Both the position numbers and the translations under genes were made by a program. A stretch of 64,000 bases of DNA from Paenibacillus sp. FSL M7-0420 (GTDB lineage: Bacteria; Bacillota; Bacilli; Paenibacillales; Paenibacillaceae): contig NZ_JBBOCJ010000001.1 of NCBI RefSeq assembly GCF_038002345.1, positions 5,084,001 to 5,148,000 on the forward strand, given 5' to 3'. Each line of letters begins with the position of its first letter. Position 1 is the stretch's first letter. Positions 1 to 64,000 of the stretch are shown here, piece after piece. Below the pieces are notes generated by a model that searched no databases, was not told where the DNA came from, and saw nothing but the letters and a program-made list of their open reading frames with translations.

Positions 1-144
1 GAACCCTGGGATATTATCGCCATTCTGGTTCATGAAATTCAAGATGCATCGCTCCTTTTGGCGTATTTTAGTCTTATTAAAGGTATATATACGGATACAA
101 AACAAAAAAGTCGCAAAAATTGCGACTTTAATGATGGTAGCTGA
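1..144 (+). CDS. possible 3' end of a gene entering from the left
   Basis: An open frame runs from the window edge to TGA at 142-144 and reads as plausible protein (EPWDIIAILVHEIQDASLLL and on). No start is visible and no family is recognised. The last codons lie inside the 65-bp direct repeat at 121-185, and a perfect hairpin (108-128) sits in the frame. It could equally be non-coding sequence. Weak call based only on frame openness and amino-acid composition. Confidence 0.25.
   Translation, partial: EPWDIIAILVHEIQDASLLLAYFSLIKGIYTDTKQKSRKNCDFNDGS
108..128. terminator. perfect short hairpin, possible terminator
   Basis: AAGTCGCAA and TTGCGACTT form a 9-bp perfect stem around AAA. The right arm is the first part of the 65-bp direct repeat, whose second copy (2205) keeps only that arm. 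It may end the gene entering from the left, but there is no long T-run. Confidence 0.35.
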
Positions 145-185
145 ATATTGCTGCGTTTCTCGCGGGTTTGGCTGGTTGGTTTACA
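121..185 (+). repeat. 65-bp direct repeat, copy A
   Basis: Matches 2205-2269 at 63 of 65 positions; the two differences are near bases 146 and 178. Copies A and B flank the regulator/peptide cassette, and each is followed by a hairpin repeat and a GC-rich terminator. Both copies could encode a short peptide starting MMVA(E/D)YCCVSRGFGWL, but the two base changes alter the protein and the frames diverge afterwards, so a coding role is not favoured. Confidence 0.85.
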
Positions 186-277
186 GTATATTAGTTCCGG
201 TTAAACCAAACCTTTTCATTCCAATTCCATTGACGAACTCGTCTCCATACGACGCCCGTGCACCCACACGTCCAGCA

Positions 278-306
278 CATTGTGTTCAGTTTTTCGCATA
301 CATTCC
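278..306. repeat. degenerate single copy of the hairpin repeat
   Basis: The segment has the GTTTTTCG-like core flanked by TTGTGTTC and GCATACATT, followed by CCACCCGTGCGG. It resembles the hairpin units at 2329-2560 and 63402-63735 and stands in the same position relative to the direct repeat and terminator as the array at 2329. The stem is weakened by mismatches. Confidence 0.45.
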
Positions 307-355
307 ACCCGTGCGGCTGCTAATTTCACAGTTTCTACTAATCCAGTTAAATACA

Positions 356-400
356 AAAAAAACCGGGGAACACGCAACCTGCGTCTTTTCCGGTTTTTTT
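356..400 (-). terminator. rho-independent terminator after the peptide gene
   Basis: AAAAAAACCGG and CCGGTTTTTTT enclose a loop that contains ACGCAACCTGCGT, a small inner stem. On the minus strand the stem ends in a run of T, so it can terminate the regulator-peptide transcript. The T-run on the other strand makes it bidirectional. Its layout matches the terminator at 2572-2613, so the two appear to be duplicates. Confidence 0.8.
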
Positions 401-528
401 GTATTGGGAAGAGGGTCAAAAGAAAACATCCCCGGGTGGCGGGGACGTTAATTGGGTTAATGAGGATATTTGATGATAACTAATGGAAGTATATTCTTGA
501 CAATTGATCCGTAAATACTTGCTAAAGA

Positions 529-672
529 TCAACCTCCGCCTGTACCATGTCCCATAGTTTGAATTAACATTTGTGTACTTGCAGTTACTAAAGGTTCTCC
601 TGTAGCAATTGGTAAAATTATTGTAGCAACCAAACTACAGGAAGCTAGGAGTATAAAGAGCTTTTTTTTCAT
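529..672 (-). CDS. small secreted signalling propeptide (Phr/AimP/AloP-like)
   Basis: Encodes 47 residues: a basic start (MKKK), a hydrophobic stretch LFILLASCSLVATIILPIAT typical of a Sec signal, then a short polar tail ending QTMGHGTGGG. GAGGTG lies 10 nt before the ATG. The gene overlaps the last 38 nt of the upstream HTH-TPR regulator in another frame, and a terminator follows. This is the usual layout of RRNPP-family receptor and peptide pairs (Rap-Phr, PlcR-PapR, AimR-AimP, and the AimR-like AloR-AloP pairs of Paenibacillus). By analogy the tail would be exported, trimmed to a short Gly/His-rich peptide, re-imported by an oligopeptide permease and bound by the regulator. Export and pairing are inferred; the exact mature peptide cannot be read from sequence. 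Confidence 0.75.
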   Translation of the reverse strand: MKKKLFILLASCSLVATIILPIATGEPLVTASTQMLIQTMGHGTGGG

Positions 673-2032
673 GTGAATCCTGCACCTCTCTAATCAGAAG
701 TTTGTAATGAAGTTTCTCATCTTCATCTGCCTTATGTCTAAACTGTTCAAAGAGATCGACACATTTGATAATCAATCCTTCGTTATTGATTCTAGCAGAT
801 GATTCCAAACTCTGAAGGATGAAGTTAATCCCTTCTTTACGTTTGTTATGTAGATGATAAAATGCCAGTTCAATGAGGAATCGGGTATGCTGATCCGTTA
901 TTATTTGCTCGTTATAACCGCCAAACTCTGTAGCATATGTCTTATAAGGAATATAAGCTGCGAACTGCTCCAGAACGTGATCAACATTCCAACTATAACG
1001 GTTAGCTGATGTCAGGATATTAGATAGAGCTACGAATATCTCATCTTTTTGAGAAGAGATATGTTCAATATACTGTGTAAGTATTTCCTGCTTACCCGAC
1101 ATAACCTGATAGAGTAAAGTATTCGCCCTACCCCATTCTTGAAACTGAACTACCGTTCGTTTCGCCTCGTTATCATTATTGTCTATCCAGCTTGTATCCA
1201 TATAAAGGTTGACGAATTTTAGCGCTGATGAATAATCACGATGTTCTTCACATATGCTTGCACGCATTAGATGAGAGTAGTAAATATAGAAGCATAGCGG
1301 TTTTTCAGTTTTTTTCTCATCATTCTGTCTGCGGTTTGATTGACGTTGAAGTTTACAACGAAGAGTAGCCAGATGAAGCATATCCTGGGCTAGTTTATCA
1401 GCTTTGTCCCATTTATGCAGTGAAAAATAGACATTTACTAAGTGCTTAATTCCATCCAACTGATCCGCCTCATCAAGCCTGTCCAAATAACATTCAAAGA
1501 TATGAGCCGCCTGTAAATTTCGGGCTTGATCGTCGCCAAGGGCAATCCGGAAAAGACGGTACTGGCACAAGGCCAGCCGTTCGGAGTTCTGGTATTTCTC
1601 ACTCTCACTCACGTTCTTATACAGTAGTTCTGCCGCTTGCCATTGCCCCTCCTGAAACAGCCCTTCAGCCACCTCAAATAGCATAGGAGCATAAGTCAAT
1701 TTCTCCAGCAGCTGCTGAACAACCTGTTCAATGCAATCCAGACGCCCCAGCGCGGCTGATCGTACAAGAAACGGCCTTAGCCGCCGCCAGGTTGGTGGTG
1801 AATGATCGAAGCATTCCTCCACATACAGACTGTAAAAGTGGTCCTCTGGAAGATTCATCGCCCTCGTGATCCGCTCCAGATGGTTCATGGCAATGGGCTG
1901 CTGACCATGAATCAGCCGACTAAGTGTTCCTGAATTAATTCCGGATTGACCGGCAAACTGATTAATGGTCATCTTCTGCTGAGACAGATGCCCCGATAAT
2001 GCATCTCGTATGGTTGCTATGATTGGGACCAT
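635..2032 (-). CDS. HTH-TPR transcriptional regulator, RRNPP/AimR-like
   Basis: About 465 residues. Residues about 5-65 form a Cro/CI-type HTH (TINQFAGQSGINSGTLSRLI). The rest is helical and TPR-like, with recurring A/L-rich helix pairs, as in peptide-binding RRNPP receptors. The ATG at 2032 is chosen because AGGTGG stands 7 nt before it; an in-frame GTG at 2038 overlaps that site. The 3' end overlaps the secreted peptide gene, making this its likely receptor. The protein is longer than AimR or Rap (both near 380 residues). The gene is more AT-rich than the operon to its right and is flanked by duplicated blocks, which suggests an acquired module. It probably binds DNA and changes activity when it binds the peptide; the targets are unknown. 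The HTH call is firm, the receptor call is inference. Confidence 0.8.
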   Translation of the reverse strand: MVPIIATIRDALSGHLSQQKMTINQFAGQSGINSGTLSRLIHGQQPIAMNHLERITRAMNLPEDHFYSLYVEECFDHSPPTWRRLRPFLVRSAALGRLDCIEQVVQQLLEKLTYAPMLFEVAEGLFQEGQWQAAELLYKNVSESEKYQNSERLALCQYRLFRIALGDDQARNLQAAHIFECYLDRLDEADQLDGIKHLVNVYFSLHKWDKADKLAQDMLHLATLRCKLQRQSNRRQNDEKKTEKPLCFYIYYSHLMRASICEEHRDYSSALKFVNLYMDTSWIDNNDNEAKRTVVQFQEWGRANTLLYQVMSGKQEILTQYIEHISSQKDEIFVALSNILTSANRYSWNVDHVLEQFAAYIPYKTYATEFGGYNEQIITDQHTRFLIELAFYHLHNKRKEGINFILQSLESSARINNEGLIIKCVDLFEQFRHKADEDEKLHYKLLIREVQDSHEKKALYTPSFL

Positions 2033-2087
2033 GTACACACCACCTGACTAGATTCCAAGAACTATATTTTTATTTTATAGTTGTAAT

Positions 2088-2103
2088 AATATTCTATAAT
2101 ATT
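2088..2103. promoter_or_regulatory. AT-rich dyad upstream of the regulator
   Basis: AATATTCTATAATATT lies about 55 bp before the regulator start. On the minus strand TATAAA follows closely and could be a -10. The dyad could be a binding site for the regulator itself, but AT-rich sequence makes chance dyads common. Confidence 0.35.
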
Positions 2104-2204
2104 CCAATGGTCAATATTTCAAATGAGTACAAACAGTGAAATAGTGGCAATTGACAGAGAGAAACGTAGCAAAATGCAGAAAGCTTGAACAAAGCTTAAT
2201 TAGT

Positions 2205-2269
2205 TGCGACTTTAATGATGGTAGCTGATTATTGCTGCGTTTCTCGCGGGTTTGGCTGGTTGTTTTACA
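2205..2269 (+). repeat. 65-bp direct repeat, copy B
   Basis: Second copy of the element at 121-185 (63 of 65 identical). The unit from one copy to the next is 2084 bp and contains the peptide gene, the regulator, a terminator and a hairpin repeat. No transposase and no terminal inverted repeats are seen. Confidence 0.85.
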
Positions 2270-2328
2270 AATTCATCCTGAGGATTGAGTCACGCTGGCG
2301 GCTCTTCATGCGGCACCCTGGCCATCGG

Positions 2329-2560
2329 AAATGTGTTCGGTTTTTCATGTTTATTTGGCCCGTACTCCCTCGCTTGGCGCAAATGTGGTCGGTTTTTCGA
2401 TTACATTCTGTCTGTACATCCTCATTTGGCACAATGTAATCGGTTTTCCGATTACATCCCGCCTATACGCCTTCGCTTGACGAAATGTGATCGGTTTTTC
2501 GATTATATTTGGCCCGTACGCCTTAAATTCGCGCAATGTGGTCGGTTTTTCGATTACATT
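2329..2560. repeat. tandem hairpin-repeat array (about 51-bp unit)
   Basis: One degenerate unit (2329-2355) is followed by four clear hairpins at 2382-2407, 2433-2457, about 2483-2508 and 2535-2560. Each has arms like GTAATCG and CGATTAC around a T-rich loop, with spacers such as CGCCTATACGCCTTCG. Units at 2382 and 2535 carry GTGGTCG opposite CGATTAC, which can pair on the + strand through G-U wobbles. The unit at 2433 has an extra C-G closing pair. The same family recurs at 63402-63735. This array plus the terminator fills most of the 2033-2629 gap. Confidence 0.85.
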
Positions 2561-2571
2561 CCACCTATACC

Positions 2572-2613
2572 AAAAACCCCCGGAAAAGCGCAAACCTGCG
2601 CCCTCTCCGGGGG
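2572..2613 (-). terminator. terminator of the amino-acid ABC operon
   Basis: CCCCCGGA and TCCGGGGG form an 8-bp stem. Read on the minus strand it is followed by TTTTT, 17 nt past the ATPase stop codon. The loop holds GCGCAAACCTGCGC, close to the loop of the terminator at 356-400. Confidence 0.85.
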
Positions 2614-2629
2614 TTTTACTATAATGCTT

Positions 2630-3379
2630 TTAAATACTCGATTTATTACGGAAATAATTATGCAGAAACTCCTTGGCCCGCTCGGACTTTGGATGGTTGA
2701 ACACCTGGTCCGGCGTCCCTTCCTCCACGATTTTCCCTTTGTCCAAGAAAAGCACTTTATTCGCTACTTCATATACAAAGCTCATCTCATGCGAGACGAG
2801 AATCATCGTCTGACCGATGGCGGCGGTCTTCTTGATCGTCTGCAGCACCTCGCCGACCAGCTCAGGGTCCAGCGCTGAGGTCGGCTCGTCCAGGAGCAGC
2901 AGCTTCGGATTCATCGCGAGCGCGCGGGCAATGCCCACCCGCTGCTGCTGGCCGCCGGACAGATGCTTCGGATAATAATGAGCACGCTCAGCAAGGCCTA
3001 CCTGCTCCAGCTGCTGCTGAGCAATCTGCGCGGCTTCGCGGTCATTCATCCGCTTCACAATCTTCAGGCCTTCCTTAACATTCTCCAGCGCCGTCCGGTG
3101 CTGGAACAGATTGAATTGCTGGAACACCATCGCGGTCTGCTTCCGCAGCTCCAGCCGCTGCTTGTTCGTAATCGTACTGAAATCGACCTTGAAGCCTTCG
3201 AGATCAAGCATCCCCTGATCTGCCTGCTCCAGGCAGTTAAGGGAACGCAGGAAGGTGGACTTGCCCGCACCGGACGAACCGATGATGGCCACAACATCTC
3301 CCTTGTTAATCTCGACGGAGAGATCGTCCAGAATCAGATTGCCGTGAAAAGACTTGGATAAATGGCTTACCTTAATCAT
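2630..3379 (-). CDS. amino-acid ABC transporter ATP-binding protein (cystine/glutamine type)
   Basis: The 249-residue cytoplasmic ATPase energises import of a polar amino acid. It carries Walker [11 protein letters not shown]-loop region VFQQFNLF, signature LSGGQQQR, Walker [14 protein letters not shown] and the H-loop VSHEMSF, and has the usual length for the GlnQ/TcyC family. The ATG at 3379 overlaps the permease stop codon (TGATG) and follows AGGAGA, so it is preferred over a start 21 nt upstream. It is last in a four-gene operon with binding protein, CapA-like protein and permease, and a terminator follows. Family assignment is certain; the substrate is inferred from the binding protein, which resembles cystine-type proteins. 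Confidence 0.93.
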
Positions 3380-4134
3380 CAGATCTCTCTCCTTCCCCAA
3401 GAGAACCAGCCGCGGTTCATGGCCCCGGCAGCGGAGTCCGGAATGGAGAATCTTCGCTCCAGGAATCTCAGAAGCTGCTCAATCAGAATCGTCATGACCC
3501 AGTAGATGATCGCCAGCGCGAGATACACCTCGAAGAAGCGGAAGTTGCTGCCGGAGATGATTTTCCCCTTGGCCGTCATTTCAATCACACCTGCGACGAA
3601 GGCCAGGGAGGTTCCCTTGAGCAGTCCGATCAGGGCATTGCCCAGCGGAGGAATCGCCACCACCAGCGCCTGTGGAACGATGACTCTTCTCAGCACCTGA
3701 AGATACGTCATCCCCAGGGATTCAGCGGCCTCAATCTGACCCTTATTCACCGACTGCAGCGCAGCGCGGATCGTCTCCGAGTTGTACGCCGCTTCATTGA
3801 ACGCGAAGGTGACCAGCACGAAGATCATCGCCGGAATGGCATTGATATTATAATCCGTCCCGTACTGCTGATTAATGAATTTGAGTAACAACGGAATTCC
3901 GTTATAGGTCAGGTATAGCTGCACAATGATCGGCGTTCCACGGATGAACGAGATGAAAAGTGTGACTAGCTGGCTAAGCACGGGAATTCTGCGCATACGG
4001 ATAATGGCGAACAACAGCGCAAACACAAGGCCGACGATCATCGAGATGACCGTAATCTGCAGACTCACAGGAAGGACCTCTAACAGACGAGGTATCGCTG
4101 TGAACACCGCGTTAATATCAAAAATCTCTCCCAT
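3379..4134 (-). CDS. amino-acid ABC transporter permease (HisM/TcyB type)
   Basis: The 251-residue membrane protein has about five predicted helices. The EAA loop that contacts the ATPase reads EAAESLGMTYLQVLRRVIVP followed by QALVVAIPPLGN, typical of polar amino-acid permeases. Only one permease gene is present, so the channel is probably a homodimer, as in TcyJKLMN or YckA-like systems. It overlaps the ATPase gene by one base and starts 42 bp after the CapA-like gene. Confidence is high for family, moderate for substrate. Confidence 0.92.
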   Translation of the reverse strand: MGEIFDINAVFTAIPRLLEVLPVSLQITVISMIVGLVFALLFAIIRMRRIPVLSQLVTLFISFIRGTPIIVQLYLTYNGIPLLLKFINQQYGTDYNINAIPAMIFVLVTFAFNEAAYNSETIRAALQSVNKGQIEAAESLGMTYLQVLRRVIVPQALVVAIPPLGNALIGLLKGTSLAFVAGVIEMTAKGKIISGSNFRFFEVYLALAIIYWVMTILIEQLLRFLERRFSIPDSAAGAMNRGWFSWGRREI

Positions 4135-4176
4135 GCCGTCTTACTTCCTTCCACGTTCAATTTACAGGGCGACGCT

Positions 4177-5508
4177 CTAACACGGTCTGACCGTCAACCG
4201 TCTGCCCTCATAGATAATTTCAGTATGATACCGTTCGTTGCTTACCTTATTAAGCCGCTCCACCAGGGAAGCCGCCGCTTCGTCCGAAGCCAGTACCGGA
4301 AGCCCGCGCTTCGTCACTGTATCATGCGTAAGTCTAAGATCAATCGGAATCAGCTCATAGCTGAACCGCTTGTTCTCCACACTCAGATCGAACATGACCA
4401 GGAAGTTCTCCGAGAACTTGCGGTCGCTGTAGAAGCCCTGCCAATTCCCTTCGCTGTCCTTGGTCCGGTTCTTGTGCAGGGTGGATGGAGCTTCATTCTC
4501 GGCATACCCGTAGGCGGTGAACATTTCCGGAGATACAATCGACTCTCCCGCTTCGAATTCCATGAACAGACTGCCTATGTTATAAAAAATAGGCTGGCCC
4601 TTGTACAGCTCCACCCCTCTGGTGAAATGGGCACCATGTCCGAAGACACAGCTCGCCCCGGCATCCACCGCACCCCGCGCGAAGGTCTCAATGAACTCTG
4701 CCGGATAATCGGAGTACCAGTTCTCATTCTCCCCTTCATGCGTATGCAGGCTGACAAAAACATAATCACTGCGCTCCGCCGCATCCTGAATGCTGCGGTA
4801 GATTTCCTGCTGATCCTGCTCATGCGCTGCCGTCTTGACGCGGGACTGTTCACCCTTCTCGAAGGTTAAATAGCCTTCAAAAAACGAGCCGAATTCATAG
4901 TAATTCTCCGATCTGCTCTTAAAGGTCTCAATCCGCTTGCCTTCCTCCATGCTGGAGGCGATGCCGATGCGCTCACTGATCTCCTTCAATGTGCTGAAGT
5001 CCTGATCGTTCACGACGTACGTACGCGACCAGCGGAGCGGGTTGACCCCCGGACGGGCCGGAACGCCGTTCCCCGGATTCGAGGCAGCGAACACTTCGCT
5101 TCTCGTTACATCTATGGTGATGATCGCAATCCGCCCGTCTGGCGTATCCACAAACACCGGCTTACGCGCTTCATGCAGGCTCATGCCCACTCCAAGCGGA
5201 GTGAGACCACGGGCTTCCGCTTCTTCGATCGTATCCACAAGACCCTGGGTCCCGTAATCCCCCGTATGATTATTCGCAAAGCTCACATAACGGATATTGA
5301 GCTTTCCGAACTCGTCCAGCGCCTTGGGGCGCACACTGGTCTGGTAGCCGCGGCCTGCCGCCGGAGCGGTATTCAGGCGCGGAGTCACGAACTCTGCATT
5401 GGTAAAAGCTTCATCGGCCCCTTGCAAGAGAGCCAATAGCTCCGGGTCCATCGTCTTATCTAAATTGCTGCTGGAGAATAATGCATCTCCCGAGACTAGA
5501 AATTTCAT
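4177..5508 (-). CDS. CapA-like (poly-gamma-glutamate capsule type) metallophosphatase-fold protein without signal peptide
   Basis: This 443-residue protein starts directly with the fold (MKFLVSGDALFSSS) and has NNHTGDYG, TIDVTRS, HTHEGEN and FGHGAHFTRGVE, the metal-site signatures of the CapA/PGA_cap family. There is no signal peptide, lipobox or membrane anchor, so it should act in the cytoplasm, unlike CapA proteins that synthesise or export poly-gamma-glutamate. It lies 18 bp after the binding protein and before the permease of an amino-acid importer, so it probably acts on a gamma-glutamyl or amide-linked molecule that is imported, or on another metabolite. The activity is not known; other capsule genes (CapB, CapC, CapD) are absent nearby. 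Confidence 0.8.
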   Translation of the reverse strand: MKFLVSGDALFSSSNLDKTMDPELLALLQGADEAFTNAEFVTPRLNTAPAAGRGYQTSVRPKALDEFGKLNIRYVSFANNHTGDYGTQGLVDTIEEAEARGLTPLGVGMSLHEARKPVFVDTPDGRIAIITIDVTRSEVFAASNPGNGVPARPGVNPLRWSRTYVVNDQDFSTLKEISERIGIASSMEEGKRIETFKSRSENYYEFGSFFEGYLTFEKGEQSRVKTAAHEQDQQEIYRSIQDAAERSDYVFVSLHTHEGENENWYSDYPAEFIETFARGAVDAGASCVFGHGAHFTRGVELYKGQPIFYNIGSLFMEFEAGESIVSPEMFTAYGYAENEAPSTLHKNRTKDSEGNWQGFYSDRKFSENFLVMFDLSVENKRFSYELIPIDLRLTHDTVTKRGLPVLASDEAAASLVERLNKVSNERYHTEIIYEGRRLTVRPC

Positions 5509-5526
5509 GTGCTCACCTTCCTCCGG

Positions 5527-6375
5527 TTACTCCATCAGCTCTTTTTTAGGCAAATAGTCGCCGCCAAGCTGCTCTTGGCTAATCTTCAGCAGGGTGCCGT
5601 CTGCATACATTTCCTTGATTCTCTTGTTGACGGTATCCAGCAGGGTGCTGTCCGCAGACTTGGAGAGCAGGATATAAGATCCTGGATCACTATTCTCTGT
5701 AGAGAACGCAACCACCTTCAGGTTGGTGAAACCATGCTCCTTGATGGCCTTCTCGGCAGAGACACGGGAAATGATGCGCACATCGTACTTGCCGGCTTCA
5801 ATACCTTCGAACTGCTTTACGAAATTCTCGTCGGTGTAGATAATCTCTGCTTTGGCATCCGGGTTCGCTTCATTATAATTCTCCAGCAAAGTGGCACCGG
5901 AGTTTCCTACTTCTGTTACGGCCTTATAGCCTTTCAGATCTTCTACCGCCTTAAGGGTATTGTCGTCCTTGCGGACTACGAATACATTCGCATTCTCAAT
6001 AATCGGGAGTGAGAAATTGTATTTGCCGCGTCTCTCCGGGTTGGAGCTGAAATTGTTCGCCCCCAGCTGGAAGCGTCCATTATCCAGGCCGGTCAGAATC
6101 CCTTCGAATTCAATCGCCTGCACCTCTAGCTTATATTCCGGAAGGTCCTTGAAGATCGCCTTCATTACTTCCACATCGTAACCTGTCAACTGCCCGTCCT
6201 TCTCGTAGCTAAAAGGGTTACTTACCCCGCTCGTTGCAGCAATGATGGTCTTCGTACCGGTCCCCTCGCCGTTTGTCTCAGCGGAGCCTGAGTTATTCTT
6301 ACTTCCATTACCGCAGCCTGCAATGACCAACCCGAGCAACAGAATCAGAACGCCTGGCACAAATTTCTTCTTCAT
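5527..6375 (-). CDS. amino-acid ABC transporter substrate-binding lipoprotein
   Basis: 282 residues. Lipoprotein signal MKKKFVPGVLILLLG followed by lipobox VIAGC with Cys21, then a Gly/Ser/Thr-rich linker and a SBP_bac_3 domain (YEKDGQLTGYDVEVMKAIF, FEGILTGLDNGRFQLGANNF). The pattern is closest to cystine-binding TcyJ/TcyK-type proteins, but the ligand cannot be proved. First gene of the operon; GGGGG stands 8 nt before the ATG, and a good sigma-A promoter with a dyad lies upstream (6418-6486). Confidence 0.9.
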   Translation of the reverse strand: MKKKFVPGVLILLLGLVIAGCGNGSKNNSGSAETNGEGTGTKTIIAATSGVSNPFSYEKDGQLTGYDVEVMKAIFKDLPEYKLEVQAIEFEGILTGLDNGRFQLGANNFSSNPERRGKYNFSLPIIENANVFVVRKDDNTLKAVEDLKGYKAVTEVGNSGATLLENYNEANPDAKAEIIYTDENFVKQFEGIEAGKYDVRIISRVSAEKAIKEHGFTNLKVVAFSTENSDPGSYILLSKSADSTLLDTVNKRIKEMYADGTLLKISQEQLGGDYLPKKELME

Positions 6376-6417
6376 TATAACTTCCCCCTCGTCTAGTAAA
6401 AGCTCTCTCTTGTTGTG

Positions 6418-6486
6418 CTATGATGTCCAACTTATCATAGTCATTTAGTCTGGAATTATTATGTCACGGGGTATACACGGTGTCAA
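6418..6486 (-). promoter_or_regulatory. promoter and operator-like dyad of the amino-acid ABC operon
   Basis: On the minus strand TTGACA (6486-6481) and CATAAT (6463-6458) are separated by exactly 17 bp. Downstream of the expected start the dyad CTATGAT, 9 bp, ATCATAG (6440-6418) would block transcription if bound by a repressor. A cysteine-responsive regulator is one option given the cystine-type binding protein, but the dyad was not matched to a known consensus. Confidence 0.7.
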
Positions 6487-6639
6487 GGTGAACGGGTAAA
6501 GGAATTGACGAATTCTGACGAATAAAGTCGATTGGGAATTGGGGTGTGCTTGCTTGGGCTACCTTTTATATGTATCCCCCGAAGGACTGTTGAGTATTCC
6601 AATTTGATAGTATACCTGTCTACCCATGCTCGGTGAAAT

Positions 6640-6780
6640 CAGGTGCACTAATACCCTTCATTTGCGCGTCTAGCCCACAATCAGCACCACCAATGGGATT
6701 TATCCCTTTCATTTCGGCTATCCGGCCTTTTTCGGCGCCGCCAATGGGATTTATCCCTCTCATTCCACCAGCAGCCCGAA
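6640..6780. repeat. tandem intergenic repeat, three units of about 51 bp
   Basis: CCAATGGGATTTATCCCT occurs at 6690 and 6741, a period of 51, followed by TTCATT or CTCATT. A weaker unit with CACTAATACCCTTCATTT precedes them by about 50 bp. The array fills most of the non-coding part between the ABC operon promoter and the MerR gene end. No gene is seen in it. Confidence 0.65.
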
Positions 6781-6808
6781 GCCCGCTCTTCTCACTATCC
6801 CTTGCCTG

Positions 6809-7264
6809 TTAAGAAGACCACACCACTCGCTTCCGGCGCGCCGGAACCTTGACGCCCTGCTCCAGTAGCTTGCCCCAGTTGCCGGGATTGGTCAGATCAG
6901 GTATGCGCTGCTCCAGAATCGCCTGATACTGAAGAGCTTTCTCTTCCAAATGGGCGACACGCTGCTTGGCTTCCTCCAGTTGAATAAGCGCCGCTTCCCT
7001 GTATTCCATCATCATGGCGAAGCGCTGGGCAATGGTCGAATCCCCTTCGAGGCAGAGATCGACATAGGTTTTAATGCTTTCAATGGGCAGGCCTGTCTGC
7101 TTGAGGCATTTAATGCCATACAGCCAGTTGATCGATTCATCGTCGAACAGCCGGATGTTGTTCTTATCACGCTGAATGCTCGGCACCAGCCCTTTATCTG
7201 TATAAAAGCGTACCGCATGTTCAGTTAATCCCGTCATGGAAGCCGCTTCTTTGACTGTGTACAT
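6809..7264 (-). CDS. MerR-family regulator, AdhR/NmlR-like
   Basis: 151 residues. N-terminal winged HTH (MYTVKEAASMTGLTEHAVRF YTDKGL), then the long dimerisation helix (EYREAALIQLEEAKQRVAHL). The segment IKCLKQTGLPIESIKTYVDL has the cysteine found in AdhR/NmlR-type sensors of aldehydes and electrophiles, so it may respond to carbonyl stress. Start at 7264 because GGAGGG lies 6 nt before it. It is divergent from the aldo/keto reductase, and a MerR-type promoter lies between them. Confidence 0.88.
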   Translation of the reverse strand: MYTVKEAASMTGLTEHAVRFYTDKGLVPSIQRDKNNIRLFDDESINWLYGIKCLKQTGLPIESIKTYVDLCLEGDSTIAQRFAMMMEYREAALIQLEEAKQRVAHLEEKALQYQAILEQRIPDLTNPGNWGKLLEQGVKVPARRKRVVWSS

Positions 7265-7298
7265 AATAATCCCTCCGCAAAAAATAGATGATACCTGC

Positions 7299-8218
<920 letters not shown>

Positions 8219-8279
8219 AAGCTCCATCATATCTCAGCAGCACAAGGCCCATGCATAATCGCATGCGCTTCTTTATCTA

Positions 8280-11063
8280 TTATGGATTCCGTACAAATCT
8301 CACCGCATCGGCGGCCACATACCCGCTCGTTCCATTATTACGGATGGTTACACTTCCAGAGGTACCTGCCGTGAAGGAATAGGTACCGATCAGATTCCAG
8401 ATTCCGCCGTTCGCAGTCTGGTCTACATTCAGTATTGCCGTCCCTCCGGCATGAGCGACTTCCAGCGGAATTGCAGTGGACCGGTTGAAGTGATGCGGCC
8501 ACATCATATAGACACTGTAGGTAGCCGTAGCGGGTAAGTCGGGGGTAAAAGTTACACTTTTGCTTCCCTTGCTGTTGTTGTCATCATGCAGATAATTGAT
8601 CCCGTAGCGGTCGGTCTGCACCGCTGCTGTCTTCCAGCTCCCGGTCTTCAGCACCCCGGTGGTGTCGTTATTGTCCACAATAATCTCTTCTCCTGGAAGA
8701 GTCGGAGGCGTACCGCTGTCCAGCTCGAAGGAAGCCTTGAACGTCTTGCCCTTGGCTGCGCTGACATTCACCGATAAACGGATCGCCGGGCTTAACTGAG
8801 TGACCGTAATCCCCGGGTCAGCCGTATATCCGCTTGCTGAACGGTCCAATTCCACTTCAATCACGCCGGTAGCCGCCTGTGTCGGATCACTGAGAGACAG
8901 CTCCAGGGTATCCTCTGTTTCTTGAATCATAACCGAAGCTTTCTTGTTGACGGTAATCAGATCAGCTGAGCTTGTGCCATCCTCCCAGAAGTTCGCTCCG
9001 GTGATGCCCAGCTCCTTCTCGCGTACCGCTTGCACACCGGAGGTGTTCGCGAGCACTTCAATATCTGGAGCAGCAGCGTAGGCAGCCACTTGCGGAGCCG
9101 ACTTACCCGGAAGCAGCACGTACTGATATTCCCCGCCCGCCGGATTAACCCCGTGATTCAGCCATAAGGTCATATAGTTACGGGTAACCGGAGTGGACGG
9201 AGTGACCGGCCGGGGATTGATCTGCTTCCAGTTGCCGGTTCTGGCCTCTCTCTTCATGGCAAGCGGGACCGTCTGCGGAAAATAATATCCGGTATCCGCA
9301 CCCGCCGTGCTGCCGGACAGATGAGCCCATTCTACCTGGTCCAGCGTCCCTGACCCGCCCAAGGCGGAAGGCTGCACGGTACCATTGACGGTAAGTGTAT
9401 TGCTGCCTGCCGTATTCAGCTTCCGGTTCTCGACAATCGTCTCCACGGGGATATTGTCCGAGCTGCTGATGCCTGCCCCAAGTGCCACGATTTCATCGTC
9501 GAACATAAACCATGATTTTCTCGCGTTAAGATCATGATCCCCGTACTTCAGCTCCATGCCGGAGACGCCGTACAGATTCTGCATATCGGTGCCGCCGGTC
9601 CACTGTTTGGTGCTGGTATGACTGCCGGAAGAGGTCTGTGACAGTATCGTTGTTCCCGGCAGACGGTAATTATCCACGGTCGGCCAGTAATCTCCGCTGT
9701 ATTGACCAAGATCACTGTTGTATAAGCTGGTCATTCCGGCGGAGGTATACCAGGCTTTGGCGTTCTCGCTGTTGATCGCTTCATAGCTGCCGATCCGGCT
9801 GGAATACATCGCCAGTCCGAAGCTATAGCCCGGCCGGTGCTGGACTGCCCGGTCCATCGCCGCGAACTGCTTGTAGCCGATCAGCTCTGCCGCAGGCTCT
9901 ACTGCCGGGTCACTGTTTATGCTTTTGGCCATAGCGATAGCTGGAACGGGTGCATCTTCATTGAAAGACTTGAAGGTGTCCGACTGCATCCAGCCCTTCA
10001 GCATCCGCTTAAAATCACTTGCTTGCGCAGGCGGCGCAAACCGGGATAAGCTCAAAATGCCCTGCATCACCCGATGACCCGCATCGTGATCCTGGCTGTA
10101 ATTCCTGGAGATCTCTCTGCCGCGGACCATGTCCATAATTGCGCCCTTGTACATCACCGGCTGATAAGCGTTATACACCCATTCCCATACATTGGACTGC
10201 TTGGGATCGGTCACCTGCCAGGACGAGCCATGAATCATCCCCATCAGATCACTGACAGCCAGCAGCAAGTCAATGCCATAACCTCCGGTGTAGGGAATGT
10301 TGTTATGCTGAAGGAATGAACCATCCCGGTAAAAGCCGTCTCCGCTGAGCGTATAATTGAAGACGGAGGACAACCCGTCACGGGCGGCGGCGATCTTGGT
10401 CCCGTCTTTGACCAGGATGCCCCGCTCGCCGACCACCATCGCTTTCCAGGTGCGGTTGGCTCCGGTCAAGGTAACAGCGGGCGAGAAACGTTCAACGGCT
10501 GTCATATAATTCGTAACTTGAGCCGCAGTCAAGGAGTCGTACATCAGAACGGCCGTATCATTCAGCTGCATCGGAATACCGATTTGCCAATCCCACCAGT
10601 TGCTCGTTCCGCTGGCAACCGGCGTGACCCCCTCATGGTATCTGGTAGCGTACATATAATCGAGTGCAGCCACGATATCGCCTCCAAGCAGGCTGTCTCC
10701 ATAGAGAGATGTACCGGAAGTAGCGTAGGCGAGCGCCATAGTCTTCAGCCGTTCATAAGTCACCCGGATATGAATGGAATTCCCGGTCCCGGGATTATCG
10801 CTCCACAGAGAGGTGCGTCCCGCTGCGGTGTTCATCGTCTGCCAATAACCGTTCGCCTCATTCGTCAGCTTGGTTAGGGCTGCGGCAATATCAGGGTCTG
10901 CAGTATCCAGAGAGCTGCCCCCTGTAAGCAGGACTTTCCGGTTCTCCCGCATCCCGTCGAACGCATCGGCAGCGCGGGCACGTTCTGCTGCTCCGCCAAT
11001 CCCGCTGACCGACAACAGCAATGCCAGAATTATGAGACAGCCTTTGGTCAGGATTCTCCTCAT
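8280..11063 (-). CDS. secreted polysaccharide lyase family 8 (probable xanthan lyase)
   Basis: 927 residues with a Sec signal ending ARA-AD near residue 32. An alpha/alpha-toroid PL8 catalytic domain follows, then beta-sandwich domains and a C-terminal Golvesin/xanthan-lyase-like domain (about 790-927, SYSFTAGTSGSVTIRNNG). Catalytic residues by alignment are Asn203 (TGANRTWKA), His253 and Tyr262 (QHNNIPYTGGYG) and Arg in GREISRNYSQ. PL8 enzymes beta-eliminate at uronic acids in hyaluronan, chondroitin or xanthan. The neighbourhood (GH9, GH92, GH88) favours xanthan, where the enzyme removes the terminal mannose and leaves an unsaturated glucuronyl residue. A cre-like site precedes the gene. 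Family certain, substrate inferred. Confidence 0.9.
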   Translation of the reverse strand: MRRILTKGCLIILALLLSVSGIGGAAERARAADAFDGMRENRKVLLTGGSSLDTADPDIAAALTKLTNEANGYWQTMNTAAGRTSLWSDNPGTGNSIHIRVTYERLKTMALAYATSGTSLYGDSLLGGDIVAALDYMYATRYHEGVTPVASGTSNWWDWQIGIPMQLNDTAVLMYDSLTAAQVTNYMTAVERFSPAVTLTGANRTWKAMVVGERGILVKDGTKIAAARDGLSSVFNYTLSGDGFYRDGSFLQHNNIPYTGGYGIDLLLAVSDLMGMIHGSSWQVTDPKQSNVWEWVYNAYQPVMYKGAIMDMVRGREISRNYSQDHDAGHRVMQGILSLSRFAPPAQASDFKRMLKGWMQSDTFKSFNEDAPVPAIAMAKSINSDPAVEPAAELIGYKQFAAMDRAVQHRPGYSFGLAMYSSRIGSYEAINSENAKAWYTSAGMTSLYNSDLGQYSGDYWPTVDNYRLPGTTILSQTSSGSHTSTKQWTGGTDMQNLYGVSGMELKYGDHDLNARKSWFMFDDEIVALGAGISSSDNIPVETIVENRKLNTAGSNTLTVNGTVQPSALGGSGTLDQVEWAHLSGSTAGADTGYYFPQTVPLAMKREARTGNWKQINPRPVTPSTPVTRNYMTLWLNHGVNPAGGEYQYVLLPGKSAPQVAAYAAAPDIEVLANTSGVQAVREKELGITGANFWEDGTSSADLITVNKKASVMIQETEDTLELSLSDPTQAATGVIEVELDRSASGYTADPGITVTQLSPAIRLSVNVSAAKGKTFKASFELDSGTPPTLPGEEIIVDNNDTTGVLKTGSWKTAAVQTDRYGINYLHDDNNSKGSKSVTFTPDLPATATYSVYMMWPHHFNRSTAIPLEVAHAGGTAILNVDQTANGGIWNLIGTYSFTAGTSGSVTIRNNGTSGYVAADAVRFVRNP

Positions 11064-11083
11064 TCGGTATCCCTCCTTTTAAT

Positions 11084-11096
11084 TAAGCGCTTTCAA
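11084..11096 (-). promoter_or_regulatory. cre-like CcpA site before the secreted PL8
   Basis: On the minus strand TTGAAAGCGCTTA matches the left half and core of the CcpA consensus (TGWAANCGNTNWCA) but not its last two bases. It lies just upstream of the GGAGGG site of the PL8 gene, suggesting repression in the presence of preferred sugars. Confidence 0.5.
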
Positions 11097-11144
11097 TTGT
11101 ACTGATGAACAAGCCGCACGCTCTGCGGCCTGCGGCATACCTGC

Positions 11145-12185
11145 CTAATACATTTCATAGATCAGCTCAGGGTCCAGCTCCCTGTCAGAGTCAAACGCTG
11201 CATAGATACATAACCGGCCCGCCGGCGTGTCTCCGGCATCGTAGCCGATGCGGAAGGATCCGTCAGCAGCGAAGTTCAACTCGGCCAGCTCCAGCTCATT
11301 CACATCTTCATCCGGATGAGCCCCGGCAATCTGCTGCAATACGCGGTCAAGTAGCTTGTCCAGTTCCCCCCATACCTTTTGAATCTGGGAGTTCAAATGC
11401 TCCGCATCCGTCTTGGTCTTAACCTCCACGGTCACGGGAAGCTCATGGCCCGAATAGGAAAAAGTTGCGCTATAGCATGTGAAGGTATTATCATATCGCA
11501 AGGTTCCGACACCCTCCACCTCATGATCGGGCTGGGTGATAAGATTATTGGCGTAATCCAGCTCCACTAGCTGCGGATTATGGCTCGTATCCAGTGCCGT
11601 CAGCTTGTTCTCCGAGCAATAGAGCTTAGTCAACTGCTTATTGTGGCTGAGGTCCAGACCCGTAAGATGATTATTGAAGCAACGCAGGCTTGTTAGAGCC
11701 GGTTGGTTACTGATATTCAAGCTGGTTAAATGATTATGATTGCAGCGGATTTCCACAAGCTCCGTACATTCTGCGATATTCAGAGTAATGATATAGTTAC
11801 TGCTGCAATCGAGCTGCTGAAGTGCTGTATTCTGCTCAAGGTTCAGTTCATGCAGCGAGTTATAACTGCAATGCAGTACTTGGAGGTGAGGATTGCTGCT
11901 TAAGTCCAATCTGGATAACATATTCTCCTGACATTCCAGCTTCTCCAGCATGGTGTTCCGGCTGAGGTCCAGCGTACGGAGGCTGTTCCGGCTGCAATCC
12001 AGCTCCCGAAGCGCCGTGAAATGTCCGATTCCTTGAAGACTTGAGCATTCATAGCCTGCAAGCTCCAGTGTGGTCACGGTGTCAATGTCACTTTTGAGAA
12101 TCGTTTCACGGCCACCACAGAAGGTGTCTTTTACAAACTGCCTGAATCGTTCATCTGTGAAATCATCGGTAATCTGAATCTGCAT
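11145..12185 (-). CDS. cytoplasmic cysteine-containing leucine-rich repeat protein
   Basis: 346 residues with no signal peptide. Residues about 50-215 hold seven and a half LRR units of 21 residues, pattern LxxLxCxxNxLxxLDLSxNxx, nearly all with Cys at the same place. The C-terminal part (about 225-346; YSGHELPVTVEVKTKTDAEH, GSFRIGYDAGDTPAGRLCIY) resembles DUF2262/DUF6985-like domains, but this is not firm. GGGGG lies 7 nt before the ATG. It is encoded between the two PL8 lyases on the same strand and has no evident carbohydrate role; function unknown, perhaps protein binding. Confidence 0.75.
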   Translation of the reverse strand: MQIQITDDFTDERFRQFVKDTFCGGRETILKSDIDTVTTLELAGYECSSLQGIGHFTALRELDCSRNSLRTLDLSRNTMLEKLECQENMLSRLDLSSNPHLQVLHCSYNSLHELNLEQNTALQQLDCSSNYIITLNIAECTELVEIRCNHNHLTSLNISNQPALTSLRCFNNHLTGLDLSHNKQLTKLYCSENKLTALDTSHNPQLVELDYANNLITQPDHEVEGVGTLRYDNTFTCYSATFSYSGHELPVTVEVKTKTDAEHLNSQIQKVWGELDKLLDRVLQQIAGAHPDEDVNELELAELNFAADGSFRIGYDAGDTPAGRLCIYAAFDSDRELDPELIYEMY

Positions 12186-12269
12186 GGTTCTTCCCCCTCT
12201 AAGATCGATGGGATTATTCTACCATATCCGCCGTAGCCCTTCACTTCATAGAGAGATTGCCCGGAATGC

Positions 12270-14558
12270 TCAGCACCCGAACTCCGCATGGAACGAGGCT
12301 CCCCCGGCACCGTCAGGGTCGAACCGCAGTTTTACCTTGCCCGCTTCAGCCTGTTGCACGATAATCCGCTCTGACATGCTAACAACCCGGGGAACGGGTT
12401 CCCCCTTGCCGGTCTCTGCTCTGGCTCCGATCCGATTGCCCATCTCGATCTCAATCTCCACCGGACGGCGCTGCTTCTGAGTCGGATCGGCCACCGCCAG
12501 GCTCCAGCCAGCCGGGTGCTTGCGCATAATGACAGTAGCCTGACTGCTGCAAGCAATTCCCCCGCTTCTATACCATCCCGTCTGCCAGAAATGCACGGCT
12601 GTGATTCCCCGTTCCGAATCTTCAACCGCATGGGCTTGACTGCTGCATTCTACAATCCGCAGGCTCGGTGACTCAGCCAAGCTTGCCGTTGCCCCCATAC
12701 TGTACCCTGGCAGCAGCACATAGGCATACTGCGCGCCTTGCGGCGCTGCTCCATGATCGAACCAGATCGTCTGATAGGCCCGTTCCAAGCGCTGAGCTGA
12801 TCCTGCGGCATTTATTGCCTTCCAGCTCCCTTGGCGGTGTTCGCGCAGAGCATATACCATGCTTTTTAGAGGAAAAAAGATCCCGATATCCGCTCCCTCC
12901 GTGCTCCCGCTCATATGCATCCACTTAGGCTGAAGTATCTCCGTGTGCCCGGCGGTCCGGCAGATCTCCATTCCGTCTGCTGTAATCACATCGTCCCCGT
13001 CCGGGCTGCACTTCCGGTTCTCTATGATCGTCTCCACCGCAGCCGGACTGCGGCTCTGAATATCCGAGCCTAAGCATACGATCCTGTCTCCCAACAAGAA
13101 CCAGCTGATCCGCCCGGTCAGTCCGCCGAATTCATGAACTACATCCTCCAGTTCCATGGCAATGGCTCCATACTTGTTGTGAAGTACCGCTCCGCCAACG
13201 AAATCCCGGCTGCTTAAGCGGCCTGCTCCCGCTCCATCCTCCAGCAAAGTCTTCGTCACCGTAGTTCCGGGCAGCCGGTAGGGGTCAACCGTCGGCCAGT
13301 ACCCGCCTGAATATTGTCCGAGGTCACTACTATATAGAAGAGTCATGCCATACGAAGTGTACCAGCCCTTCAGATTCTCGTCATTAATAGATTCATAGCT
13401 GTACATCCGGCTGGAGAACATGCTGATCGAGTAGAGGAATCCCGGCCCCCGCAGCACGGCCCTGTCCATATGCGCAAACAGCTTGCAGCAGGTCTCTTCC
13501 GGGGCAGGCGGTAAACGATCGTCAACCAGCAGAGCTATGGCTTGAGCGGCTGTATCGGGCGGTGCTCCAGCGATATAAGGTTTATACGTATCTGCCATGA
13601 TCCAGCCTTTGGCTTTGGAGAATAGCCGGATCTGCTCCGGCTCCTCCAATATCCGCGAGAAGCGCAGGCAGGCCGTGATGACAGAATGTCCGCTCTCATG
13701 GTTCTGCGACTCCTCCCGCGAGATTTCCCGGCCGCTCACCATATCCGGCATTACTCCCCTGAACATCAGCGGTACAAAAGAATGCTCAATCCACCGGGCT
13801 GTCATCTCCTGCGCTGCGGCAGGCAATGCCCAGAGGGTATCGCGAAGCCATACCATCAGACGGATGAGGTCCTGAAGCAGTGATACTCCGTACCCGCCCG
13901 TATACGCATAGTTGTCATGCTGGATGAAGGAGCCGTCCTCATAAAAGCCATCCCCTTCACTTGCATAGGTGAACAGGGGAAGCAGCGCATTGCGGGCGGC
14001 GGACAGCCCCTCTCCGTCTTGCCGGATCACCGCAGCAAGAGCGGACGCTGTAACTTTCCAGACCAGATTCGCTCCGGTACACGGCTGGGCCTCCGCCGCG
14101 AACCAGCGGGCATGAACCGCCGGATCTCCCACATATTTGTCTATGGGGAGCAGAAGACGCTCAACCCATGCGGCATCCAGCGCTTCCCCCATAAGCAGCA
14201 GCGTCTCCAGCAGGGCAATCGGCACACCGATCTCCCAGAACCACCAGTTTCCATATGGCGGGCAAGACTCGTTGTATCTGTGCGTATACAGCCATTCCAG
14301 ACCATAGGTAATCTGATCCTGTAATGCCCCATCCTTGTAGCAGGGACATCCGGGAGATTTCAGCGCGATAGCCATCTCTCTTAATCTGCTGATAATCATC
14401 AGCGTATCCGCAGCATTCTCGGCCCAAGGAATATCTGCCCATAGCAGCTCCTGCTGATAGAGCATTGTCCTCTGTGCATCGCGGACCCGCTTCAGCGACT
14501 CAGGCGACAGTGTAGACCCGGCGACCGATTGCTGCCATTTTCCGGCTAAGCTCCGCAT
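12270..14558 (-). CDS. cytoplasmic polysaccharide lyase family 8
   Basis: 762 residues, a full PL8 catalytic region and following beta domains but no signal peptide and no C-terminal Golvesin-like domain. Catalytic motifs are TGANLVWKV, QHDNYAYTGGYG and GREISREESQNHE, matching those of the secreted paralogue at the same spacings (Asn to His 50, His to Tyr 9). It should act on imported oligosaccharides. The start at 14558 is favoured because GGAGG ends 8 nt upstream; an in-frame GTG at 14567 overlaps that site. It lies in the same orientation downstream of GH92, GH88 and the importer, so it is probably expressed with them. A repeat-filled gap of about 400 bp separates it from GH92. Confidence 0.9.
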   Translation of the reverse strand: MRSLAGKWQQSVAGSTLSPESLKRVRDAQRTMLYQQELLWADIPWAENAADTLMIISRLREMAIALKSPGCPCYKDGALQDQITYGLEWLYTHRYNESCPPYGNWWFWEIGVPIALLETLLLMGEALDAAWVERLLLPIDKYVGDPAVHARWFAAEAQPCTGANLVWKVTASALAAVIRQDGEGLSAARNALLPLFTYASEGDGFYEDGSFIQHDNYAYTGGYGVSLLQDLIRLMVWLRDTLWALPAAAQEMTARWIEHSFVPLMFRGVMPDMVSGREISREESQNHESGHSVITACLRFSRILEEPEQIRLFSKAKGWIMADTYKPYIAGAPPDTAAQAIALLVDDRLPPAPEETCCKLFAHMDRAVLRGPGFLYSISMFSSRMYSYESINDENLKGWYTSYGMTLLYSSDLGQYSGGYWPTVDPYRLPGTTVTKTLLEDGAGAGRLSSRDFVGGAVLHNKYGAIAMELEDVVHEFGGLTGRISWFLLGDRIVCLGSDIQSRSPAAVETIIENRKCSPDGDDVITADGMEICRTAGHTEILQPKWMHMSGSTEGADIGIFFPLKSMVYALREHRQGSWKAINAAGSAQRLERAYQTIWFDHGAAPQGAQYAYVLLPGYSMGATASLAESPSLRIVECSSQAHAVEDSERGITAVHFWQTGWYRSGGIACSSQATVIMRKHPAGWSLAVADPTQKQRRPVEIEIEMGNRIGARAETGKGEPVPRVVSMSERIIVQQAEAGKVKLRFDPDGAGGASFHAEFGC

Positions 14559-14683
14559 GGTAACCACCTCCTTGCACCGGCTAGTACTGCATCAGATTTA
14601 AAATAGTGGAACAGAAAGAATTGCCCTTCAAATTACATATTTTTAAATAGATGGTTGTCATTTGGGTGGCGTTTGGCTTGGCG

Positions 14684-14866
14684 TAACGGACTGAGGTGCT
14701 CTTATCCGGGAAGAAAGTCGTCACTTGGGCGATTAGCGGACCGCAAGGACCTTATCCCCTGTCATTCAGCTCCAAAGCGTCTCGCAGAAAGACGATAAGG
14801 TCCACTGAGTCCGTTACGCTGCAAAAGGTGGCGTTCTCGTCGGGATAAGGTCTCTTCGGTCCGTTA
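14684..14866. repeat. nested inverted-repeat element with 50-bp period
   Basis: Four copies of a 23-24 bp motif (consensus like TARCGGACYG...CTTATC) occur: direct at 14684-14707 and 14734-14757, inverted at 14794-14816 and 14844-14866. Copies within each orientation are exactly 50 bp apart, so the whole is a symmetric nested palindrome. A diverged element with the same plan lies at 44660-44839. It occupies the gap 14559-14964, where no gene is seen. Confidence 0.75.
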
Positions 14867-14964
14867 GATTTTTGGGGATGATAAGGTTTCATTACACGAA
14901 CCCCTGAGTTTCACAAGTTTATTCACCCTTTAAAATCTGACACTGTACTAGTCCAATCTATGTG

Positions 14965-17118
14965 CTATGTGCGCTGCTCCCGCTCCGCCAGCGGCGAAGG
15001 CGGAACCCTTTTGCCCCACTCTCCGGCATCTGAACTAAGCTCCAGTACAAGGGTGCCGCCGCCCGCAATCTCTTCATGGCGGACCCAGGCCCGGTCCAGG
15101 GTCTTCCCGTTCAGAGCAGCAGAGCGGATATACCGGCTGCCGGACCCGTCAGCTTCGCCTTGAACCTCAATCGTCAGCGGCACTTCATTCCCCTTCGCTC
15201 CCAGCAACAGAGTCGTCCGCTGGAACAACGGCGGCACAAGGAAGTAGAGGTCCTGGCCCATCAAAGGGTACAGCCCCATGGCTGAACAGATGTAAAAAGC
15301 ACTTTGGCAGCCCATATCCTCGTTATCGCCCAGCCCGTCACGTTCAGCCCGGAAGTACTTCTCCAGACATTCGCGCACCCGGTCCGCCGCCCGGTCCGGC
15401 CTGCCTGCATAAATATAAAGATAAGGAATATGCAGCATTGTTTCCTTGGAGTTATAGAAGCCCCCGTCAAAAAAATAATCCAAATGCCGGACAAAGGCCT
15501 CCGCTCCCCCGTGCCGCTCCACCAGTCCATGGAAGTCATGATGCGTGCTGAATGACCATTGCAGACCGGTGCCCTCATAAAAGTAAGGATCATTCCAGGA
15601 ATCCGGCAGGCAGGATTCAGGGTCAAAGGAACTCACCCACTCCCCGTCCGGCCGCCGTGGCGCGAAAGACCGCAGGTCCTCCCGCCACAGATTCCACAGT
15701 TTCTGCGAGCTGCCATAGTACTCTTCGGCGGTCTCCTCCTGCCCAAGCTCCTCAGCCAGACGGCCGATGCACCAGTCCTGATAAGCGTATTCCATATGGC
15801 GGGAGACACAGTTCTTCTTCACATCCGTGGACAAATAGCCTAAGGAGTGGTAATCGTGCAGATGACGGCCGTAAAGCCAGGTGTCCGGGGACTGCACCTC
15901 ATTATTCCTGCGCATCTGCTTCAGGGCCTTCGCATAGTCAATCCCCTCCAGCTTCTTCAGCGCCGCTTCACAGAACAGAATATCGGCGGAGCTTCCGCCT
16001 TGAATCATTGCGCTATGCCCCATAATCCAGGCGTCCGGCAGCCAGCCGGTATGATCTGCGATGTCCAGCAGACAGTTCAGAATATCCGCTTCCAGCTGCG
16101 GGTCAAGCAGAGTGATCAGCGAATTGGCATTCCTGACACTGTCCCAGAGCGCATATAGATCGGTAAAATGCCGTACCCCCGATTCCCAGGCGAAGTTCTC
16201 ATCGTCTACGCCCAGATCACTGGGCATACAAAACAGGCGGGTCATCAGGGTGTAGAACAGCCGGGTATGCTCCAGGCTTCCCCCTTCCACCATGACTCTG
16301 CTCAGCTTATCCTCCCAGATGCTTCCGGCTGCCTCACGGAGATCATCGAAGCCGGCAGAGGCTTCCCGGTCCACACTGGCTCTGGCTTTGCCTACACTTA
16401 CATAAGAGATGCCTGTCTTAGCCGTCAGCGTTCCGCAGGCTCCGAAGCTCAGTGAAGCCTGGCAATGGGGCCCATCCACAGAGAAGCCTGAGCGTACCCC
16501 GCCCGCGTCCTTCAGCAGCACATTCTGTATCGGCTGGTCGAAACGGATATAGAAATAGACGGAATAAGGGAACTCATGCCCCCAGCCCCCGCGCAGGTCG
16601 GAGCGGCCGGCAAGCTCATACTGGGATAGAACTTCAATATAACCGCCGGTCGAGACGCCGGTCGTCTTCCCGGGCTCATCCCCGCCCACCTGAATAACCG
16701 CCCCGCCGTCAATCAGCAGTCCCGCCGGTTCATCAGCCGGATAAGTATACCGGTGGATTCCGGTACGCATCGTGCTGGTTAGTTCAGCCCGGATAGCCAC
16801 CGGAAGCAGCTTCACACGGTAATAGCCTGCTTCGGCATGTTCCTCCCCCTTCGTATAAGGGTCAATATGGAACCGGGGCAATCCTGTATACGGCGTGAAG
16901 CCGACATTGCCGTACCGCCCGCCGCCCCCGGTCCCGCTGACATGCGTATGGCTGAACCGGATAATCGGCCGCGAGCTGTCGTAGCCGTGGGATAGCTGGG
17001 GCGGCAGGGTATCCGGGCCCAGCCGGACGATGCTGTTCGGCAGATAAGGTCCGCACAGGCAGTTGTTCTCGCCGTCCACACCTATAAATGGATCTACATA
17101 CTCCACTCTTCTTGTCAC
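14965..17118 (-). CDS. GH92 alpha-mannosidase (cytoplasmic)
   Basis: 717 residues with no signal peptide. N-terminal beta-sandwich (VEYVDPFIGVDGENNC, LPNSIVRLGPDTLPPQ, FSHTHVSGTGG) followed by the alpha/alpha-barrel. GDNEDMGCQSAF holds the family's catalytic acid, Glu600 here, and GLQWSFSTHHD is the usual active-site segment. GH92 enzymes are calcium-dependent exo-alpha-mannosidases. After GH88 removes the unsaturated glucuronyl group, the inner alpha-mannose of xanthan would be exposed, matching this activity. It lies 38 bp after the GH88 gene, same strand. The linkage acted on is not readable from sequence. Confidence 0.92.
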   Translation of the reverse strand: MTRRVEYVDPFIGVDGENNCLCGPYLPNSIVRLGPDTLPPQLSHGYDSSRPIIRFSHTHVSGTGGGGRYGNVGFTPYTGLPRFHIDPYTKGEEHAEAGYYRVKLLPVAIRAELTSTMRTGIHRYTYPADEPAGLLIDGGAVIQVGGDEPGKTTGVSTGGYIEVLSQYELAGRSDLRGGWGHEFPYSVYFYIRFDQPIQNVLLKDAGGVRSGFSVDGPHCQASLSFGACGTLTAKTGISYVSVGKARASVDREASAGFDDLREAAGSIWEDKLSRVMVEGGSLEHTRLFYTLMTRLFCMPSDLGVDDENFAWESGVRHFTDLYALWDSVRNANSLITLLDPQLEADILNCLLDIADHTGWLPDAWIMGHSAMIQGGSSADILFCEAALKKLEGIDYAKALKQMRRNNEVQSPDTWLYGRHLHDYHSLGYLSTDVKKNCVSRHMEYAYQDWCIGRLAEELGQEETAEEYYGSSQKLWNLWREDLRSFAPRRPDGEWVSSFDPESCLPDSWNDPYFYEGTGLQWSFSTHHDFHGLVERHGGAEAFVRHLDYFFDGGFYNSKETMLHIPYLYIYAGRPDRAADRVRECLEKYFRAERDGLGDNEDMGCQSAFYICSAMGLYPLMGQDLYFLVPPLFQRTTLLLGAKGNEVPLTIEVQGEADGSGSRYIRSAALNGKTLDRAWVRHEEIAGGGTLVLELSSDAGEWGKRVPPSPLAEREQRT

Positions 17119-17156
17119 CTAAGCTGTACCTCCTTTCATACCTGAAACCCTTCGTA

Positions 17157-18260
17157 TTACCAAAAGATTTCGCGCTCTCCCTTCAGCTTCAGCAGGGCCT
17201 CCAGGAAGAAATAATCCCCGTAGATGATCGGAATCTCCACTTCCGCATTCGCCGGGAAGCTGCCCGTGCCCTTGGTGATCAACGCTTCCTCCGCCGGGTC
17301 CTCCGGCGCATAATGGTGGAACAGCGATTCGGTGATGGCAGCTCCGAGCTGCCGGTAGTGTGCGGATGCTTCGCCCTCCAGCAACCCGGCGATTTCCAGC
17401 ATCCCGCTGGCTGCACAGGCTGCCGCTGTAGAGTCCTTGGCCCATAGCTGATCTGCCGGGGCGCGGAAATCCCAGGGCGGCACCAGATCCTCCGGCAAAT
17501 GTGCGGCAAAATAATCCGCTGCCGCTCTGGCCGCATTCAAGAAACGAATGTCACCCGTATACCTGAACCCGATCGCAAACCCGTAGATCGCCCAGGCCGA
17601 TCCGCGCGACCAGGCCGAGTCCGGGCTGTATCCTTGTCCGCCCAGCGCCTCGATCCGTTCTCCCGTCTCGGGATCGAAGCGGACGATATGATGCACCGAG
17701 CCGTCCTCGCGGATGAATTCCCGCAGCGCCATCTCCGAGTGAGCGACAGCAATGTGCCGGTAACGCGGGTCCTGCAGCTCTTCGCTGGCCCAGTAGAGCA
17801 GGCCCAGATTCATCATGCAATCGATGATTGCCAGCCCTTCACTGCCTTCATGCAGCCAGGCCCGGATGAAATTCCCCTTCAGGTTGAACCGGCTGGCCAG
17901 ATGGCTGGCCGCGATCAGCCCTCTTCTGCGGGACAGCCGGCCCCCGGTCAGCTTGTAATCAGCCACTGCTGACGGGCTCCAGAGGAAGCCGTTATCGTGG
18001 TGGAGCTGCTCATACTCCTGAAGCGGTACATCCAGCTGCTCCTCGCAGCGCTCGGCAATGCTCCGGTATTCCTCATCGCCTGTGGCCCGGTAAGCCAGCC
18101 AGAGGATTCCCGGCCAGAATCCGTTGGTCCAGCAGTCCAGGTCACGCGCATCATACTTCCCGCCATAAGAAGCATTGGGAAAGGTAGCACCGATTCTCCC
18201 CCGGGTACGGCTCAATTTGCTCTGGGCATAGTCCCAGGCCTCGTTAATCCAAGTCTCCAT
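17157..18260 (-). CDS. GH88 unsaturated glucuronyl hydrolase
   Basis: 367 residues, the usual length of cytoplasmic UGL enzymes that hydrate and release 4,5-unsaturated glucuronic acid from lyase products. Asp89 (LHHDNGFLW) and Asp147 (IIDCMMNLGLLYW) correspond to the two active-site aspartates of Bacillus sp. GL1 UGL (88 and 149). SPDSAWSRGSAWAIYGF is also typical. Start at 18260, since GGAGAG stands 8 nt upstream; an earlier in-frame start would add 17 unrelated residues. It follows the binding-protein gene and precedes GH92. Together with two PL8 lyases the function is well supported. Confidence 0.94.
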   Translation of the reverse strand: METWINEAWDYAQSKLSRTRGRIGATFPNASYGGKYDARDLDCWTNGFWPGILWLAYRATGDEEYRSIAERCEEQLDVPLQEYEQLHHDNGFLWSPSAVADYKLTGGRLSRRRGLIAASHLASRFNLKGNFIRAWLHEGSEGLAIIDCMMNLGLLYWASEELQDPRYRHIAVAHSEMALREFIREDGSVHHIVRFDPETGERIEALGGQGYSPDSAWSRGSAWAIYGFAIGFRYTGDIRFLNAARAAADYFAAHLPEDLVPPWDFRAPADQLWAKDSTAAACAASGMLEIAGLLEGEASAHYRQLGAAITESLFHHYAPEDPAEEALITKGTGSFPANAEVEIPIIYGDYFFLEALLKLKGEREIFW

Positions 18261-18345
18261 TGTCAATTCTCTCCGTTTCTTTTGTACAGTAAGAAGACAG
18301 GACGTCTTCATTGAACAGACCTCCTGCCCTCTTCCCCACCGTCAA

Positions 18346-19926
18346 CTATTGTGCTGCTTTCCAGGCATCAATCTGCGCCTGCAATTCAGTCTTGACCTTC
18401 TCGATCCCAGCCTTCTTTAACTTCTCGTTACGTTCCTCCAGCATCTTGGCCGGGTCAGGAATCGCACCCGTGCTGGCCGCCCGGTATTCGCCAATGACCG
18501 AGGTAAGCTGGGTAATCTCATTCTTCACCGGCGTTTCATCGAACACGAAGCCTAAGAGCGGAGAGCGCTTCGCTTCATCATTGAATGTCTTCCAGCTTGT
18601 ATACAGATCATCGGGCTGGCCCGGCTTAAGATAATTGAGCAGCTGGTTGCCGATGACCCAGAACAGTGCCGTACTGCCATATCCCGAATCGGCAATCGGC
18701 TCAATCCGGTTCTCGCCGACCTTCTTGTAATGGGTGCCTTCGATACCGTTAACGAACAGGTTCACAGCATACGGATCAGTATGCAGCGCATTCAGGACCA
18801 TCATGGCCCGTTCCGGGTCCTTGGAGGTGCGGGAGATGGAGAACATCGATCCGGCCGCCAGATCCGTGGTCACGATAGGCTCTTCAATCACCTTGGACAC
18901 GAAGTCATATTTATTGTCCGAGGCGATTTTCAGCTCAATATCCGCGCCCGGCTTCCAGACCGCCTGCTGCATCCAGATCTTGCCCTGCTTGCGCAGGTCG
19001 CCGATCTCTGTCGTTGTAGTCGCCGCATCGCTGTTGATATAGCCCTTCTCGTAATAGCTGCGGTTCAGCTCATACTCCGCTTTGGCAATCGCGGAAATCT
19101 CGGGATCAATCACTGACTTAATCTGGATGTTATCCGTATTCGTATAGTCGTATAAGAACAATGGAATCTTGTTCGGTGTCGGTCCGATGGCACGGAAGTT
19201 CGAGCGGGTCTCATACATCATGCCTTCGCCCGATTCCTTGATGAAGTCCAGAATCAGCTCCGGCTCCTTCTCCTTCAGCAGCTTGAACCAAGGTTCGAAG
19301 TCCGACATCGTTTTGATGTCCTCAATCGGGATATTGTACTTGTCGATGATATCCTTGCGGTACGTGTAGGCCTTGCCCTGGGTAATCTCTTTGTTGGTCG
19401 GAATGCCGTACAGCTTGCCTTTGTAGCGCGGAGCCTCCAGATAGATCGGATTCAGGTTCTCTGTGATCCCCTGCCCATACTTGGCCAGCAGATCATCGAG
19501 ATCCAGGAAGGCGCCTTTGGCAACGTTGCCGAAGAAATTCAGCCAGGACGCGGTAAACACCAGATCCATCGGCTCTCCGGCATTCAGCATCAGCTCGGTC
19601 TTCTGCTTGTATTCGCTGGAGGCGATGGGCTGAAGATCGACGGTAGCGTTGAACTTCTCTTTGAAATACTCGCTGAGCTTGGCTTCAACCACCGCATCAT
19701 CCCGCTGCGGCGCACCGAAGTAGATAATGGACACCTCGTAAGGCTTCAGTGATGCTGTCCCGCCGGCAGGCTCCGCGCTGCTTGCACTGTTCGTAGCTGC
19801 TGCTCCGCTGGAAGCCTCCGGCTTGGCAGCCCCCCCGTTATTGCCGCCGGAGCATCCCTGCAGGGCCAGCGCAAGAACCAGAACCGTTGCAGGAACCAGT
19901 GATCTGGCTCTTTTTAACTTTTTCAT
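18346..19926 (-). CDS. oligosaccharide-binding lipoprotein (LplA type, DUF3502 end)
   Basis: 526 residues. Signal and lipobox ALQGC with Cys25, an Ala/Ser/Gly-rich linker, a family 1 solute-binding domain, and a C-terminal DUF3502-like segment (FVFDETPVKNEITQL, AQIDAWKAAQ). It should capture oligosaccharides outside the membrane for the two permeases encoded just upstream. AGGAGGG precedes the ATG. The binding protein sits in the operon between the permeases and GH88, implying an acidic oligosaccharide cargo. The ATPase is not encoded here; such importers usually share an MsmX-type ATPase encoded elsewhere. Confidence 0.92.
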   Translation of the reverse strand: MKKLKRARSLVPATVLVLALALQGCSGGNNGGAAKPEASSGAAATNSASSAEPAGGTASLKPYEVSIIYFGAPQRDDAVVEAKLSEYFKEKFNATVDLQPIASSEYKQKTELMLNAGEPMDLVFTASWLNFFGNVAKGAFLDLDDLLAKYGQGITENLNPIYLEAPRYKGKLYGIPTNKEITQGKAYTYRKDIIDKYNIPIEDIKTMSDFEPWFKLLKEKEPELILDFIKESGEGMMYETRSNFRAIGPTPNKIPLFLYDYTNTDNIQIKSVIDPEISAIAKAEYELNRSYYEKGYINSDAATTTTEIGDLRKQGKIWMQQAVWKPGADIELKIASDNKYDFVSKVIEEPIVTTDLAAGSMFSISRTSKDPERAMMVLNALHTDPYAVNLFVNGIEGTHYKKVGENRIEPIADSGYGSTALFWVIGNQLLNYLKPGQPDDLYTSWKTFNDEAKRSPLLGFVFDETPVKNEITQLTSVIGEYRAASTGAIPDPAKMLEERNEKLKKAGIEKVKTELQAQIDAWKAAQ

Positions 19927-19997
19927 ATGAACCCTCCTGTATGATCATGCTTATATAGAACGGCAGCAGACAATGCTGATTGCCGGTTCCACCACGC

Positions 19998-20909
19998 TTA
20001 ACCCTTCACTGCCCCTACCGTCAGTCCCTTGACAAAATACTTCTGAAAGAACGGATACGCCACCAGAATCGGCCCCATCCCGATCACCGCCATCGCCATC
20101 TGCAGCGATTCATTCGGAAGATTCTTCATCATGCCCGGATTCTGGGCGGCCAGCTCCACATTGCTGCGCAGATACTGCACATCGTTCAGGACACGCATCA
20201 TCAGATATTGCAGCGGATATTTGTCCTCGCTGGTGATGTACAGGAGCGCATTAAACCAGTCATTCCAGTAGCCGATCGTACTGAACAAGGCCATAGTTGC
20301 CAGCACCGGCAGCGAGAGCGGCAGTACAATCCGCAGGAAGATTCTCAGCTCACCCGCACCGTCAATCCGCGCCGATTCAATCACCGCCGGATGAATGGTG
20401 GTCTGGAAGAAGGTCCGCATAATAATGACGTTGAACGGCACGATCAGCATCGGCAGAATCAAGGCCATATAGGTATCCTTGATATGCAGCGCCTGGGTAT
20501 AAATCAGATACCTGCTGACCATCCCGCCGTTGAACAGCATGGTGAAGAACAGGAAGAACGTAAACACGTTACGGAACGGATAATCTGCCCGGGAAATGGG
20601 ATAGGCATACAAGGCCATGAGCAGCACACTAAGTGCTGTGCCGATCACCGTTATGGTGAAGCTCACGCGGTAGCCCGACACAATCGTCACCCAATCCTTG
20701 AAAATCATCTCATAAGCAATGAACGACCACTTCTCCGGAAGGAAGCTGTACCCCTGCGTCAGAATCGACTGTCCGTCTGTGAAGGAGACAATGATCACAA
20801 GCAGAACAGGCAGAAAGCACAGAAGGGAGAGAATGACGAAGGCCAGGTTCAGAAGTACGTTGGAAACGGCCGAATTGCCGCCGGGGGAATAACTGGAGTT
20901 GCTGTTCAT
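19998..20909 (-). CDS. carbohydrate ABC permease (LplC/YtcP type)
   Basis: 303 residues, six predicted membrane helices. EAA loop: ESARIDGAGELRIFLRIVLP. The C-terminus QKYFVKGLTVGAVKG is typical. Start at 20909: the ATG follows GGGAG by 7 nt and lies 19 bp past the stop of the partner permease; longer in-frame N-terminal sequence is not protein-like. Works with the LplB-type permease and the 526-residue binding protein. Confidence 0.93.
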   Translation of the reverse strand: MNSNSSYSPGGNSAVSNVLLNLAFVILSLLCFLPVLLVIIVSFTDGQSILTQGYSFLPEKWSFIAYEMIFKDWVTIVSGYRVSFTITVIGTALSVLLMALYAYPISRADYPFRNVFTFFLFFTMLFNGGMVSRYLIYTQALHIKDTYMALILPMLIVPFNVIIMRTFFQTTIHPAVIESARIDGAGELRIFLRIVLPLSLPVLATMALFSTIGYWNDWFNALLYITSEDKYPLQYLMMRVLNDVQYLRSNVELAAQNPGMMKNLPNESLQMAMAVIGMGPILVAYPFFQKYFVKGLTVGAVKG

Positions 20910-20928
20910 GAGGGTTCTCCCTTCTTCA

Positions 20929-21864
20929 TTAGAATAGTGCCTGTTCACGGTCAATTCTCCGGACGATACTATTCGTCGCAATGACCATGATGAATCCGAC
21001 AACAGATTGCACAAGCGCCGTGGCCGAGGACATGCCGATATCGTTCAATTGCATCAGGGCGCGGTAGACATACGTATCCACGGTATCCGTTACAGGATAC
21101 AGAGCCCCTGAATTCATAGGCACTTGGAAGAACAGCCCGAAGTCGGAGCTGAAGATGCTGCCCATCGACAGAATCGTCATAATAATAATGACCGGCCGGA
21201 TAAAAGGGAGCGTGATATGCATAATCTGCTTCCACTTGGAAGCCCCATCGATCAGCGCCGCCTCATAATATTCCGGATCAATGCCGGCAATCGCCGCGAT
21301 ATAGATGACCGCCCCGAAGCCTGCGTGCTTCCAGGCATTGACGAATACAAGAATGTACGGCCAATACTCCTTCTCCGAATACCAGAATACCGGGTCCTGC
21401 CCGAAGGCCTTGAGGATCGTTGCATTAATGAAGCCGTGATCCGGCTGGAGGAAAGCGTATACAAGATAGCTTACCACCACCATCGACAGGAAGTGCGGCA
21501 GGATGATGAAGCTCTGGTACACTTTCGCCAGCAGCCGCCGCCGGATCTCGTTGATGGCTACTGCAATCGACACCGACAGCACCAGGTTCAGGATCATGAA
21601 GGTCAGGCTGTACAGCAGCGTGTTGCGCACAATCCGCCACATGTCCCCCGAAGAGAACAGGAAGCTGAAGTTATCCAGCCCCACCCAGGGGCTGCCCCAG
21701 ATCCCGTCCATATAATTCACATTTTTAAAAGCAATAAATATGCCGAACATCGGCAGATAGCTGTGGGCCAGCAGAACAAGCACCGCCGGCAGCAGCATCA
21801 GCGTCAGCGCCTTGTACTTCCACAGGGCATGGATGAATCTTGAGAATCCAGTGGCTCTACTCAT
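20929..21864 (-). CDS. carbohydrate ABC permease (LplB/YteP type)
   Basis: 311 residues with six predicted helices; begins MSRATGFSRFIHALWKYK, a basic N-terminus before the first helix. EAA loop: YEAALIDGASKWKQIMHITL. AAGGAG precedes the ATG by 9 nt. It is the first transport gene of the operon; TATAAT about 20 bp upstream may be a -10, and a TGTGATCT box lies near 21938. Partner of the LplC-type permease. Confidence 0.93.
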   Translation of the reverse strand: MSRATGFSRFIHALWKYKALTLMLLPAVLVLLAHSYLPMFGIFIAFKNVNYMDGIWGSPWVGLDNFSFLFSSGDMWRIVRNTLLYSLTFMILNLVLSVSIAVAINEIRRRLLAKVYQSFIILPHFLSMVVVSYLVYAFLQPDHGFINATILKAFGQDPVFWYSEKEYWPYILVFVNAWKHAGFGAVIYIAAIAGIDPEYYEAALIDGASKWKQIMHITLPFIRPVIIIMTILSMGSIFSSDFGLFFQVPMNSGALYPVTDTVDTYVYRALMQLNDIGMSSATALVQSVVGFIMVIATNSIVRRIDREQALF

Positions 21865-21937
21865 GGTCCATTACTCCTTTCATGGACTCATTATAGAACC
21901 ATCTGCCCTCCGCTTCGATGATGCATTCCCGTAGAAC

Positions 21938-21949
21938 TGTGATCTTTTA
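21938..21949 (+). promoter_or_regulatory. TGTGATCT box before the importer operon
   Basis: TGTGATCTTTTA matches at 9 of 11 positions the arm TGTGATCTATA of the inverted repeat at 25199-25289. It lies about 75 bp before the permease start. A shared operator for the YesN-like regulator is likely but unproven. Confidence 0.45.
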
Positions 21950-23749
21950 TTAGTCCGTTCCTAACGGTTCTGGCCCCCTCCGGCGCAAAGGCAACGTAAT
22001 CACCGCCCGTGTCCATCCATCCCCGCTCCGCTCATAGGCCAGCCCGTAAGCCTCCCCGTAATGGAGCCGGATGCGCTGATGCACGTTCCTGATCCCGTAT
22101 CCTTTCGCATTCTGCTCTTCTTCCAGAATGGCCTTAAGCTCCTCCAGATCTACCGGCAGATGCCCGTTATCCTCTACGGTGAAGCGCAGCGTGCCCTCTG
22201 CCTGCACCGCCGAGACCCGGATCTCTCCTTCTCCATCCATGCCGCGCACGCCGTGAAGAATGGCATTCTCGATCAGCGGCTGAATGATCACCTTAGGTGT
22301 CTCGTAATCGCTCAAAGCATCGTCAATCTGCCACCGGACCTCGAACGTATCCGGGTAACGCTTGGTCTGAAGCCGGGTGTACGCCTGAGCATGCTCCAGC
22401 TCCTCCCCCACCGTAATCATCTTCCGCCCCCGGCTGAGGCCGATCCGCAGCAGCATCGACAGGTCGCGGACCATTTCGCCGACCTCGGTATTGCCGCTGT
22501 CCAGCGCATACCAATAGATCGAGTCGAGGGTGTTGTACAGATAATGCGGGGTAATCTGGGACTGGAGCATGAGCAGCTCGTATTCCTTCTGCTTCAGCTG
22601 CATCCCGTAATTCTCTTCAATAGAATGGTCCAGCCTGCGGGTCATTCTGACGAAGGAGCCTTGGAGAATACCGAATTCGTCCTGGCGCAGCGGTTCCTCG
22701 GATAGTAGCAGCTTTTTGCCAGGCTCATAGATCTTCATTACCGAGACCAGCTCGACCACAGGCCTCACCACAAGTCTTACCATATAGAGGACAAAGGTCA
22801 GAACGAACGCCAAGAAAATGAACGAGATCACCACCAGCAGCCGCTGAAACCAGATGAGCTTGCCGGTGATGGATTCTAACGGGATTTTGTACAATAATCG
22901 GGTGTGGAACCTGGAGCTGTCCGAGTAGGCATACAGCCATTCCTCTCCGCCCTCTTGCGCAAAGGTATAGCCATAAGGGACATCCGGTTCGAGGTGCTTG
23001 CCAAGCTCGCCGGGGATAAGGCCGCCTGCGCCAGTGGACATCAGCAGTTCCCCGCTGGTATTGAACAGGAATGCCCCGGCAGCGGCGGGCAGCTCCACTG
23101 AGACCATGTCACGGGTCAGCATGACCTCTATTTTGTTGACAGCCAGCAGGCCGATCACTTCATTATAATTACGGGGATTCAGAATACTGCGCATGAAGGA
23201 GATGGTGGTCTCACCGCTCCCGGACGGCATGACGCGCAGCGCCCCTGCGCCGCTGACATCCATCAGACTGACGTTAGGATCAGGCAAGCCGCCGCTGAAC
23301 CCATCCAGGTATTTAAAGCCTTTGGTTTTGTAGGAGAGATCGAACGGCGTCGCCCTGCGCTCAATGTTTTTCATATATATGGCATATTCCGTCCCTCCGG
23401 TAGACCAGCTGTCCAGTATATTGTCGGCCTGCCGGATCTCATTCAGGGTGTCAATTCCGGTCCAGAAGCTGTACCCTTCCGGGTTGCTGAAGAACTGGCT
23501 GTCCAGCAGCGTGATCGTCCGGTCGTTCACCGCAGACAAGGTTTTATCAATCGTGACATGATTCTGCTTGACCAGTTGCAGGGTCGTACTGCCAACCTCC
23601 TCCTTGATGGTGTTCAGCGCTACATATGCAGAGACCCAGCCCACCACGATAAAAGGCAGCACGATGCACAGCAGGAACGCCAGAATGACCTTATGCTTCA
23701 GTCTGAGTCTCAGCCGCTGTTTCAGCCTCTTCTTAAGCTTCTGCTTCAG
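21950..23749 (-). CDS. YesM-type sensor histidine kinase, probable CTG start
   Basis: Membrane sensor kinase. Helix 1 (KVILAFLLCIVLPFIVVGWV), large extracellular sensor region, helix 2 (LIWFQRLLVVISFIFLAFVL), HAMP, then His_kinase with His in QITPHYLYNTLDSI and an ATPase domain (QPLIENAILHG, GYGIRNVHQRI). The first ordinary start codon (GTG, 23662) lies inside helix 1 and would remove its basic leader. In frame, 29 codons earlier, CTG at 23749-23747 follows AGGAGGGG by 6-8 nt and adds KQKLKKRLKQRLRLRLKHK, a normal YesM leader. No ATG, GTG or TTG exists between the preceding stop and 23662. With CTG the protein has 599 residues and overlaps the response regulator gene by 17 bp. Likely senses xanthan-derived oligosaccharides. 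Confidence 0.85.
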   Translation of the reverse strand: MKQKLKKRLKQRLRLRLKHKVILAFLLCIVLPFIVVGWVSAYVALNTIKEEVGSTTLQLVKQNHVTIDKTLSAVNDRTITLLDSQFFSNPEGYSFWTGIDTLNEIRQADNILDSWSTGGTEYAIYMKNIERRATPFDLSYKTKGFKYLDGFSGGLPDPNVSLMDVSGAGALRVMPSGSGETTISFMRSILNPRNYNEVIGLLAVNKIEVMLTRDMVSVELPAAAGAFLFNTSGELLMSTGAGGLIPGELGKHLEPDVPYGYTFAQEGGEEWLYAYSDSSRFHTRLLYKIPLESITGKLIWFQRLLVVISFIFLAFVLTFVLYMVRLVVRPVVELVSVMKIYEPGKKLLLSEEPLRQDEFGILQGSFVRMTRRLDHSIEENYGMQLKQKEYELLMLQSQITPHYLYNTLDSIYWYALDSGNTEVGEMVRDLSMLLRIGLSRGRKMITVGEELEHAQAYTRLQTKRYPDTFEVRWQIDDALSDYETPKVIIQPLIENAILHGVRGMDGEGEIRVSAVQAEGTLRFTVEDNGHLPVDLEELKAILEEEQNAKGYGIRNVHQRIRLHYGEAYGLAYERSGDGWTRAVITLPLRRRGPEPLGTD

Positions 23750-25094
23750 CCCGTTCCCCTCCTCTGGCCTTCTTGCGGAATTCCGCCGGGGTCAGGCCCA
23801 GCACCCGCTTGAACATCCGGCTGAAATGCTCAGGTGATTCATACCCTACCGCATAAGCAACCTCATACCGCTTCTTGTCTGTAGTCGCCATAAGCTGCTT
23901 GGCCTCCTCCATCCGCAGGGCGGTCACATAATCCCACAGATTCATCCGCATCTCGCGCTTGAAAATATATCCCAGATGGGCCGCACTGAAGTGGACCTCC
24001 TCGGAAATATCCTGGATTTTGAGCGCCGGGTTGCGGTAGTTGCTCTGAATATAGCTGGTAATCCTTGTGATGACGCTCGGTGCTGCTTCAGACTCCTGCG
24101 CCGTTAACCCTGTATCCGGCTGCTGCCCCCGGTTCAGATGCTCCTGCCTGGCGAAATCGCCATAATAGAACACCTGATGCCCGGGATGAACGCTATTCCA
24201 GCCGGCAGCCGTATCCGCCTCCTCCAACAGCCCGGGAAGGGTGGCGATGCCTTCGCCAAGGGTGCTGAGTCCGATAACCGCCTCCGTATTCAGATGCCTC
24301 TTCAAATTCATCGCAATCATCTGCCCGATCATCTGAATCTGCGAGTGTACGCTGACCCGGGGATCGTCCCTGTCCTCAGCGGATAGCTGGATGAGGCTGA
24401 TGATGGAATGGCCGAAGCCGCCCAAGGTAACGCCATTCCACTCCGCCAGCGTCTCGTTCATAATATTGAGCGCAGCATATTTCAGTAATTTGCGGTCCTG
24501 CAGCGTTACCTGCTGGCTGCTGAAGCCAGCCCGGCTGTAATCGATGCGGATGGAGATCACTCCGTAAAAGGGACCCTGCAGCAGGCCCCCCAGCTCACCG
24601 GTGATCTGCTCCATATCCTGCGGCGTCAGATTCCGCTCGGTCACCAGCTCCATCAGCCATTCATCGCGCCGCTCTTGCCTGCGGATGGAAGTAGGCTCCG
24701 GCTGCGGACTTGTGTCCGGCAGCTCCTTCCGGGTTAACGCATTGCGGACCACCCGGAGCAGTTCAGTCCTCTCTACCGGCTTCACCAGGTAATCCCTGGC
24801 CCCGAGCCGGAGCGATTTTTTGGCAAAATCAAATTTCTCATGGGCCGATATCACAATCACCGGAACATTCCACTGCTCCATATAAATGTTCTCCATTAAT
24901 TCGATGCCGCTCATCCGGCCCATCTGGATGTCGGTCAGCACCAGATCGAACTGGTCCATCCGCAAATAATCAATTGCTTCGAACCCGTTCACGGCAGTCT
25001 CCACCGCAGTAATGTTCATATCCGAGGATAACAGGAAGTTCCGGATTCCCGCGCTCACTCTCGGCTCATCATCTACTACAAGAATTTTGTACAT
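23733..25094 (-). CDS. YesN-type AraC response regulator
   Basis: 453 residues. Receiver domain 1-125 with acidic pair Asp8/Asp9, phospho-acceptor Asp55 (LVLTDIQMGRMSG) and Lys in YLVKPVERTE. A central linker domain follows, then a C-terminal AraC double HTH (IQDISEEVHFSAAHLGYIFK, VAYAVGYESPEHFSRMFKRV). Start at 25094: GGGGGG stands 6 nt before the ATG. Overlaps the sensor kinase gene. It should be phosphorylated by that kinase and activate the importer/enzyme operon; divergent from the GH9 gene. Confidence 0.93.
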   Translation of the reverse strand: MYKILVVDDEPRVSAGIRNFLLSSDMNITAVETAVNGFEAIDYLRMDQFDLVLTDIQMGRMSGIELMENIYMEQWNVPVIVISAHEKFDFAKKSLRLGARDYLVKPVERTELLRVVRNALTRKELPDTSPQPEPTSIRRQERRDEWLMELVTERNLTPQDMEQITGELGGLLQGPFYGVISIRIDYSRAGFSSQQVTLQDRKLLKYAALNIMNETLAEWNGVTLGGFGHSIISLIQLSAEDRDDPRVSVHSQIQMIGQMIAMNLKRHLNTEAVIGLSTLGEGIATLPGLLEEADTAAGWNSVHPGHQVFYYGDFARQEHLNRGQQPDTGLTAQESEAAPSVITRITSYIQSNYRNPALKIQDISEEVHFSAAHLGYIFKREMRMNLWDYVTALRMEEAKQLMATTDKKRYEVAYAVGYESPEHFSRMFKRVLGLTPAEFRKKARGGERAEAEA

Positions 25095-25198
25095 GCTGTT
25101 CCCCCCTATGATGCTGCATGGTTGCCTCATGCATTGTAGTCCTTGGTATCACCTTACACTCGCTATAAATCACCGTAGATGATGTTTTTCATGTTTTG

Positions 25199-25289
25199 TG
25201 TGATCTATATCAGGAACCCTTGCAGCCGGAAGCGTGGTAACCTGTCCATTCAAGAACAGCAAGCCGTTACAGCCCTATTATAGATCACA
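25199..25289. promoter_or_regulatory. separated 11-bp inverted repeat between response regulator and GH9 genes
   Basis: TGTGATCTATA (25199-25209) and TATAGATCACA (25279-25289) are perfect inverted copies 80 bp apart, one near each divergent promoter. Together with 21938 this makes three boxes in one locus. The 317-bp gap also holds a cre site. The regulator binding them is inferred to be the YesN-type protein. Confidence 0.5.
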
Positions 25290-25342
25290 GATTTCCGGCA
25301 ATTCATCATCGATTAGTGAGGGTAACTCTTTTATGCTACTTT

Positions 25343-25356
25343 TGCAAGCGTTTTCA
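25343..25356 (+). promoter_or_regulatory. cre site (CcpA) before the GH9 gene
   Basis: TGCAAGCGTTTTCA fits the CcpA consensus TGWAANCGNTNWCA except for one base. It stands 56 bp before the start codon, a position suited to repression when glucose is present. Confidence 0.65.
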
Positions 25357-25411
25357 TATAAAAAGAGAGGAGCGCCGGGATAACGATATTCTATCATGAG
25401 GAGGTTCTAAG

Positions 25412-28400
25412 ATGTTCACAAGAAGCTCAATGCCCGCGAGTCTTAAAAAGATATTCTCTGTAAGCCTCAGCCTGTTGTTAATTCTATGTACGGTTGCTCT
25501 GGCTCCCCGGCCTGCCGCTGCTGCGGTTCCCCCCTTGCCCGGCCCTAAACACCCGCTCCTGTACGATAATTTCGCCGGTGGCGGACTCTTCAAACAGAAC
25601 TGGACGAACTGGTTCAATCAGAGCGGCGGCAGCGGAACCTTCGCCAAGACAACGGACGGTTCCCGTACGATCGGCAAGTTCACACAGACCCCGGTCTCGG
25701 CCTCTTCCTGGGCTAAATTTCAGCCGATGAACGAGACCTTCGACCTCTCCGGCTACCGTTATATGAACCTGTCCCTGAACAATGGCGGCTATGCCCAGTC
25801 TCTTGTCCGGGTAGTCATCAGCGACGGCATTACCAATTACAATCTGACCGGAGGGTATGTGCCTGCCACGGCGGCCTGGACCAGCCTGCAGTTTGACCTG
25901 GATGCCCTCTCCCCCAAGATTCAGAAGAAGAAGGTCAAGCTGGAGCTCTGGCTCAGACAGGCGGGCGGCACCTACGGGGAAATGTGGGTAGACGACATCA
26001 CGTTCACCACAGCCGCAAGCGGCAGCGCTCCCCAGCTAAGCCCGGCAGGGATGACCGCCAATACGGACGGCAGCTACAACCAGAATACGGATTTTACCTT
26101 TGAAGCCGTCTACACCGACGCAGATAACGAAGCCCCCTTTGCGGTTCAGGTTATTATCGATGATACCGCCTATGCTATGCGTGAATCCGACCCGGCGGAT
26201 GGTACCTATACGGATGGCAAAAAATACAGCTTCCTGACGAAGCTCCCGCCAGGCGCTCATACCTACTATTTCCGCACCACCGATACGACCTCCGACGAAG
26301 TCGCCACCAGTGTCCAGACGCTGGATGTTGTTCAAGCCTCCTCCGTGATCGATATTGCTGTGAGCCAGGCCGGATACAGTGCGGATGATATTAAGAATGC
26401 GAAGTTTATCTCGGACACCACTGTCACAGATGCCACTTATGAAATACTGGACGGAACTAACGTAGTCTACTCGGGCACGATGACCTATGAAGGGCTGCAC
26501 TGGAATAAGCATGTCTACGCTATCGGCTTCAGCCCGCTTACAGATTCCGGGAACTATAGAGTACGGAGTAATCAGGTGTATTCTTATCCTTTTGAGATCG
26601 CCCCGAACCTGTGGGATCAATACAAGGATGAGATGACAGCCTTCTACCGGCTGCTGCGCGCCTCCGTGGCGACCAGCGATGCTTATCCTGCGGGATACAG
26701 CAGTGTAGCGCCTTCGGCCAAGCTCTACCACGGGGCCGGCCATCTGGATGATGCACAGTCTGCGGACGGCCTGACCCATTATGATCTGACCGGAAGCTGG
26801 TATGACGCCGGGGATTATGGGAAATACGGCGGCAACCAGTGGGTCGGCGCGGAGATTGCCCTGGCTTATATCCGTTATGCTGACCATGACAGTGTGAAGT
26901 ACGATAACGACAGCAACGGGATTCCTGACCTGGTGGACGAAGCCGTCTTCGGCAGCGAATACCTGATTAAGTTCGCGGATCAGCTCGGCGGAGAGATGTA
27001 TAATCTCAGGAACAACGCCTCATTCGTCCATCCCGAGAAATCCACCGACAATATCTCCGGCACCGCCGATGACCGCAAGCTGACGGACCTGAGCGTCGGC
27101 GGTTCGGCCAAGTCAGCGGGCACACTGGCTGCTACCGCACGGGCGATCCGCACAGCGATTGACCAAGGGGATATCGCCTCCGCTCAGCTTGCGGAGCTTA
27201 CAGAATTCGCTGAACAATGTGAGAGCGCGGCGGTAATCTTTTATGAATATGTGGTTGCCCATCCTGACGGACCGATCGGCTCTTATTCTACGAGGGGTGG
27301 GATTCCCAATTCCAAGCTGCTGGCGGATGTTGAGTTCTACCTGCTGACCGGTGAAGCCAAGTACAAGAATGCTGCTACAGCTACCATTAACGCGCTGACT
27401 CTGGGCGACATCTCTTCCACCAACTACTGGGATATGAGTCCAATGTCCATGGCTGAATTCTATCCGGTTGCTGATGCTGCCACACAATCTCATATTCATA
27501 GCCTGCTCAAGGGGCAAGCGGATTACTTCCTCTCCATGGCCGATGATACCCCGTATGGGGTGCTGAACCAGTTCAAAAACTTCGGGGTGAACGAGCCCCA
27601 CGCCTCTTACCTGGGCGATCTGCTGCGGTACTATGAATTGTTCGGTGATCCGGCGGCGCTCCAAGGGGTCCTGAAAGGGATGTACTGGGTGTTCGGAGAG
27701 AATCCGTGGAATATCAGCTGGGTCTCCGGCATCGGCACCCATCATGTGATGTTCCCGCATACCCGCTACAATGAGGAATCCAATACGCCGGGTGACACCG
27801 GGATTATTCTTCCGGGAGCCATGGTCAGCGGACCTAATATGAAGGATCCCAAGAACAAGAGCAGCGTAAGCCCGTGGTATCAGGACCGCTCGCTGTACCT
27901 GGATGATACGAACCAGTGGCGGTATAACGAGTTCAGCATCAGCATTCAGGCCGGATTGCTCTATACCGTTATGGGCTTGAGCGCTACTCCGGGAACAGGT
28001 GCGGATGTTGCCGCAGTGCCGCCGGCGGTGCCAGTCCTCTCCCCTGTGATTGGGGAATGGGTGCGGGGCAATGTAACGGTATTCGCGCGTGCGGGGGAGG
28101 AGCTGAGTCAGGTCGAATATGCGGCTACAGGATTGCCTTATCAGCCGATGACGGTCTCCGGTAACGTGTATTCCACAGTGAGCGGGGCCGTCTACGCTGC
28201 GGTCATTGATGAGAGCCAGTCCTTGCCATATACGAATAAAAGAATCGATGTCCGCGCCAAAGACCCTTCCGGCGGGTACACCTACAGCTCCACTCATTAC
28301 ACTGTAGCTCCGGCGCTGCCGGACCCTTCCACTCCGCTGCTCTATGATGATTTCGGAGGCGGAGGCTTCTGGGGAGGTTCAGCGGCCAACACCACATGGG

Positions 28401-29134
28401 TCAACTGGTATAACCAGAACGGCGGCACAGGAACGTTCACCAAGGTAACCGCAGACGGGCGTACCGCAGGCCAGTTCAGCCAGACCCCAACCAGTGTAAA
28501 CTCAGCAGCAAAGTTCCAGCCCTGGAACGATGTCGTCGATCTGAGCGGCTATCAATATTTGAATATCAGCCTGAAGAATCCGGCCTCGCCTGACCTGCGG
28601 ACACGGATTGAGATTAATGACGGCAAGCGAACCTATAATCTGACCGGAGGCTGGGCCCAGGTTCCGTCCGACTGGAGTGACCTGCAATTCAATCTGAATG
28701 CCCTGACCCCGGCCATAGATAAAAAGGCAGTGAAGATGTCCATCTGGCTGAAGCAAGATACTGTCACTCCAGGTCAAATGCTGGTTGACGAGATTAAAGC
28801 CACTAATAAAGTCAGCGGAAGCGCGCCCACCCTGACCGCAGGCGGCGTAAATCACACTACCGGCACTACACAGACAGACTATACCTTCACTGTCACTTAT
28901 ACGGATGCCGACAATCAGGCCCCGTTCGCCATGGAGCTGATTCTGGACGGTGTCGTCCGCACCATGCAGCCCGCCAATCCAAGTGACAATAATTATGTGG
29001 ACGGCCGAATCTATCAATACACCGCCAAGCTGCCCCCGGGCCAGCATTCCTACTACTTCCACACTACAGATACCTTCACCGATGCGGTAAGCACCGGGGT
29101 GCAGAGTGGTCCTGGGGTTAGTGAAGGGCCGTAA
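25412..29134 (+). CDS. secreted multidomain GH9 glycanase, probable endoxanthanase
   Basis: 1240 residues. Signal peptide to about residue 37 (PAAAA). Modules: beta-sandwich carbohydrate-binding-like domain about 47-200, Ig-like about 205-305, CelD-type N-terminal Ig domain about 310-400, GH9 catalytic domain about 405-855, Ig-like about 870-965, then second copies of the first two modules at about 970-1135 and 1140-1235. Catalytic aspartates lie in GSWYDAGDYGKYGGN (about 458-472) and the acid Glu in NEFSISIQAGLL (about 839). GH9 enzymes cut beta-1,4-glucan backbones; in Paenibacillus some cut xanthan. The adjacent PL8, GH88 and GH92 genes support that here. GGAGG precedes the ATG; a cre site and operator arms lie upstream. 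Confidence 0.9.
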   Translation: MFTRSSMPASLKKIFSVSLSLLLILCTVALAPRPAAAAVPPLPGPKHPLLYDNFAGGGLFKQNWTNWFNQSGGSGTFAKTTDGSRTIGKFTQTPVSASSWAKFQPMNETFDLSGYRYMNLSLNNGGYAQSLVRVVISDGITNYNLTGGYVPATAAWTSLQFDLDALSPKIQKKKVKLELWLRQAGGTYGEMWVDDITFTTAASGSAPQLSPAGMTANTDGSYNQNTDFTFEAVYTDADNEAPFAVQVIIDDTAYAMRESDPADGTYTDGKKYSFLTKLPPGAHTYYFRTTDTTSDEVATSVQTLDVVQASSVIDIAVSQAGYSADDIKNAKFISDTTVTDATYEILDGTNVVYSGTMTYEGLHWNKHVYAIGFSPLTDSGNYRVRSNQVYSYPFEIAPNLWDQYKDEMTAFYRLLRASVATSDAYPAGYSSVAPSAKLYHGAGHLDDAQSADGLTHYDLTGSWYDAGDYGKYGGNQWVGAEIALAYIRYADHDSVKYDNDSNGIPDLVDEAVFGSEYLIKFADQLGGEMYNLRNNASFVHPEKSTDNISGTADDRKLTDLSVGGSAKSAGTLAATARAIRTAIDQGDIASAQLAELTEFAEQCESAAVIFYEYVVAHPDGPIGSYSTRGGIPNSKLLADVEFYLLTGEAKYKNAATATINALTLGDISSTNYWDMSPMSMAEFYPVADAATQSHIHSLLKGQADYFLSMADDTPYGVLNQFKNFGVNEPHASYLGDLLRYYELFGDPAALQGVLKGMYWVFGENPWNISWVSGIGTHHVMFPHTRYNEESNTPGDTGIILPGAMVSGPNMKDPKNKSSVSPWYQDRSLYLDDTNQWRYNEFSISIQAGLLYTVMGLSATPGTGADVAAVPPAVPVLSPVIGEWVRGNVTVFARAGEELSQVEYAATGLPYQPMTVSGNVYSTVSGAVYAAVIDESQSLPYTNKRIDVRAKDPSGGYTYSSTHYTVAPALPDPSTPLLYDDFGGGGFWGGSAANTTWVNWYNQNGGTGTFTKVTADGRTAGQFSQTPTSVNSAAKFQPWNDVVDLSGYQYLNISLKNPASPDLRTRIEINDGKRTYNLTGGWAQVPSDWSDLQFNLNALTPAIDKKAVKMSIWLKQDTVTPGQMLVDEIKATNKVSGSAPTLTAGGVNHTTGTTQTDYTFTVTYTDADNQAPFAMELILDGVVRTMQPANPSDNNYVDGRIYQYTAKLPPGQHSYYFHTTDTFTDAVSTGVQSGPGVSEGP

Positions 29135-29246
29135 GGGGGGCTTCGTGCAGAGCGAGTGTTAAGTTAAAGACGTAGTGTAATTGAAAGCGAATCACAGGGA
29201 GGTTATACTACAGTCAATATACGGATAAGCCGGAGGGATTGATCTT

Positions 29247-30098
29247 ATGAGCGAAGAGAATATCATTTGGATGGCTAGTGACGACCCGCTGGTGATTTCT
29301 GTTGTTGAAGCGATTCATACGGGCGACGTATCTTCGCTTAAGCGGCTGCTTGCCGGGAATCCCGGGCTGGCTACAGCAAGAATTACTGGAAGCGGCGAGG
29401 AAGATGCAAGCAACGGAGGGACAGCCAGCGCGGGTACTAGCAACGCGGGTAGCAGCGAGGTGACAGCCAGCGGAGAGTCACGCACCCTGCTGCATATTGC
29501 CACCGACTGGCCGGGGCATTTCCCCAACAACGCAGCGGTTGTAACCGCGCTGATTGAGGCCGGGGCCGAGTTGAATGCCCGGTTCAACGGGCATCACAGC
29601 GAGACGCCGCTGCATTGGGCAGCAAGCTGTGACGATGTCGAGGTACTGGACCTCCTGCTCGATGCCGGGGCCAACATCGAGGCCCCCGGCGCAGTCATCG
29701 CCAGTGGTACACCGCTGGACGATGCGGTGGCATTCGCGCAGTGGCGGGCGGCGCAGCGGCTGGTGGAGCGCGGTGCGCAGCCTGCACTCTGGCACGCGGC
29801 GGCTCTCGGTCTGCTTGATGCGATGGAGGCACACTTCGCCGGACATCCGCTTCCGCACCGCTACCCATGGGGTGCAAGCTCCGCTTCAGCAGCACCGGAC
29901 GAGGTAAACGTCGCGTTCTGGTGCGCCTGCCACGGCGGGCAACGCGCCGCCGCCGAATATCTGCTCGCTCGGGGAGCCGAGCTGAACTGGCCTTCCCCAT
30001 GGGACGGCCTTACTCCCCTTGATGCCGCAAGACGCAACAACGCCACTACGCTGGTGGAGTGGCTGCACAGCCTGGGTGCTGAATCGGCACAGTGCTAA
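29247..30098 (+). CDS. ankyrin-repeat protein with low-complexity insert
   Basis: 283 residues, cytoplasmic. Ankyrin units are visible as LLHIATDWPGHFPN, TPLHWAASCDDVEVLDLLLD and TPLDAARRNNATTLVEWLH; AGANIEAPGAVIASGTPLDD is another. Within the first unit, residues about 48-75 are an insert made almost only of Gly, Ser, Thr, Ala and Glu (SNGGTASAGTSNAGSSEV), encoded by a degenerate short tandem repeat. GGAGG lies before the ATG. Role unknown; ankyrin proteins bind other proteins. A strong terminator follows. Confidence 0.85.
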   Translation: MSEENIIWMASDDPLVISVVEAIHTGDVSSLKRLLAGNPGLATARITGSGEEDASNGGTASAGTSNAGSSEVTASGESRTLLHIATDWPGHFPNNAAVVTALIEAGAELNARFNGHHSETPLHWAASCDDVEVLDLLLDAGANIEAPGAVIASGTPLDDAVAFAQWRAAQRLVERGAQPALWHAAALGLLDAMEAHFAGHPLPHRYPWGASSASAAPDEVNVAFWCACHGGQRAAAEYLLARGAELNWPSPWDGLTPLDAARRNNATTLVEWLHSLGAESAQC

Positions 30099-30127
30099 AC
30101 TACTAACAACACTATTCACAATAGGTG

Positions 30128-30172
30128 GCCCCGGCCTTGTCCTTCTCGGACAGGGCCGGGGCTATTTTCTCA
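30128..30172 (+). terminator. strong terminator after the ankyrin gene
   Basis: GCCCCGGCCTTGTCC and GGACAGGGCCGGGGC form a 15-bp stem with one mismatch around TTCTC, followed by TATTTT. Confidence 0.9.
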
Positions 30173-30363
30173 AGTAGAAGGGCATCCTTCATTGCTCACG
30201 GGCGCCTACGGCTATCTACCGGGCTGTTCGGAAGATCCGGAATGTCCGGCAAAGCCGATATTTCTCTGTAGCTCATCATATTTATGCGCGATTACCATAT
30301 AAATTAAAAAGACAGTTACACTGTTGGGAATCCAATCCTATTTTATGGAAGGGAGAATCAGCT

Positions 30364-31776
30364 TTGACAATATATATTCCGCCTGAACTTACTGAACAAT
30401 TCATACATTTTGGAAGCAATACCTATATTCAGAAAGGAGGCCTGATTGAGTCCCCGGAGCAAGTATCAATCGGTAACAACGTCTCCATTCACGCTCCATA
30501 CTCGTTGACATCTGTCATTGTAAGTGAAGGAGTTCCGCTTGGGGTTCCAGCTATTTCTATAGGAGACGGCTGCAAAATAAGCGGTCGGTTACAGATCAGT
30601 CCCCGCAACAAGGTTATTCTGGAGCCGAATGTGCTGATTCATTCCAATGTTCGGATCGAGGGGGAGATCACCGTTGGCGAAGGTTCCTGGATAGGCGCAA
30701 ATTGCCAACTGTCAGGGAATATACGTATTGGAGCCGGGAGTGTGGTTAAGGCAAACAGCATGGTCTTAGACAATGTGCCTGACTATTGTGTGGTTTCGGG
30801 CAATCCTGCAGCTGTTGTGCACATTTATGACACTTCTTCCTGTGACTGGGTAGAGGTGTCCGATAATGAACAGGCTCAAGCATTACTCATGGCCCGAAGT
30901 CATCACCCCCTGTTATCTATCTGCATTCCCACTTTTAATCGTGCACCTTATCTGGATGTATGTCTACAGTCGATTTTCTCACAAATCGGAAATAACGAAC
31001 TGATAGAGGTAGTAGTGTCTGATAACGCTTCTACAGATGCCACACCCGAAGTCATAAGTAAGTATAAGGCCCTTTACCCCAATATGAGGACTACACGCAA
31101 CGAAACAACAATTAGCGGAGACGCAAATATACTTCATGTGATAACTCTGGGTAGAGGAAAGTTTCTGAAAATGCAGGGAGATGATGATTATTTTGTAGCT
31201 GGTACGATTCTGCCCTTGCTCAATGTGTTGCACAATCACCCCGAATGTGGAGTCATCCATATCAGTGTAATTAACGGAAACAGGCCTCTTTGGTTAAATT
31301 CGGGCATGAGCAATTATCTTGCCGCTACCAATCTTTATGCTGCCTTTATTACTTCTGTAATTTTGCGTCGTGAAGACTTTGAACAAGTTGAACATCCAAC
31401 GTTGTTTGTGAGTTCTTGTTTTAATCAGCTCTATCTTCAATATTCAGTATTAGAGATTAACCCACAGTTCTGCATTATGTACAATAGTATGTTCACCTAT
31501 GGGGGCGGCGCCGGTACTGAAAAATATATTTTTGCTGAAGTCTATTTTAACAGCTATCCGTCGATCTTAAGTCATTTCCTGGGCAAAGGCTTTACTGCTG
31601 AGGAGATTGCCAGAGAGAAAAGACAAGCGCTTTATAATTACGCAATACCCTGGTTTCGCAACAATAAAGCAACTGCAACTATTGATGAATTTGAAGGAGT
31701 CTATACAAAATACTATCAGGATGAACCTTATTATGAAGAAGCCTTGGCCATCATAACAGCTATCCGCCAAGCATAA
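30364..31776 (+). CDS. fusion of hexapeptide acyltransferase and family 2 glycosyltransferase (1)
   Basis: 470 residues. Residues about 30-165 form a left-handed beta-helix of hexapeptide repeats (VTVGEGSWIGANCQLSGNIR-like turns) ending DYCVVSGNPAAVV, as in NodL/CatB-type acetyltransferases. Residues about 180-330 are a GT-A glycosyltransferase: LSICIPTFNRAPYLDVCLQS, VVVSDNASTDATPEVI and the metal site GDDDYF. The C-terminal 140 residues are unassigned. TTG start at 30364 with GGGAG 7 nt before. First of an AT-rich island; paralogue of the next gene. Probably transfers and acylates a sugar on a surface glycan or glycoprotein; substrate unknown. Confidence 0.85.
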   Translation: MTIYIPPELTEQFIHFGSNTYIQKGGLIESPEQVSIGNNVSIHAPYSLTSVIVSEGVPLGVPAISIGDGCKISGRLQISPRNKVILEPNVLIHSNVRIEGEITVGEGSWIGANCQLSGNIRIGAGSVVKANSMVLDNVPDYCVVSGNPAAVVHIYDTSSCDWVEVSDNEQAQALLMARSHHPLLSICIPTFNRAPYLDVCLQSIFSQIGNNELIEVVVSDNASTDATPEVISKYKALYPNMRTTRNETTISGDANILHVITLGRGKFLKMQGDDDYFVAGTILPLLNVLHNHPECGVIHISVINGNRPLWLNSGMSNYLAATNLYAAFITSVILRREDFEQVEHPTLFVSSCFNQLYLQYSVLEINPQFCIMYNSMFTYGGGAGTEKYIFAEVYFNSYPSILSHFLGKGFTAEEIAREKRQALYNYAIPWFRNNKATATIDEFEGVYTKYYQDEPYYEEALAIITAIRQA

Positions 31777-31800
31777 TTCTATATCAGGAAGGAAGTTTAT

Positions 31801-33246
31801 ATGTCACACTCCTTAGAGCCTGAGACTGTTTCCAGTTTCTATCACTATGGCAAGAATACATTGATCTCAGCCAATGGGCAGTTTGAGCATCCCGAACTCA
31901 TTCTCATCGGCGACAGGGTATCCATTAAAGAACATTACTATATACAGTCCATAGAAAAAGATGGTTTACATGAACCGCAAATTGTTATAGGGGATGATTG
32001 TAAGTTTGAACCAGGACTCACTCTTCATTCCATTAACCGAATAGTGATTGAGCGTAATGTACATTTAGGTTGTAATGTAAGCATATCGGATACCCGGCAT
32101 GAGTATCGGCAAGTAGGAATACCGGTATCGGCACAAGGGTGGGTTGAACCCGCCCGGGAGGTTTTTATTGGAGAAGGTACCGAGATAGGCGATGGAACGG
32201 TTATTGCAGGTAATATCAGGATAGGCAAGCACAGCATTATTCATCCTGGAAGCGTTGTGGAGCAAGATATTCCTGAGAACTGCGTGGCTGGCGGGTCTCC
32301 GGCTCAAATCCTGCAAATAAATCCCAAGAAAGAACCCCACTCGCCGGAATCTCCTCCACTCCTGTCCATTTGTATTCCAACCTATAACCGTGCAGCCAAC
32401 CTGGAACATTGTCTAGCCTCCATATTCAGCCAATTACAGCACGATAGTCCCGTAGAAGTTATTATTTCTGACAATGCCTCCACCGATGATACCCCTCAAG
32501 TGATTGCACGTTATGCCGCCCGCTATCCATGTCTGAAATCTTTCAGAAACAGCTCGAATATTGGTGCCGAACGCAATATATTTCTTATAACACAACTGGC
32601 ACAGGGAAGATTTATTAAATTGCATGGCGACGATGATTATTTTGTACCCAATACAATCCCCCCGTTGCTGGATGTCATTAAAAATCATCTGCATTGCGGA
32701 TTCATATATCTTAATGTGCACAATCATGATGGCCAGGTGTTCACCGCTGAAGGTGCATCTGCCTTCCTCAGAATTTCAAGCATTATGTCTACTTTTATTT
32801 CTGGAATTATTATAAAAAAAGAAGAATACGAACATGTAAAAGAGCCCTTGCTTTATATAGGTTCTTTGTTCAATCATACTTACTTGCTATACGAAATCTT
32901 AACCAGAAATCCTCACTTTTGTGTCGTCAATTGGAGGATATTTAATTTTTCCGGTAATCCCCCTTCAGGATACAACTTCGGTGAAGTGGTTATCCGTAAT
33001 TATCAGACTATTTTGCGCCATTTTATCGGAAAGGGGTTATCAGAGGAGGATTTCCGGCAAGAAAAAAAAGCTTCTCTCTTCAATAAAATCCTCCCTTGGT
33101 ATGGAGCGATTATGCGTGACCATGCCCCCGTGGTCACTGCGGATTTCGAGGAAATCTTCACTGAATTTTATGCAGAGGAATCCTATTTTGAAGAAGTGTT
33201 ACCGCATATTAAAGCAATAAAGGCTATGCACAAAGCTAAATCTTAA
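31801..33246 (+). CDS. fusion of hexapeptide acyltransferase and family 2 glycosyltransferase (2)
   Basis: 481 residues with the same order of domains as the preceding protein: beta-helix about 30-175 (IGEGTEIGDGTVIAGNIRIG, CVAGGSPAQILQ), GT-A domain about 185-335 (LLSICIPTYNRAANLEHC, VIISDNASTDDTPQVI, GDDDYF), then a shared C-terminal part (ILRHFIGKGLSEEDFRQEKK matches ILSHFLGKGFTAEEIAREKR of the first). A tandem duplication with strong divergence. It starts 24 bp after the first gene, GGAAGGAAG upstream, so co-transcribed. The two probably act in sequence on one glycan. Confidence 0.85.
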   Translation: MSHSLEPETVSSFYHYGKNTLISANGQFEHPELILIGDRVSIKEHYYIQSIEKDGLHEPQIVIGDDCKFEPGLTLHSINRIVIERNVHLGCNVSISDTRHEYRQVGIPVSAQGWVEPAREVFIGEGTEIGDGTVIAGNIRIGKHSIIHPGSVVEQDIPENCVAGGSPAQILQINPKKEPHSPESPPLLSICIPTYNRAANLEHCLASIFSQLQHDSPVEVIISDNASTDDTPQVIARYAARYPCLKSFRNSSNIGAERNIFLITQLAQGRFIKLHGDDDYFVPNTIPPLLDVIKNHLHCGFIYLNVHNHDGQVFTAEGASAFLRISSIMSTFISGIIIKKEEYEHVKEPLLYIGSLFNHTYLLYEILTRNPHFCVVNWRIFNFSGNPPSGYNFGEVVIRNYQTILRHFIGKGLSEEDFRQEKKASLFNKILPWYGAIMRDHAPVVTADFEEIFTEFYAEESYFEEVLPHIKAIKAMHKAKS

Positions 33247-33261
33247 ACAGGAGGCATTATA

Positions 33262-33903
33262 ATGGATAATCAGGCTACACTTCAGGAAAACGCTCTCCAA
33301 CAAGAGATACAAGAATCCAATTTTTCCAACGCTTCTCTTAATTTGTTGAGATACGCCAATATATTATACACTCAACATAATTATGAACATGCTGCTGTGT
33401 TTTATGAAAAATTTCTATTGGAAGCTAAAACTTTATCCCCAGAAATGATCGAAGCCTACGGAAAACTCTCAGATTGTCACATTAACTCAGGAAAGGTGGA
33501 CGAAGCATTGTCCGCAGCTTTTCAATCCTTTGCTTTCGGAACCCCTCATCCAGTAATATGTTACAAAATAGGAGTTTCATTCATGAACAAAAATCTTTTG
33601 GAACTAGCTGCTTTTTGGTATGACATGGCTACGAAGGTAACGGTACAAGAACATATGGAATATGATCTCTCCTTTTCAACATGGCTTCCCCATTTACAGC
33701 TATGTGTGTGCTATGACCGGCTGGGTGATCGTGAGAAATCATTTCAGCATCATAAATTAGCACAAAGCCACTATCCTAATCACCCAAGTATAGTAAGCAA
33801 TCAACAATATTTCGATTCATTGTACCAAGTAAAGACTGAAGTATTAGAAAATAATGAGCCCAAAGCAACGGACAGCGATTCGGAAATCCTGGACACCGAA
33901 TAA
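33262..33903 (+). CDS. TPR-like protein of the glycosylation island
   Basis: 213 residues, helical, with TPR-like pairs (ILYTQHNYEHAAVFYEKFLL, GKLSDCHINSGKVDEALSAA, LCVCYDRLGDREKSFQHHKL). No signal or membrane segment. AGGAGG precedes the ATG; the gene lies 15 bp after the second glycosyltransferase, hence the same operon. Such TPR proteins often accompany family 2 glycosyltransferases as fused or separate helical parts. The acidic tail (DSDSEILDTE) overlaps the start of a broken methyltransferase frame, so the 3' end may be altered. Confidence 0.75.
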   Translation: MDNQATLQENALQQEIQESNFSNASLNLLRYANILYTQHNYEHAAVFYEKFLLEAKTLSPEMIEAYGKLSDCHINSGKVDEALSAAFQSFAFGTPHPVICYKIGVSFMNKNLLELAAFWYDMATKVTVQEHMEYDLSFSTWLPHLQLCVCYDRLGDREKSFQHHKLAQSHYPNHPSIVSNQQYFDSLYQVKTEVLENNEPKATDSDSEILDTE

Positions 33904-33904
33904 A

Positions 33905-34255
33905 ATGATGATTACGGAGATGCCCTCCAGGCTGTTAAAAGATGACGGTATCTTTACTGTGTCCGCACCTAACCGCAGTATCGCGAACCCTTCCGCTTAT
34001 TTTGTGGAGCAGCCCAAAATTGAATCCCACAAATATGAATATACGATTGTCGGGCAAACCTTCACTACGGACTATGTCAATCCTCAAATCCAGATTGTCA
34101 GACAAGTGAATAATTTGGGCGAGTCCAGCACGCCTTATGCCAATCCTGTCATTAGTAGCTTCGAGCTAGTGGCCCTGGGAGAAGTGAAAGATATGAATCC
34201 TTTGTATGTGGTGGCCGTATGCCGAAAAAAACGTGTTCTTCCACTGGACAATTAA
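33905..34255 (+). pseudogene. remnant of a class I SAM methyltransferase (C-terminal part)
   Basis: Reads EMPSRLLKDDGIFTVSAPNR then FELVALGEVKDMNPLYVVAV CRKK, the pattern of the late strands of a SAM-dependent methyltransferase (leu-rich helix, GG-like turn, PNR). The SAM-binding glycine motif and all of the N-terminal half are missing, there is no ribosome site, and the frame is closed by TAG at 33845-33847. It likely was a separate gene or a fusion lost by deletion. A functional small protein cannot be excluded. Confidence 0.45.
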
Positions 34256-34273
34256 ACAAGACAGGAACACAAC

Positions 34274-34297
34274 AGGACCGGCCCAAGGGCCGGTCCT
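34274..34297. terminator. hairpin terminator between convergent genes
   Basis: AGGACCGGCCC and GGGCCGGTCCT make a perfect 11-bp stem around AA. It stands between the glycosylation island and the convergent serine hydrolase and can serve both; the T-run after it is weak. Confidence 0.75.
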
Positions 34298-34341
34298 CAT
34301 TCTGTGTCTTATTCTTTGAAGAAATGCCAATACCCTTATCC

Positions 34342-36459
34342 TTATTTGCCCGCTTCCGCAGGCTTCTCCTTCAGTCCGGCGACGATCTGGTTGATCGGGT
34401 TCGTGAACAGCGCGTATAGAATCGCTGCGTTCTCTTTATTGCTCAGCGCGGCTCTGGACTTGTAGTCCACAGCGCCCTTGGCATCCGGCTTGAAGTCCGG
34501 TCCGTACAGACCCAGGGCGACGGCCATTTTCACCGCCGGAACGGCCCACTTGTCCGTAGTGCCGGACAGCTTCACCTTCTCGAACAGCTTATCCGGGTAC
34601 TGCACACTGTACAGTCTCCAGATCATGACTGCCGCCTCCTGGCGGGAGATCACCCGGTCCGGCTGAAATTCTCCGCTGGCCGTTCCTTCAATCATTCCCA
34701 GTTCAACAGCCTGCTGGATGTAAGCGGCATCGGGATGGCCCTGCAGATCCGGGAAGGCCATCTTCTCAGTAGTGCTTCCTTTGAGCCCGCTGCTCTCCAT
34801 CATCAGCCGCACATACTGGGCGCGCGTAACGCCCGAGTCGGGCTGGAAGCTCACCGTGGCATCATTCGTCAGATACCCCAGCGACTGGAGCATCCGCACC
34901 GGAGTGGCATAAGCATGGCTGGCAGGAACGTCGGCATAACCAACGCCGTCCGGCCCCTTCTGGGCATAACTGAACGGATTGAGGTAAGGCTCCTTCATAT
35001 ACGCGCTTTGTCCGCCATCCTTCATGGCGAAGCCCGTTAATTTGCCGGTCAGCTCATCCTTGAACAGATTATCATCTATCTGGATCAGCTTGCGGGAACC
35101 CAGCAAAGCATCATTAATCGTTAGCGCACCATTCTGCACAGACACTGTAGATACCAGACTCTTGATCCGGAGATCCGCATAGTAGCCGGTGAATGCCTTC
35201 AGTGCATCAGCACTCATCGGCTTGTAAGCATCCAGCTTCACCGGTGCGGCATATTGCGGGAAGAACGTCTGGATAAAGGCCGGGTAGAACAGCTCCCGCA
35301 GTGCACTTTGCTGATTATAGCCAATGAACACCCCGGTATTCTGCTCGGGAATAAGGAACATATAAGAGCTGAAGCCAATCAAATCACCGGCCTTGGTGAT
35401 AATCTTCGGGCTGCTGCCAGCGCCGGGAAGCTGGAAAGCCGATTCAAAGCCGTAAGTGGTATTCGGCAGCATCGGGTGAATGGAAGAACGGTATTCCTCC
35501 ATCGATTGTACGGTATCTGCCTTAAGGATGCGGTTCGTATCCGCTGCTCCCCCGTTCAGAAAAGCCGTCATGAATCTCCCGACATCATCGCCGGTGGACA
35601 ACATGCCGCCATGCGGCATCACGGTTGGCGTCACGTTGTAGAGATCAACCTTTTTGCCCGTGGCGTCATAGGCTGTAGCAAGATTGTCCTTCAGCTTGCC
35701 TTCCAGCAGGAAGCCGCTTGAATCCATCTTCAGCGGGGCGAAGACATGCTGCTGCATATAATCCTCATAAGGCATACCGCTGGCCTTCTCCACCACCAGA
35801 CCGAGCAGCAGCGAAGCGAAGTTGTCATACATGTAGGAAGTGCCCGGCTCACGAACCACCGGCGGCATATGCTTCACCACATAATCCTCAATGGACACCT
35901 TGGTGGTGAAATCCTCATTGATGTCTTCCGGCAGCGGGTCTTGAATGCGGAAGCCGGTGGTGTGGGTCAGCAGATCGCCCACAGTTACCGGAACCCCAAA
36001 GGGGTTATCGAAGGCCATCGGACCGGTATAGACTTGAAAATCCGCTTTCAAATCTAGCTTGCCTTGCTCAACGAGCTGCATGGCGGCAGTCGCAGTGAAG
36101 GTTTTGGATACCGAGGCCAGACGGAAGACTGTTTTGTCAGGGTCTACCTTACTTTTGGCATCCTTATCCGCGAATCCGAAGCCTTCTTCGATAACCGTCT
36201 TGCCATCCTTCACCACCACAACAACCGCACCGGATAGCTGCGCTTTCACCGCATCCGAACTGAAGAATTGCTTGAGGAAGGCCGCAGCATTCTCTGTTGT
36301 CAGCGGCTTGGCCGCTGCAGTGGCAGCTGCCGGAGGGGCAGAAGCAGGGGGAACGGCAGCGGCCTGAACAGCCGGAGCCGTAAGTGTCAGAACCAGTGCA
36401 GCCGATAGCACGGTCCTCGTCCAAAAGGCAGAGCGGCGGCGCAACAATGATAGTTTCAT
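34342..36459 (-). CDS. secreted serine beta-lactamase-fold hydrolase with SLH domains
   Basis: 705 residues. Signal peptide to about residue 34, Ala/Pro-rich linker, then a class C/PBP4*-type domain: nucleophile Ser116 and Lys119 in SVSKTF, YMYDNFA as the YxN motif, and a GGMLSTGDDVG segment. A beta-rich region follows at about 400-480, then SLH repeats near 520-680 (FPDLQGHPDAAYIQQAVELG, GEFQPDRVISRQEAAVMIWR). The SLH repeats should hold the enzyme in the cell wall. Such enzymes cut D-Ala peptides or esters; substrate unknown. AT-rich promoter region upstream adjoins the next gene's end. Singly transcribed by layout. Confidence 0.88.
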   Translation of the reverse strand: MKLSLLRRRSAFWTRTVLSAALVLTLTAPAVQAAAVPPASAPPAAATAAAKPLTTENAAAFLKQFFSSDAVKAQLSGAVVVVVKDGKTVIEEGFGFADKDAKSKVDPDKTVFRLASVSKTFTATAAMQLVEQGKLDLKADFQVYTGPMAFDNPFGVPVTVGDLLTHTTGFRIQDPLPEDINEDFTTKVSIEDYVVKHMPPVVREPGTSYMYDNFASLLLGLVVEKASGMPYEDYMQQHVFAPLKMDSSGFLLEGKLKDNLATAYDATGKKVDLYNVTPTVMPHGGMLSTGDDVGRFMTAFLNGGAADTNRILKADTVQSMEEYRSSIHPMLPNTTYGFESAFQLPGAGSSPKIITKAGDLIGFSSYMFLIPEQNTGVFIGYNQQSALRELFYPAFIQTFFPQYAAPVKLDAYKPMSADALKAFTGYYADLRIKSLVSTVSVQNGALTINDALLGSRKLIQIDDNLFKDELTGKLTGFAMKDGGQSAYMKEPYLNPFSYAQKGPDGVGYADVPASHAYATPVRMLQSLGYLTNDATVSFQPDSGVTRAQYVRLMMESSGLKGSTTEKMAFPDLQGHPDAAYIQQAVELGMIEGTASGEFQPDRVISRQEAAVMIWRLYSVQYPDKLFEKVKLSGTTDKWAVPAVKMAVALGLYGPDFKPDAKGAVDYKSRAALSNKENAAILYALFTNPINQIVAGLKEKPAEAGK

Positions 36460-36524
36460 TCAATTCACTCCATTTCCATAGAATAACACGCATAGTGATA
36501 ATACGTCTTATCCTGGAAATAGGT

Positions 36525-37916
36525 TCATTTAAATCTCAGCACCTCTTCCATCTTCTTCAGCTTTCTGTAGATTACCGACCGGTCAACGTTCAGGCGCTTG
36601 GCTGCCTCCGTCCCGTTACCGGCACAATCCTGCAGCACTTTTTTGATATAATGGCCCTCTGCTACAGCAGTGAAATCCTTCAGACTTGCGAGCTGATGCT
36701 TATTCTTCTCAATGAAGTGGTCGAGGGAGAACCAGTCGCCAATCTGCTCCTCTTCCTGTACGCTCTGGCCCACATGCTCGGTCACCACCAGCCGCTCGAT
36801 GTAATTCCTTAATTCTCTAACATTCCCATGCCAGGGCTGGTTCAGCATCTTATCGAATTCTTCGGCACTCAGCACATATTTCTTGCCGTACATCTCATTG
36901 AAGCTGGTGATGAAGCTGGAGATTAACCCTACCAGGTCCAGCTTCCGGTTGCGCAGCGGCGGAATATGAATCGGAATCACATTAATCCGGTAATACAGAT
37001 CTTCGCGGAACAGCCCCTTTTTGACCAGACTCCACAGATCCCGGTTGGTAGCTGCAATCACGCGGCAATGGACCGGAATATTGGTAATGCCGCCCACGCG
37101 TCTCACTTCATTATTTTCAAGCACCCGCAATAATTTGGCCTGCATCTCCATCGGCAGATCTGCAATCTCATCCAGGAACAGCACTCCGCCGCTCGCAATT
37201 TCGATCATACCCGCCTTGACCTCGGTCTGACCTTCAAGGACGCCCTTCTCGTACCCGAACAATTCGTATTCGAATAGAGCCGGAGCAATCGCAGCGCAGT
37301 TAATCGGAATGAACGGCCCCTTCCACTTCTCGCTCTTCAGATGGATATACTTGGCGATCACCTCTTTGCCCGTCCCGGATTCGCCGTAGATCAGCACCTT
37401 GCTGTCGTAAGAAGCAATCTGGTTGCACACCTTGATAATCTGCTTCATCGCCAGACTCTCGGCCACGATTCCCTTCTTCTTCTCTGCGGCAGCACCGCCT
37501 AACTGCTTATGGATCTGCTGGGCCACTGGCACATTCGCTTCATAATAATTATGCTCCTGGCTGAATTCATTGGAGGTGGTAACTACCAGCTGTACCTCCC
37601 CGTCCTTATCCAGAATGGGAATCGCCGACGAGAACACATGGAAGCCTCTGGAGGTATTGACGGTATTGGTTACCTTTTGCTTCGTCGCAATAGCCTCCAT
37701 CGTGATGGAATGACTGTAATAGCCCGCCTTCACCAGATCCTGGACGTTCGCCTTGAGCAGCTCCTCCAGATGGATGCCGATGGTTAGAGCGGTGAATTCA
37801 TTGGAAATCAGGATATTCCCGTTCTGATCGGTAACAAATAACGTTGACGGATATTCTTCCACGAATTCGTCGAGCGCGGGTTTCCCTGTATTTTTGTTTT
37901 TTTTGGTCACATTCAT
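36525..37916 (-). CDS. sigma54-type AAA+ activator with PAS domain and degenerate GAFTGA
   Basis: 463 residues. PAS domain about 15-120, AAA+ domain about 150-380 with Walker A GESGTGKE (178-185), Walker B GGVLFLDEI and the Arg finger region REDLYYRINVIPI, then a Fis-type HTH (GNGTEAAKRLNVDRSVIYRK). Where sigma54 activators have GAFTGA, this protein has GVLEGQ (225-230). That loop contacts sigma54, and its Thr is normally essential. It may therefore not activate sigma54 in the usual way, perhaps acting as a TyrR-like sigma-A regulator. It is last in an operon-like run with a FabK-like flavoprotein, MFS carrier and CoA-transferase, so it probably controls acid catabolism. Confidence 0.9.
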   Translation of the reverse strand: MNVTKKNKNTGKPALDEFVEEYPSTLFVTDQNGNILISNEFTALTIGIHLEELLKANVQDLVKAGYYSHSITMEAIATKQKVTNTVNTSRGFHVFSSAIPILDKDGEVQLVVTTSNEFSQEHNYYEANVPVAQQIHKQLGGAAAEKKKGIVAESLAMKQIIKVCNQIASYDSKVLIYGESGTGKEVIAKYIHLKSEKWKGPFIPINCAAIAPALFEYELFGYEKGVLEGQTEVKAGMIEIASGGVLFLDEIADLPMEMQAKLLRVLENNEVRRVGGITNIPVHCRVIAATNRDLWSLVKKGLFREDLYYRINVIPIHIPPLRNRKLDLVGLISSFITSFNEMYGKKYVLSAEEFDKMLNQPWHGNVRELRNYIERLVVTEHVGQSVQEEEQIGDWFSLDHFIEKNKHQLASLKDFTAVAEGHYIKKVLQDCAGNGTEAAKRLNVDRSVIYRKLKKMEEVLRFK

Positions 37917-38020
37917 CAGTCCTATACCATAATATGAACGCTTACATTCCGGCTAGACAAAAAGCCAAACAGCATCATTATTTAAATGATACCACTTGGC
38001 TAATGCAGATCAAACTTTAA

Positions 38021-38974
38021 TTAAGCATGAACTACGGATTCAAAGGTTACTTTCCCCATCTTCTCCATCACTTCCTGCGCCTCAGCGAACATGGTGGTGA
38101 TCATCTCTTCCACGGTGGTAATCTTGTTGACCATCCCGCAGATCTGTCCGGCCATAACGGAGCCGGTATCGGTATCTCCTTCAAATACGGCTCTGCGCAG
38201 GGAACCCAGGCTTAAGCTCTCCAGCTCTTCGCGCGAAGCCTTCTCATTCTCCATTCTGAGGAACTCGGCAATCATGCTGTTCTTGATGCTTCTTACCGGA
38301 CCGCCAAGGCTGCGGCCAGTTACGGTTGTGCTGGTATCATCTGCGTTGATAACCGCCAGCTTGAAATTCTCGTGTGTCGGGCATTCCACGGTCGCGAGGA
38401 ACCGGGTTCCAACCTGAACCCCTTGCGCTCCGAGTGCAAAAGCAGCGGCAATCCCGCGTCCATCGGCAATCCCGCCGGCGCCAATTACCGGAATGGATAC
38501 CGCACTGGCGACTTGTGGAAGCAGAGCCATGGTTGTAGTCTCACCCACATGTCCGCCCGCCTCGGTTCCCTCGGCTACAATCGCATCCACACCGAGCGCT
38601 TCCATTTTCTTGGCGATTTTGACGGAAGGGACTACCGGAATAACGATAATGCCATGTTCCTTCAGAATGGGCATATATGGAGCCGGTGTACCTGCGCCTG
38701 TAGTTACAATCCTCACGCCTTCTTCAATAATAACCTGGATCAGCTCAGGGATATTGTTCATCATCAGCATCAGGTTGACGGCAAAAGGCTTGTCAGTGCT
38801 TGCTTTGGCCTTGCGGATCTCGTCACGGAGCCGGTCGGCGGTGAAGCCGCCTGAGCCGATAATACCCAGCCCGCCCGCATTGGACACAGCGCCTACCAGC
38901 GGAGACACAGCAATCTGAGCCATACCGCCCTGGAAAATCGGATATTTAATTCCTAACAGTTGTGTAATCGACAT
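38021..38974 (-). CDS. FMN-dependent FabK-type enoyl-ACP reductase / nitronate monooxygenase
   Basis: 317 residues, TIM-barrel flavoprotein. PIFQGGMAQIAVSPLVGAVS, AVNLMLMMNNI, EGTEAGGHVG and IGAGGIADGRGIAAAFALGA are the FMN and active-site segments; the layout follows pneumococcal FabK closely. Start at 38974, 8 nt after GGAGG. Whether it works in fatty-acid synthesis or oxidises nitronates is not settled by sequence; standing beside a CoA-transferase and a carboxylate carrier, a catabolic or detoxifying job is at least as likely. Confidence 0.85.
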   Translation of the reverse strand: MSITQLLGIKYPIFQGGMAQIAVSPLVGAVSNAGGLGIIGSGGFTADRLRDEIRKAKASTDKPFAVNLMLMMNNIPELIQVIIEEGVRIVTTGAGTPAPYMPILKEHGIIVIPVVPSVKIAKKMEALGVDAIVAEGTEAGGHVGETTTMALLPQVASAVSIPVIGAGGIADGRGIAAAFALGAQGVQVGTRFLATVECPTHENFKLAVINADDTSTTVTGRSLGGPVRSIKNSMIAEFLRMENEKASREELESLSLGSLRRAVFEGDTDTGSVMAGQICGMVNKITTVEEMITTMFAEAQEVMEKMGKVTFESVVHA

Positions 38975-39009
38975 TATAATTACCTCCATATAATAAAATA
39001 ATTTGGTCT

Positions 39010-39170
39010 TGAAGCTTATCCGGCGCTGCGGTAAAATTTGAACTTCCGGCCGCTGTTGTCAACAGATTTCTTTAACTTAATCCGCTTTTCGCGGTTGAAA
39101 TCCGTTGACAAAGGCGGACGCTATCGCTCCTACAGTTTCAAATTTCCCCTCCGCTTCTTTTTGCTTTTCG
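39010..39170 (-). repeat. nested-palindrome dispersed element, copy 1
   Basis: A sequence of about 150 bp containing ACTTCCGGCCGCTG, AGATTTCTT, CGGTTGAAATCC, GGCGGACGCTATCGCTCC and TTTCCCCTCCGC. Outer arms (AAATTTGAA...TTTCAAATTT) and inner arms (CCGC...GCGG, TTGTCAACAG...CTGTTGACAA-like) nest into a long hairpin. Other copies: 42301-42500, 61671-61815 and a remnant at 59858-59890. All lie between genes and in the same orientation. It fills the gap between the MFS and FabK-like genes. Confidence 0.75.
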
Positions 39171-39202
39171 TATAAATCTTAAATGCTTCTTATACAACTA
39201 TT

Positions 39203-40438
39203 TTAAGCCGCCTTAGCCACTTCCGGCTCGGGCTTCTGCTTCTCCATCGCTTTGTAGACGAAGGTTAGGGCGAAGCCGACCAGGGAGATGACCAGCGCAA
39301 TGTAAAAGGCGTTCGTGAAGTTGCCGTCATTGGCTGCTGCCACACTGCCGGCAATTCTCGGGCCGAAGAACGCGGCTCCCGAGTAGCCGATGAAGGTCAC
39401 CCCGTAGTTCACACCGTAATATTTCATGCCGAACTTCTCACCGACAATGGACGGGAAGATGCCCATCGTTCCGCCGAAGCATAAGCCGATCCCGGCAATG
39501 GCGACAGCAAATCCGGCTACAGAAGATGATAGAGCAATCGTAAGCATCATCGCCGCAATGACGAGATAAATCATGAGCAGGCATTTCACGCGGCCGATTC
39601 TATCGGACACTGCGCCCCAGAATACACGGCCAAGACAGTTGCTCAGCGAGTACAAGCTTACGTAGAGTGCTGCTGCTGCTGCGGTTAAGCCGAACATTTT
39701 CTGACCGATGACGGAGGCATTTGCGGTTACCATCATACCAGACAGCGCGCCGATCAGGAACAGGCAGGCAATCACATAGAACAACGGCTTCTTGATCATT
39801 TCATGCCATGGTACATTCACTCCCGCCTTGGCTGCTCCGGTTACAGGAGGGGTCCAGCCTTCAGGAGCATAACCCGCCGGGGCAGGTCTGACGAGCAGGC
39901 CAAGACCCAGAATAATCACCAGGAAAGCTACGCCGAGCGTAATTAGAGCAGATTGTACACCATTGCTGGTGATTAAGGCATTAGCGATAGGAGCAATAGC
40001 GATGGTGCCGCCGCCATATCCGGCTGTAACAATCCCTGCTGCCAGACCTCTTTTATCCGGAAAGAGCTTCACGCTGTTGCCAATGGTCGAGGAATATACG
40101 ATTCCCTGGCCAATGCCGGTAATGACACCATAGGTGATATACAGCATCCAAGGTGCAGTAGCCAGGCCGGAGAGAATGAAGCCAATCCCGAACATCGCAC
40201 CGCCGATGAAGACCGCCTTCCTCGCTCCCCCTTTATCCACCAGTTTACCGCCCAGGATCATCGGAATCGGGGAAATTGCTGCATTAATGGTAAAAGCAAT
40301 CATAATATCCGGCATGCTCACGCTGAAGACCTTCGTTAATGGCAGTGCGAAAATACTGAAAGCATAAATGGCGCCTACACAGATATTAATGATCGTTGAT
40401 GCAATCAAGATCCTCCAGCGGTTCAACTGTACGTTCAT
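39203..40438 (-). CDS. OFA-family MFS carboxylate carrier
   Basis: 411 residues, twelve predicted membrane helices. N-terminus RWRILIASTIINICVGAIYA followed by FSIFALPLTKVF matches the oxalate:formate antiporter family (OxlT/YhjX-like), which move small carboxylates such as oxalate, formate, lactate or pyruvate. Loop 2-3 motif GGKLVDKGGARKAVFIG is the MFS A-type motif. It follows the CoA-transferase by 56 bp, so it may import that enzyme's acid substrate. Confidence 0.9.
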   Translation of the reverse strand: MNVQLNRWRILIASTIINICVGAIYAFSIFALPLTKVFSVSMPDIMIAFTINAAISPIPMILGGKLVDKGGARKAVFIGGAMFGIGFILSGLATAPWMLYITYGVITGIGQGIVYSSTIGNSVKLFPDKRGLAAGIVTAGYGGGTIAIAPIANALITSNGVQSALITLGVAFLVIILGLGLLVRPAPAGYAPEGWTPPVTGAAKAGVNVPWHEMIKKPLFYVIACLFLIGALSGMMVTANASVIGQKMFGLTAAAAALYVSLYSLSNCLGRVFWGAVSDRIGRVKCLLMIYLVIAAMMLTIALSSSVAGFAVAIAGIGLCFGGTMGIFPSIVGEKFGMKYYGVNYGVTFIGYSGAAFFGPRIAGSVAAANDGNFTNAFYIALVISLVGFALTFVYKAMEKQKPEPEVAKAA

Positions 40439-40494
40439 GGTATCATCCCTTTTTTAGTTAGTTGTATAAGTTCAGCTTACGGTGCTTACATTGA

Positions 40495-42078
40495 CTACAC
40501 TTCCTGCAGCACCCGGTTCTTATCTGCGATCATCGACTTCAGCTTGCCCCAGTTCTCCTGGAACATGGCCGCGTCCATCTCCTTCAGGTCCGGTAAAATG
40601 ACCGGCTTGAAGTCCATCTGATCCAGAATCTCTGTCTGCAGGTCGATGCCTGGCGCGATTTCGGTTAAGGTCATTTTACCGTTCAGCAGTTCAAAGACGG
40701 CGCGTTCCGTCACATACACAACCGGCTGCTGTACCTTGGCGGCATAGGATCCGCTGAAGGTGATCTGCTGTACCTTTTTGATGAATTTCTTGGCTTTGCC
40801 CTCTTGAACGATGTGCAACTTGCCGTTCTCTACCTTAATCTGCAGCCCGCCCGCTGTAAAAGTACCCGCGAACACCAGCTTCTTCGCCGCCTGAGAGATA
40901 TTGATGAATCCGCCGCAGCCCGCTACCCGTGTGCCGAATTTGCTGACATTGACGTTCCCCGACTCATCCGTCTGGGCCAGGCCAAGGACGGACAGGTCAA
41001 TGCCGCCGCCGTCATAGAAATCGAACTGGGCATCATGATCTACAATCGCCTCGGAGTTGTACGCATGGCCGAAGTCCTTCAGCCCTGCGGGAACCCCGCC
41101 GATCGAGCCTGCCTCTGTCGTCAGAATGAGCTGGTCGTCTACGCCCTCTTCAGCCGCAATGTTCGCTACATTCACCGGGATGCCGACTCCGAGATTCAGA
41201 ATGGTATTCGGCTGAAGCTCTACGGCTGTGCGGCGGGAGATGATTTTGCGCTCATCCAGCGGCAGGATTTCAATCGAATCCACCGGCACTTTGACATGAC
41301 CGGAGAAGGCCGGATTGTACTGTGTATTCTCGGTCTGGTAATGATTCTCCGGGGTGGACACGACGAGGTAATCTACCAGAATGCCCGGAACCTTCACATC
41401 CTTCGGATGGAGCGTGCCGTTCTTGGCTACGGTCTCTACCTGGGCGATCACGATGCCTCCGGAGTTGCGGACCGCTTGGGCGATCGGCAGAACCTCCATG
41501 TGCAGGCCTTCTTTTTCCAAGGTGAGATTGCCGTTCTCGTCCGCTACGGTTCCACGGATCAGGGCGATCTGAATCGGGAAGGCCTTGTAGAACAGCCACT
41601 CTTCACCTTCAAGTTCAATCACCTTCACAATGTCCTCCTTGGTGGACGGGGACATCTTGCCGCCCTCAACGCGGGGATCAACGAAGGTCTCCATACCCAC
41701 CTTGGTAATCACACCCGGGCGCTTGGCGGCAATCTCCCGGTAGAGCTGGGTAATCACACCCTGAGGCAGGTTGTAGGCTTCGCATTTATCCTCTTCAATC
41801 AGCTTAGCTAGCCCGGGGGAAGCGATGGCGATACCGCCAATCCAGCGTTTGATGAGGCCTTCATGTCCCAGGTGGCTCATGCCCTTATCGCGGCGGTTGC
41901 CGACTGCGCTGGCATGCATTACGGTCAGATTCTTCGGTTCGCCGGTCTTCACGAAGCGCTCTTCAATGGCGATCCCCATCTCTTCTGCCCAGCAGGATAA
42001 TCCGAATCCGCTTGCTGCTACGGTATCCCCGTCCTTGATAAGTTCCGCTGCTTTGGCTGCTGAAATTACTTTTGTCAT
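40495..42078 (-). CDS. acyl-CoA:carboxylate CoA-transferase, fused alpha and beta parts
   Basis: 527 residues, a single chain holding both halves of a family I CoA-transferase (propionate CoA-transferase/YdiF type). N-terminal half MTKVISAAKAAELIKDGDTV; catalytic glutamate Glu322 in TTEAGSIGGVPAG; oxyanion GGFINISQAAKKLVFAG. It moves CoA between short acids such as acetate, propionate or acetoacetate. First gene of the operon with MFS carrier, FabK-like protein and the regulator. A sigma-A promoter, a palindrome and a direct repeat lie upstream. Confidence 0.92.
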   Translation of the reverse strand: MTKVISAAKAAELIKDGDTVAASGFGLSCWAEEMGIAIEERFVKTGEPKNLTVMHASAVGNRRDKGMSHLGHEGLIKRWIGGIAIASPGLAKLIEEDKCEAYNLPQGVITQLYREIAAKRPGVITKVGMETFVDPRVEGGKMSPSTKEDIVKVIELEGEEWLFYKAFPIQIALIRGTVADENGNLTLEKEGLHMEVLPIAQAVRNSGGIVIAQVETVAKNGTLHPKDVKVPGILVDYLVVSTPENHYQTENTQYNPAFSGHVKVPVDSIEILPLDERKIISRRTAVELQPNTILNLGVGIPVNVANIAAEEGVDDQLILTTEAGSIGGVPAGLKDFGHAYNSEAIVDHDAQFDFYDGGGIDLSVLGLAQTDESGNVNVSKFGTRVAGCGGFINISQAAKKLVFAGTFTAGGLQIKVENGKLHIVQEGKAKKFIKKVQQITFSGSYAAKVQQPVVYVTERAVFELLNGKMTLTEIAPGIDLQTEILDQMDFKPVILPDLKEMDAAMFQENWGKLKSMIADKNRVLQEV

Positions 42079-42139
42079 TTCATCTGCTCCTCTTTATGTG
42101 AATTATTTCACTACAGTTGTTAAAAAAATAATGGCCCTT

Positions 42140-42174
42140 CTGTGTGTCTCCTAATTGCTGCTCTGTGTGTCTCA
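42140..42174. repeat. 12-bp direct repeat in the CoA-transferase leader
   Basis: TCTGTGTGTCTC occurs at 42140-42151 and 42163-42174, 23 bp apart, about two helical turns. It lies between the -10 and the start codon of the CoA-transferase. Possible binding site or leader element. Confidence 0.55.
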
Positions 42175-42203
42175 ATTTCCTTGTGAAAGTTTTCTCAAGG
42201 TCA

Positions 42204-42258
42204 TCGTAATACAGAAAAAAAGACCGGTCAATAGCTCCAAAATGCCTTGAATTCAAGG
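42204..42258 (-). promoter_or_regulatory. sigma-A promoter and palindrome of the CoA-transferase operon
   Basis: On the minus strand TTGACC (42232-42227) and TACGAT (42209-42204) are 17 bp apart. Just upstream of the -35 is the perfect palindrome CCTTGAATTCAAGG (42245-42258), a good activator site. No sigma54 -24/-12 pair (GG and GC, 12 bp apart with context) was recognised here, in line with the regulator's missing GAFTGA. Confidence 0.6.
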
Positions 42259-42300
42259 TATTTTTCTGTTGTTTTTTTGCGACTGGCTTGTTTGAACTCA

Positions 42301-42500
42301 AAGCTTGGTCGTCGCTGCGGTGAACATTTGGACTTCCGGCCGCTGCCCGCCACCAGATTTCTTGATTTTTACCGCTAATAGCGGTTGAAATCCGGTAACA
42401 GCTGATGCTTCCGATGCTAGCTTTCCTATGGAAAGCTTTCAGGCGGACGCTACCGCTCCTCCAGTTCCAAATTTCCCCTCCGCTTCTTTTTGCTTTTCGT
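42301..42500 (-). repeat. nested-palindrome dispersed element, copy 2 with insert
   Basis: Shares with copy 1 GACTTCCGGCCGCTG, AGATTTCTTGATTT, GCGGTTGAAATCC, GGCGGACGCTACCGCTCC and CAAATTTCCCCTCCGC. About 38 bp containing AGCTTTCC/GGAAAGCT are inserted between the inner arm and the GGCGG block. It lies in the divergent gap 42079-42831 upstream of the CoA-transferase promoter and the sugar kinase. Confidence 0.75.
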
Positions 42501-42766
42501 TAATTTCTTTAGTGCTTCATCTGTATTCCCGCGGGGTCTGTGAGTCGCAAAAAAACCACACTTTTTTTCTCCATCCGGGTTGGCTGGGTATGAAATCAAG
42601 CGTTCCATGACATATCCTGCCCGGCGGATCAGACAAAGTGTTGGAGATGAGACTTCAAGACATTTTAGCGCGGCCAAAAAAAATAAAATATTTTTCTTGC
42701 GGAGGGCTAATTGCAGATTTGCAACAGCGGATCAGGGAATTAACGGTTCAAAAAGGACCAACAGGG

Positions 42767-42796
42767 TTGTACAATTTCCTTCGCATATGTTATATT
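42767..42796 (+). promoter_or_regulatory. probable promoter of the FGGY kinase
   Basis: TTGTAC and TATATT are 18 bp apart, 36 bp before the GTG start. TTGCAGATTTGCAA, a short inverted repeat at 42711-42724, lies upstream. Confidence 0.5.
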
Positions 42797-42831
42797 CTGG
42801 ACAATTTTAACTGGAGAGGGGAAGCGCTATT

Positions 42832-44457
42832 GTGGGGTATTCAGTTAAACAAGCGATTGTCCGGGGAGAAACGTCGCTTGGGATGGAGTTCGGGTCTACG
42901 CGAATCAAGGCTGTGCTGATGGATCACCACTTTGCACCGATTGCATCCGGTACGTATGAATGGGAGAATCGATTCCTCGGGGGGTACTGGACTTATGATC
43001 TCAGTGAAGTGATTCATGGGCTGCAAGCCGCCTATCAGCAATTACAGCAAGCGGTTCAGCAGACTTATGGCGTCACTCTGCAAACCGTCGGCTCTATAGG
43101 CTGCTCGGCCATGATGCAGGGATATATTGCGCTGGACCAGGCGGGAGAGCTGCTGGTTCCCTTCCGTACCTGGCGCAATGCTACTACTGGCGCAGCCGCA
43201 GCGGAGCTAAGCAGGTCATTCCAGTTCAAAATCCCCGAGCGCTGGAGTATCTCCCACTTGTATCAAGCTATTTTGAACGGTGAAGAGCATGTGGCCAGAA
43301 TAGATTATCTTACGACGCTATCGGGTTACGTTCACTTGCTGCTGACGGGCCGCAGGGCAATCGGGATCGGGGATGCCTCCGGGATGTTCCCCATCGATGA
43401 AGCAACGAAGCAGTACAATGAAGATATGGTGAAGCAGTTCACCACTCTAACTGCCGGCAGGGGTTATCCTTGGAAGCTGCAAGATATCCTGCCTACAGTA
43501 TATACGGCCGGTATGAATGCAGGAAATCTCAGTGAAGCAGGTGCCCGGCTGATCGACCCGTCAGGCCGTTTGCAGGCCGGTATTCCGCTATGCCCGCCGG
43601 AGGGCGATGCCGGAACAGGCATGGTTGCTACGAATAGTGTGAGGAAACGTACTGGCAATATTTCCGTGGGAACATCGGTCTTTGCCATGTTTGTACTGGA
43701 GAAGAATCTAAGTGTGGTCCACCCTGAGATTGATATTGTGAATACACCGGAAGGCAGCCCGGTTGCTATGGTTCTTGCCAATAACTGCTCCAGCGATCTG
43801 AATGCCTGGATCGGCTTATTCCGTGAATTCTATGAGGCCATGGGGAGAACGCCGGACAAGGATCAGTTATTCAGCGTTCTGCTGAATCAGGCATTGGAAG
43901 CGGATGCGGATGGCGGCGGGTTGCTAAGCTATGGTTACTATTCAGGCGAGAATATCACCGGACTTGCTGAGGGACGTCCGCTGTTCGTCCGTTCGCCGCA
44001 GAGCCGCTTCACGCTGGCTAACTTCATGAGAGCGCACCTGTATAGCGCCTTCGCTGCGTTAAGACTCGGTATGGAGATTCTGACCGGGCAGGAACGGGTA
44101 ACGATTGACCGTATTTCAGCGCATGGCGGATTGTTCCGCACCCCGCAGGTCGGACAGCGGATCTGTGCCGCTGCGCTGAACGTTCCCGTATCGGTCATGT
44201 CTACGGCTGGTGAGGGCGGCGCATGGGGAATAGCGGTTCTGGCCTCTTATATGATGCATAAGAAGCCGGATGAGAGTCTGGCGGATTACTTGGCCTCTAA
44301 GGTGTTCTGTCATGTGGAAGGACAGGAGGTATCGCCTGACCCTGCCGATGTGGACGGCTTTGCCCTCTATATGGAGCGTTACACCAAGGGGCTGCCCATC
44401 GAGCAGGCGGCGGTAGATCATTTACTGGAGAGCCGGAAGAGAGGAGATTTGGTATGA
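42832..44457 (+). CDS. FGGY-family sugar kinase
   Basis: 541 residues, a cytoplasmic ATP-dependent kinase of pentoses or related sugars. FGGY motifs: [16 protein letters not shown] (phosphate 1, with Glu instead of the usual Asp), [16 protein letters not shown], and [16 protein letters not shown] near the C-terminus, as in xylulokinase and ribulokinase relatives. GTG start at 42832 with GGAGAGGGG upstream. A downstream start codon overlaps the stop (ATGA) with its own GAGGAG site, yet the frame stops after 15 codons, so a partner gene appears to have been lost. Sugar unknown. Confidence 0.88.
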
Positions 44458-44501
44458 AAATAATAAAGTACAGAGCTTCGGGCAATTACGTCTTGCAGTA
44501 G
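44454..44501 (+). pseudogene. 15-codon frame coupled to the kinase, remnant or leader
   Basis: ATG overlaps the kinase stop codon (ATGA) and follows GAGGAG by 7 nt, a full translation-coupled start. The frame [15 protein letters not shown] ends with TAG at 44499-44501. It looks like the first codons of a lost downstream gene, followed at once by a terminator. A real micro-protein is possible but unsupported. Confidence 0.35.
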
Positions 44502-44509
44502 TATAAAAA

Positions 44510-44550
44510 GCAGCCATCCTCCCGTAGAGGGGGATGGCTGCCTTTGATTT
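44510..44550 (+). terminator. terminator of the kinase transcript
   Basis: GCAGCCATCC and GGATGGCTGC form a perfect 10-bp stem with a 12-nt loop, followed by CTTTGATTT. Confidence 0.85.
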
Positions 44551-44659
44551 AAGCCGGGCTTGCGGCATAACTGGCCTGGGCCAGGCCCAGCATCATTTTG
44601 CCTTTGACTCTGCGGGATCTGCGCGGCATCATTTGTCTTTGATTCTGCACGATCTGCCC

Positions 44660-44839
44660 AGCGGACTGAGAGGCGCTTATTCCGCCAAAAAGCTGCTTTT
44701 TGCGCAAGTAACGGACTCCAGGGCCCTAATTGGTGGGAATTCAGCCGATTAACATCAGTTAGCGGGCGAATAAGTACATCTCAGTCCGGCAGACGGCGCA
44801 AAGTAGGCTTTTCCCAGAAATAACGGCCCTCCAGTCCGT
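44660..44839. repeat. nested inverted-repeat element with 50-bp period, second copy
   Basis: Motifs like AGCGGACTGAGAGGCGCTTA at 44660 and TAACGGACTCCAGGGCCCTA at 44709 are direct; GAATAAGTACATCTCAGTCC (44768) and AATAACGGCCCTCCAGTCC (near 44819) are inverted. Spacing is about 50 bp in each pair, as in 14684-14866. It fills most of the 44502-44991 gap; no gene is seen there. Confidence 0.65.
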
Positions 44840-44991
44840 CCGCCAGGTGCAGACCCCAGAGGGTGGGATGATAGAGGTATGTTGGCGGAACAGCGACAGG
44901 AGCAGTGAAACAGTGGCGGAACAATGGCGAAACAGCGGAACGCTAGTGGAACAACGGCCCATTCACTCAGACTCAGCATCCGCCCAATGCC

Positions 44992-45798
44992 TCACAAATA
45001 CACAAACGGCTCCCTGGCATCCACGAATGTAACCGGCAACCCGTCCACCAGCGGCGCCAGCCACCCGGCCATATACTTCATGCCCCATTCCTCGGAGCGC
45101 TCGTGACCGATCACGATCATCGCCTTGTTCAGGCCCAGCATGGCGGCATCATTCACATAAGCACATAAGGTCCACTCGGTAATGTCGCCGCAGACCATCA
45201 CATCCAGACCCTTCTCCTGCATCAGCTCCATCGGCATCTGCTCCCGGCCCAGGCCCAGACTGCCGCCGCCGACCAGAATACCGATACGTGAGCAGGGCGC
45301 CTCCGGGTTGCCGACGATCTGAATCACCTTCATCCCCAGCCGCTGCTTCAGGAAACCGGCCAGCTCACCAACTGTGGTCTCTTCGATCAGATACCCCCAG
45401 GCGTCCTTGTCGTCCAGCTTCTTATCCTCCCACTCCAGCTCATTCAGCAGTCCGTCATAGATCCGGTCCGTATCCGCCAGATGCATATGGTCATGGAAGC
45501 GCCAGATCGTAATGACGTGCTCCTCAATCAGCTTTTTCTTCGCCAGATATACCGGGTCCTGCTGCAGCCAGTCCAGCGAATCGCTTCCTGTAAAATAAGT
45601 CGGCTCATGGGTAATAATCAGGTTGGCTCCAATCGCAATGGCTTCCTTGATGACATCTACGGTAGCCATGAACGTAGTGACAATCCCAGTGACCTCCATC
45701 TCTTCACTGCCGCTCGCCAGCACATCACAGGTCTGCTCCAGCCTCCGTCCCCCGCAGCAATCGAGCAGAATCCGGTCAATGACCTCTTGCACGTTCAT
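44992..45798 (-). CDS. Nif3-like dinuclear metal protein
   Basis: 268 residues. Metal-binding signatures of the NIF3 family are present: ITHEPTYF, RFHDHMH and IGHERSEEWG at the usual places. The family forms hexameric rings with two metals per subunit; function is poorly known, often annotated as GTP cyclohydrolase type 1-like. It lies 38 bp after the second LplC-type permease on the same strand and so is probably the last gene of that operon, unusual for this family. Confidence 0.85.
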   Translation of the reverse strand: MNVQEVIDRILLDCCGGRRLEQTCDVLASGSEEMEVTGIVTTFMATVDVIKEAIAIGANLIITHEPTYFTGSDSLDWLQQDPVYLAKKKLIEEHVITIWRFHDHMHLADTDRIYDGLLNELEWEDKKLDDKDAWGYLIEETTVGELAGFLKQRLGMKVIQIVGNPEAPCSRIGILVGGGSLGLGREQMPMELMQEKGLDVMVCGDITEWTLCAYVNDAAMLGLNKAMIVIGHERSEEWGMKYMAGWLAPLVDGLPVTFVDAREPFVYL

Positions 45799-45836
45799 AC
45801 GCTCATTCTCCTTTTCATCTATTTATTGTCAGCCTG

Positions 45837-46730
45837 TCAGCCTTTGACCGCACCAATGATCACGCCACGGGTCAGGTACTTCTGCATGAACGGCAGGACG
45901 AACAGCACCGGCACAATGCCCAGCACCGCCATCGCCATCCGCACCGCTGTACTTGGCAGCGATACCGTGTCAGCTCCAAGTACATTCCCGGCCTGGCCGG
46001 AATTGAGGAACTGGATGTTGCTCATCAGCTGCATCAGCAGATTCTGAATCCCGTACAATTGCGGCTTAGATACAAAATATAACGCATTGATCCAGTCATT
46101 CCAATAAGCCAGGCCCATGAACATCCCGACGGTTGCCATGACCGGCATGGACAGCGGAAGCATGATGCGGAAGAAGGTCCGCAGCTCCGAGGCACCGTCG
46201 ATCTGGGCAGCTTCGATAATCTCCAGCGGCACATTATTCTTGAAGTAGTTACGGACCAGCAGGACGTTGAACCCGTTCGCCAGCAGATTGGGCAGGATCA
46301 GCGCCCACAGCGTGTTTTTGATATGGAAATACTGGGTCCACATGATGTACGAAGGCACAATCCCCCCGCTGAACAGCATGGTGAAAAATACAACAAAGGC
46401 TAGCGTGTTATGATATTTGAAATCAGACCGCGACATCGGATAAGCCAGCATGCTTGTTATCAGCAGTCCTATCGCGGTTCCAAGGATCGTCACCAGAAAG
46501 GAAACCCCGTAGGCTCTGATGAAAATATACGCCGAGGACTTAATGTACCGGTACGCGTCTAGACTTAGCTGCTCCGGGAAAAAGCTGTACCCGTTGCGGA
46601 TCAGGGTCGTCTCATTGGTGAACGAAGCGATCACAATCAGCAGGAAGGGCAAAAATGCAAAAACCGTCAGCAGGATCATCACGACCGCAGAAAACAGCGT
46701 AAACGTTCGTTCTCCTCTTGTTTGGATCAT
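45837..46730 (-). CDS. carbohydrate ABC permease (LplC/YtcP type), second system
   Basis: 297 residues, six predicted helices. EAA loop: EAAQIDGASELRTFFRIMLP; ends QKYLTRGVIIGAVKG. AGGAGG lies 8 nt before the ATG. It follows its partner permease by 12 bp and precedes the Nif3-like gene. Confidence 0.93.
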   Translation of the reverse strand: MIQTRGERTFTLFSAVVMILLTVFAFLPFLLIVIASFTNETTLIRNGYSFFPEQLSLDAYRYIKSSAYIFIRAYGVSFLVTILGTAIGLLITSMLAYPMSRSDFKYHNTLAFVVFFTMLFSGGIVPSYIMWTQYFHIKNTLWALILPNLLANGFNVLLVRNYFKNNVPLEIIEAAQIDGASELRTFFRIMLPLSMPVMATVGMFMGLAYWNDWINALYFVSKPQLYGIQNLLMQLMSNIQFLNSGQAGNVLGADTVSLPSTAVRMAMAVLGIVPVLFVLPFMQKYLTRGVIIGAVKG

Positions 46731-46742
46731 CCGAATTTCCTC

Positions 46743-47672
46743 CTAGAACAATGCGTTTTCTGGATTGACCTTCTTGACGATGGCATTGACCGTAAGCACA
46801 AGGGCAAAGCCGACCAGCGACTGATACAGACCGGCGGCGGCCGACATTCCGATATCATTAAGCTGCATCAAAGCGCGGTAAACATACGTATCAATCGTCT
46901 GGGTAGTGCTGTACAGCGCACCGGAGTTCATGGGCACCTGATAGAACAAGCCGAAGTCGGAGTTGAAAATCCGGCCCATCGACATCAGCACCAGCACAAT
47001 AATGGTCGGCTTCAGCAGCGGCAGGGTAATCATGCGGATCTGCTTGAGCTTCCCGGCACCGTCGATTTTGGCCGACTCATAGATGCTCTTGTCAATGCCG
47101 GCAATCGAGGCAAAATAGACAATCGATCCGTAGCCTGCCGTCTTCCAGATCTGAATAAGGACCAGCAGGTACGGCCAATACTTCGCCTCCGAATACCAGT
47201 TGATCTCCGGTATGCCGAGCGGCCGCAGAATCGAATGGTTCACGAACCCGCTGTCTGCATTCAGAAAAGCGAAGACGAGCAGCGAAAGCACGATCATCGA
47301 GATCAGGTTCGGCAGAATCAGCCCGGTCATGAACAGCTTCGAATACAGCTTATTCAGCAGCTCCGACATCAGAATGGCAATGATGATGGAGACTACGGTT
47401 CCCAGCGCGATGAACGCCAGGTTGTACAGCAGCGTGTTGCGGGTCATAATCCAGGCGTCACTGGTCTGGAACAGAAAGGTGAAGTTCTTGAAGCCGATCC
47501 AGTCGCTGCCGAAGATGCCTTTGGCATAATTGACATCCTTGAAGGCGATGAACACCCCGAACATGGGGAAGTAGCTGTTAATGAGAAAATACAGCAGGCC
47601 TGGACCCGCGAGTATGAGGAGCGGCAATGTTTTTTTGAGCGGCTTGGATGGGGACTTGCGTCTGGCAGTCAT
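46743..47672 (-). CDS. carbohydrate ABC permease (LplB type), second system
   Basis: 309 residues, six predicted helices, basic N-terminus (TARRKSPSKPLKK). EAA loop: YESAKIDGAGKLKQIRMITL. GGAGGTG precedes the ATG. Lies 70 bp after its binding protein. The set resembles the xanthan-locus importer but the two are clearly diverged paralogues. Confidence 0.93.
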   Translation of the reverse strand: MTARRKSPSKPLKKTLPLLILAGPGLLYFLINSYFPMFGVFIAFKDVNYAKGIFGSDWIGFKNFTFLFQTSDAWIMTRNTLLYNLAFIALGTVVSIIIAILMSELLNKLYSKLFMTGLILPNLISMIVLSLLVFAFLNADSGFVNHSILRPLGIPEINWYSEAKYWPYLLVLIQIWKTAGYGSIVYFASIAGIDKSIYESAKIDGAGKLKQIRMITLPLLKPTIIVLVLMSMGRIFNSDFGLFYQVPMNSGALYSTTQTIDTYVYRALMQLNDIGMSAAAGLYQSLVGFALVLTVNAIVKKVNPENALF

Positions 47673-47742
47673 GCCGGTTCACCTCCATGGCCGGGGGCAG
47701 AGCCTCTGTCACCGCTCCGCCCTCAGCACATTCATGTAATAG

Positions 47743-49284
47743 TTATTGCTGTTGTGCGGCAAGCCACGCATCCAGCTGCTGCTGCTTGCTGTCAATAATA
47801 GCCTCTGCACCCGCATCCTTCAGCGCACTGATGAATTTCGGAATGATGGTCTCCGGGTCCACCGACCCGCTGACCAGCGCCGGCAGGAACTGGCTGACCA
47901 CGTTATTCACAGCGCTTATCTGCGTCTTCACTTGACCCTGGTCGAAAATAAAACCGAAATACGGCGATCTTGCGGTATCCTTATTCTCCTTCAGCTTCAG
48001 CTCAACATCCGACCAGTCAATTCCCTCCAGCTGATACTGGAGCGATTCGGAGCCTACGATCCCTGAGCTAAGCATGGCTGTATAAGGTACCGTATTGGCA
48101 TCCATGCCTTCCGGGAATTTCACATGATGCTCATCTACCTTGACGTAATCCTCTCCTTCGATTCCGAAGAGAATGGTGTTAATCAGCTCTTTGTCGGTGT
48201 ACAGCAGATTCAGGAACTTCACAGCGGCCTCCGTCTCCTTCGAGGTGCTGGACACCATCCAGGTTACGGAATTCACGGCGCTTGTATCGAAATAGAACGG
48301 GGCGATGCGCTTGGTCTCAATGTTTTTGCCGACCTGCGCACTCAGCTGCTTGCCAACCTCCATGCCGCTGTAGCCGCCCAGGAAAGAGAACCCGCGTCCG
48401 GAGGATACCATCTCCATCGCTGTAATCGTCGTAGTTGCGGTATCCTTCTGCAGATATCCGGCCTCGAACCAGTCTCTCATCATCTGAATCCCGTTCTTGA
48501 AGACATCCGATTCGTAGAAGTTCACGACCTTCCCGTTGTCACCGATCACAACGCCTACTCCGGTGGTATCAGTCAGGTAATCCACCTTGCTGGCACCCTT
48601 CATCCAGTTCACAAGTCCCGTATCCGTCGGATTCACGTTGATCGGGCCGAACGGAACCACATCCGGCAGCTTCTGCTTCACGGCCCCGAACACGGCAGGC
48701 AGATCCTCTACCGATTGGATGGAGTCTGCGGCTACGCCCGCCTCTGCCAGCATATCCGCGTTGTAGATGATATTGGTCGGCAGCGCCATCCCTTTATTCA
48801 CCGGAATGCCGTAGATATGCCCGTCCATCGTGGTGGTTTTGAGAATATCCGGCCCGAAATCCTTGTCCAGAATAGCTGACAGCTCTTTGCCGTGTTCAGT
48901 AAGCAGCTCTTCAAGCGGAGCCACCTGGCTCTTGGATACGTAGTTGGAGAATTGTCCGAGCGTGGTGAAGACATCCATCTTCTCCCCGCTCTGGAGCGCA
49001 AGATTGACCTTCTGGGCGTAATCTGCCGGGCCGAAAAGACGGAAGTCCACCTTCACCCCGATCTTCTCCGTTGTGATGGCGTTGATCGCATCCGTTACCT
49101 TGCTGAGATCGTCGGGAATCCGGTTGAAGGAGGGCAGCGCGAATACAATCTCAGCCACCTTGGCCTTAGCTTCCGTATCCCCGGAATTCTTGGACGATGT
49201 ATTGGAATTGCCGCCGCAGGCGGAGAGCAGCGAACCGCAGATTACCATGGACAGCAGCAGTGAACCTAACCCCTTTTTCTTCAT
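47743..49284 (-). CDS. sugar-binding lipoprotein (LplA type, DUF3502 end), second system
   Basis: 513 residues. Lipobox SLLSAC with Cys23, Asn/Ser-rich linker, family 1 binding domain and DUF3502-like end (IFDQGQVKTQISAVNNVVS, QQQLDAWLAAQQQ). Of three possible ATGs (49293, 49290, 49284) the last is 10 nt from AGGAGG and is chosen; the others stand too close. Ligand unknown. The operon carries no glycosidase, so no substrate can be inferred from enzymes. Confidence 0.92.
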   Translation of the reverse strand: MKKKGLGSLLLSMVICGSLLSACGGNSNTSSKNSGDTEAKAKVAEIVFALPSFNRIPDDLSKVTDAINAITTEKIGVKVDFRLFGPADYAQKVNLALQSGEKMDVFTTLGQFSNYVSKSQVAPLEELLTEHGKELSAILDKDFGPDILKTTTMDGHIYGIPVNKGMALPTNIIYNADMLAEAGVAADSIQSVEDLPAVFGAVKQKLPDVVPFGPINVNPTDTGLVNWMKGASKVDYLTDTTGVGVVIGDNGKVVNFYESDVFKNGIQMMRDWFEAGYLQKDTATTTITAMEMVSSGRGFSFLGGYSGMEVGKQLSAQVGKNIETKRIAPFYFDTSAVNSVTWMVSSTSKETEAAVKFLNLLYTDKELINTILFGIEGEDYVKVDEHHVKFPEGMDANTVPYTAMLSSGIVGSESLQYQLEGIDWSDVELKLKENKDTARSPYFGFIFDQGQVKTQISAVNNVVSQFLPALVSGSVDPETIIPKFISALKDAGAEAIIDSKQQQLDAWLAAQQQ

Positions 49285-49456
49285 TGTCATCATGCCTCCT
49301 GTTCTATATTTACATTCTCATTGTACTTGCCCTGGAGGGGGAGGGCTTTCAATAATACGGGCTGTTTTTATAAAAAACCGCACTGGGCGGGTGACGGGAC
49401 GCGCGGCTCTGCATAGCTAAGTTACACCCTAGGAATGATTCCTGCCAACGAAGCAA

Positions 49457-49490
49457 GAAGCTCCGCCTCCGGTAGGAGAAGCGGAGCTTC
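49457..49490 (-). terminator. hairpin after the second response regulator
   Basis: GAAGCTCCGC and GCGGAGCTTC form a perfect 10-bp stem with a 14-nt loop; on the minus strand TTGCTT follows. It separates the two-component genes from the transporter genes and may act as a partial terminator. Confidence 0.65.
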
Positions 49491-49512
49491 CTAATGGTCA
49501 TCCTTGTCATGA

Positions 49513-51108
49513 CTATAAGGCGGATTTGTGCTTGGAACGGTAGGCCGCCGGGGTTTCGCCTGTCCATTTTTTGAACACAGTGGAGAAATAGGAAAGGGTA
49601 TCGAAGCCGGTATCCATGGCAATCTCCCCGATGCTTGCCGTGCTCTCCACCAGCCTCTGCTTCGCTGCTCTGATCCGGCAGTCGTTCAGGTACTCCTTTA
49701 CGGTCTGGCCGGTCCCGTTCTTGAACACCTTGGCCAAATAATCCGCGGTCAGATATACGCTGGCTGCAACATCCTCCCGGCTCAGATCCTGGGTATAGTG
49801 CTCTTGAATGAAGCGTTTGGCCCGCTCGACTACCCCTTCGGACTGCAGCACCTCCTTAATGGAATCGAGCGTCTTGTCCGTCAGCGCCTGCGCCCATTTC
49901 ATGAAGTCGAACACGCTGCTCTCGGCATCCTGGGCCAACTGCTGGCTGAGCTCACCTTCGAAGAGCCGGTGGGCTTGAATGTGGTGGCGCGCGAGCAGCG
50001 AATAGACCACCTGAAGCAGGTCCTCGCGGATCGAATGGAGCGTAGCCGCATCCAGCTTGTTCAGACTCGTCAGCAGCTCCAGTTCTTTCTTGAGCCGGTT
50101 CACAATCTGAGCCTTCTCCTTCTGGACGAACAGCAGGGTGAACAGCTCCGTATCCAGGGTGAAGCGCTCGGTCAGATCCACTTGGAAGGGCTTATTCGGC
50201 AAATGCAGCTTCCCCCGGAAAATAATGTTCGACTCGTCCGCCTGCTCCAGCTCCGTCTTAAGCTGCGCCAGGCGGGAGATCGCCGCAGGCTCACTGAAGT
50301 AACAGGTAGCCGTACATTTCAGATACTGCCTGGACAGCCGGATGATCTCTCCGGCGCTCGCCTCCAGCTCCTTCATATCCGCCGGATTCTCGGCAATGAT
50401 CGCATTGTAGAATACCTTATCCATCTGATAGGCAATCATCCGGCCGCTGCCCACCAGGCTGCTGAGTATTTCAGAGACCAGGTTCGAGAGGGCGTAGTGG
50501 AAGATGCTCTCGTCCCATTCCCGTTCAATCTGGGAGCGGGGAACGCTTACCAGCAGCAGCCTGTATTCTGCCTGCACCGGGACGGACAGCTCCCGCTTCT
50601 GCACCTCACTCTGGATCAGCTCACGCCGGGGAGAGATTGTCGCCGTCAGCACATCGCTCCAGAAGCTGCGTTCTATCAGATCCTGGTTCTTCAGCCACGC
50701 ATGACCCAGCTTGCTGTATTCGCCTAACATGATTTTGTTCTTCAGCGTATCCATCGACTTGCGCAGCGCCGCTTCCAGCTCCTGCTTGTCCAGCGGCTTG
50801 ACCAGATACGAGTCGGCGTCATACGAGATCGCCTTGGAGGCGAAGGTGAAGCTCTCATGACAGGTCAGGAAGATGAATCCGCCTTCATATTGACGCTCTC
50901 TGACCCACTTGATCAACTCTATGCCCGACCCGCGCGGCATTTCAATATCACAAATCATCAGATCCGGCTCGTCGTTCTCGAAGAGTTGCTTCGCATCCTG
51001 TATATTATGAGCGGTGAGCACTTCCGTAATTCCGAATTCCTCCCAGTTCACAATACCGCGCAACGCTTCAATTGTAGGAATATCATCGTCAATCAGCATA
51101 CAACGCAT
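49513..51108 (-). CDS. YesN-type AraC response regulator, second system
   Basis: 531 residues. Receiver domain with Asp7-Asp9, phospho-acceptor Asp54 (LMICDIEMPRGSG) and Lys in YLVKPLDKQE. A long middle region (about 130-420) without recognised domain, then AraC HTH (SREDVAASVYLTADYLAKVF, IGEIAMDTGFDTLSYFSTVF, KWTGETPAAYR). GGAGG lies 5 nt before the ATG. One base separates it from the sensor gene. Probably activates the following transporter operon. Confidence 0.93.
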   Translation of the reverse strand: MRCMLIDDDIPTIEALRGIVNWEEFGITEVLTAHNIQDAKQLFENDEPDLMICDIEMPRGSGIELIKWVRERQYEGGFIFLTCHESFTFASKAISYDADSYLVKPLDKQELEAALRKSMDTLKNKIMLGEYSKLGHAWLKNQDLIERSFWSDVLTATISPRRELIQSEVQKRELSVPVQAEYRLLLVSVPRSQIEREWDESIFHYALSNLVSEILSSLVGSGRMIAYQMDKVFYNAIIAENPADMKELEASAGEIIRLSRQYLKCTATCYFSEPAAISRLAQLKTELEQADESNIIFRGKLHLPNKPFQVDLTERFTLDTELFTLLFVQKEKAQIVNRLKKELELLTSLNKLDAATLHSIREDLLQVVYSLLARHHIQAHRLFEGELSQQLAQDAESSVFDFMKWAQALTDKTLDSIKEVLQSEGVVERAKRFIQEHYTQDLSREDVAASVYLTADYLAKVFKNGTGQTVKEYLNDCRIRAAKQRLVESTASIGEIAMDTGFDTLSYFSTVFKKWTGETPAAYRSKHKSAL

Positions 51109-51109
51109 A

Positions 51110-52828
51110 TTATCCTCCCTCTAAGCCAGGCTGGCTCCATTCGAGTGGCTTCACAGGAATCCACAGCTCAACCCTCGCACCTGTAGTCTCGATATTCGAC
51201 AGCTTAAGCAGATCTTCCCGTTTGTATAGCAGTCTGAGGGTCTTGCGGATATTGGCAATGCCCACTCTGCCTCCGTCCTCCCCTGCCTCTTCGCGCTCCG
51301 GCTGATCCAGCCATTCAGAAGCGAAGCCTGCCCCGTTATCTTCAATGACAATGCTGACAAATGGACTATCGTCCCGCAGCTCCATCCGCACCCTGATGAA
51401 AATAGACAGCAGCTCCTGAACGAACATAGCATGCTTGAACGTATTCTCCACAAAGGTCTGGATCATGAATTGGGGAACCGGCACCTGCCGCGCTTCCTCC
51501 TGCATCTCAATCATGAAAAAGATCTGCTCCGGATAACGGATCTCCTGCATCCGGATATAATTCTCAGTATGCCGGATCTCCTCCTCCATCGTCACTTCCA
51601 TCAGTCCCCCTCTGAACATATACCGGAGATGCTCGGAGAGACGGTGGATCAGGCGGCGGATCTCCTCATTTTTATTCTGATAGGTTAGGCTCGTAATTGT
51701 TGAGATCGCATTCAGGAAAAAATGGGGCCGGATCTGCATCTGCAGATACTTGATCTCGGCGCGGCTGATTTCGATCTGTTCTTCATAGGACTGAATCTTC
51801 AGATCCTTGATCTCACTGACCATGGACTCCAGCGCATGGAACAGCTTCAGGAATTCCAGGGAGTACGGGGTATTCTGCGGAATCTGGTATTCCAGCTGCC
51901 CCTGCTCAACCGCCTTCGCCGCCTTCACCAGCTCCAGAATCGGCCTTAGCACATCTCTCGTCAGGAATCTCAGCACCAGCGGCACCACGATGACCGAGAG
52001 CACCGCCAGCAGGGCGATCCCCCACTGAATCAGCTTCAGGCCTGAGAACAGACTGCCCTTGGCAACCATTTGAGTCATCTGCCCGAACTCGCCGATCGGT
52101 TCAGATACAATCAGGTAATCCCGCTTATACTGCCTGCTTAAGCTCTCAAGCGTCGTATCCCCCTCATTAAGAGAGATATTATTCGCCGCCAGGATCATTC
52201 CTTCAGAGTCACTCAGCACATAACGGTTCTTATCGTTGCCTCCCCTATCAACCATGGCCAGCAGCGTGTCCGCTTTCACCAGCGTTCCGAAGCTGACCCC
52301 TGAATACGAAATATATTTGAACAAGTAGGACTCGCCGCGGATCTGGAAGACCTTCCATTCCCCGCTTGGTGCTGCCGGAGCCGTACTGAATTTATGCATA
52401 TTGATAAAATCCACCAGAGCCAGCTTATCCTCCGATTGAATCCGGCGGTTGAACTGCTCCAGCACCAGCTCCTCCGAGAGCCTGATGAACATGCCGTCGC
52501 TCGAATTATCACCTGCTATTTTTGCCTGCAGGCTATTCTTGAGCTGCTGGACCTTGAAATACCGGCTGTTCTCATCCATCCCCGCCGAATTCACCGCAGT
52601 ATCCACGTTATGGTCGAACACCTCTATGAGGTCCTTGGAGAAGTTGTTGAAGTTATTATGAATATTGGCCTGATAGAGGGCCAGTGTATTACGCGAGCTG
52701 GTCAGTGCATTACTCCGCACCACCTCCAGGGAGTAGATGTTACTCAGAACAAGGATGGACAGCAGGATCGCAAGAATCACTGTCATCTGCAATGCAAATT
52801 TGAACACGATACTGTTGGTACGGATCAT
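51110..52828 (-). CDS. YesM-type sensor histidine kinase, second system
   Basis: 572 residues. Helix 1 FALQMTVILAILLSILVLSN, extracellular sensor, helix 2 IQWGIALLAVLSVIVVPLVL, HAMP, His_kinase with His in QIRPHFFLNAISTITS, and ATPase motifs QTFVENTFKHA and RVGIANIRKTLRLLY. Start at 52828, preceded by GGAAGAGG. An in-frame start at 52987 would put a GC hairpin (52858-52902) and 53 unlike residues inside the protein, so it is rejected. Ligand unknown. Confidence 0.92.
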   Translation of the reverse strand: MIRTNSIVFKFALQMTVILAILLSILVLSNIYSLEVVRSNALTSSRNTLALYQANIHNNFNNFSKDLIEVFDHNVDTAVNSAGMDENSRYFKVQQLKNSLQAKIAGDNSSDGMFIRLSEELVLEQFNRRIQSEDKLALVDFINMHKFSTAPAAPSGEWKVFQIRGESYLFKYISYSGVSFGTLVKADTLLAMVDRGGNDKNRYVLSDSEGMILAANNISLNEGDTTLESLSRQYKRDYLIVSEPIGEFGQMTQMVAKGSLFSGLKLIQWGIALLAVLSVIVVPLVLRFLTRDVLRPILELVKAAKAVEQGQLEYQIPQNTPYSLEFLKLFHALESMVSEIKDLKIQSYEEQIEISRAEIKYLQMQIRPHFFLNAISTITSLTYQNKNEEIRRLIHRLSEHLRYMFRGGLMEVTMEEEIRHTENYIRMQEIRYPEQIFFMIEMQEEARQVPVPQFMIQTFVENTFKHAMFVQELLSIFIRVRMELRDDSPFVSIVIEDNGAGFASEWLDQPEREEAGEDGGRVGIANIRKTLRLLYKREDLLKLSNIETTGARVELWIPVKPLEWSQPGLEGG

Positions 52829-52857
52829 CCCCGCCTCTTCCTTTCCCCGGAATTCAG

Positions 52858-52902
52858 CACGCCCCTGAGCCGATACCTTCTTAGGCCAGACCCAGGGGCG
52901 TG
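52858..52902 (-). promoter_or_regulatory. 10-bp perfect hairpin in the leader of the second sensor kinase
   Basis: CACGCCCCTG and CAGGGGCGTG pair around 25 nt, ending 30 nt before the kinase start. No T-run follows on the minus strand, so it may be a leader structure or a weak barrier between the esterase and kinase genes. Confidence 0.45.
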
Positions 52903-52983
52903 TAAGTATGCAATTTGCGATTGAGTACGTGAAAATTATTAGTATTGGGATAGCCGTGACTCGCCACTTTTCCCAATTATTAA

Positions 52984-53784
52984 TCAACTCACAGGAGCAG
53001 CCGCCCAGTCCAGCGCAGCTTCGATATGCTTATCCCAGTACGCCCAGTTATGGTCGCCCGGGCCTTCTTCATAGTAATGGGCGGCCTGCTCGCCTTCCAG
53101 GAACTGATGGAACCGGCGGTTCACATCCAGCAGCATATCCTCGGTTCCGCATGCCATATACAGCTCCGGCAGGGCAAGTCCCTGCGCCTTCACGTCACGC
53201 ACCAGCTGCTCAGGGTCCTTGTCGCTGCCGAGCAGCCGGCTCAGATCGCCGAAGACGCTGGCATAGTAGGAATAACTGGCAATTCCGTCTTTATAGTCTG
53301 GGGCAATATTGGCAACTCTATACGGAATTAAGGCCGAGGATAAGGCGATGATCCGGCCGAAGCGCTCCGCGTATTTCAGGCCGTTGCGGATCGCACCGTA
53401 GCCGCCCATCGATAAGCCGCCGATCCAGGTATCCTCTCTGGCCGCTGATAGCGGGAACAGCTTGCGGGTGAACTCTACCAGCTCCCTGCCGATATACTCA
53501 CCGTAGTATTCTTCTCTTAGCTCATCATTTACATAGAAGCGGTTCTCCCCGGCCGGCATGAATACTGCCACTTGATGCCTGTCTGCCAGCTCCCTGATTC
53601 TGGAGAAGTTCAGCCAGTCGTTCTGGCTGCCGGAGAAGCCATGCAGCAGATAGAGCGATCTCAAGGGCTGGCCCGACCAGGCCGGAAGTCCCCAGCCCTC
53701 CGGCAGATCCACCGGCAATATGGCCTGAATCGTGACCTCCCGCTTCAGACTTGCCGAGAACAGGCTGATTTGCATTGTAGCCAT
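52984..53784 (-). CDS. esterase D-like alpha/beta hydrolase
   Basis: 266 residues, no signal peptide. Esterase family with YLLHGFSGSQNDW (oxyanion), nucleophile Ser in GLSMGGYGAI and His in GPGDHNWAYWDKH. Related to tributyrin esterase (EstA) and S-formylglutathione hydrolase-like enzymes. Of three start codons the ATG at 53784 stands 7 nt after GGGGG. It lies 26 bp past sucrose phosphorylase in the same orientation and is probably co-transcribed. It may remove acyl groups from imported sugars; this is inference. Confidence 0.85.
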   Translation of the reverse strand: MATMQISLFSASLKREVTIQAILPVDLPEGWGLPAWSGQPLRSLYLLHGFSGSQNDWLNFSRIRELADRHQVAVFMPAGENRFYVNDELREEYYGEYIGRELVEFTRKLFPLSAAREDTWIGGLSMGGYGAIRNGLKYAERFGRIIALSSALIPYRVANIAPDYKDGIASYSYYASVFGDLSRLLGSDKDPEQLVRDVKAQGLALPELYMACGTEDMLLDVNRRFHQFLEGEQAAHYYEEGPGDHNWAYWDKHIEAALDWAAAPVS

Positions 53785-53810
53785 CATCATTCCCCCTTAA
53801 CGAATTAGAA

Positions 53811-55277
53811 TCAGACCCAGTATACCGCTTCTTGTCCCTGCTGATCTATATATTCGATAACAGTCTTATAGTTCTGCAGGTTAATATGCAGCCGGCAATA
53901 GGCTGCTCCCTGCTCCCACATCAGCCTGATTTCATCCGCCTCTGCCTCAAGCACCCGGAAGGTTCCCTGGAAGGCGCTATACTCATTGCGGAAACGGATC
54001 AGCTTCATCAGCCGCTGCACGACCTCCCGCTCACTCTCCGCTTCAATCTCCTCCAGCGTATAGTTATGGCGGTTAATCTCCCGGCCTTCCCCCGTCAGGG
54101 CGACCTGCTCCAGATCATTGCGGCCGGCCAGCAAGCCTACATAATAGACCTGTGGAATACCCGGTGCGAAGAATTGAATCGCCCTGGCTGCCAGGTACGC
54201 ATCGTCATCCTCATTCAGCGCACTGTAATACGTGCAGCGGATCTGATGGACATCGAAGCCGTCCGGCGCTTTATGCTCCTCGGACAGAATCAGGCTCAGG
54301 TTCGCTCCGCGCTCCACGCAGAGATCCACCAGCTCCCGGGCTTCCTTGGTATCGATCAGATCATCCAGGTCGGGCTTCACCGGAATACCGTCATGGCAGT
54401 CCAGCATCGTGAACTGCTTATGCGGGCGGGTCCGCAGATAGTCGTACAGCGCCGTATTGGATTTGCCGGTAAGCGCCTCAAGCACGCGGTAAGGCAGAAT
54501 GAAATCATAGATCCAGCAGCCGTATTCCGATAGCTTAGTCTGGATACTGTGATGCGCGTGCACCTCCGGCAGCAGCTCGATATCCAGCGAATCGGCCATC
54601 TCTTTGATCCAGTCCAGGAATTCATAGATCTCCGGCTCCACATAGAAACAACTGGTGCCCAGCTTCTTGATCACGTACCCGACGGCATCCAGCCTGACAA
54701 TCTTGACATTCTGCGCTTTGAAGTTCAGGAAGAACTGCCGCAGCAGGTCGCGGGTGAGCGGAGCATGGATATCCAGATCAATCTGCTCGGAAGGATCGGT
54801 TTTGCCAAAAGTGGTCCACACCTTCTCTTCCTCCCCTCCGGAGGTAGTGAAGGCAGAATACGGCAGCGGTCGCCGCAGGAACATCTTCTCGATATCCGCA
54901 CGCACAGGCTCGCCATTCTCCCAGATCTTGTCCAGGGTGATGAACAGATCCGCATATTCCGAAGCCCGGCCATGCTCCAGGAAGTCCTGGAAATACGGCG
55001 ATTGCCTGGAGATATGATTGACCATCAGATCCACCAGCACATCGAATTCTGCCCCGATGCTGCGGATGTCCTCCCAGCTGCCGAATTCCGGCTCGATCTC
55101 CAGATAAGTCAACGGCGCAAAGCCGCGGTCCCCCGAAGAAGGAAAGGGCGGAAGGATGTGAATCCCCCCGGCAAACAGCCCGGCGAAGGGACCTTGCAGC
55201 ACCTGATGGAGCTGCTTCAGGTCTCCGCCCAGCGAATCGGGATAGGTAATTAACTGTACTTGATTCTTCAGTGTCAT
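53811..55277 (-). CDS. gtfA: sucrose phosphorylase (GH13_18)
   Basis: 488 residues. Splits sucrose with phosphate into glucose 1-phosphate and fructose. The fold starts with the GH13_18 segment VQLITYPDSLGGDLKQLHQV. Nucleophile Asp197 (VRLDAVGYVIKK), acid/base Glu238 (LLPEVHAHH) and a third Asp in MLDCHDGIPV are present, as in Bifidobacterium sucrose phosphorylase (192 and 232). Start at 55277, 9 nt after GGAGG. It follows fructokinase by 13 bp, which would phosphorylate the released fructose. Specificity for a sucrose phosphate or another glucoside is possible; the free-sugar importer nearby favours sucrose. Confidence 0.9.
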   Translation of the reverse strand: MTLKNQVQLITYPDSLGGDLKQLHQVLQGPFAGLFAGGIHILPPFPSSGDRGFAPLTYLEIEPEFGSWEDIRSIGAEFDVLVDLMVNHISRQSPYFQDFLEHGRASEYADLFITLDKIWENGEPVRADIEKMFLRRPLPYSAFTTSGGEEEKVWTTFGKTDPSEQIDLDIHAPLTRDLLRQFFLNFKAQNVKIVRLDAVGYVIKKLGTSCFYVEPEIYEFLDWIKEMADSLDIELLPEVHAHHSIQTKLSEYGCWIYDFILPYRVLEALTGKSNTALYDYLRTRPHKQFTMLDCHDGIPVKPDLDDLIDTKEARELVDLCVERGANLSLILSEEHKAPDGFDVHQIRCTYYSALNEDDDAYLAARAIQFFAPGIPQVYYVGLLAGRNDLEQVALTGEGREINRHNYTLEEIEAESEREVVQRLMKLIRFRNEYSAFQGTFRVLEAEADEIRLMWEQGAAYCRLHINLQNYKTVIEYIDQQGQEAVYWV

Positions 55278-55290
55278 CTTAAGAAGCCTC

Positions 55291-56253
55291 CTACAGGTTG
55301 AATTGTTGCTTAATGACCGCAAGCGCAGGCAGATCGACTACCGCACCGGTGAATTTCAGTTTGTACGCGCTGACAGCAAATCCAAGCTCCAGCGCCTCTG
55401 TGAGCGTATACCCTTTGATAATAGCTGTATAGAATCCGGACCAGAAGGCATCTCCTGCTCCCGTTGTATCTTCAATCTGCGTCGCCTTGGTCGCAAACGA
55501 CATCGTTTCGCTTCCGGTGGAGACGAGTGCCCCGTCCTTGCCCAGCGTCAGAATGACCAGCTTCGCGCCAAGCGCAAGGAATCTGGCGATCTGCTCCTCC
55601 GGCGTGCCGGGTCCGAACAGACGCTCAGCGTCATCCCCGGAAGGCTTGATGATATCCACCTTCGGAATGATGCTTTTGACATAGGCTACCCCGTCCTCCC
55701 CCTTCTGCCAGATCGAAGGATGATAGTTGGGATCGAAGCCGATCAGCACCTTATGCTTCCTTGCCGTCTTGATCACCCGCTCTACTGTCTCACGGGACGG
55801 ATTCCTTGAAATCGGCCAGCAGGAGAAGTGGACAATTCTGGAATGAATCAAGGCTTGCTCCAGCGCTTCATTGTACTCCAGCCGGTAATCCGCCGCACGG
55901 TAAAAGATCGGAACCGGCGTAGCCTGACTTTTGGTAATCACCACCATACTGGTAGAATCATCGACCTGCTGGATGCCGCTTGTCGCCATTCCGGCGCTCT
56001 GCAGCCGGTTCATCAAATAGTTGCCCAGGCTATCCCTGCCCACCGCCGAAGCCACATGCGACCGGATGCCCAGCTTCCCCGCATTGATGGCAATATTCGA
56101 AGGCGATCCGCCAAAATACCGTGTATATCCATCACCTACCGTGTCCTCGCCGTACTCATTGGAGATCATATCCACGAGCAGCTCGCCCACTGTTAACACA
56201 TCGTTCGCCTGATCTTCAAACTGTATTGTCTCTCCGAGTTTAAACACCCGCAC
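55291..56253 (-). CDS. PfkB-family fructokinase
   Basis: 320 residues. Ribokinase fold: GELLVDMISNEYGE, YFGGSPSNIAINAGKLG at the N-terminus and the catalytic segment DTTGAGDAFWSGF with base Asp. The neighbouring sucrose phosphorylase gives fructose as product, so fructokinase is the natural reading. A palindrome TGTGTACACA lies 50 bp upstream. First gene of the three-gene unit fructokinase, sucrose phosphorylase, esterase. Confidence 0.9.
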   Translation of the reverse strand: MRVFKLGETIQFEDQANDVLTVGELLVDMISNEYGEDTVGDGYTRYFGGSPSNIAINAGKLGIRSHVASAVGRDSLGNYLMNRLQSAGMATSGIQQVDDSTSMVVITKSQATPVPIFYRAADYRLEYNEALEQALIHSRIVHFSCWPISRNPSRETVERVIKTARKHKVLIGFDPNYHPSIWQKGEDGVAYVKSIIPKVDIIKPSGDDAERLFGPGTPEEQIARFLALGAKLVILTLGKDGALVSTGSETMSFATKATQIEDTTGAGDAFWSGFYTAIIKGYTLTEALELGFAVSAYKLKFTGAVVDLPALAVIKQQFNL

Positions 56254-56302
56254 TCCCCCTTGGTACTCCAGTATCCTTGTGTCCTATCCATTCTATGGTC
56301 TC

Positions 56303-56312
56303 TGTGTACACA
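56303..56312. promoter_or_regulatory. palindrome before the fructokinase gene
   Basis: TGTGTACACA is a perfect 10-bp palindrome 50 bp upstream of the start codon, between this operon and the hydrolase gene end. It differs from the TTAACCGGTTAA operators of the nearby LacI system. Confidence 0.35.
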
Positions 56313-56344
56313 ATACTTTCAAAAACCCGTCCTCTTTTTACAAT

Positions 56345-57277
56345 TTAAGAGTTCAAGGCTCTTGCCAGGGCATGGATGTATCCCTCTCTGGCTCTGCGGC
56401 TGACTTCGGCTGCAGGGACAACATGCTCGAAGCCATGATAGCCCCCCGGGTAGAGATGAAATTCCACTTCTACACCCGCCTGTGCCAGCCGGGCCACATA
56501 GTCTATCGTCTCATCACGGAACGGGTCGAGCTGTCCGACGCAGATATAGGCGGGCGGAAGTCCCGCCAGTTGATCCGCACGGCCGGGTGCCGCATAAGGA
56601 GAGGTGTCTGCTCCCCCGGCAGGGCCGCCCAGGTACATCTCCCACGCGACCAGGTTGTTCGCCCGGTTCCACACCGCCGGGTGCGTGACCTCATAACTTG
56701 AAGGTGTAATGTTGCGGTCATCCAGCATTGGATACAGCGGAAGCTGGAAGCAGAGGGCCGGACCGCCCTTATCTCTAGCCATCAGGGCCAGGGCAGCCGC
56801 CAGACCGCCGCCCGCACTCGCGCCGCCTACGGCAATCCGGGCCAAATCGATGCTCAGCCCGTTGTTGATATCGGCCAGCCACACAAGCGCTGCATAACAG
56901 TCCTCAATGGCAGCCGGGTAAGGATGCTCCGGGGCAAGGCGGTAGTCGGGCGACACGACCACACAGTTGGCCGCGAGGACGAAGCTCTCGCATAACGCAT
57001 CGTCACCGCTCGGCTGGCCCAGAATATAGCCGCCCCCATGAGTCCAGAGCAGGGCAGGCAGCTTATGCTTACTCCGCTTCGCCGGTTCATAGATTCTGAT
57101 CCGTACCGGCCCGGAACCGGCAATCAGGACCCGCTCCGTAATGCGGACACGGTCCGACGGTTCTGTAGGCAACGGTATCATATTCCGGGCTGCGGCCAGA
57201 TCCTCCGGCAAATGCAGCGGCGGCAATCCGGCCATCCCCTCTCTTAATTCCGGGGCCACGCGGTGAATGAAATTCAT
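56345..57277 (-). CDS. HSL-type alpha/beta hydrolase
   Basis: 310 residues, cytoplasmic. Oxyanion motif LLWTHGGGYILGQ, nucleophile Ser in VGGASAGGGLAAAL, and C-terminal Asp and His in DPFRDETIDY and YPGGYHGFEH: the hormone-sensitive lipase-type triad. It is a carboxylesterase of short acyl esters. Lies between LacI gene 1 and fructokinase, same strand, 47 bp after the LacI gene. Substrate unknown. Confidence 0.9.
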   Translation of the reverse strand: MNFIHRVAPELREGMAGLPPLHLPEDLAAARNMIPLPTEPSDRVRITERVLIAGSGPVRIRIYEPAKRSKHKLPALLWTHGGGYILGQPSGDDALCESFVLAANCVVVSPDYRLAPEHPYPAAIEDCYAALVWLADINNGLSIDLARIAVGGASAGGGLAAALALMARDKGGPALCFQLPLYPMLDDRNITPSSYEVTHPAVWNRANNLVAWEMYLGGPAGGADTSPYAAPGRADQLAGLPPAYICVGQLDPFRDETIDYVARLAQAGVEVEFHLYPGGYHGFEHVVPAAEVSRRAREGYIHALARALNS

Positions 57278-57323
57278 CTATATTCCCTCCATATCGCTTC
57301 TATGTGAATGAATCCTGCGTGCT

Positions 57324-58298
57324 TCAAGTGGTCCCCTTCTCCGATAACCGGACGGGAAGAATCGTCTCCAGCGGGACCGGCTCGCCGGCAATCTGCTGAA
57401 GCAGATATTGAACGGCCAGCTCGGCCATCTTCTTGATCGGCTGGACGATAGTAGTCAGATCCTCCGCATCCAGGGCGGCAATTCCGTCATATCCAATGAC
57501 TTTGACTTGACCGGGCACGGCTCTGCCCAGCCTTCTGCACTGCTTCAGCACCTGAAGGGCCAGCATATCGCTGCTCGCGAACACGCCGTCCAGCTCAGGA
57601 CGTTCCTCAAAAAGACTGCTGACCAGCTTCTCGTAATCCTTATACTTGAATCCGTTCAGATCGGTTTGCCGGACGGTATATTCAACATCTTGCCTGCTGA
57701 CCTGCTCCAGGAAGGCGTCATGCCTTTGCTTGGCCAGCAGATTCAGGCGCAGATTCCCGCTGAGATAGGCGATGCTCCGGCATTTTTTGCGCAGCAGCAG
57801 CCGGGTGGCCAGCACTCCCCCTTGATAGTTATCCGAGGCAATGAACGGAATCGACTTAGAGATCTGCCGGTCCAGCGACACCAGCGGCAGGCTGATCGAC
57901 TTGTAATCGTTCACGCTCATCGTATGGCTGCCCATGATAATGCCGTCAACCCGGCTGGCCCGCAGCAGATCGATGTATTCTTTCTCTTTTTTCTTATGAT
58001 GCAGGGAATTGCACAGCATAAGCTTATAGCCTTGTTCATAGGCATAGGCCTCAATATGCTTGGTTACCTCTCCGAAGAACGGATGGGAGATATCCGGCAG
58101 AATCAGGCCGATTATATTGGACTTCTTGCGCAGCAAGGAGCGTGCCACCTCACTCGGATGGTAATTCAGCTCCTCCATGGCATCGTTTACCTTTTGCTTC
58201 AGACTCTCACTGAGGTATCCCCGGTTATTCAGCACACGGGAGACGGTAGTGACGGAGACGCCGACCTTCTCGGCAACATCTTTGATGGTTACAGCCAT
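57324..58298 (-). CDS. LacI-family regulator 1
   Basis: 324 residues. HTH (TIKDVAEKVGVSVTTVSRVL NNRGYLS), hinge with Leu pair region (NYHPSEVARSLLRKKSNIIG) and periplasmic-binding-like effector domain. Start at 58298, preceded by GGAGG at 5 nt; 18 extra upstream residues are not family-like. TTAACCGGTTAA lies 64 bp upstream, so autoregulation is likely, and similar sites occur at the MalE-type gene promoter. Probably represses the sugar importer. Confidence 0.92.
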   Translation of the reverse strand: MAVTIKDVAEKVGVSVTTVSRVLNNRGYLSESLKQKVNDAMEELNYHPSEVARSLLRKKSNIIGLILPDISHPFFGEVTKHIEAYAYEQGYKLMLCNSLHHKKKEKEYIDLLRASRVDGIIMGSHTMSVNDYKSISLPLVSLDRQISKSIPFIASDNYQGGVLATRLLLRKKCRSIAYLSGNLRLNLLAKQRHDAFLEQVSRQDVEYTVRQTDLNGFKYKDYEKLVSSLFEERPELDGVFASSDMLALQVLKQCRRLGRAVPGQVKVIGYDGIAALDAEDLTTIVQPIKKMAELAVQYLLQQIAGEPVPLETILPVRLSEKGTT

Positions 58299-58361
58299 CC
58301 GTACCTCCTGACCCGGGTCAGCCTTCTTCCTCTGTTCAGCGGAACAGAGCATGACTCTGTG

Positions 58362-58373
58362 TTAACCGGTTAA
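58362..58373. promoter_or_regulatory. LacI operator TTAACCGGTTAA before LacI gene 1
   Basis: Perfect 12-bp palindrome with the central CG typical of LacI-family sites; on the minus strand TATTATAT just before it may be the -10. The same core is present twice at 63281-63312. Confidence 0.75.
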
Positions 58374-58473
58374 TATAATAGGGCAACATCAGCTTTAAAA
58401 CGATAATGAACATCGAGGGTTTTAAAGTCTGAGCAAGAACATTGGGCTAATATTAAGCTGATATCACCCTGTT

Positions 58474-58497
58474 TCCTACTCCTACTCCTACTCCTAA
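58474..58497 (+). repeat. short hexanucleotide repeat
   Basis: Three copies of TCCTAC and a fourth TCCTAA stand in tandem in the gap between the LacI genes. Possibly variable by slippage. Confidence 0.7.
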
Positions 58498-58510
58498 ATT
58501 CAAGTGGGTG

Positions 58511-58695
58511 ATTGTATTTCCTGCAACAGAAAACGCATAACTGACTGTAAAATGAGATTCAATTGCATTTCATACAGTGGAATGTTGTGTTTTGGGTGAA
58601 AAATGGCCTCTTTTCAACATTCAATTGTACTGGATACAATAGATTCTATTTTGAAGGCTTTTTTACAGCATTCTAATGTACGAAATGCAGTTGCT
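58511..58695. repeat. tandem degenerate repeat, about 50-bp period
   Basis: Related segments ATTGTATTTCCTGCAACAG (58511), AATTGCATTTCATACAGTGG (58561), AATTGTACTGGATACAATAG (58623) and TAATGTACGAAATGCAGTTG (58674) recur at intervals of 50, 62 and 51 bp. Each is a weak palindrome (TTGTA...TACAA-like). It fills most of the 58374-58804 gap; no gene is seen. Confidence 0.55.
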
Positions 58696-58804
58696 ATCGT
58701 TACAGCACCTGCAGCATCGGAAGGACTGCTGCGGGAATATTCACAATATTAAACCTGCTACTCTACTAGAGCAGACCTGGCAGGGATGCTGCCAATCCTG
58801 GGTA

Positions 58805-59794
58805 TCAGGTCGTGCCGCGCTCCACAGCCGTTACCGGGAACGTATTCACCATCGCCACCGCCTGACCCTCGATCTGCTGGACCGCCAGCTCCATAATGGC
58901 TTCGCTCATCTCCTGAATCGGCTGCCGGACCGTGCTTAGACGCGGGGAGATCATGGAGGCGAGCTGCACATCATCATAGCCCACAATGCGCATCGCTGAA
59001 GGAATCTCCTTGCCGAGCAGGTTGCAGGCATGAATGACTTCGGCGGCAATCACATCACTGCTGGCAAATACGCCGTCGATCTCAGGATGCTCCTGGAGGT
59101 AGGCGGCAATGGCGGTATCCCCTCCGGTATAGCTCCCCTGTTCAACCTCCAGCTGCAAGAACAGCGGCGCAAGCCCTGCGTGCTTCAGCTCTTCTTCATA
59201 CCCCTGCTTTCTCAGGCCGGCCAGCATGAAGTGATGCTGGGGACCGTCGATCCCCCGCTGGATATAGACCGTGTGCCGGCAGCCCTGGCCGGTTAATAAC
59301 CGCGCAGCCAGCCGGCCGCCCTCCAGATTATCCGAGGTGACCACGGGAATATCTTCCGAGATGACACGGTCGAAGGAGACGATCGGCAGGTCCAGGTGAA
59401 GATAATGCTGCACATCCAGCACGGCACTGCCCATGATGATGGCGTCAACCTGGTTTTTTTTGAGCATCTCGATATAATCCACTTCCTTGGAGACGTTACG
59501 GTTGGAATTGCAGAGCAGCAGCTTGTAGCCCTTAAGGTCTGCGTAATATTCGAGATAGGCGGTCAGCTCGGCAAAAAAAGGATGAGAAATCGCCGGGATG
59601 ATCAGCCCGATCATATTGGATTTTTTGCGGAACAGGGCCCGGGCCATTTCATTCGGCTGATAGTTCATTTCCTTCATCACCCGGTAGACCTTCTCCTTCG
59701 TCTTGTCACTGATATACCCTCTATTGTTAAGGACTCTGGACACCGTATTCACAGAAAGTCCTGCCTGCTTCGCAACATCCTTCAGATTCGCCAT
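58805..59794 (-). CDS. LacI-family regulator 2
   Basis: 329 residues. HTH (NLKDVAKQAGLSVNTVSRVL NNRGYIS), hinge NYQPNEMARALFRKKSNMIG, effector domain. Similar along its length to LacI 1, so the pair likely arose by duplication. Start at 59794, preceded by AAGGTGG. It follows the importer permease by about 108 bp in the same direction and could be co-transcribed. Which of the two binds TTAACCGGTTAA cannot be told. Confidence 0.92.
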   Translation of the reverse strand: MANLKDVAKQAGLSVNTVSRVLNNRGYISDKTKEKVYRVMKEMNYQPNEMARALFRKKSNMIGLIIPAISHPFFAELTAYLEYYADLKGYKLLLCNSNRNVSKEVDYIEMLKKNQVDAIIMGSAVLDVQHYLHLDLPIVSFDRVISEDIPVVTSDNLEGGRLAARLLTGQGCRHTVYIQRGIDGPQHHFMLAGLRKQGYEEELKHAGLAPLFLQLEVEQGSYTGGDTAIAAYLQEHPEIDGVFASSDVIAAEVIHACNLLGKEIPSAMRIVGYDDVQLASMISPRLSTVRQPIQEMSEAIMELAVQQIEGQAVAMVNTFPVTAVERGTT

Positions 59795-59857
59795 AGAAAC
59801 CACCTTGCTTTTTAGTTCCAATTATAGATGAATTTCGCATGGATTTCAGCTATTGAA

Positions 59858-59890
59858 GCGTAATCGTCACTGCGGTGAACATTTGGACTT
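59858..59890 (-). repeat. remnant of the nested-palindrome element
   Basis: CGTCACTGCGGTGAACATTT then GGACTTCC matches the left end of the copy at 42301 and then breaks off into CTCGCCTCCCC. Most of the element is missing. Confidence 0.5.
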
Positions 59891-59902
59891 CCTCGCCTCC
59901 CC

Positions 59903-60730
59903 TTATTTCAGCGCCCCTTCCGTGATCCCTTTGATGATCTGTTTTTGCAGGAACAGGTAGATGATCAGCACTGGAATGATCGTCATAATCAGCCCGGCCA
60001 TCAGCGGCGCATAGTCCACAGAATAGGAGGAGAAGAAGGTATACGTGGAGAGCGGCAGTGTCTTCTGATCCGGCGACAGCAGCACCAGGCTGGGCAGGAG
60101 ATAGTCATTCCAGATCCAGAGCACATCGAGCACCAGCAGGGTGACGAATACCGGCTTCAGCAAGGGCAGCACAATACTGAAAAACGTCCGCAGCGTGGTG
60201 CTCCCTTCGATAAATGCCGATTCTTCCAGCTCATAAGGAATCCCCTTGATAAAGCCGTGGAACGTGAAGACGCCAAACGGCACTCCGAAGCCGAGATACA
60301 TGAACAGCAGCGTCAGCTTGGTATTCAGCAGCCCCATATTCCCGTACAGCATGACCATTGGAATCATCAGGACCTGGAAGGGAAGGGCCATAGAGGCCAG
60401 CATGAGGAAGAAGAAGAAGGAATTCACCTTCCATTTGTAGCGTACGAACAAGTACCCGGTCATCGCCGAGAAAATAATAATGATCGTAACGGAAATCCCC
60501 GTAATGATCAGCGAGTTCATGAACCCCTGCATAAAGTCCATATTGTCAAAAGCGCTGGCATAGTTCTTGAAATTAATCGTTGTCGGCAGCGACAGAGGAC
60601 TCTCGAAGAATTGCTGGGTGGTCTTGAAGGAGTTCATAATAATCAGCAGGAACGGTGTTAAAAAGGCCAGCAGCAGCAGGTACAGGAATCCTGTCCGCAG
60701 GCCCGGGAGGATGCGCCGGTTAGCATTCAT
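59903..60730 (-). CDS. sugar ABC permease (MalG type)
   Basis: 275 residues, six predicted helices. EAA loop: EESAFIEGSTTLRTFFSIVL. Ends QKQIIKGITEGALK, the common MalG-type tail. The ATG overlaps the stop of the MalF-type permease (TAATG), so translation is coupled. Confidence 0.93.
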   Translation of the reverse strand: MNANRRILPGLRTGFLYLLLLAFLTPFLLIIMNSFKTTQQFFESPLSLPTTINFKNYASAFDNMDFMQGFMNSLIITGISVTIIIIFSAMTGYLFVRYKWKVNSFFFFLMLASMALPFQVLMIPMVMLYGNMGLLNTKLTLLFMYLGFGVPFGVFTFHGFIKGIPYELEESAFIEGSTTLRTFFSIVLPLLKPVFVTLLVLDVLWIWNDYLLPSLVLLSPDQKTLPLSTYTFFSSYSVDYAPLMAGLIMTIIPVLIIYLFLQKQIIKGITEGALK

Positions 60731-61611
60731 TAAGATTCCACCTCCAGCTTCTTCAGCAGATAGGATTGCGTCAAGGCGATCAGTGCTACGACAGCGAACA
60801 GAACGACTGCCTCTGCCTGGCCGACACCGTATTGATTGGACAGGAAGGCTTTTTGCACGATATGGTAGGTAGCCAGCTCCGTTGAATTGAACGGTCCGCC
60901 CTTGGTTAACGCCAGGTTGATGTCATACGTTAAGAAGGACCGGGACAGGGAGATGAAAATACAGATGACGATCGCAGGAACCGTCAGCGGCAGGATAATT
61001 CTGCGGATCACTGAAGTCCGCCCCGCTCCGTCGATGCTCGCCGCCTCCAGCACATCATTCGGTACGCCAGTGAAGCCTGCGATATAAATGATCATCAGAT
61101 ACCCGATCAGCTGCCAGGCGGTCGCAATGATCAGCGCCCAGAATGCCGTCCCCGTATTCGTCAGCCAGGAGGTCTGAAACAGCTCCCAGCCGTATTTATT
61201 CCCAAGGTAAGGCAGCACCTGTGAGAAAAGCGTCTGCCACAGATATCCCAGTACGATCCCTCCGACCAGATTGGGTGTGAAGAACCCGGTACGCAGCCAT
61301 TGTTCCCCTCTCCCGCCTCTCGTCAGGGCGAGTGCGATGAAGAAGGCGAACACATTGGCAATCACCACGGTGAAGAAGACATACTTCAGGGTGAACCACA
61401 GCTGCTGAAGGAACACCTTATCCCTGAATACTTCGAGATAATTCGAGAAGCCGATCAGGCTGCTGTCGCCTGTACGGACATCCCAGTTCGTAAAGGTCAA
61501 ATATAAGCCGACGATGAACGGTATAATCACAACGGCGGCAAAAGCGAAGATAGAGGGACCTCCGAAGACCAGAAACGTCCCCGCATTCTTCAGTGATAGC
61601 TTTTTGTTCAT
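60730..61611 (-). CDS. sugar ABC permease (MalF/UgpA type)
   Basis: 293 residues, six predicted helices without the long periplasmic loop of E. coli MalF. EAA loop: LEAASIDGAGRTSVIRRIIL. It lies 243 bp after the binding-protein gene, the space holding a dispersed palindromic element that may protect or limit the transcript. Sugar inferred only from the sucrose genes nearby. Confidence 0.93.
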   Translation of the reverse strand: MNKKLSLKNAGTFLVFGGPSIFAFAAVVIIPFIVGLYLTFTNWDVRTGDSSLIGFSNYLEVFRDKVFLQQLWFTLKYVFFTVVIANVFAFFIALALTRGGRGEQWLRTGFFTPNLVGGIVLGYLWQTLFSQVLPYLGNKYGWELFQTSWLTNTGTAFWALIIATAWQLIGYLMIIYIAGFTGVPNDVLEAASIDGAGRTSVIRRIILPLTVPAIVICIFISLSRSFLTYDINLALTKGGPFNSTELATYHIVQKAFLSNQYGVGQAEAVVLFAVVALIALTQSYLLKKLEVES

Positions 61612-61670
61612 AGTGCTGCCCCCTTTCCTCTTAACAGGCTGAACTGGAGAATTTTTTATGTTTTGGGATT

Positions 61671-61815
61671 AGCCGCGACTCCAGAGAAGTTTTGGACTTC
61701 CGGCCGCTGTTGTCTGCAGATTTCTTGATTTAAACCGTTTTTAACGGTTGAAATCCGCAGACAAAGGCGGTCGCTATCGCTCCTTCAGTTCCAAAATTCC
61801 CCTCCGCCACTTTTC
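61671..61815 (-). repeat. nested-palindrome dispersed element, copy 3
   Basis: Contains GACTTCCGGCCGCTG, GTCTGCAGATTTCTTGATTT, AACGGTTGAAATCC, GCAGACAAAGGCGG and CCCCTCCGCC. Inner stem AAACCGTT/AACGGTT and outer stem GTCTGC/GCAGAC nest perfectly. Arms differ from copies 1 and 2 (TTGTCAACAG there, GTCTGCAG here) with matching change in the partner arm. Lies between importer binding-protein and permease genes. Confidence 0.75.
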
Positions 61816-61854
61816 CCTTAACTTAAGTCTTCAAGTTCAATAAATAGAGATTCT

Positions 61855-63216
61855 CTATTTCCCTGCATACGATTTCCAGTAATCCTGAACCTCCTGCGCC
61901 AGCCCCTGGCGGTCGATATTGCCTACCAGATACTTCTGCATCGCAGCTCCGGTCTTGGCCCAGTAATCCTGCGGCAGGTAATTAATGACACCGATGTTGA
62001 TGATGTTCCCTTGCTTCACGTATTCGCTGACGGCATTGGACATGATGTTCGTGCTCTGTGCCTTGAGATCCTTATACGGCATGGACAGCCCCATATCGCT
62101 AATAATAGCCTTCTGCCCGTCCTCGCTGCTGACCATCCATTCAATGAACGCTTTGGCGGCTTCCTGCTGCTCAGGCGTAGACTTCGAATCATCAATGGCG
62201 AACAGCTTAGGCTCGCTGTAGGCGACTTGCGTGTTGCCGAAATCCTCCGGGTTATTGCTAACCGGCAGCGGCAGGATACCGAAGTCAGTATCGCGGCCTT
62301 CCAGCGTTCCAATGACCGCCCAGCTCCAGTCTCCCATGAAGTAGAAGGCGGCAGCTCCCTTGGCGAAATCTGCGCTGTCACGGTTATAATCGGCAACGAG
62401 CGGGTCGCTCTTACGTGCGTTGTACTTCTTCAGCAGATCGAAGGTATCCATCAGGCCGGTGAACTGCGGATTCTCCGTCAGCTTAACCTGCCCGTTCTTC
62501 AGCTCCTCCACAAACTTCCGGTTGTCCTCGACCTTCTGCGACTGCAGGGAATAGGTCAATCCCAGATAGTGGGCGCCGAGCGACCAGTCTGCTCCGTGAA
62601 GCATGACCGGTGCTTTGCCGGAGGCTTCAATCTTCTTGAAGACCGCTTCGAGGTCATCACGGGTCTTCACCGATGCTGGATCAAAGGCACCGCCGATCCC
62701 CTCTTCTACCGCACGCTTGTTGTACAGCAGACCGTAGCCTTGGGCAGTCCAGGGAATACCCAGGAATTGTCCGTCCAGCAATGCGCCATCGATGGCTCCC
62801 GGATTGGTCAGCGCTTCATATTTAGCCTTCTCTGGCTCTAAATCCAGAAAATCATCCTTATATTGAAGTATGGTGCCTGCATCCAGATTCACGATTGTCG
62901 CCGGATTGCCGGAGGCCAGCAGGGATTGGAACTTCTCAAGCTGCGCGCCGCCGATCGGTGTAGGAATCAGTTCAATCGTTACCTGCGGATTCTGCTCATG
63001 ATACTTCTTGAACAGCTCCTCGAATACGGTATTGACTTCTGCAGAGGTATTGAAGAAGGTGAGCTTAACGTCCTTGGCGGCCTGCTCTGCTGCTGGCGTC
63101 TCTCCCTTTTCTTCCTTAACAGCACCGTTTGCCGAATTCCCCTTGGAGCAGCCTGCGAGTAACCCGGTGACCACCGTCAGAGCGATAGCGAAGCTTGCAG
63201 CTTTTCTCAATTTCAA
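61855..63216 (-). CDS. sugar-binding lipoprotein (MalE/UgpB type)
   Basis: 454 residues. Lipobox TGLLAGC with Cys23, linker, family 1 solute-binding domain (VTIELIPTPIGGAQLEKFQS, FYFMGDWSWAVIGTLEG). TTG start at 63216, 7 nt after GGGGGG; the longer frame to 63294 has no ribosome site and no signal-like leader. The promoter carries two LacI operators, so expression should need a sugar inducer. First gene of a binding protein-permease-permease set; the ATPase is elsewhere. Sucrose or another alpha-glucoside is the likeliest ligand given the downstream sucrose phosphorylase, but this is inference. Confidence 0.9.
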   Translation of the reverse strand: MKLRKAASFAIALTVVTGLLAGCSKGNSANGAVKEEKGETPAAEQAAKDVKLTFFNTSAEVNTVFEELFKKYHEQNPQVTIELIPTPIGGAQLEKFQSLLASGNPATIVNLDAGTILQYKDDFLDLEPEKAKYEALTNPGAIDGALLDGQFLGIPWTAQGYGLLYNKRAVEEGIGGAFDPASVKTRDDLEAVFKKIEASGKAPVMLHGADWSLGAHYLGLTYSLQSQKVEDNRKFVEELKNGQVKLTENPQFTGLMDTFDLLKKYNARKSDPLVADYNRDSADFAKGAAAFYFMGDWSWAVIGTLEGRDTDFGILPLPVSNNPEDFGNTQVAYSEPKLFAIDDSKSTPEQQEAAKAFIEWMVSSEDGQKAIISDMGLSMPYKDLKAQSTNIMSNAVSEYVKQGNIINIGVINYLPQDYWAKTGAAMQKYLVGNIDRQGLAQEVQDYWKSYAGK

Positions 63217-63276
63217 ATGAATTCCCCCCGTACTTTTGATTGTTTTGAATGCGCATACATTTCTGAATGCAACTTT

Positions 63277-63312
63277 ATGATAACCGGTTAACATATTTAT
63301 GTCAATCGGTTA
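63277..63312 (-). promoter_or_regulatory. promoter with two LacI operators before the MalE-type gene
   Basis: On the minus strand TTGACA (63305-63300) and TATCAT (63282-63277) are 17 bp apart. Operator 1 (TAACCGGTTA, 63281-63290) covers the -10 and operator 2 (TAACCGATTG, 63312-63303) covers the -35. Centres are 22 bp apart, two turns, so two dimers would sit on one face. Confidence 0.8.
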
Positions 63313-63401
63313 TCATATTTAAATTTTAGCTAATGTAGAGGAGTGAATATGACTCTTGCAGCGGGGAAAAACGAATCCGGCCCTCGCGCCGCTTCCAGTC
63401 C

Positions 63402-63735
63402 AATTGTGGTCGGTTTTTCGACCACATTCCGCCCACGCGCCTCCGCCGCGCCCAATGTAATCGGTTTTTCGACCACATTCCGCCCACGCACCTCTCCCGC
63501 TCCAATTGTAATCGGTTTTTCGATTACATTTCGCCCACGCACCTCTCCCGCTCCAATTGTAATCGGTTTTTCGATTACATTTCGCCCACGCACCTCTTCC
63601 AGTCCAATTGTAATCGGTTTTTCGATTACATTCGGCCCAAGCGCCCTCCCCGCTGTCCAATGTAATCGGTTTTTCGATTACATTTGCCCCCCAGCCCTCG
63701 CAGCCACACATTGTAATCGGTTTTTCGATTACATT
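63402..63735. repeat. tandem hairpin-repeat array, seven units of about 51 bp
   Basis: Hairpins at 63402-63428, 63454-63479, 63504-63530, 63555-63581, 63606-63632, 63659-63684 and 63710-63735. Arms are GTAATCG/CGATTAC in five units, GTGGTCG/CGACCAC in the first (both arms changed together), and mixed in the second. Loop GTTTTT is constant. Spacers of about 25 bp are alike (CGCCCACGCACCTCTCCCGC). The matching array at 2329-2560 shares hairpins, not spacers. Open frames on both strands (repeating NVIEKPIT) come from the repeat itself and lack ribosome sites. No gene is seen in 63217-63828. Confidence 0.9.
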
Positions 63736-63790
63736 CCGCCCCCCAGCGCTCGCCGCTGCCAATTGTGTTTGGTTCTAACAGGCCAGCAGC

Positions 63791-63826
63791 AAAAAAGGCT
63801 TCAGCCCAAATGAGCCGAAGCCTTTC
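63791..63826 (-). terminator. terminator of the AraC-family gene
   Basis: AAAGGCTTCGGCTC and its partner around AAATGAG/GCCC form a stem that on the minus strand ends in AGCCTTTTTT. It starts just past the stop codon at 63829. Confidence 0.85.
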
Positions 63827-63828
63827 CC

Positions 63829-64000
63829 CTACAGCTTCCCCCGGTAATCCTGGGGCGTCATGCCGAACTGCTCCTTGAACACCTTAATGAAATACTGGCT
63901 GTTGGCGTAGCCGAGCTGCTCCGAGATTTCATAGATTTTCAGCTCTGAATTGCGCAGACTCGCCACCGCCTGCTCCATCTTCATGTTCAGGATATACTCG
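63829..64000 (-). CDS. AraC-family regulator, C-terminal end (cut by window edge)
   Basis: The last 56 residues are present: MEQAVASLRNSELKIYEISE then QLGYANSQYFIKVFKEQFGM and TPQDYRGKL, the second HTH of an AraC domain. The N-terminus lies past the right edge, so it may be a YesN-type response regulator or a plain AraC protein. The stop is followed by a terminator. Confidence 0.88.
   Translation of the reverse strand, partial: EYILNMKMEQAVASLRNSELKIYEISEQLGYANSQYFIKVFKEQFGMTPQDYRGKL

What the first reader, a model, noticed from the sequence alone, without database searches (positions are those of the whole stretch)
529..2032. Quorum-sensing-like receptor and an uncalled 47-residue secreted peptide gene
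A small gene with GAGGTG site, Sec-type signal and a tail ending GHGTGGG overlaps by 38 nt the 3' end of an HTH-TPR regulator. This is the layout of RRNPP receptor/peptide pairs. The receptor is longer than AimR or Rap, and the peptide tail is Gly/His-rich, so the pair may be a new branch or a member of the AloR-AloP kind. Seen: gene layout, signal, HTH. Inferred: export, processing, binding.
Basis: partly seen in the sequence, partly recalled or inferred. Interest (0 to 1): 0.85.

Follow-up and report, generated by a model that had tools for sequence, protein, structure and literature searches.

The report
A Paenibacillus AloR-AloP quorum-sensing pair

Summary
On the minus strand a 465-aa HTH-TPR regulator (635-2032) overlaps by 38 nt a 47-aa ORF (529-672) with a ribosome site, a hydrophobic signal and the tail GHGTGGG. 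It is not chance: 35 of 45 full-length homologues carry such an ORF, 30 of 45 with the identical overlap, 34 of 45 with an HG tail; controls gave 0 of 62 other window frames and 10 of 2250 shuffles. The pair is an AloR-AloP system (Voichek et al. 2020, PMC7425212). Its receptor is 36% identical to that of the alo13 locus, whose signal SHGRGG was shown to work and which I recognised by its published primers, and 40% identical to a receptor on a P. polymyxa ATCC 842 plasmid. The genome holds 11 full-length AloR paralogues, 8 with a peptide. Unlike alo13, no spo0E gene follows. Details not in the parts of the papers I read: the fixed overlap, a tail template xHG-X-G with one hypervariable residue, and a promoter element found 5 times in the genome, each time before an aloR. 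At the same site, relatives have lost the peptide or the whole module.

The parts
635..2032 (-). aloR-type receptor gene: N-terminal HTH (helices within residues 10-60 of the 467-aa frame) and TPR-like helical repeats to residue 460; 465 aa from the ATG at 2032 (467 from the GTG at 2038)
529..672 (-). aloP-type propeptide gene, 47 aa, hydrophobic signal and tail GHGTGGG
635..672 (-). 38-nt overlap of receptor end and peptide start; same length in 30 of 45 homologues
683..688 (-). ribosome-binding site GAGGTG of the peptide gene, inside the receptor codons for REV
   Evidence: a loosely defined purine-rich site precedes the peptide in 35 of the 35 paired homologues
529..552 (-). codons of the putative mature signal GHGTGGG plus stop; invariant H and G around one hypervariable residue (T here)
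2086..2114 (-). sigma-A-like promoter of aloR, TTGACC-17-TATTAT
2123..2140 (-). conserved element TTCACTGTTTGTACTCAT upstream of the -35; together with the -35 found only upstream of five aloR genes in the genome
425..449 (-). terminator-like hairpin after the peptide gene
356..400 (.). second hairpin (21-nt arms, 86% complementary) with A/T runs
120..185 (+). left copy of a 66-nt direct repeat flanking the locus (two copies in the genome)
2204..2269 (+). right copy of the 66-nt direct repeat, 97% identical

Best explanation
This is an AloR-AloP quorum-sensing operon of Paenibacillus. One transcript starts at the 2114-2086 promoter and carries aloR and aloP. aloP is translated from a ribosome site embedded in the last codons of aloR, so its translation is probably coupled to aloR's. 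The 47-aa propeptide is exported by its N-terminal hydrophobic signal and cleaved outside the cell to release a short C-terminal peptide of the GHGTGGG region. The peptide is re-imported as cells accumulate, presumably by an oligopeptide permease, and binds the TPR superhelix of AloR, changing its action as a DNA-binding regulator. By analogy with AloR13, AloR alone activates its target promoter and the peptide turns it off. Likely targets of this copy are its own promoter and those of sister aloR genes that share its promoter element. Shown here: genes, overlap, homology, conservation, predicted fold class, promoter element. Inferred: coupled translation, export, processing, import, binding, target.
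Confidence: 0.92

Rival explanations
1. The receptor now works without its own peptide (orphan AloR), listening to a sister peptide such as GHGTGDG of the paralogue at 2187493-2188872; the window's aloP is a relic on its way to loss.
For: At the same site 3 of 3 relatives that keep aloR have no intact aloP. A paralogue in the same genome has the tail GHGTGDG. Orphan aloR genes exist in P. polymyxa and make up 3 of 11 own full-length paralogues.
Against: The window's aloP is intact with start, ribosome site and tail, and the same tail GHGTGGG is kept with an intact ORF beside a 75% identical receptor in another genome (L027).
Confidence: 0.15
2. The short ORF encodes a small membrane or lipoprotein-like peptide or toxin, not a pheromone precursor.
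For: The first 23 residues are strongly hydrophobic; LASC at residues 9-12 resembles a lipobox (motif recalled, not searched).
Against: Residue 12 is Phe in 2 of 10 close homologues, so a lipobox is not required; the soluble tail keeps M, HG and G invariant in 10 of 10 and aligns with the proven signal SHGRGG of AloP13.
Confidence: 0.04
3. The short ORF is a chance frame and the regulator is an ordinary XRE-family protein.
For: No family model matches the ORF and few databases hold it.
Against: Identical 38-nt overlap with signal in 30 of 45 homologues; 0 of 62 and 10 of 2250 in the controls; pN/pS below 1, and 33 and 17 stops in the other two frames of ten homologues.
Confidence: 0.01

Closest known systems
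AloR-AloP (Alo13 and others), Paenibacillus polymyxa ATCC 842, Voichek et al. 2020 (PMC7425212)
   Same: HTH-TPR receptor of similar length, overlapping short secreted ORF at the 3' end, many paralogues per genome, x-H-G-X-G-G tail as in AloP13; receptor homologous along nearly its whole length (36% to the alo13-locus receptor of L060, 40% to an ATCC 842 plasmid receptor).
   Different: Overlap 38 nt here, 50 nt in L060/L061; no spo0E behind the pair; different tail; receptor in another clade of the tree (FastTree without support values shown).
AimR-AimP (arbitrium)
   Different: NCBIfam AimR model reaches 21.2 bits against a cut-off of 70 and only on residues 17-112.
NprR-NprX, PlcR-PapR, Rap-Phr
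   Same: TPR superhelix in the predicted model; NprR, RapI, RapH and PlcR appear in the structure lists.
   Different: No PDB chain matches by sequence at E <= 0.001; the structural match does not stand above unrelated TPR proteins.

Membership tests
Alo (AloR-AloP) | Receptor homologous to AloR of P. polymyxa | tested here: met
Alo (AloR-AloP) | N-terminal HTH DNA-binding domain | tested here: met
   PF13443 25.1 bits over cut-off 22; four helices within 10-60 in the model
Alo (AloR-AloP) | C-terminal TPR or TPR-like domain | tested here: met
   helical repeats 69-460 in the model; TPR proteins dominate both structure lists. No Pfam TPR hit; Voichek reports that most AloR also fell below the TPRpred threshold
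Alo (AloR-AloP) | Short ORF (32-50 aa) directly behind or overlapping the 3' end with N-terminal hydrophobic signal | tested here: met
   47 aa, 38-nt overlap, maximal 12-residue mean hydropathy 2.60; a hydropathy scale was used, no Phobius or SignalP
Alo (AloR-AloP) | Host in Paenibacillaceae | tested here: met
Alo (AloR-AloP) | Peptide secreted and processed | not testable with these tools
   shown for 9 of 14 AloP in PMC7425212, not for this one
Alo (AloR-AloP) | Peptide alters receptor-driven transcription | not testable with these tools
   shown for Alo13 in the sections read, not for this one
Alo (AloR-AloP) | spo0E-like gene directly downstream (behind 6 P. polymyxa Alo systems; frequent, not defining) | tested here: not met
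   next gene is a Band_7 gene; two own paralogues (L011, L013) do have Spo0E-like genes
AimR (arbitrium) | Score above the NCBIfam AimR equivalog cut-off | tested here: not met
   21.2 bits against 70
Rap / NprR / PlcR | Fold distinguishable from TPR proteins in general | tested here: inconclusive

The most novel reading that the evidence does not exclude
In this Paenibacillus clade the Alo family has become a set of parallel, cross-wired channels: the signals are built on one template (x-H-G-X-G-G) in which mainly the residue X is the address, and the receptors of this branch share one promoter element found nowhere else in the genome, so each AloR may set the expression of its sister receptor-signal pairs rather than of outside genes. 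Modules of this kind are gained, flipped and stripped of their signal at fixed chromosomal sites.
Probability: 0.3. Interest if true: 0.5.

Novelty: new member of a known kind. Interest (0 to 1): 0.27.

Why it matters
It shows that the Alo layout described in P. polymyxa extends, with a measurable grammar, to a second Paenibacillus lineage: a fixed 38-nt overlap, an embedded ribosome site, a tail with one hypervariable residue and a receptor-specific promoter element. The grammar lets uncalled aloP genes be found by rule, and the 11 receptors with 8 tails in one genome give a natural set for testing how one receptor tells its signal from near-identical ones.

Tried and rejected
Chance ORF: rejected by the controls. 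New RRNPP branch: rejected, since the receptor is homologous along nearly its whole length to AloR of P. polymyxa and of the alo13 locus. Arbitrium: rejected as family by the NCBIfam cut-off. Fold search to name a subfamily: Foldseek gave 3 of 1220 matches at E <= 0.001 and TPR proteins of all kinds look alike; not decisive. PDB by sequence: nothing at E <= 0.001; three weak chains at E 0.24-1.6, none an RRNPP receptor. Rfam: no match at gathering score in the window. Search of the ATCC 842 plasmid gene by DNA in 100 genomes of the window's genus: no match at E <= 1e-100; in 245 genomes of the family: 2 genomes at E <= 1e-60, which led to the genus of G312. Pattern for SHGRGG in 40 genomes of that genus: 15 matches in 11 genomes, of which L060 and L061 have a receptor beside them and the other 13 none; the reversed-pattern control matched at least as often, so the pattern alone shows nothing. 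Scan of genome contigs: 1 confirmed relative of 15 candidate stretches. The idea that the SecTim467 short CDS overlapping its AloR-like gene is a signal peptide: no hydrophobic signal, dropped.

Papers: PMC7425212: outline, Results, Discussion, two Methods sections and passages. PMC10075063 and PMC9765709: passages only. The fixed overlap length, tail template and promoter element were not in what I read; searches with AloR, AloP, SHGRGG and overlap terms returned no further Alo paper. Supplements and figures, among them the table of AloP sequences, were not read.

Limits of the counts. One search used 45 unique frames of at least 420 codons out of the 51 receptor hits; shorter frames (L017, L018 and partial copies) were dropped. 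Those hits come from 48 loci: 13 own, L019, five annotated records and one best hit from each of 29 of 60 further genomes, so close relatives are over-represented. L055-L061 were not in the count: L060 and L061 have a 50-nt overlap, and the peptides of L055-L058 were not examined. pN/pS uses ten hand-picked peptides of the window's receptor clade, pooled over pairs without a tree; other 46-47-aa peptides with the 38-nt overlap (L009, L010, L019, L037, L042, L050) were left out. and one search list only part of their matches. At the chromosomal site, 10 of the 11 genomes with a match were opened (G038, 68%, was not), and 2 of those 10 align on one side only.

Full report
WHAT IS THERE. The window lies at 5084001-5148000 of a 7.67-Mb genome in two contigs. 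On the minus strand a 47-aa ORF (529-672) overlaps by 38 nt the 3' end of a regulator frame (635-2038; likely start ATG at 2032, 465 aa). The peptide starts behind TAGAGAGGTGCAGGATTCAC, has a positively charged start and a hydrophobic stretch, and ends QTMGHGTGGG. A promoter-like TTGACC-17-TATTAT lies at 2114-2086, hairpins follow the peptide gene at 449-425 and 400-356, and the next gene beyond them is a Band_7 gene, which I call hfl below; the ABC-transporter ATPase gene at 2630-3400 I call glnQ. Both short names are my own labels. The pair looks like an isolated two-gene operon.

IS IT MORE THAN CHANCE. I took homologous receptors from the own genome (13 loci), one Paenibacillus phytohabitans contig, five plasmid and phage records, and the best hit of 29 of 60 further genomes of the genus and looked at their 3' ends. 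Of 45 unique frames of at least 420 codons, 35 have an ATG-started secretory-like ORF of 28-60 aa at the end, 30 with an overlap of exactly 38 nt, 34 with an HG motif in the last nine residues. Ten fail; of these L024 has a TTG-started copy at 38 nt and L023 a GTG-started one 74 nt downstream. Controls: 63 long frames of the window gave 1, which is the pair itself; 2250 shuffles gave 10 ORFs, none with the tail or the 38-nt overlap. Among ten hand-picked peptides from close relatives of the receptor (two own, eight from other genomes) pN/pS is 0.25 in the overlap (where the receptor frame also constrains), 0.67 in codons 14-34 and 0.36 in the tail.

WHAT IT IS. Voichek et al. 2020 (PMC7425212; sections read) described Alo systems in P. 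polymyxa: 16 receptors in ATCC 842, short ORFs behind all but three, homologues essentially only in Paenibacillaceae, peptides found in the medium, and for Alo13 a mature SHGRGG that shuts off an AloR-activated spo0E promoter. To test membership against that locus I searched 40 genomes of the genus that holds the nearest relatives of an ATCC 842 plasmid gene for SHGRGG. Two of 15 matches sit behind a receptor. L060 carries the four alo13 primer sites tested with 3, 0, 0 and 1 mismatches, L061 with 1, 1, 1 and 2; in the window locus the best fits have 4 to 12. Both have a Spo0E-like frame downstream; I confirmed the L060 one with Pfam. The window receptor aligns with the L060 receptor at 36% over 463 columns, E 1e-95, and with a receptor on an ATCC 842 plasmid, itself overlapped by 35 nt by an annotated short CDS, at 40%, E 4e-121. 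In a tree of 52 receptors the window sits in a clade apart from both. It is therefore an AloR-AloP pair, not a new branch.

THE FAMILY IN THIS GENOME. There are 13 matches, 11 full length. Eight of the 11 have a peptide: tails GHGTGGG (window), NHGVGGG, SHGVGGS, GHGTGDG, GHGPGGG, GHGWGT, NHGEG, EHGVEF; seven of the eight overlap by 38 nt and one by 47. Three have none (L008, L012, L014). Of the two partial ones, L018 has a peptide ending NNHGAGH and L017 none. Two pairs (L011, L013) are followed by Spo0E-like genes, one (L015) by a RelB-like antitoxin gene. In L011-L012 the order receptor, peptide, Spo0E, orphan receptor resembles the alo13-alo14 locus described by Voichek. 58 of 61 genomes of the genus, own included, have a match.

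GRAMMAR. In the ten peptides, H42, G43 and G45 never vary while residue 44 takes T, V, Y, A and I; other loci add P, W, L, S, G, E and F. SHGRGG of AloP13 fits the template; the ATCC 842 plasmid peptide (tail GYIGGA) and EHGVEF do not. The last nine receptor residues have pLDDT under 50, which fits a stretch free to encode the peptide's start in another frame; the ribosome site is written in the REV codons (residues 450-452) near the end of the last predicted helix.

PROMOTER ELEMENT. Upstream DNA of 15 receptors of the clade aligns mainly in a block TTCAC-N3-WT-N3-CYMAT ... TTGACC ... TATTAT and at the ribosome site. A pattern made from it (so not independent of these genes) finds 5 places in the whole genome, control 0, all directly upstream of aloR genes, the window's included; 6 of the 11 full-length paralogues lack it. 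It may be the operator of these AloR proteins or of a common regulator, or a shared ancestral promoter; that is open. It was not tested in the alo13 locus.

SITE HISTORY. I compared the hfl-glnQ neighbourhood in ten relatives; eight align on both sides. In five of the eight aloR is missing (one keeps a fragment; tblastn agrees). In three (G042, G095, G097) aloR is there in the opposite orientation and without an intact aloP: two receptors end early, and in the third the DNA still spells GHGTGGG but one search found no start for it. The window's copy is flanked by two 66-nt direct repeats with no other match in the genome. The module is thus variable at this site; how it moves is not known.

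MECHANISM. Shown: gene pair, overlap, homology to a working Alo system, conserved tail, predicted HTH-TPR fold, conserved promoter element. Inferred: coupled translation, export, cleavage, uptake, binding, and control of its own and sister promoters. Direction of control (peptide switches an activator off) is taken from AloR13.

VERDICT. The finding is a new member of a known family with some tidy new detail; interest 0.27.

Noticed in passing
window 2328-2570 and 275-309; genome-wide: Tandem 51-nt repeats built on the near-palindrome TGTNATCG(6 nt)CGATTACA; 366 forward and 380 reverse matches in the genome at up to 1 mismatch (palindromic sites count on both strands), control 0; the part listed shows arrays at 51-nt spacing. 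A dispersed repeat family of unknown role.
   Followed up: partly
window 120-185 and 2204-2269: A 66-nt direct repeat (97%) flanks the aloR-aloP locus and has only these two matches in the genome.
   Followed up: partly
L074, L092, L097 versus window 107-2570: At the conserved site between the Band_7 and ABC-transporter genes three of eight alignable relatives carry aloR inverted and without intact aloP, five lack it.
   Followed up: yes
L015 (G000:C1:6064227-6068597): An own-genome Alo pair with tail NHGEG is followed 106 nt on by a RelB-like antitoxin gene (PF04221), hinting at a pheromone-controlled toxin-antitoxin module.
   Followed up: no
L023 (Brevibacillus phage Emery 36902-38385): AloR-like gene (23.5% over 66% of the query) followed by a secretory-like short ORF with two copies of HGGIGW; an agrB-like gene lies nearby.
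   Followed up: no
L022 (Brevibacillus phage SecTim467 67399-69130): AloR-like gene (27% over 98% of the query) directly behind an annotated Spo0E gene; the overlapping short CDS has no signal sequence.
   Followed up: partly
plasmids: 36 plasmid records carry AloR-like genes (26 Paenibacillus, 7 Brevibacillus, 2 Brevibacterium, 1 Arthrobacter); of three opened, two (P. sonchi, P. xylanexedens) have a Spo0E-family gene within 2 kb downstream.
   Followed up: partly
L018 (G000:C1:655149-655904): A receptor-like frame of only 281 codons, matching only residues 194-453 of the window receptor, keeps a signal peptide ORF with tail NNHGAGH.
   Followed up: no
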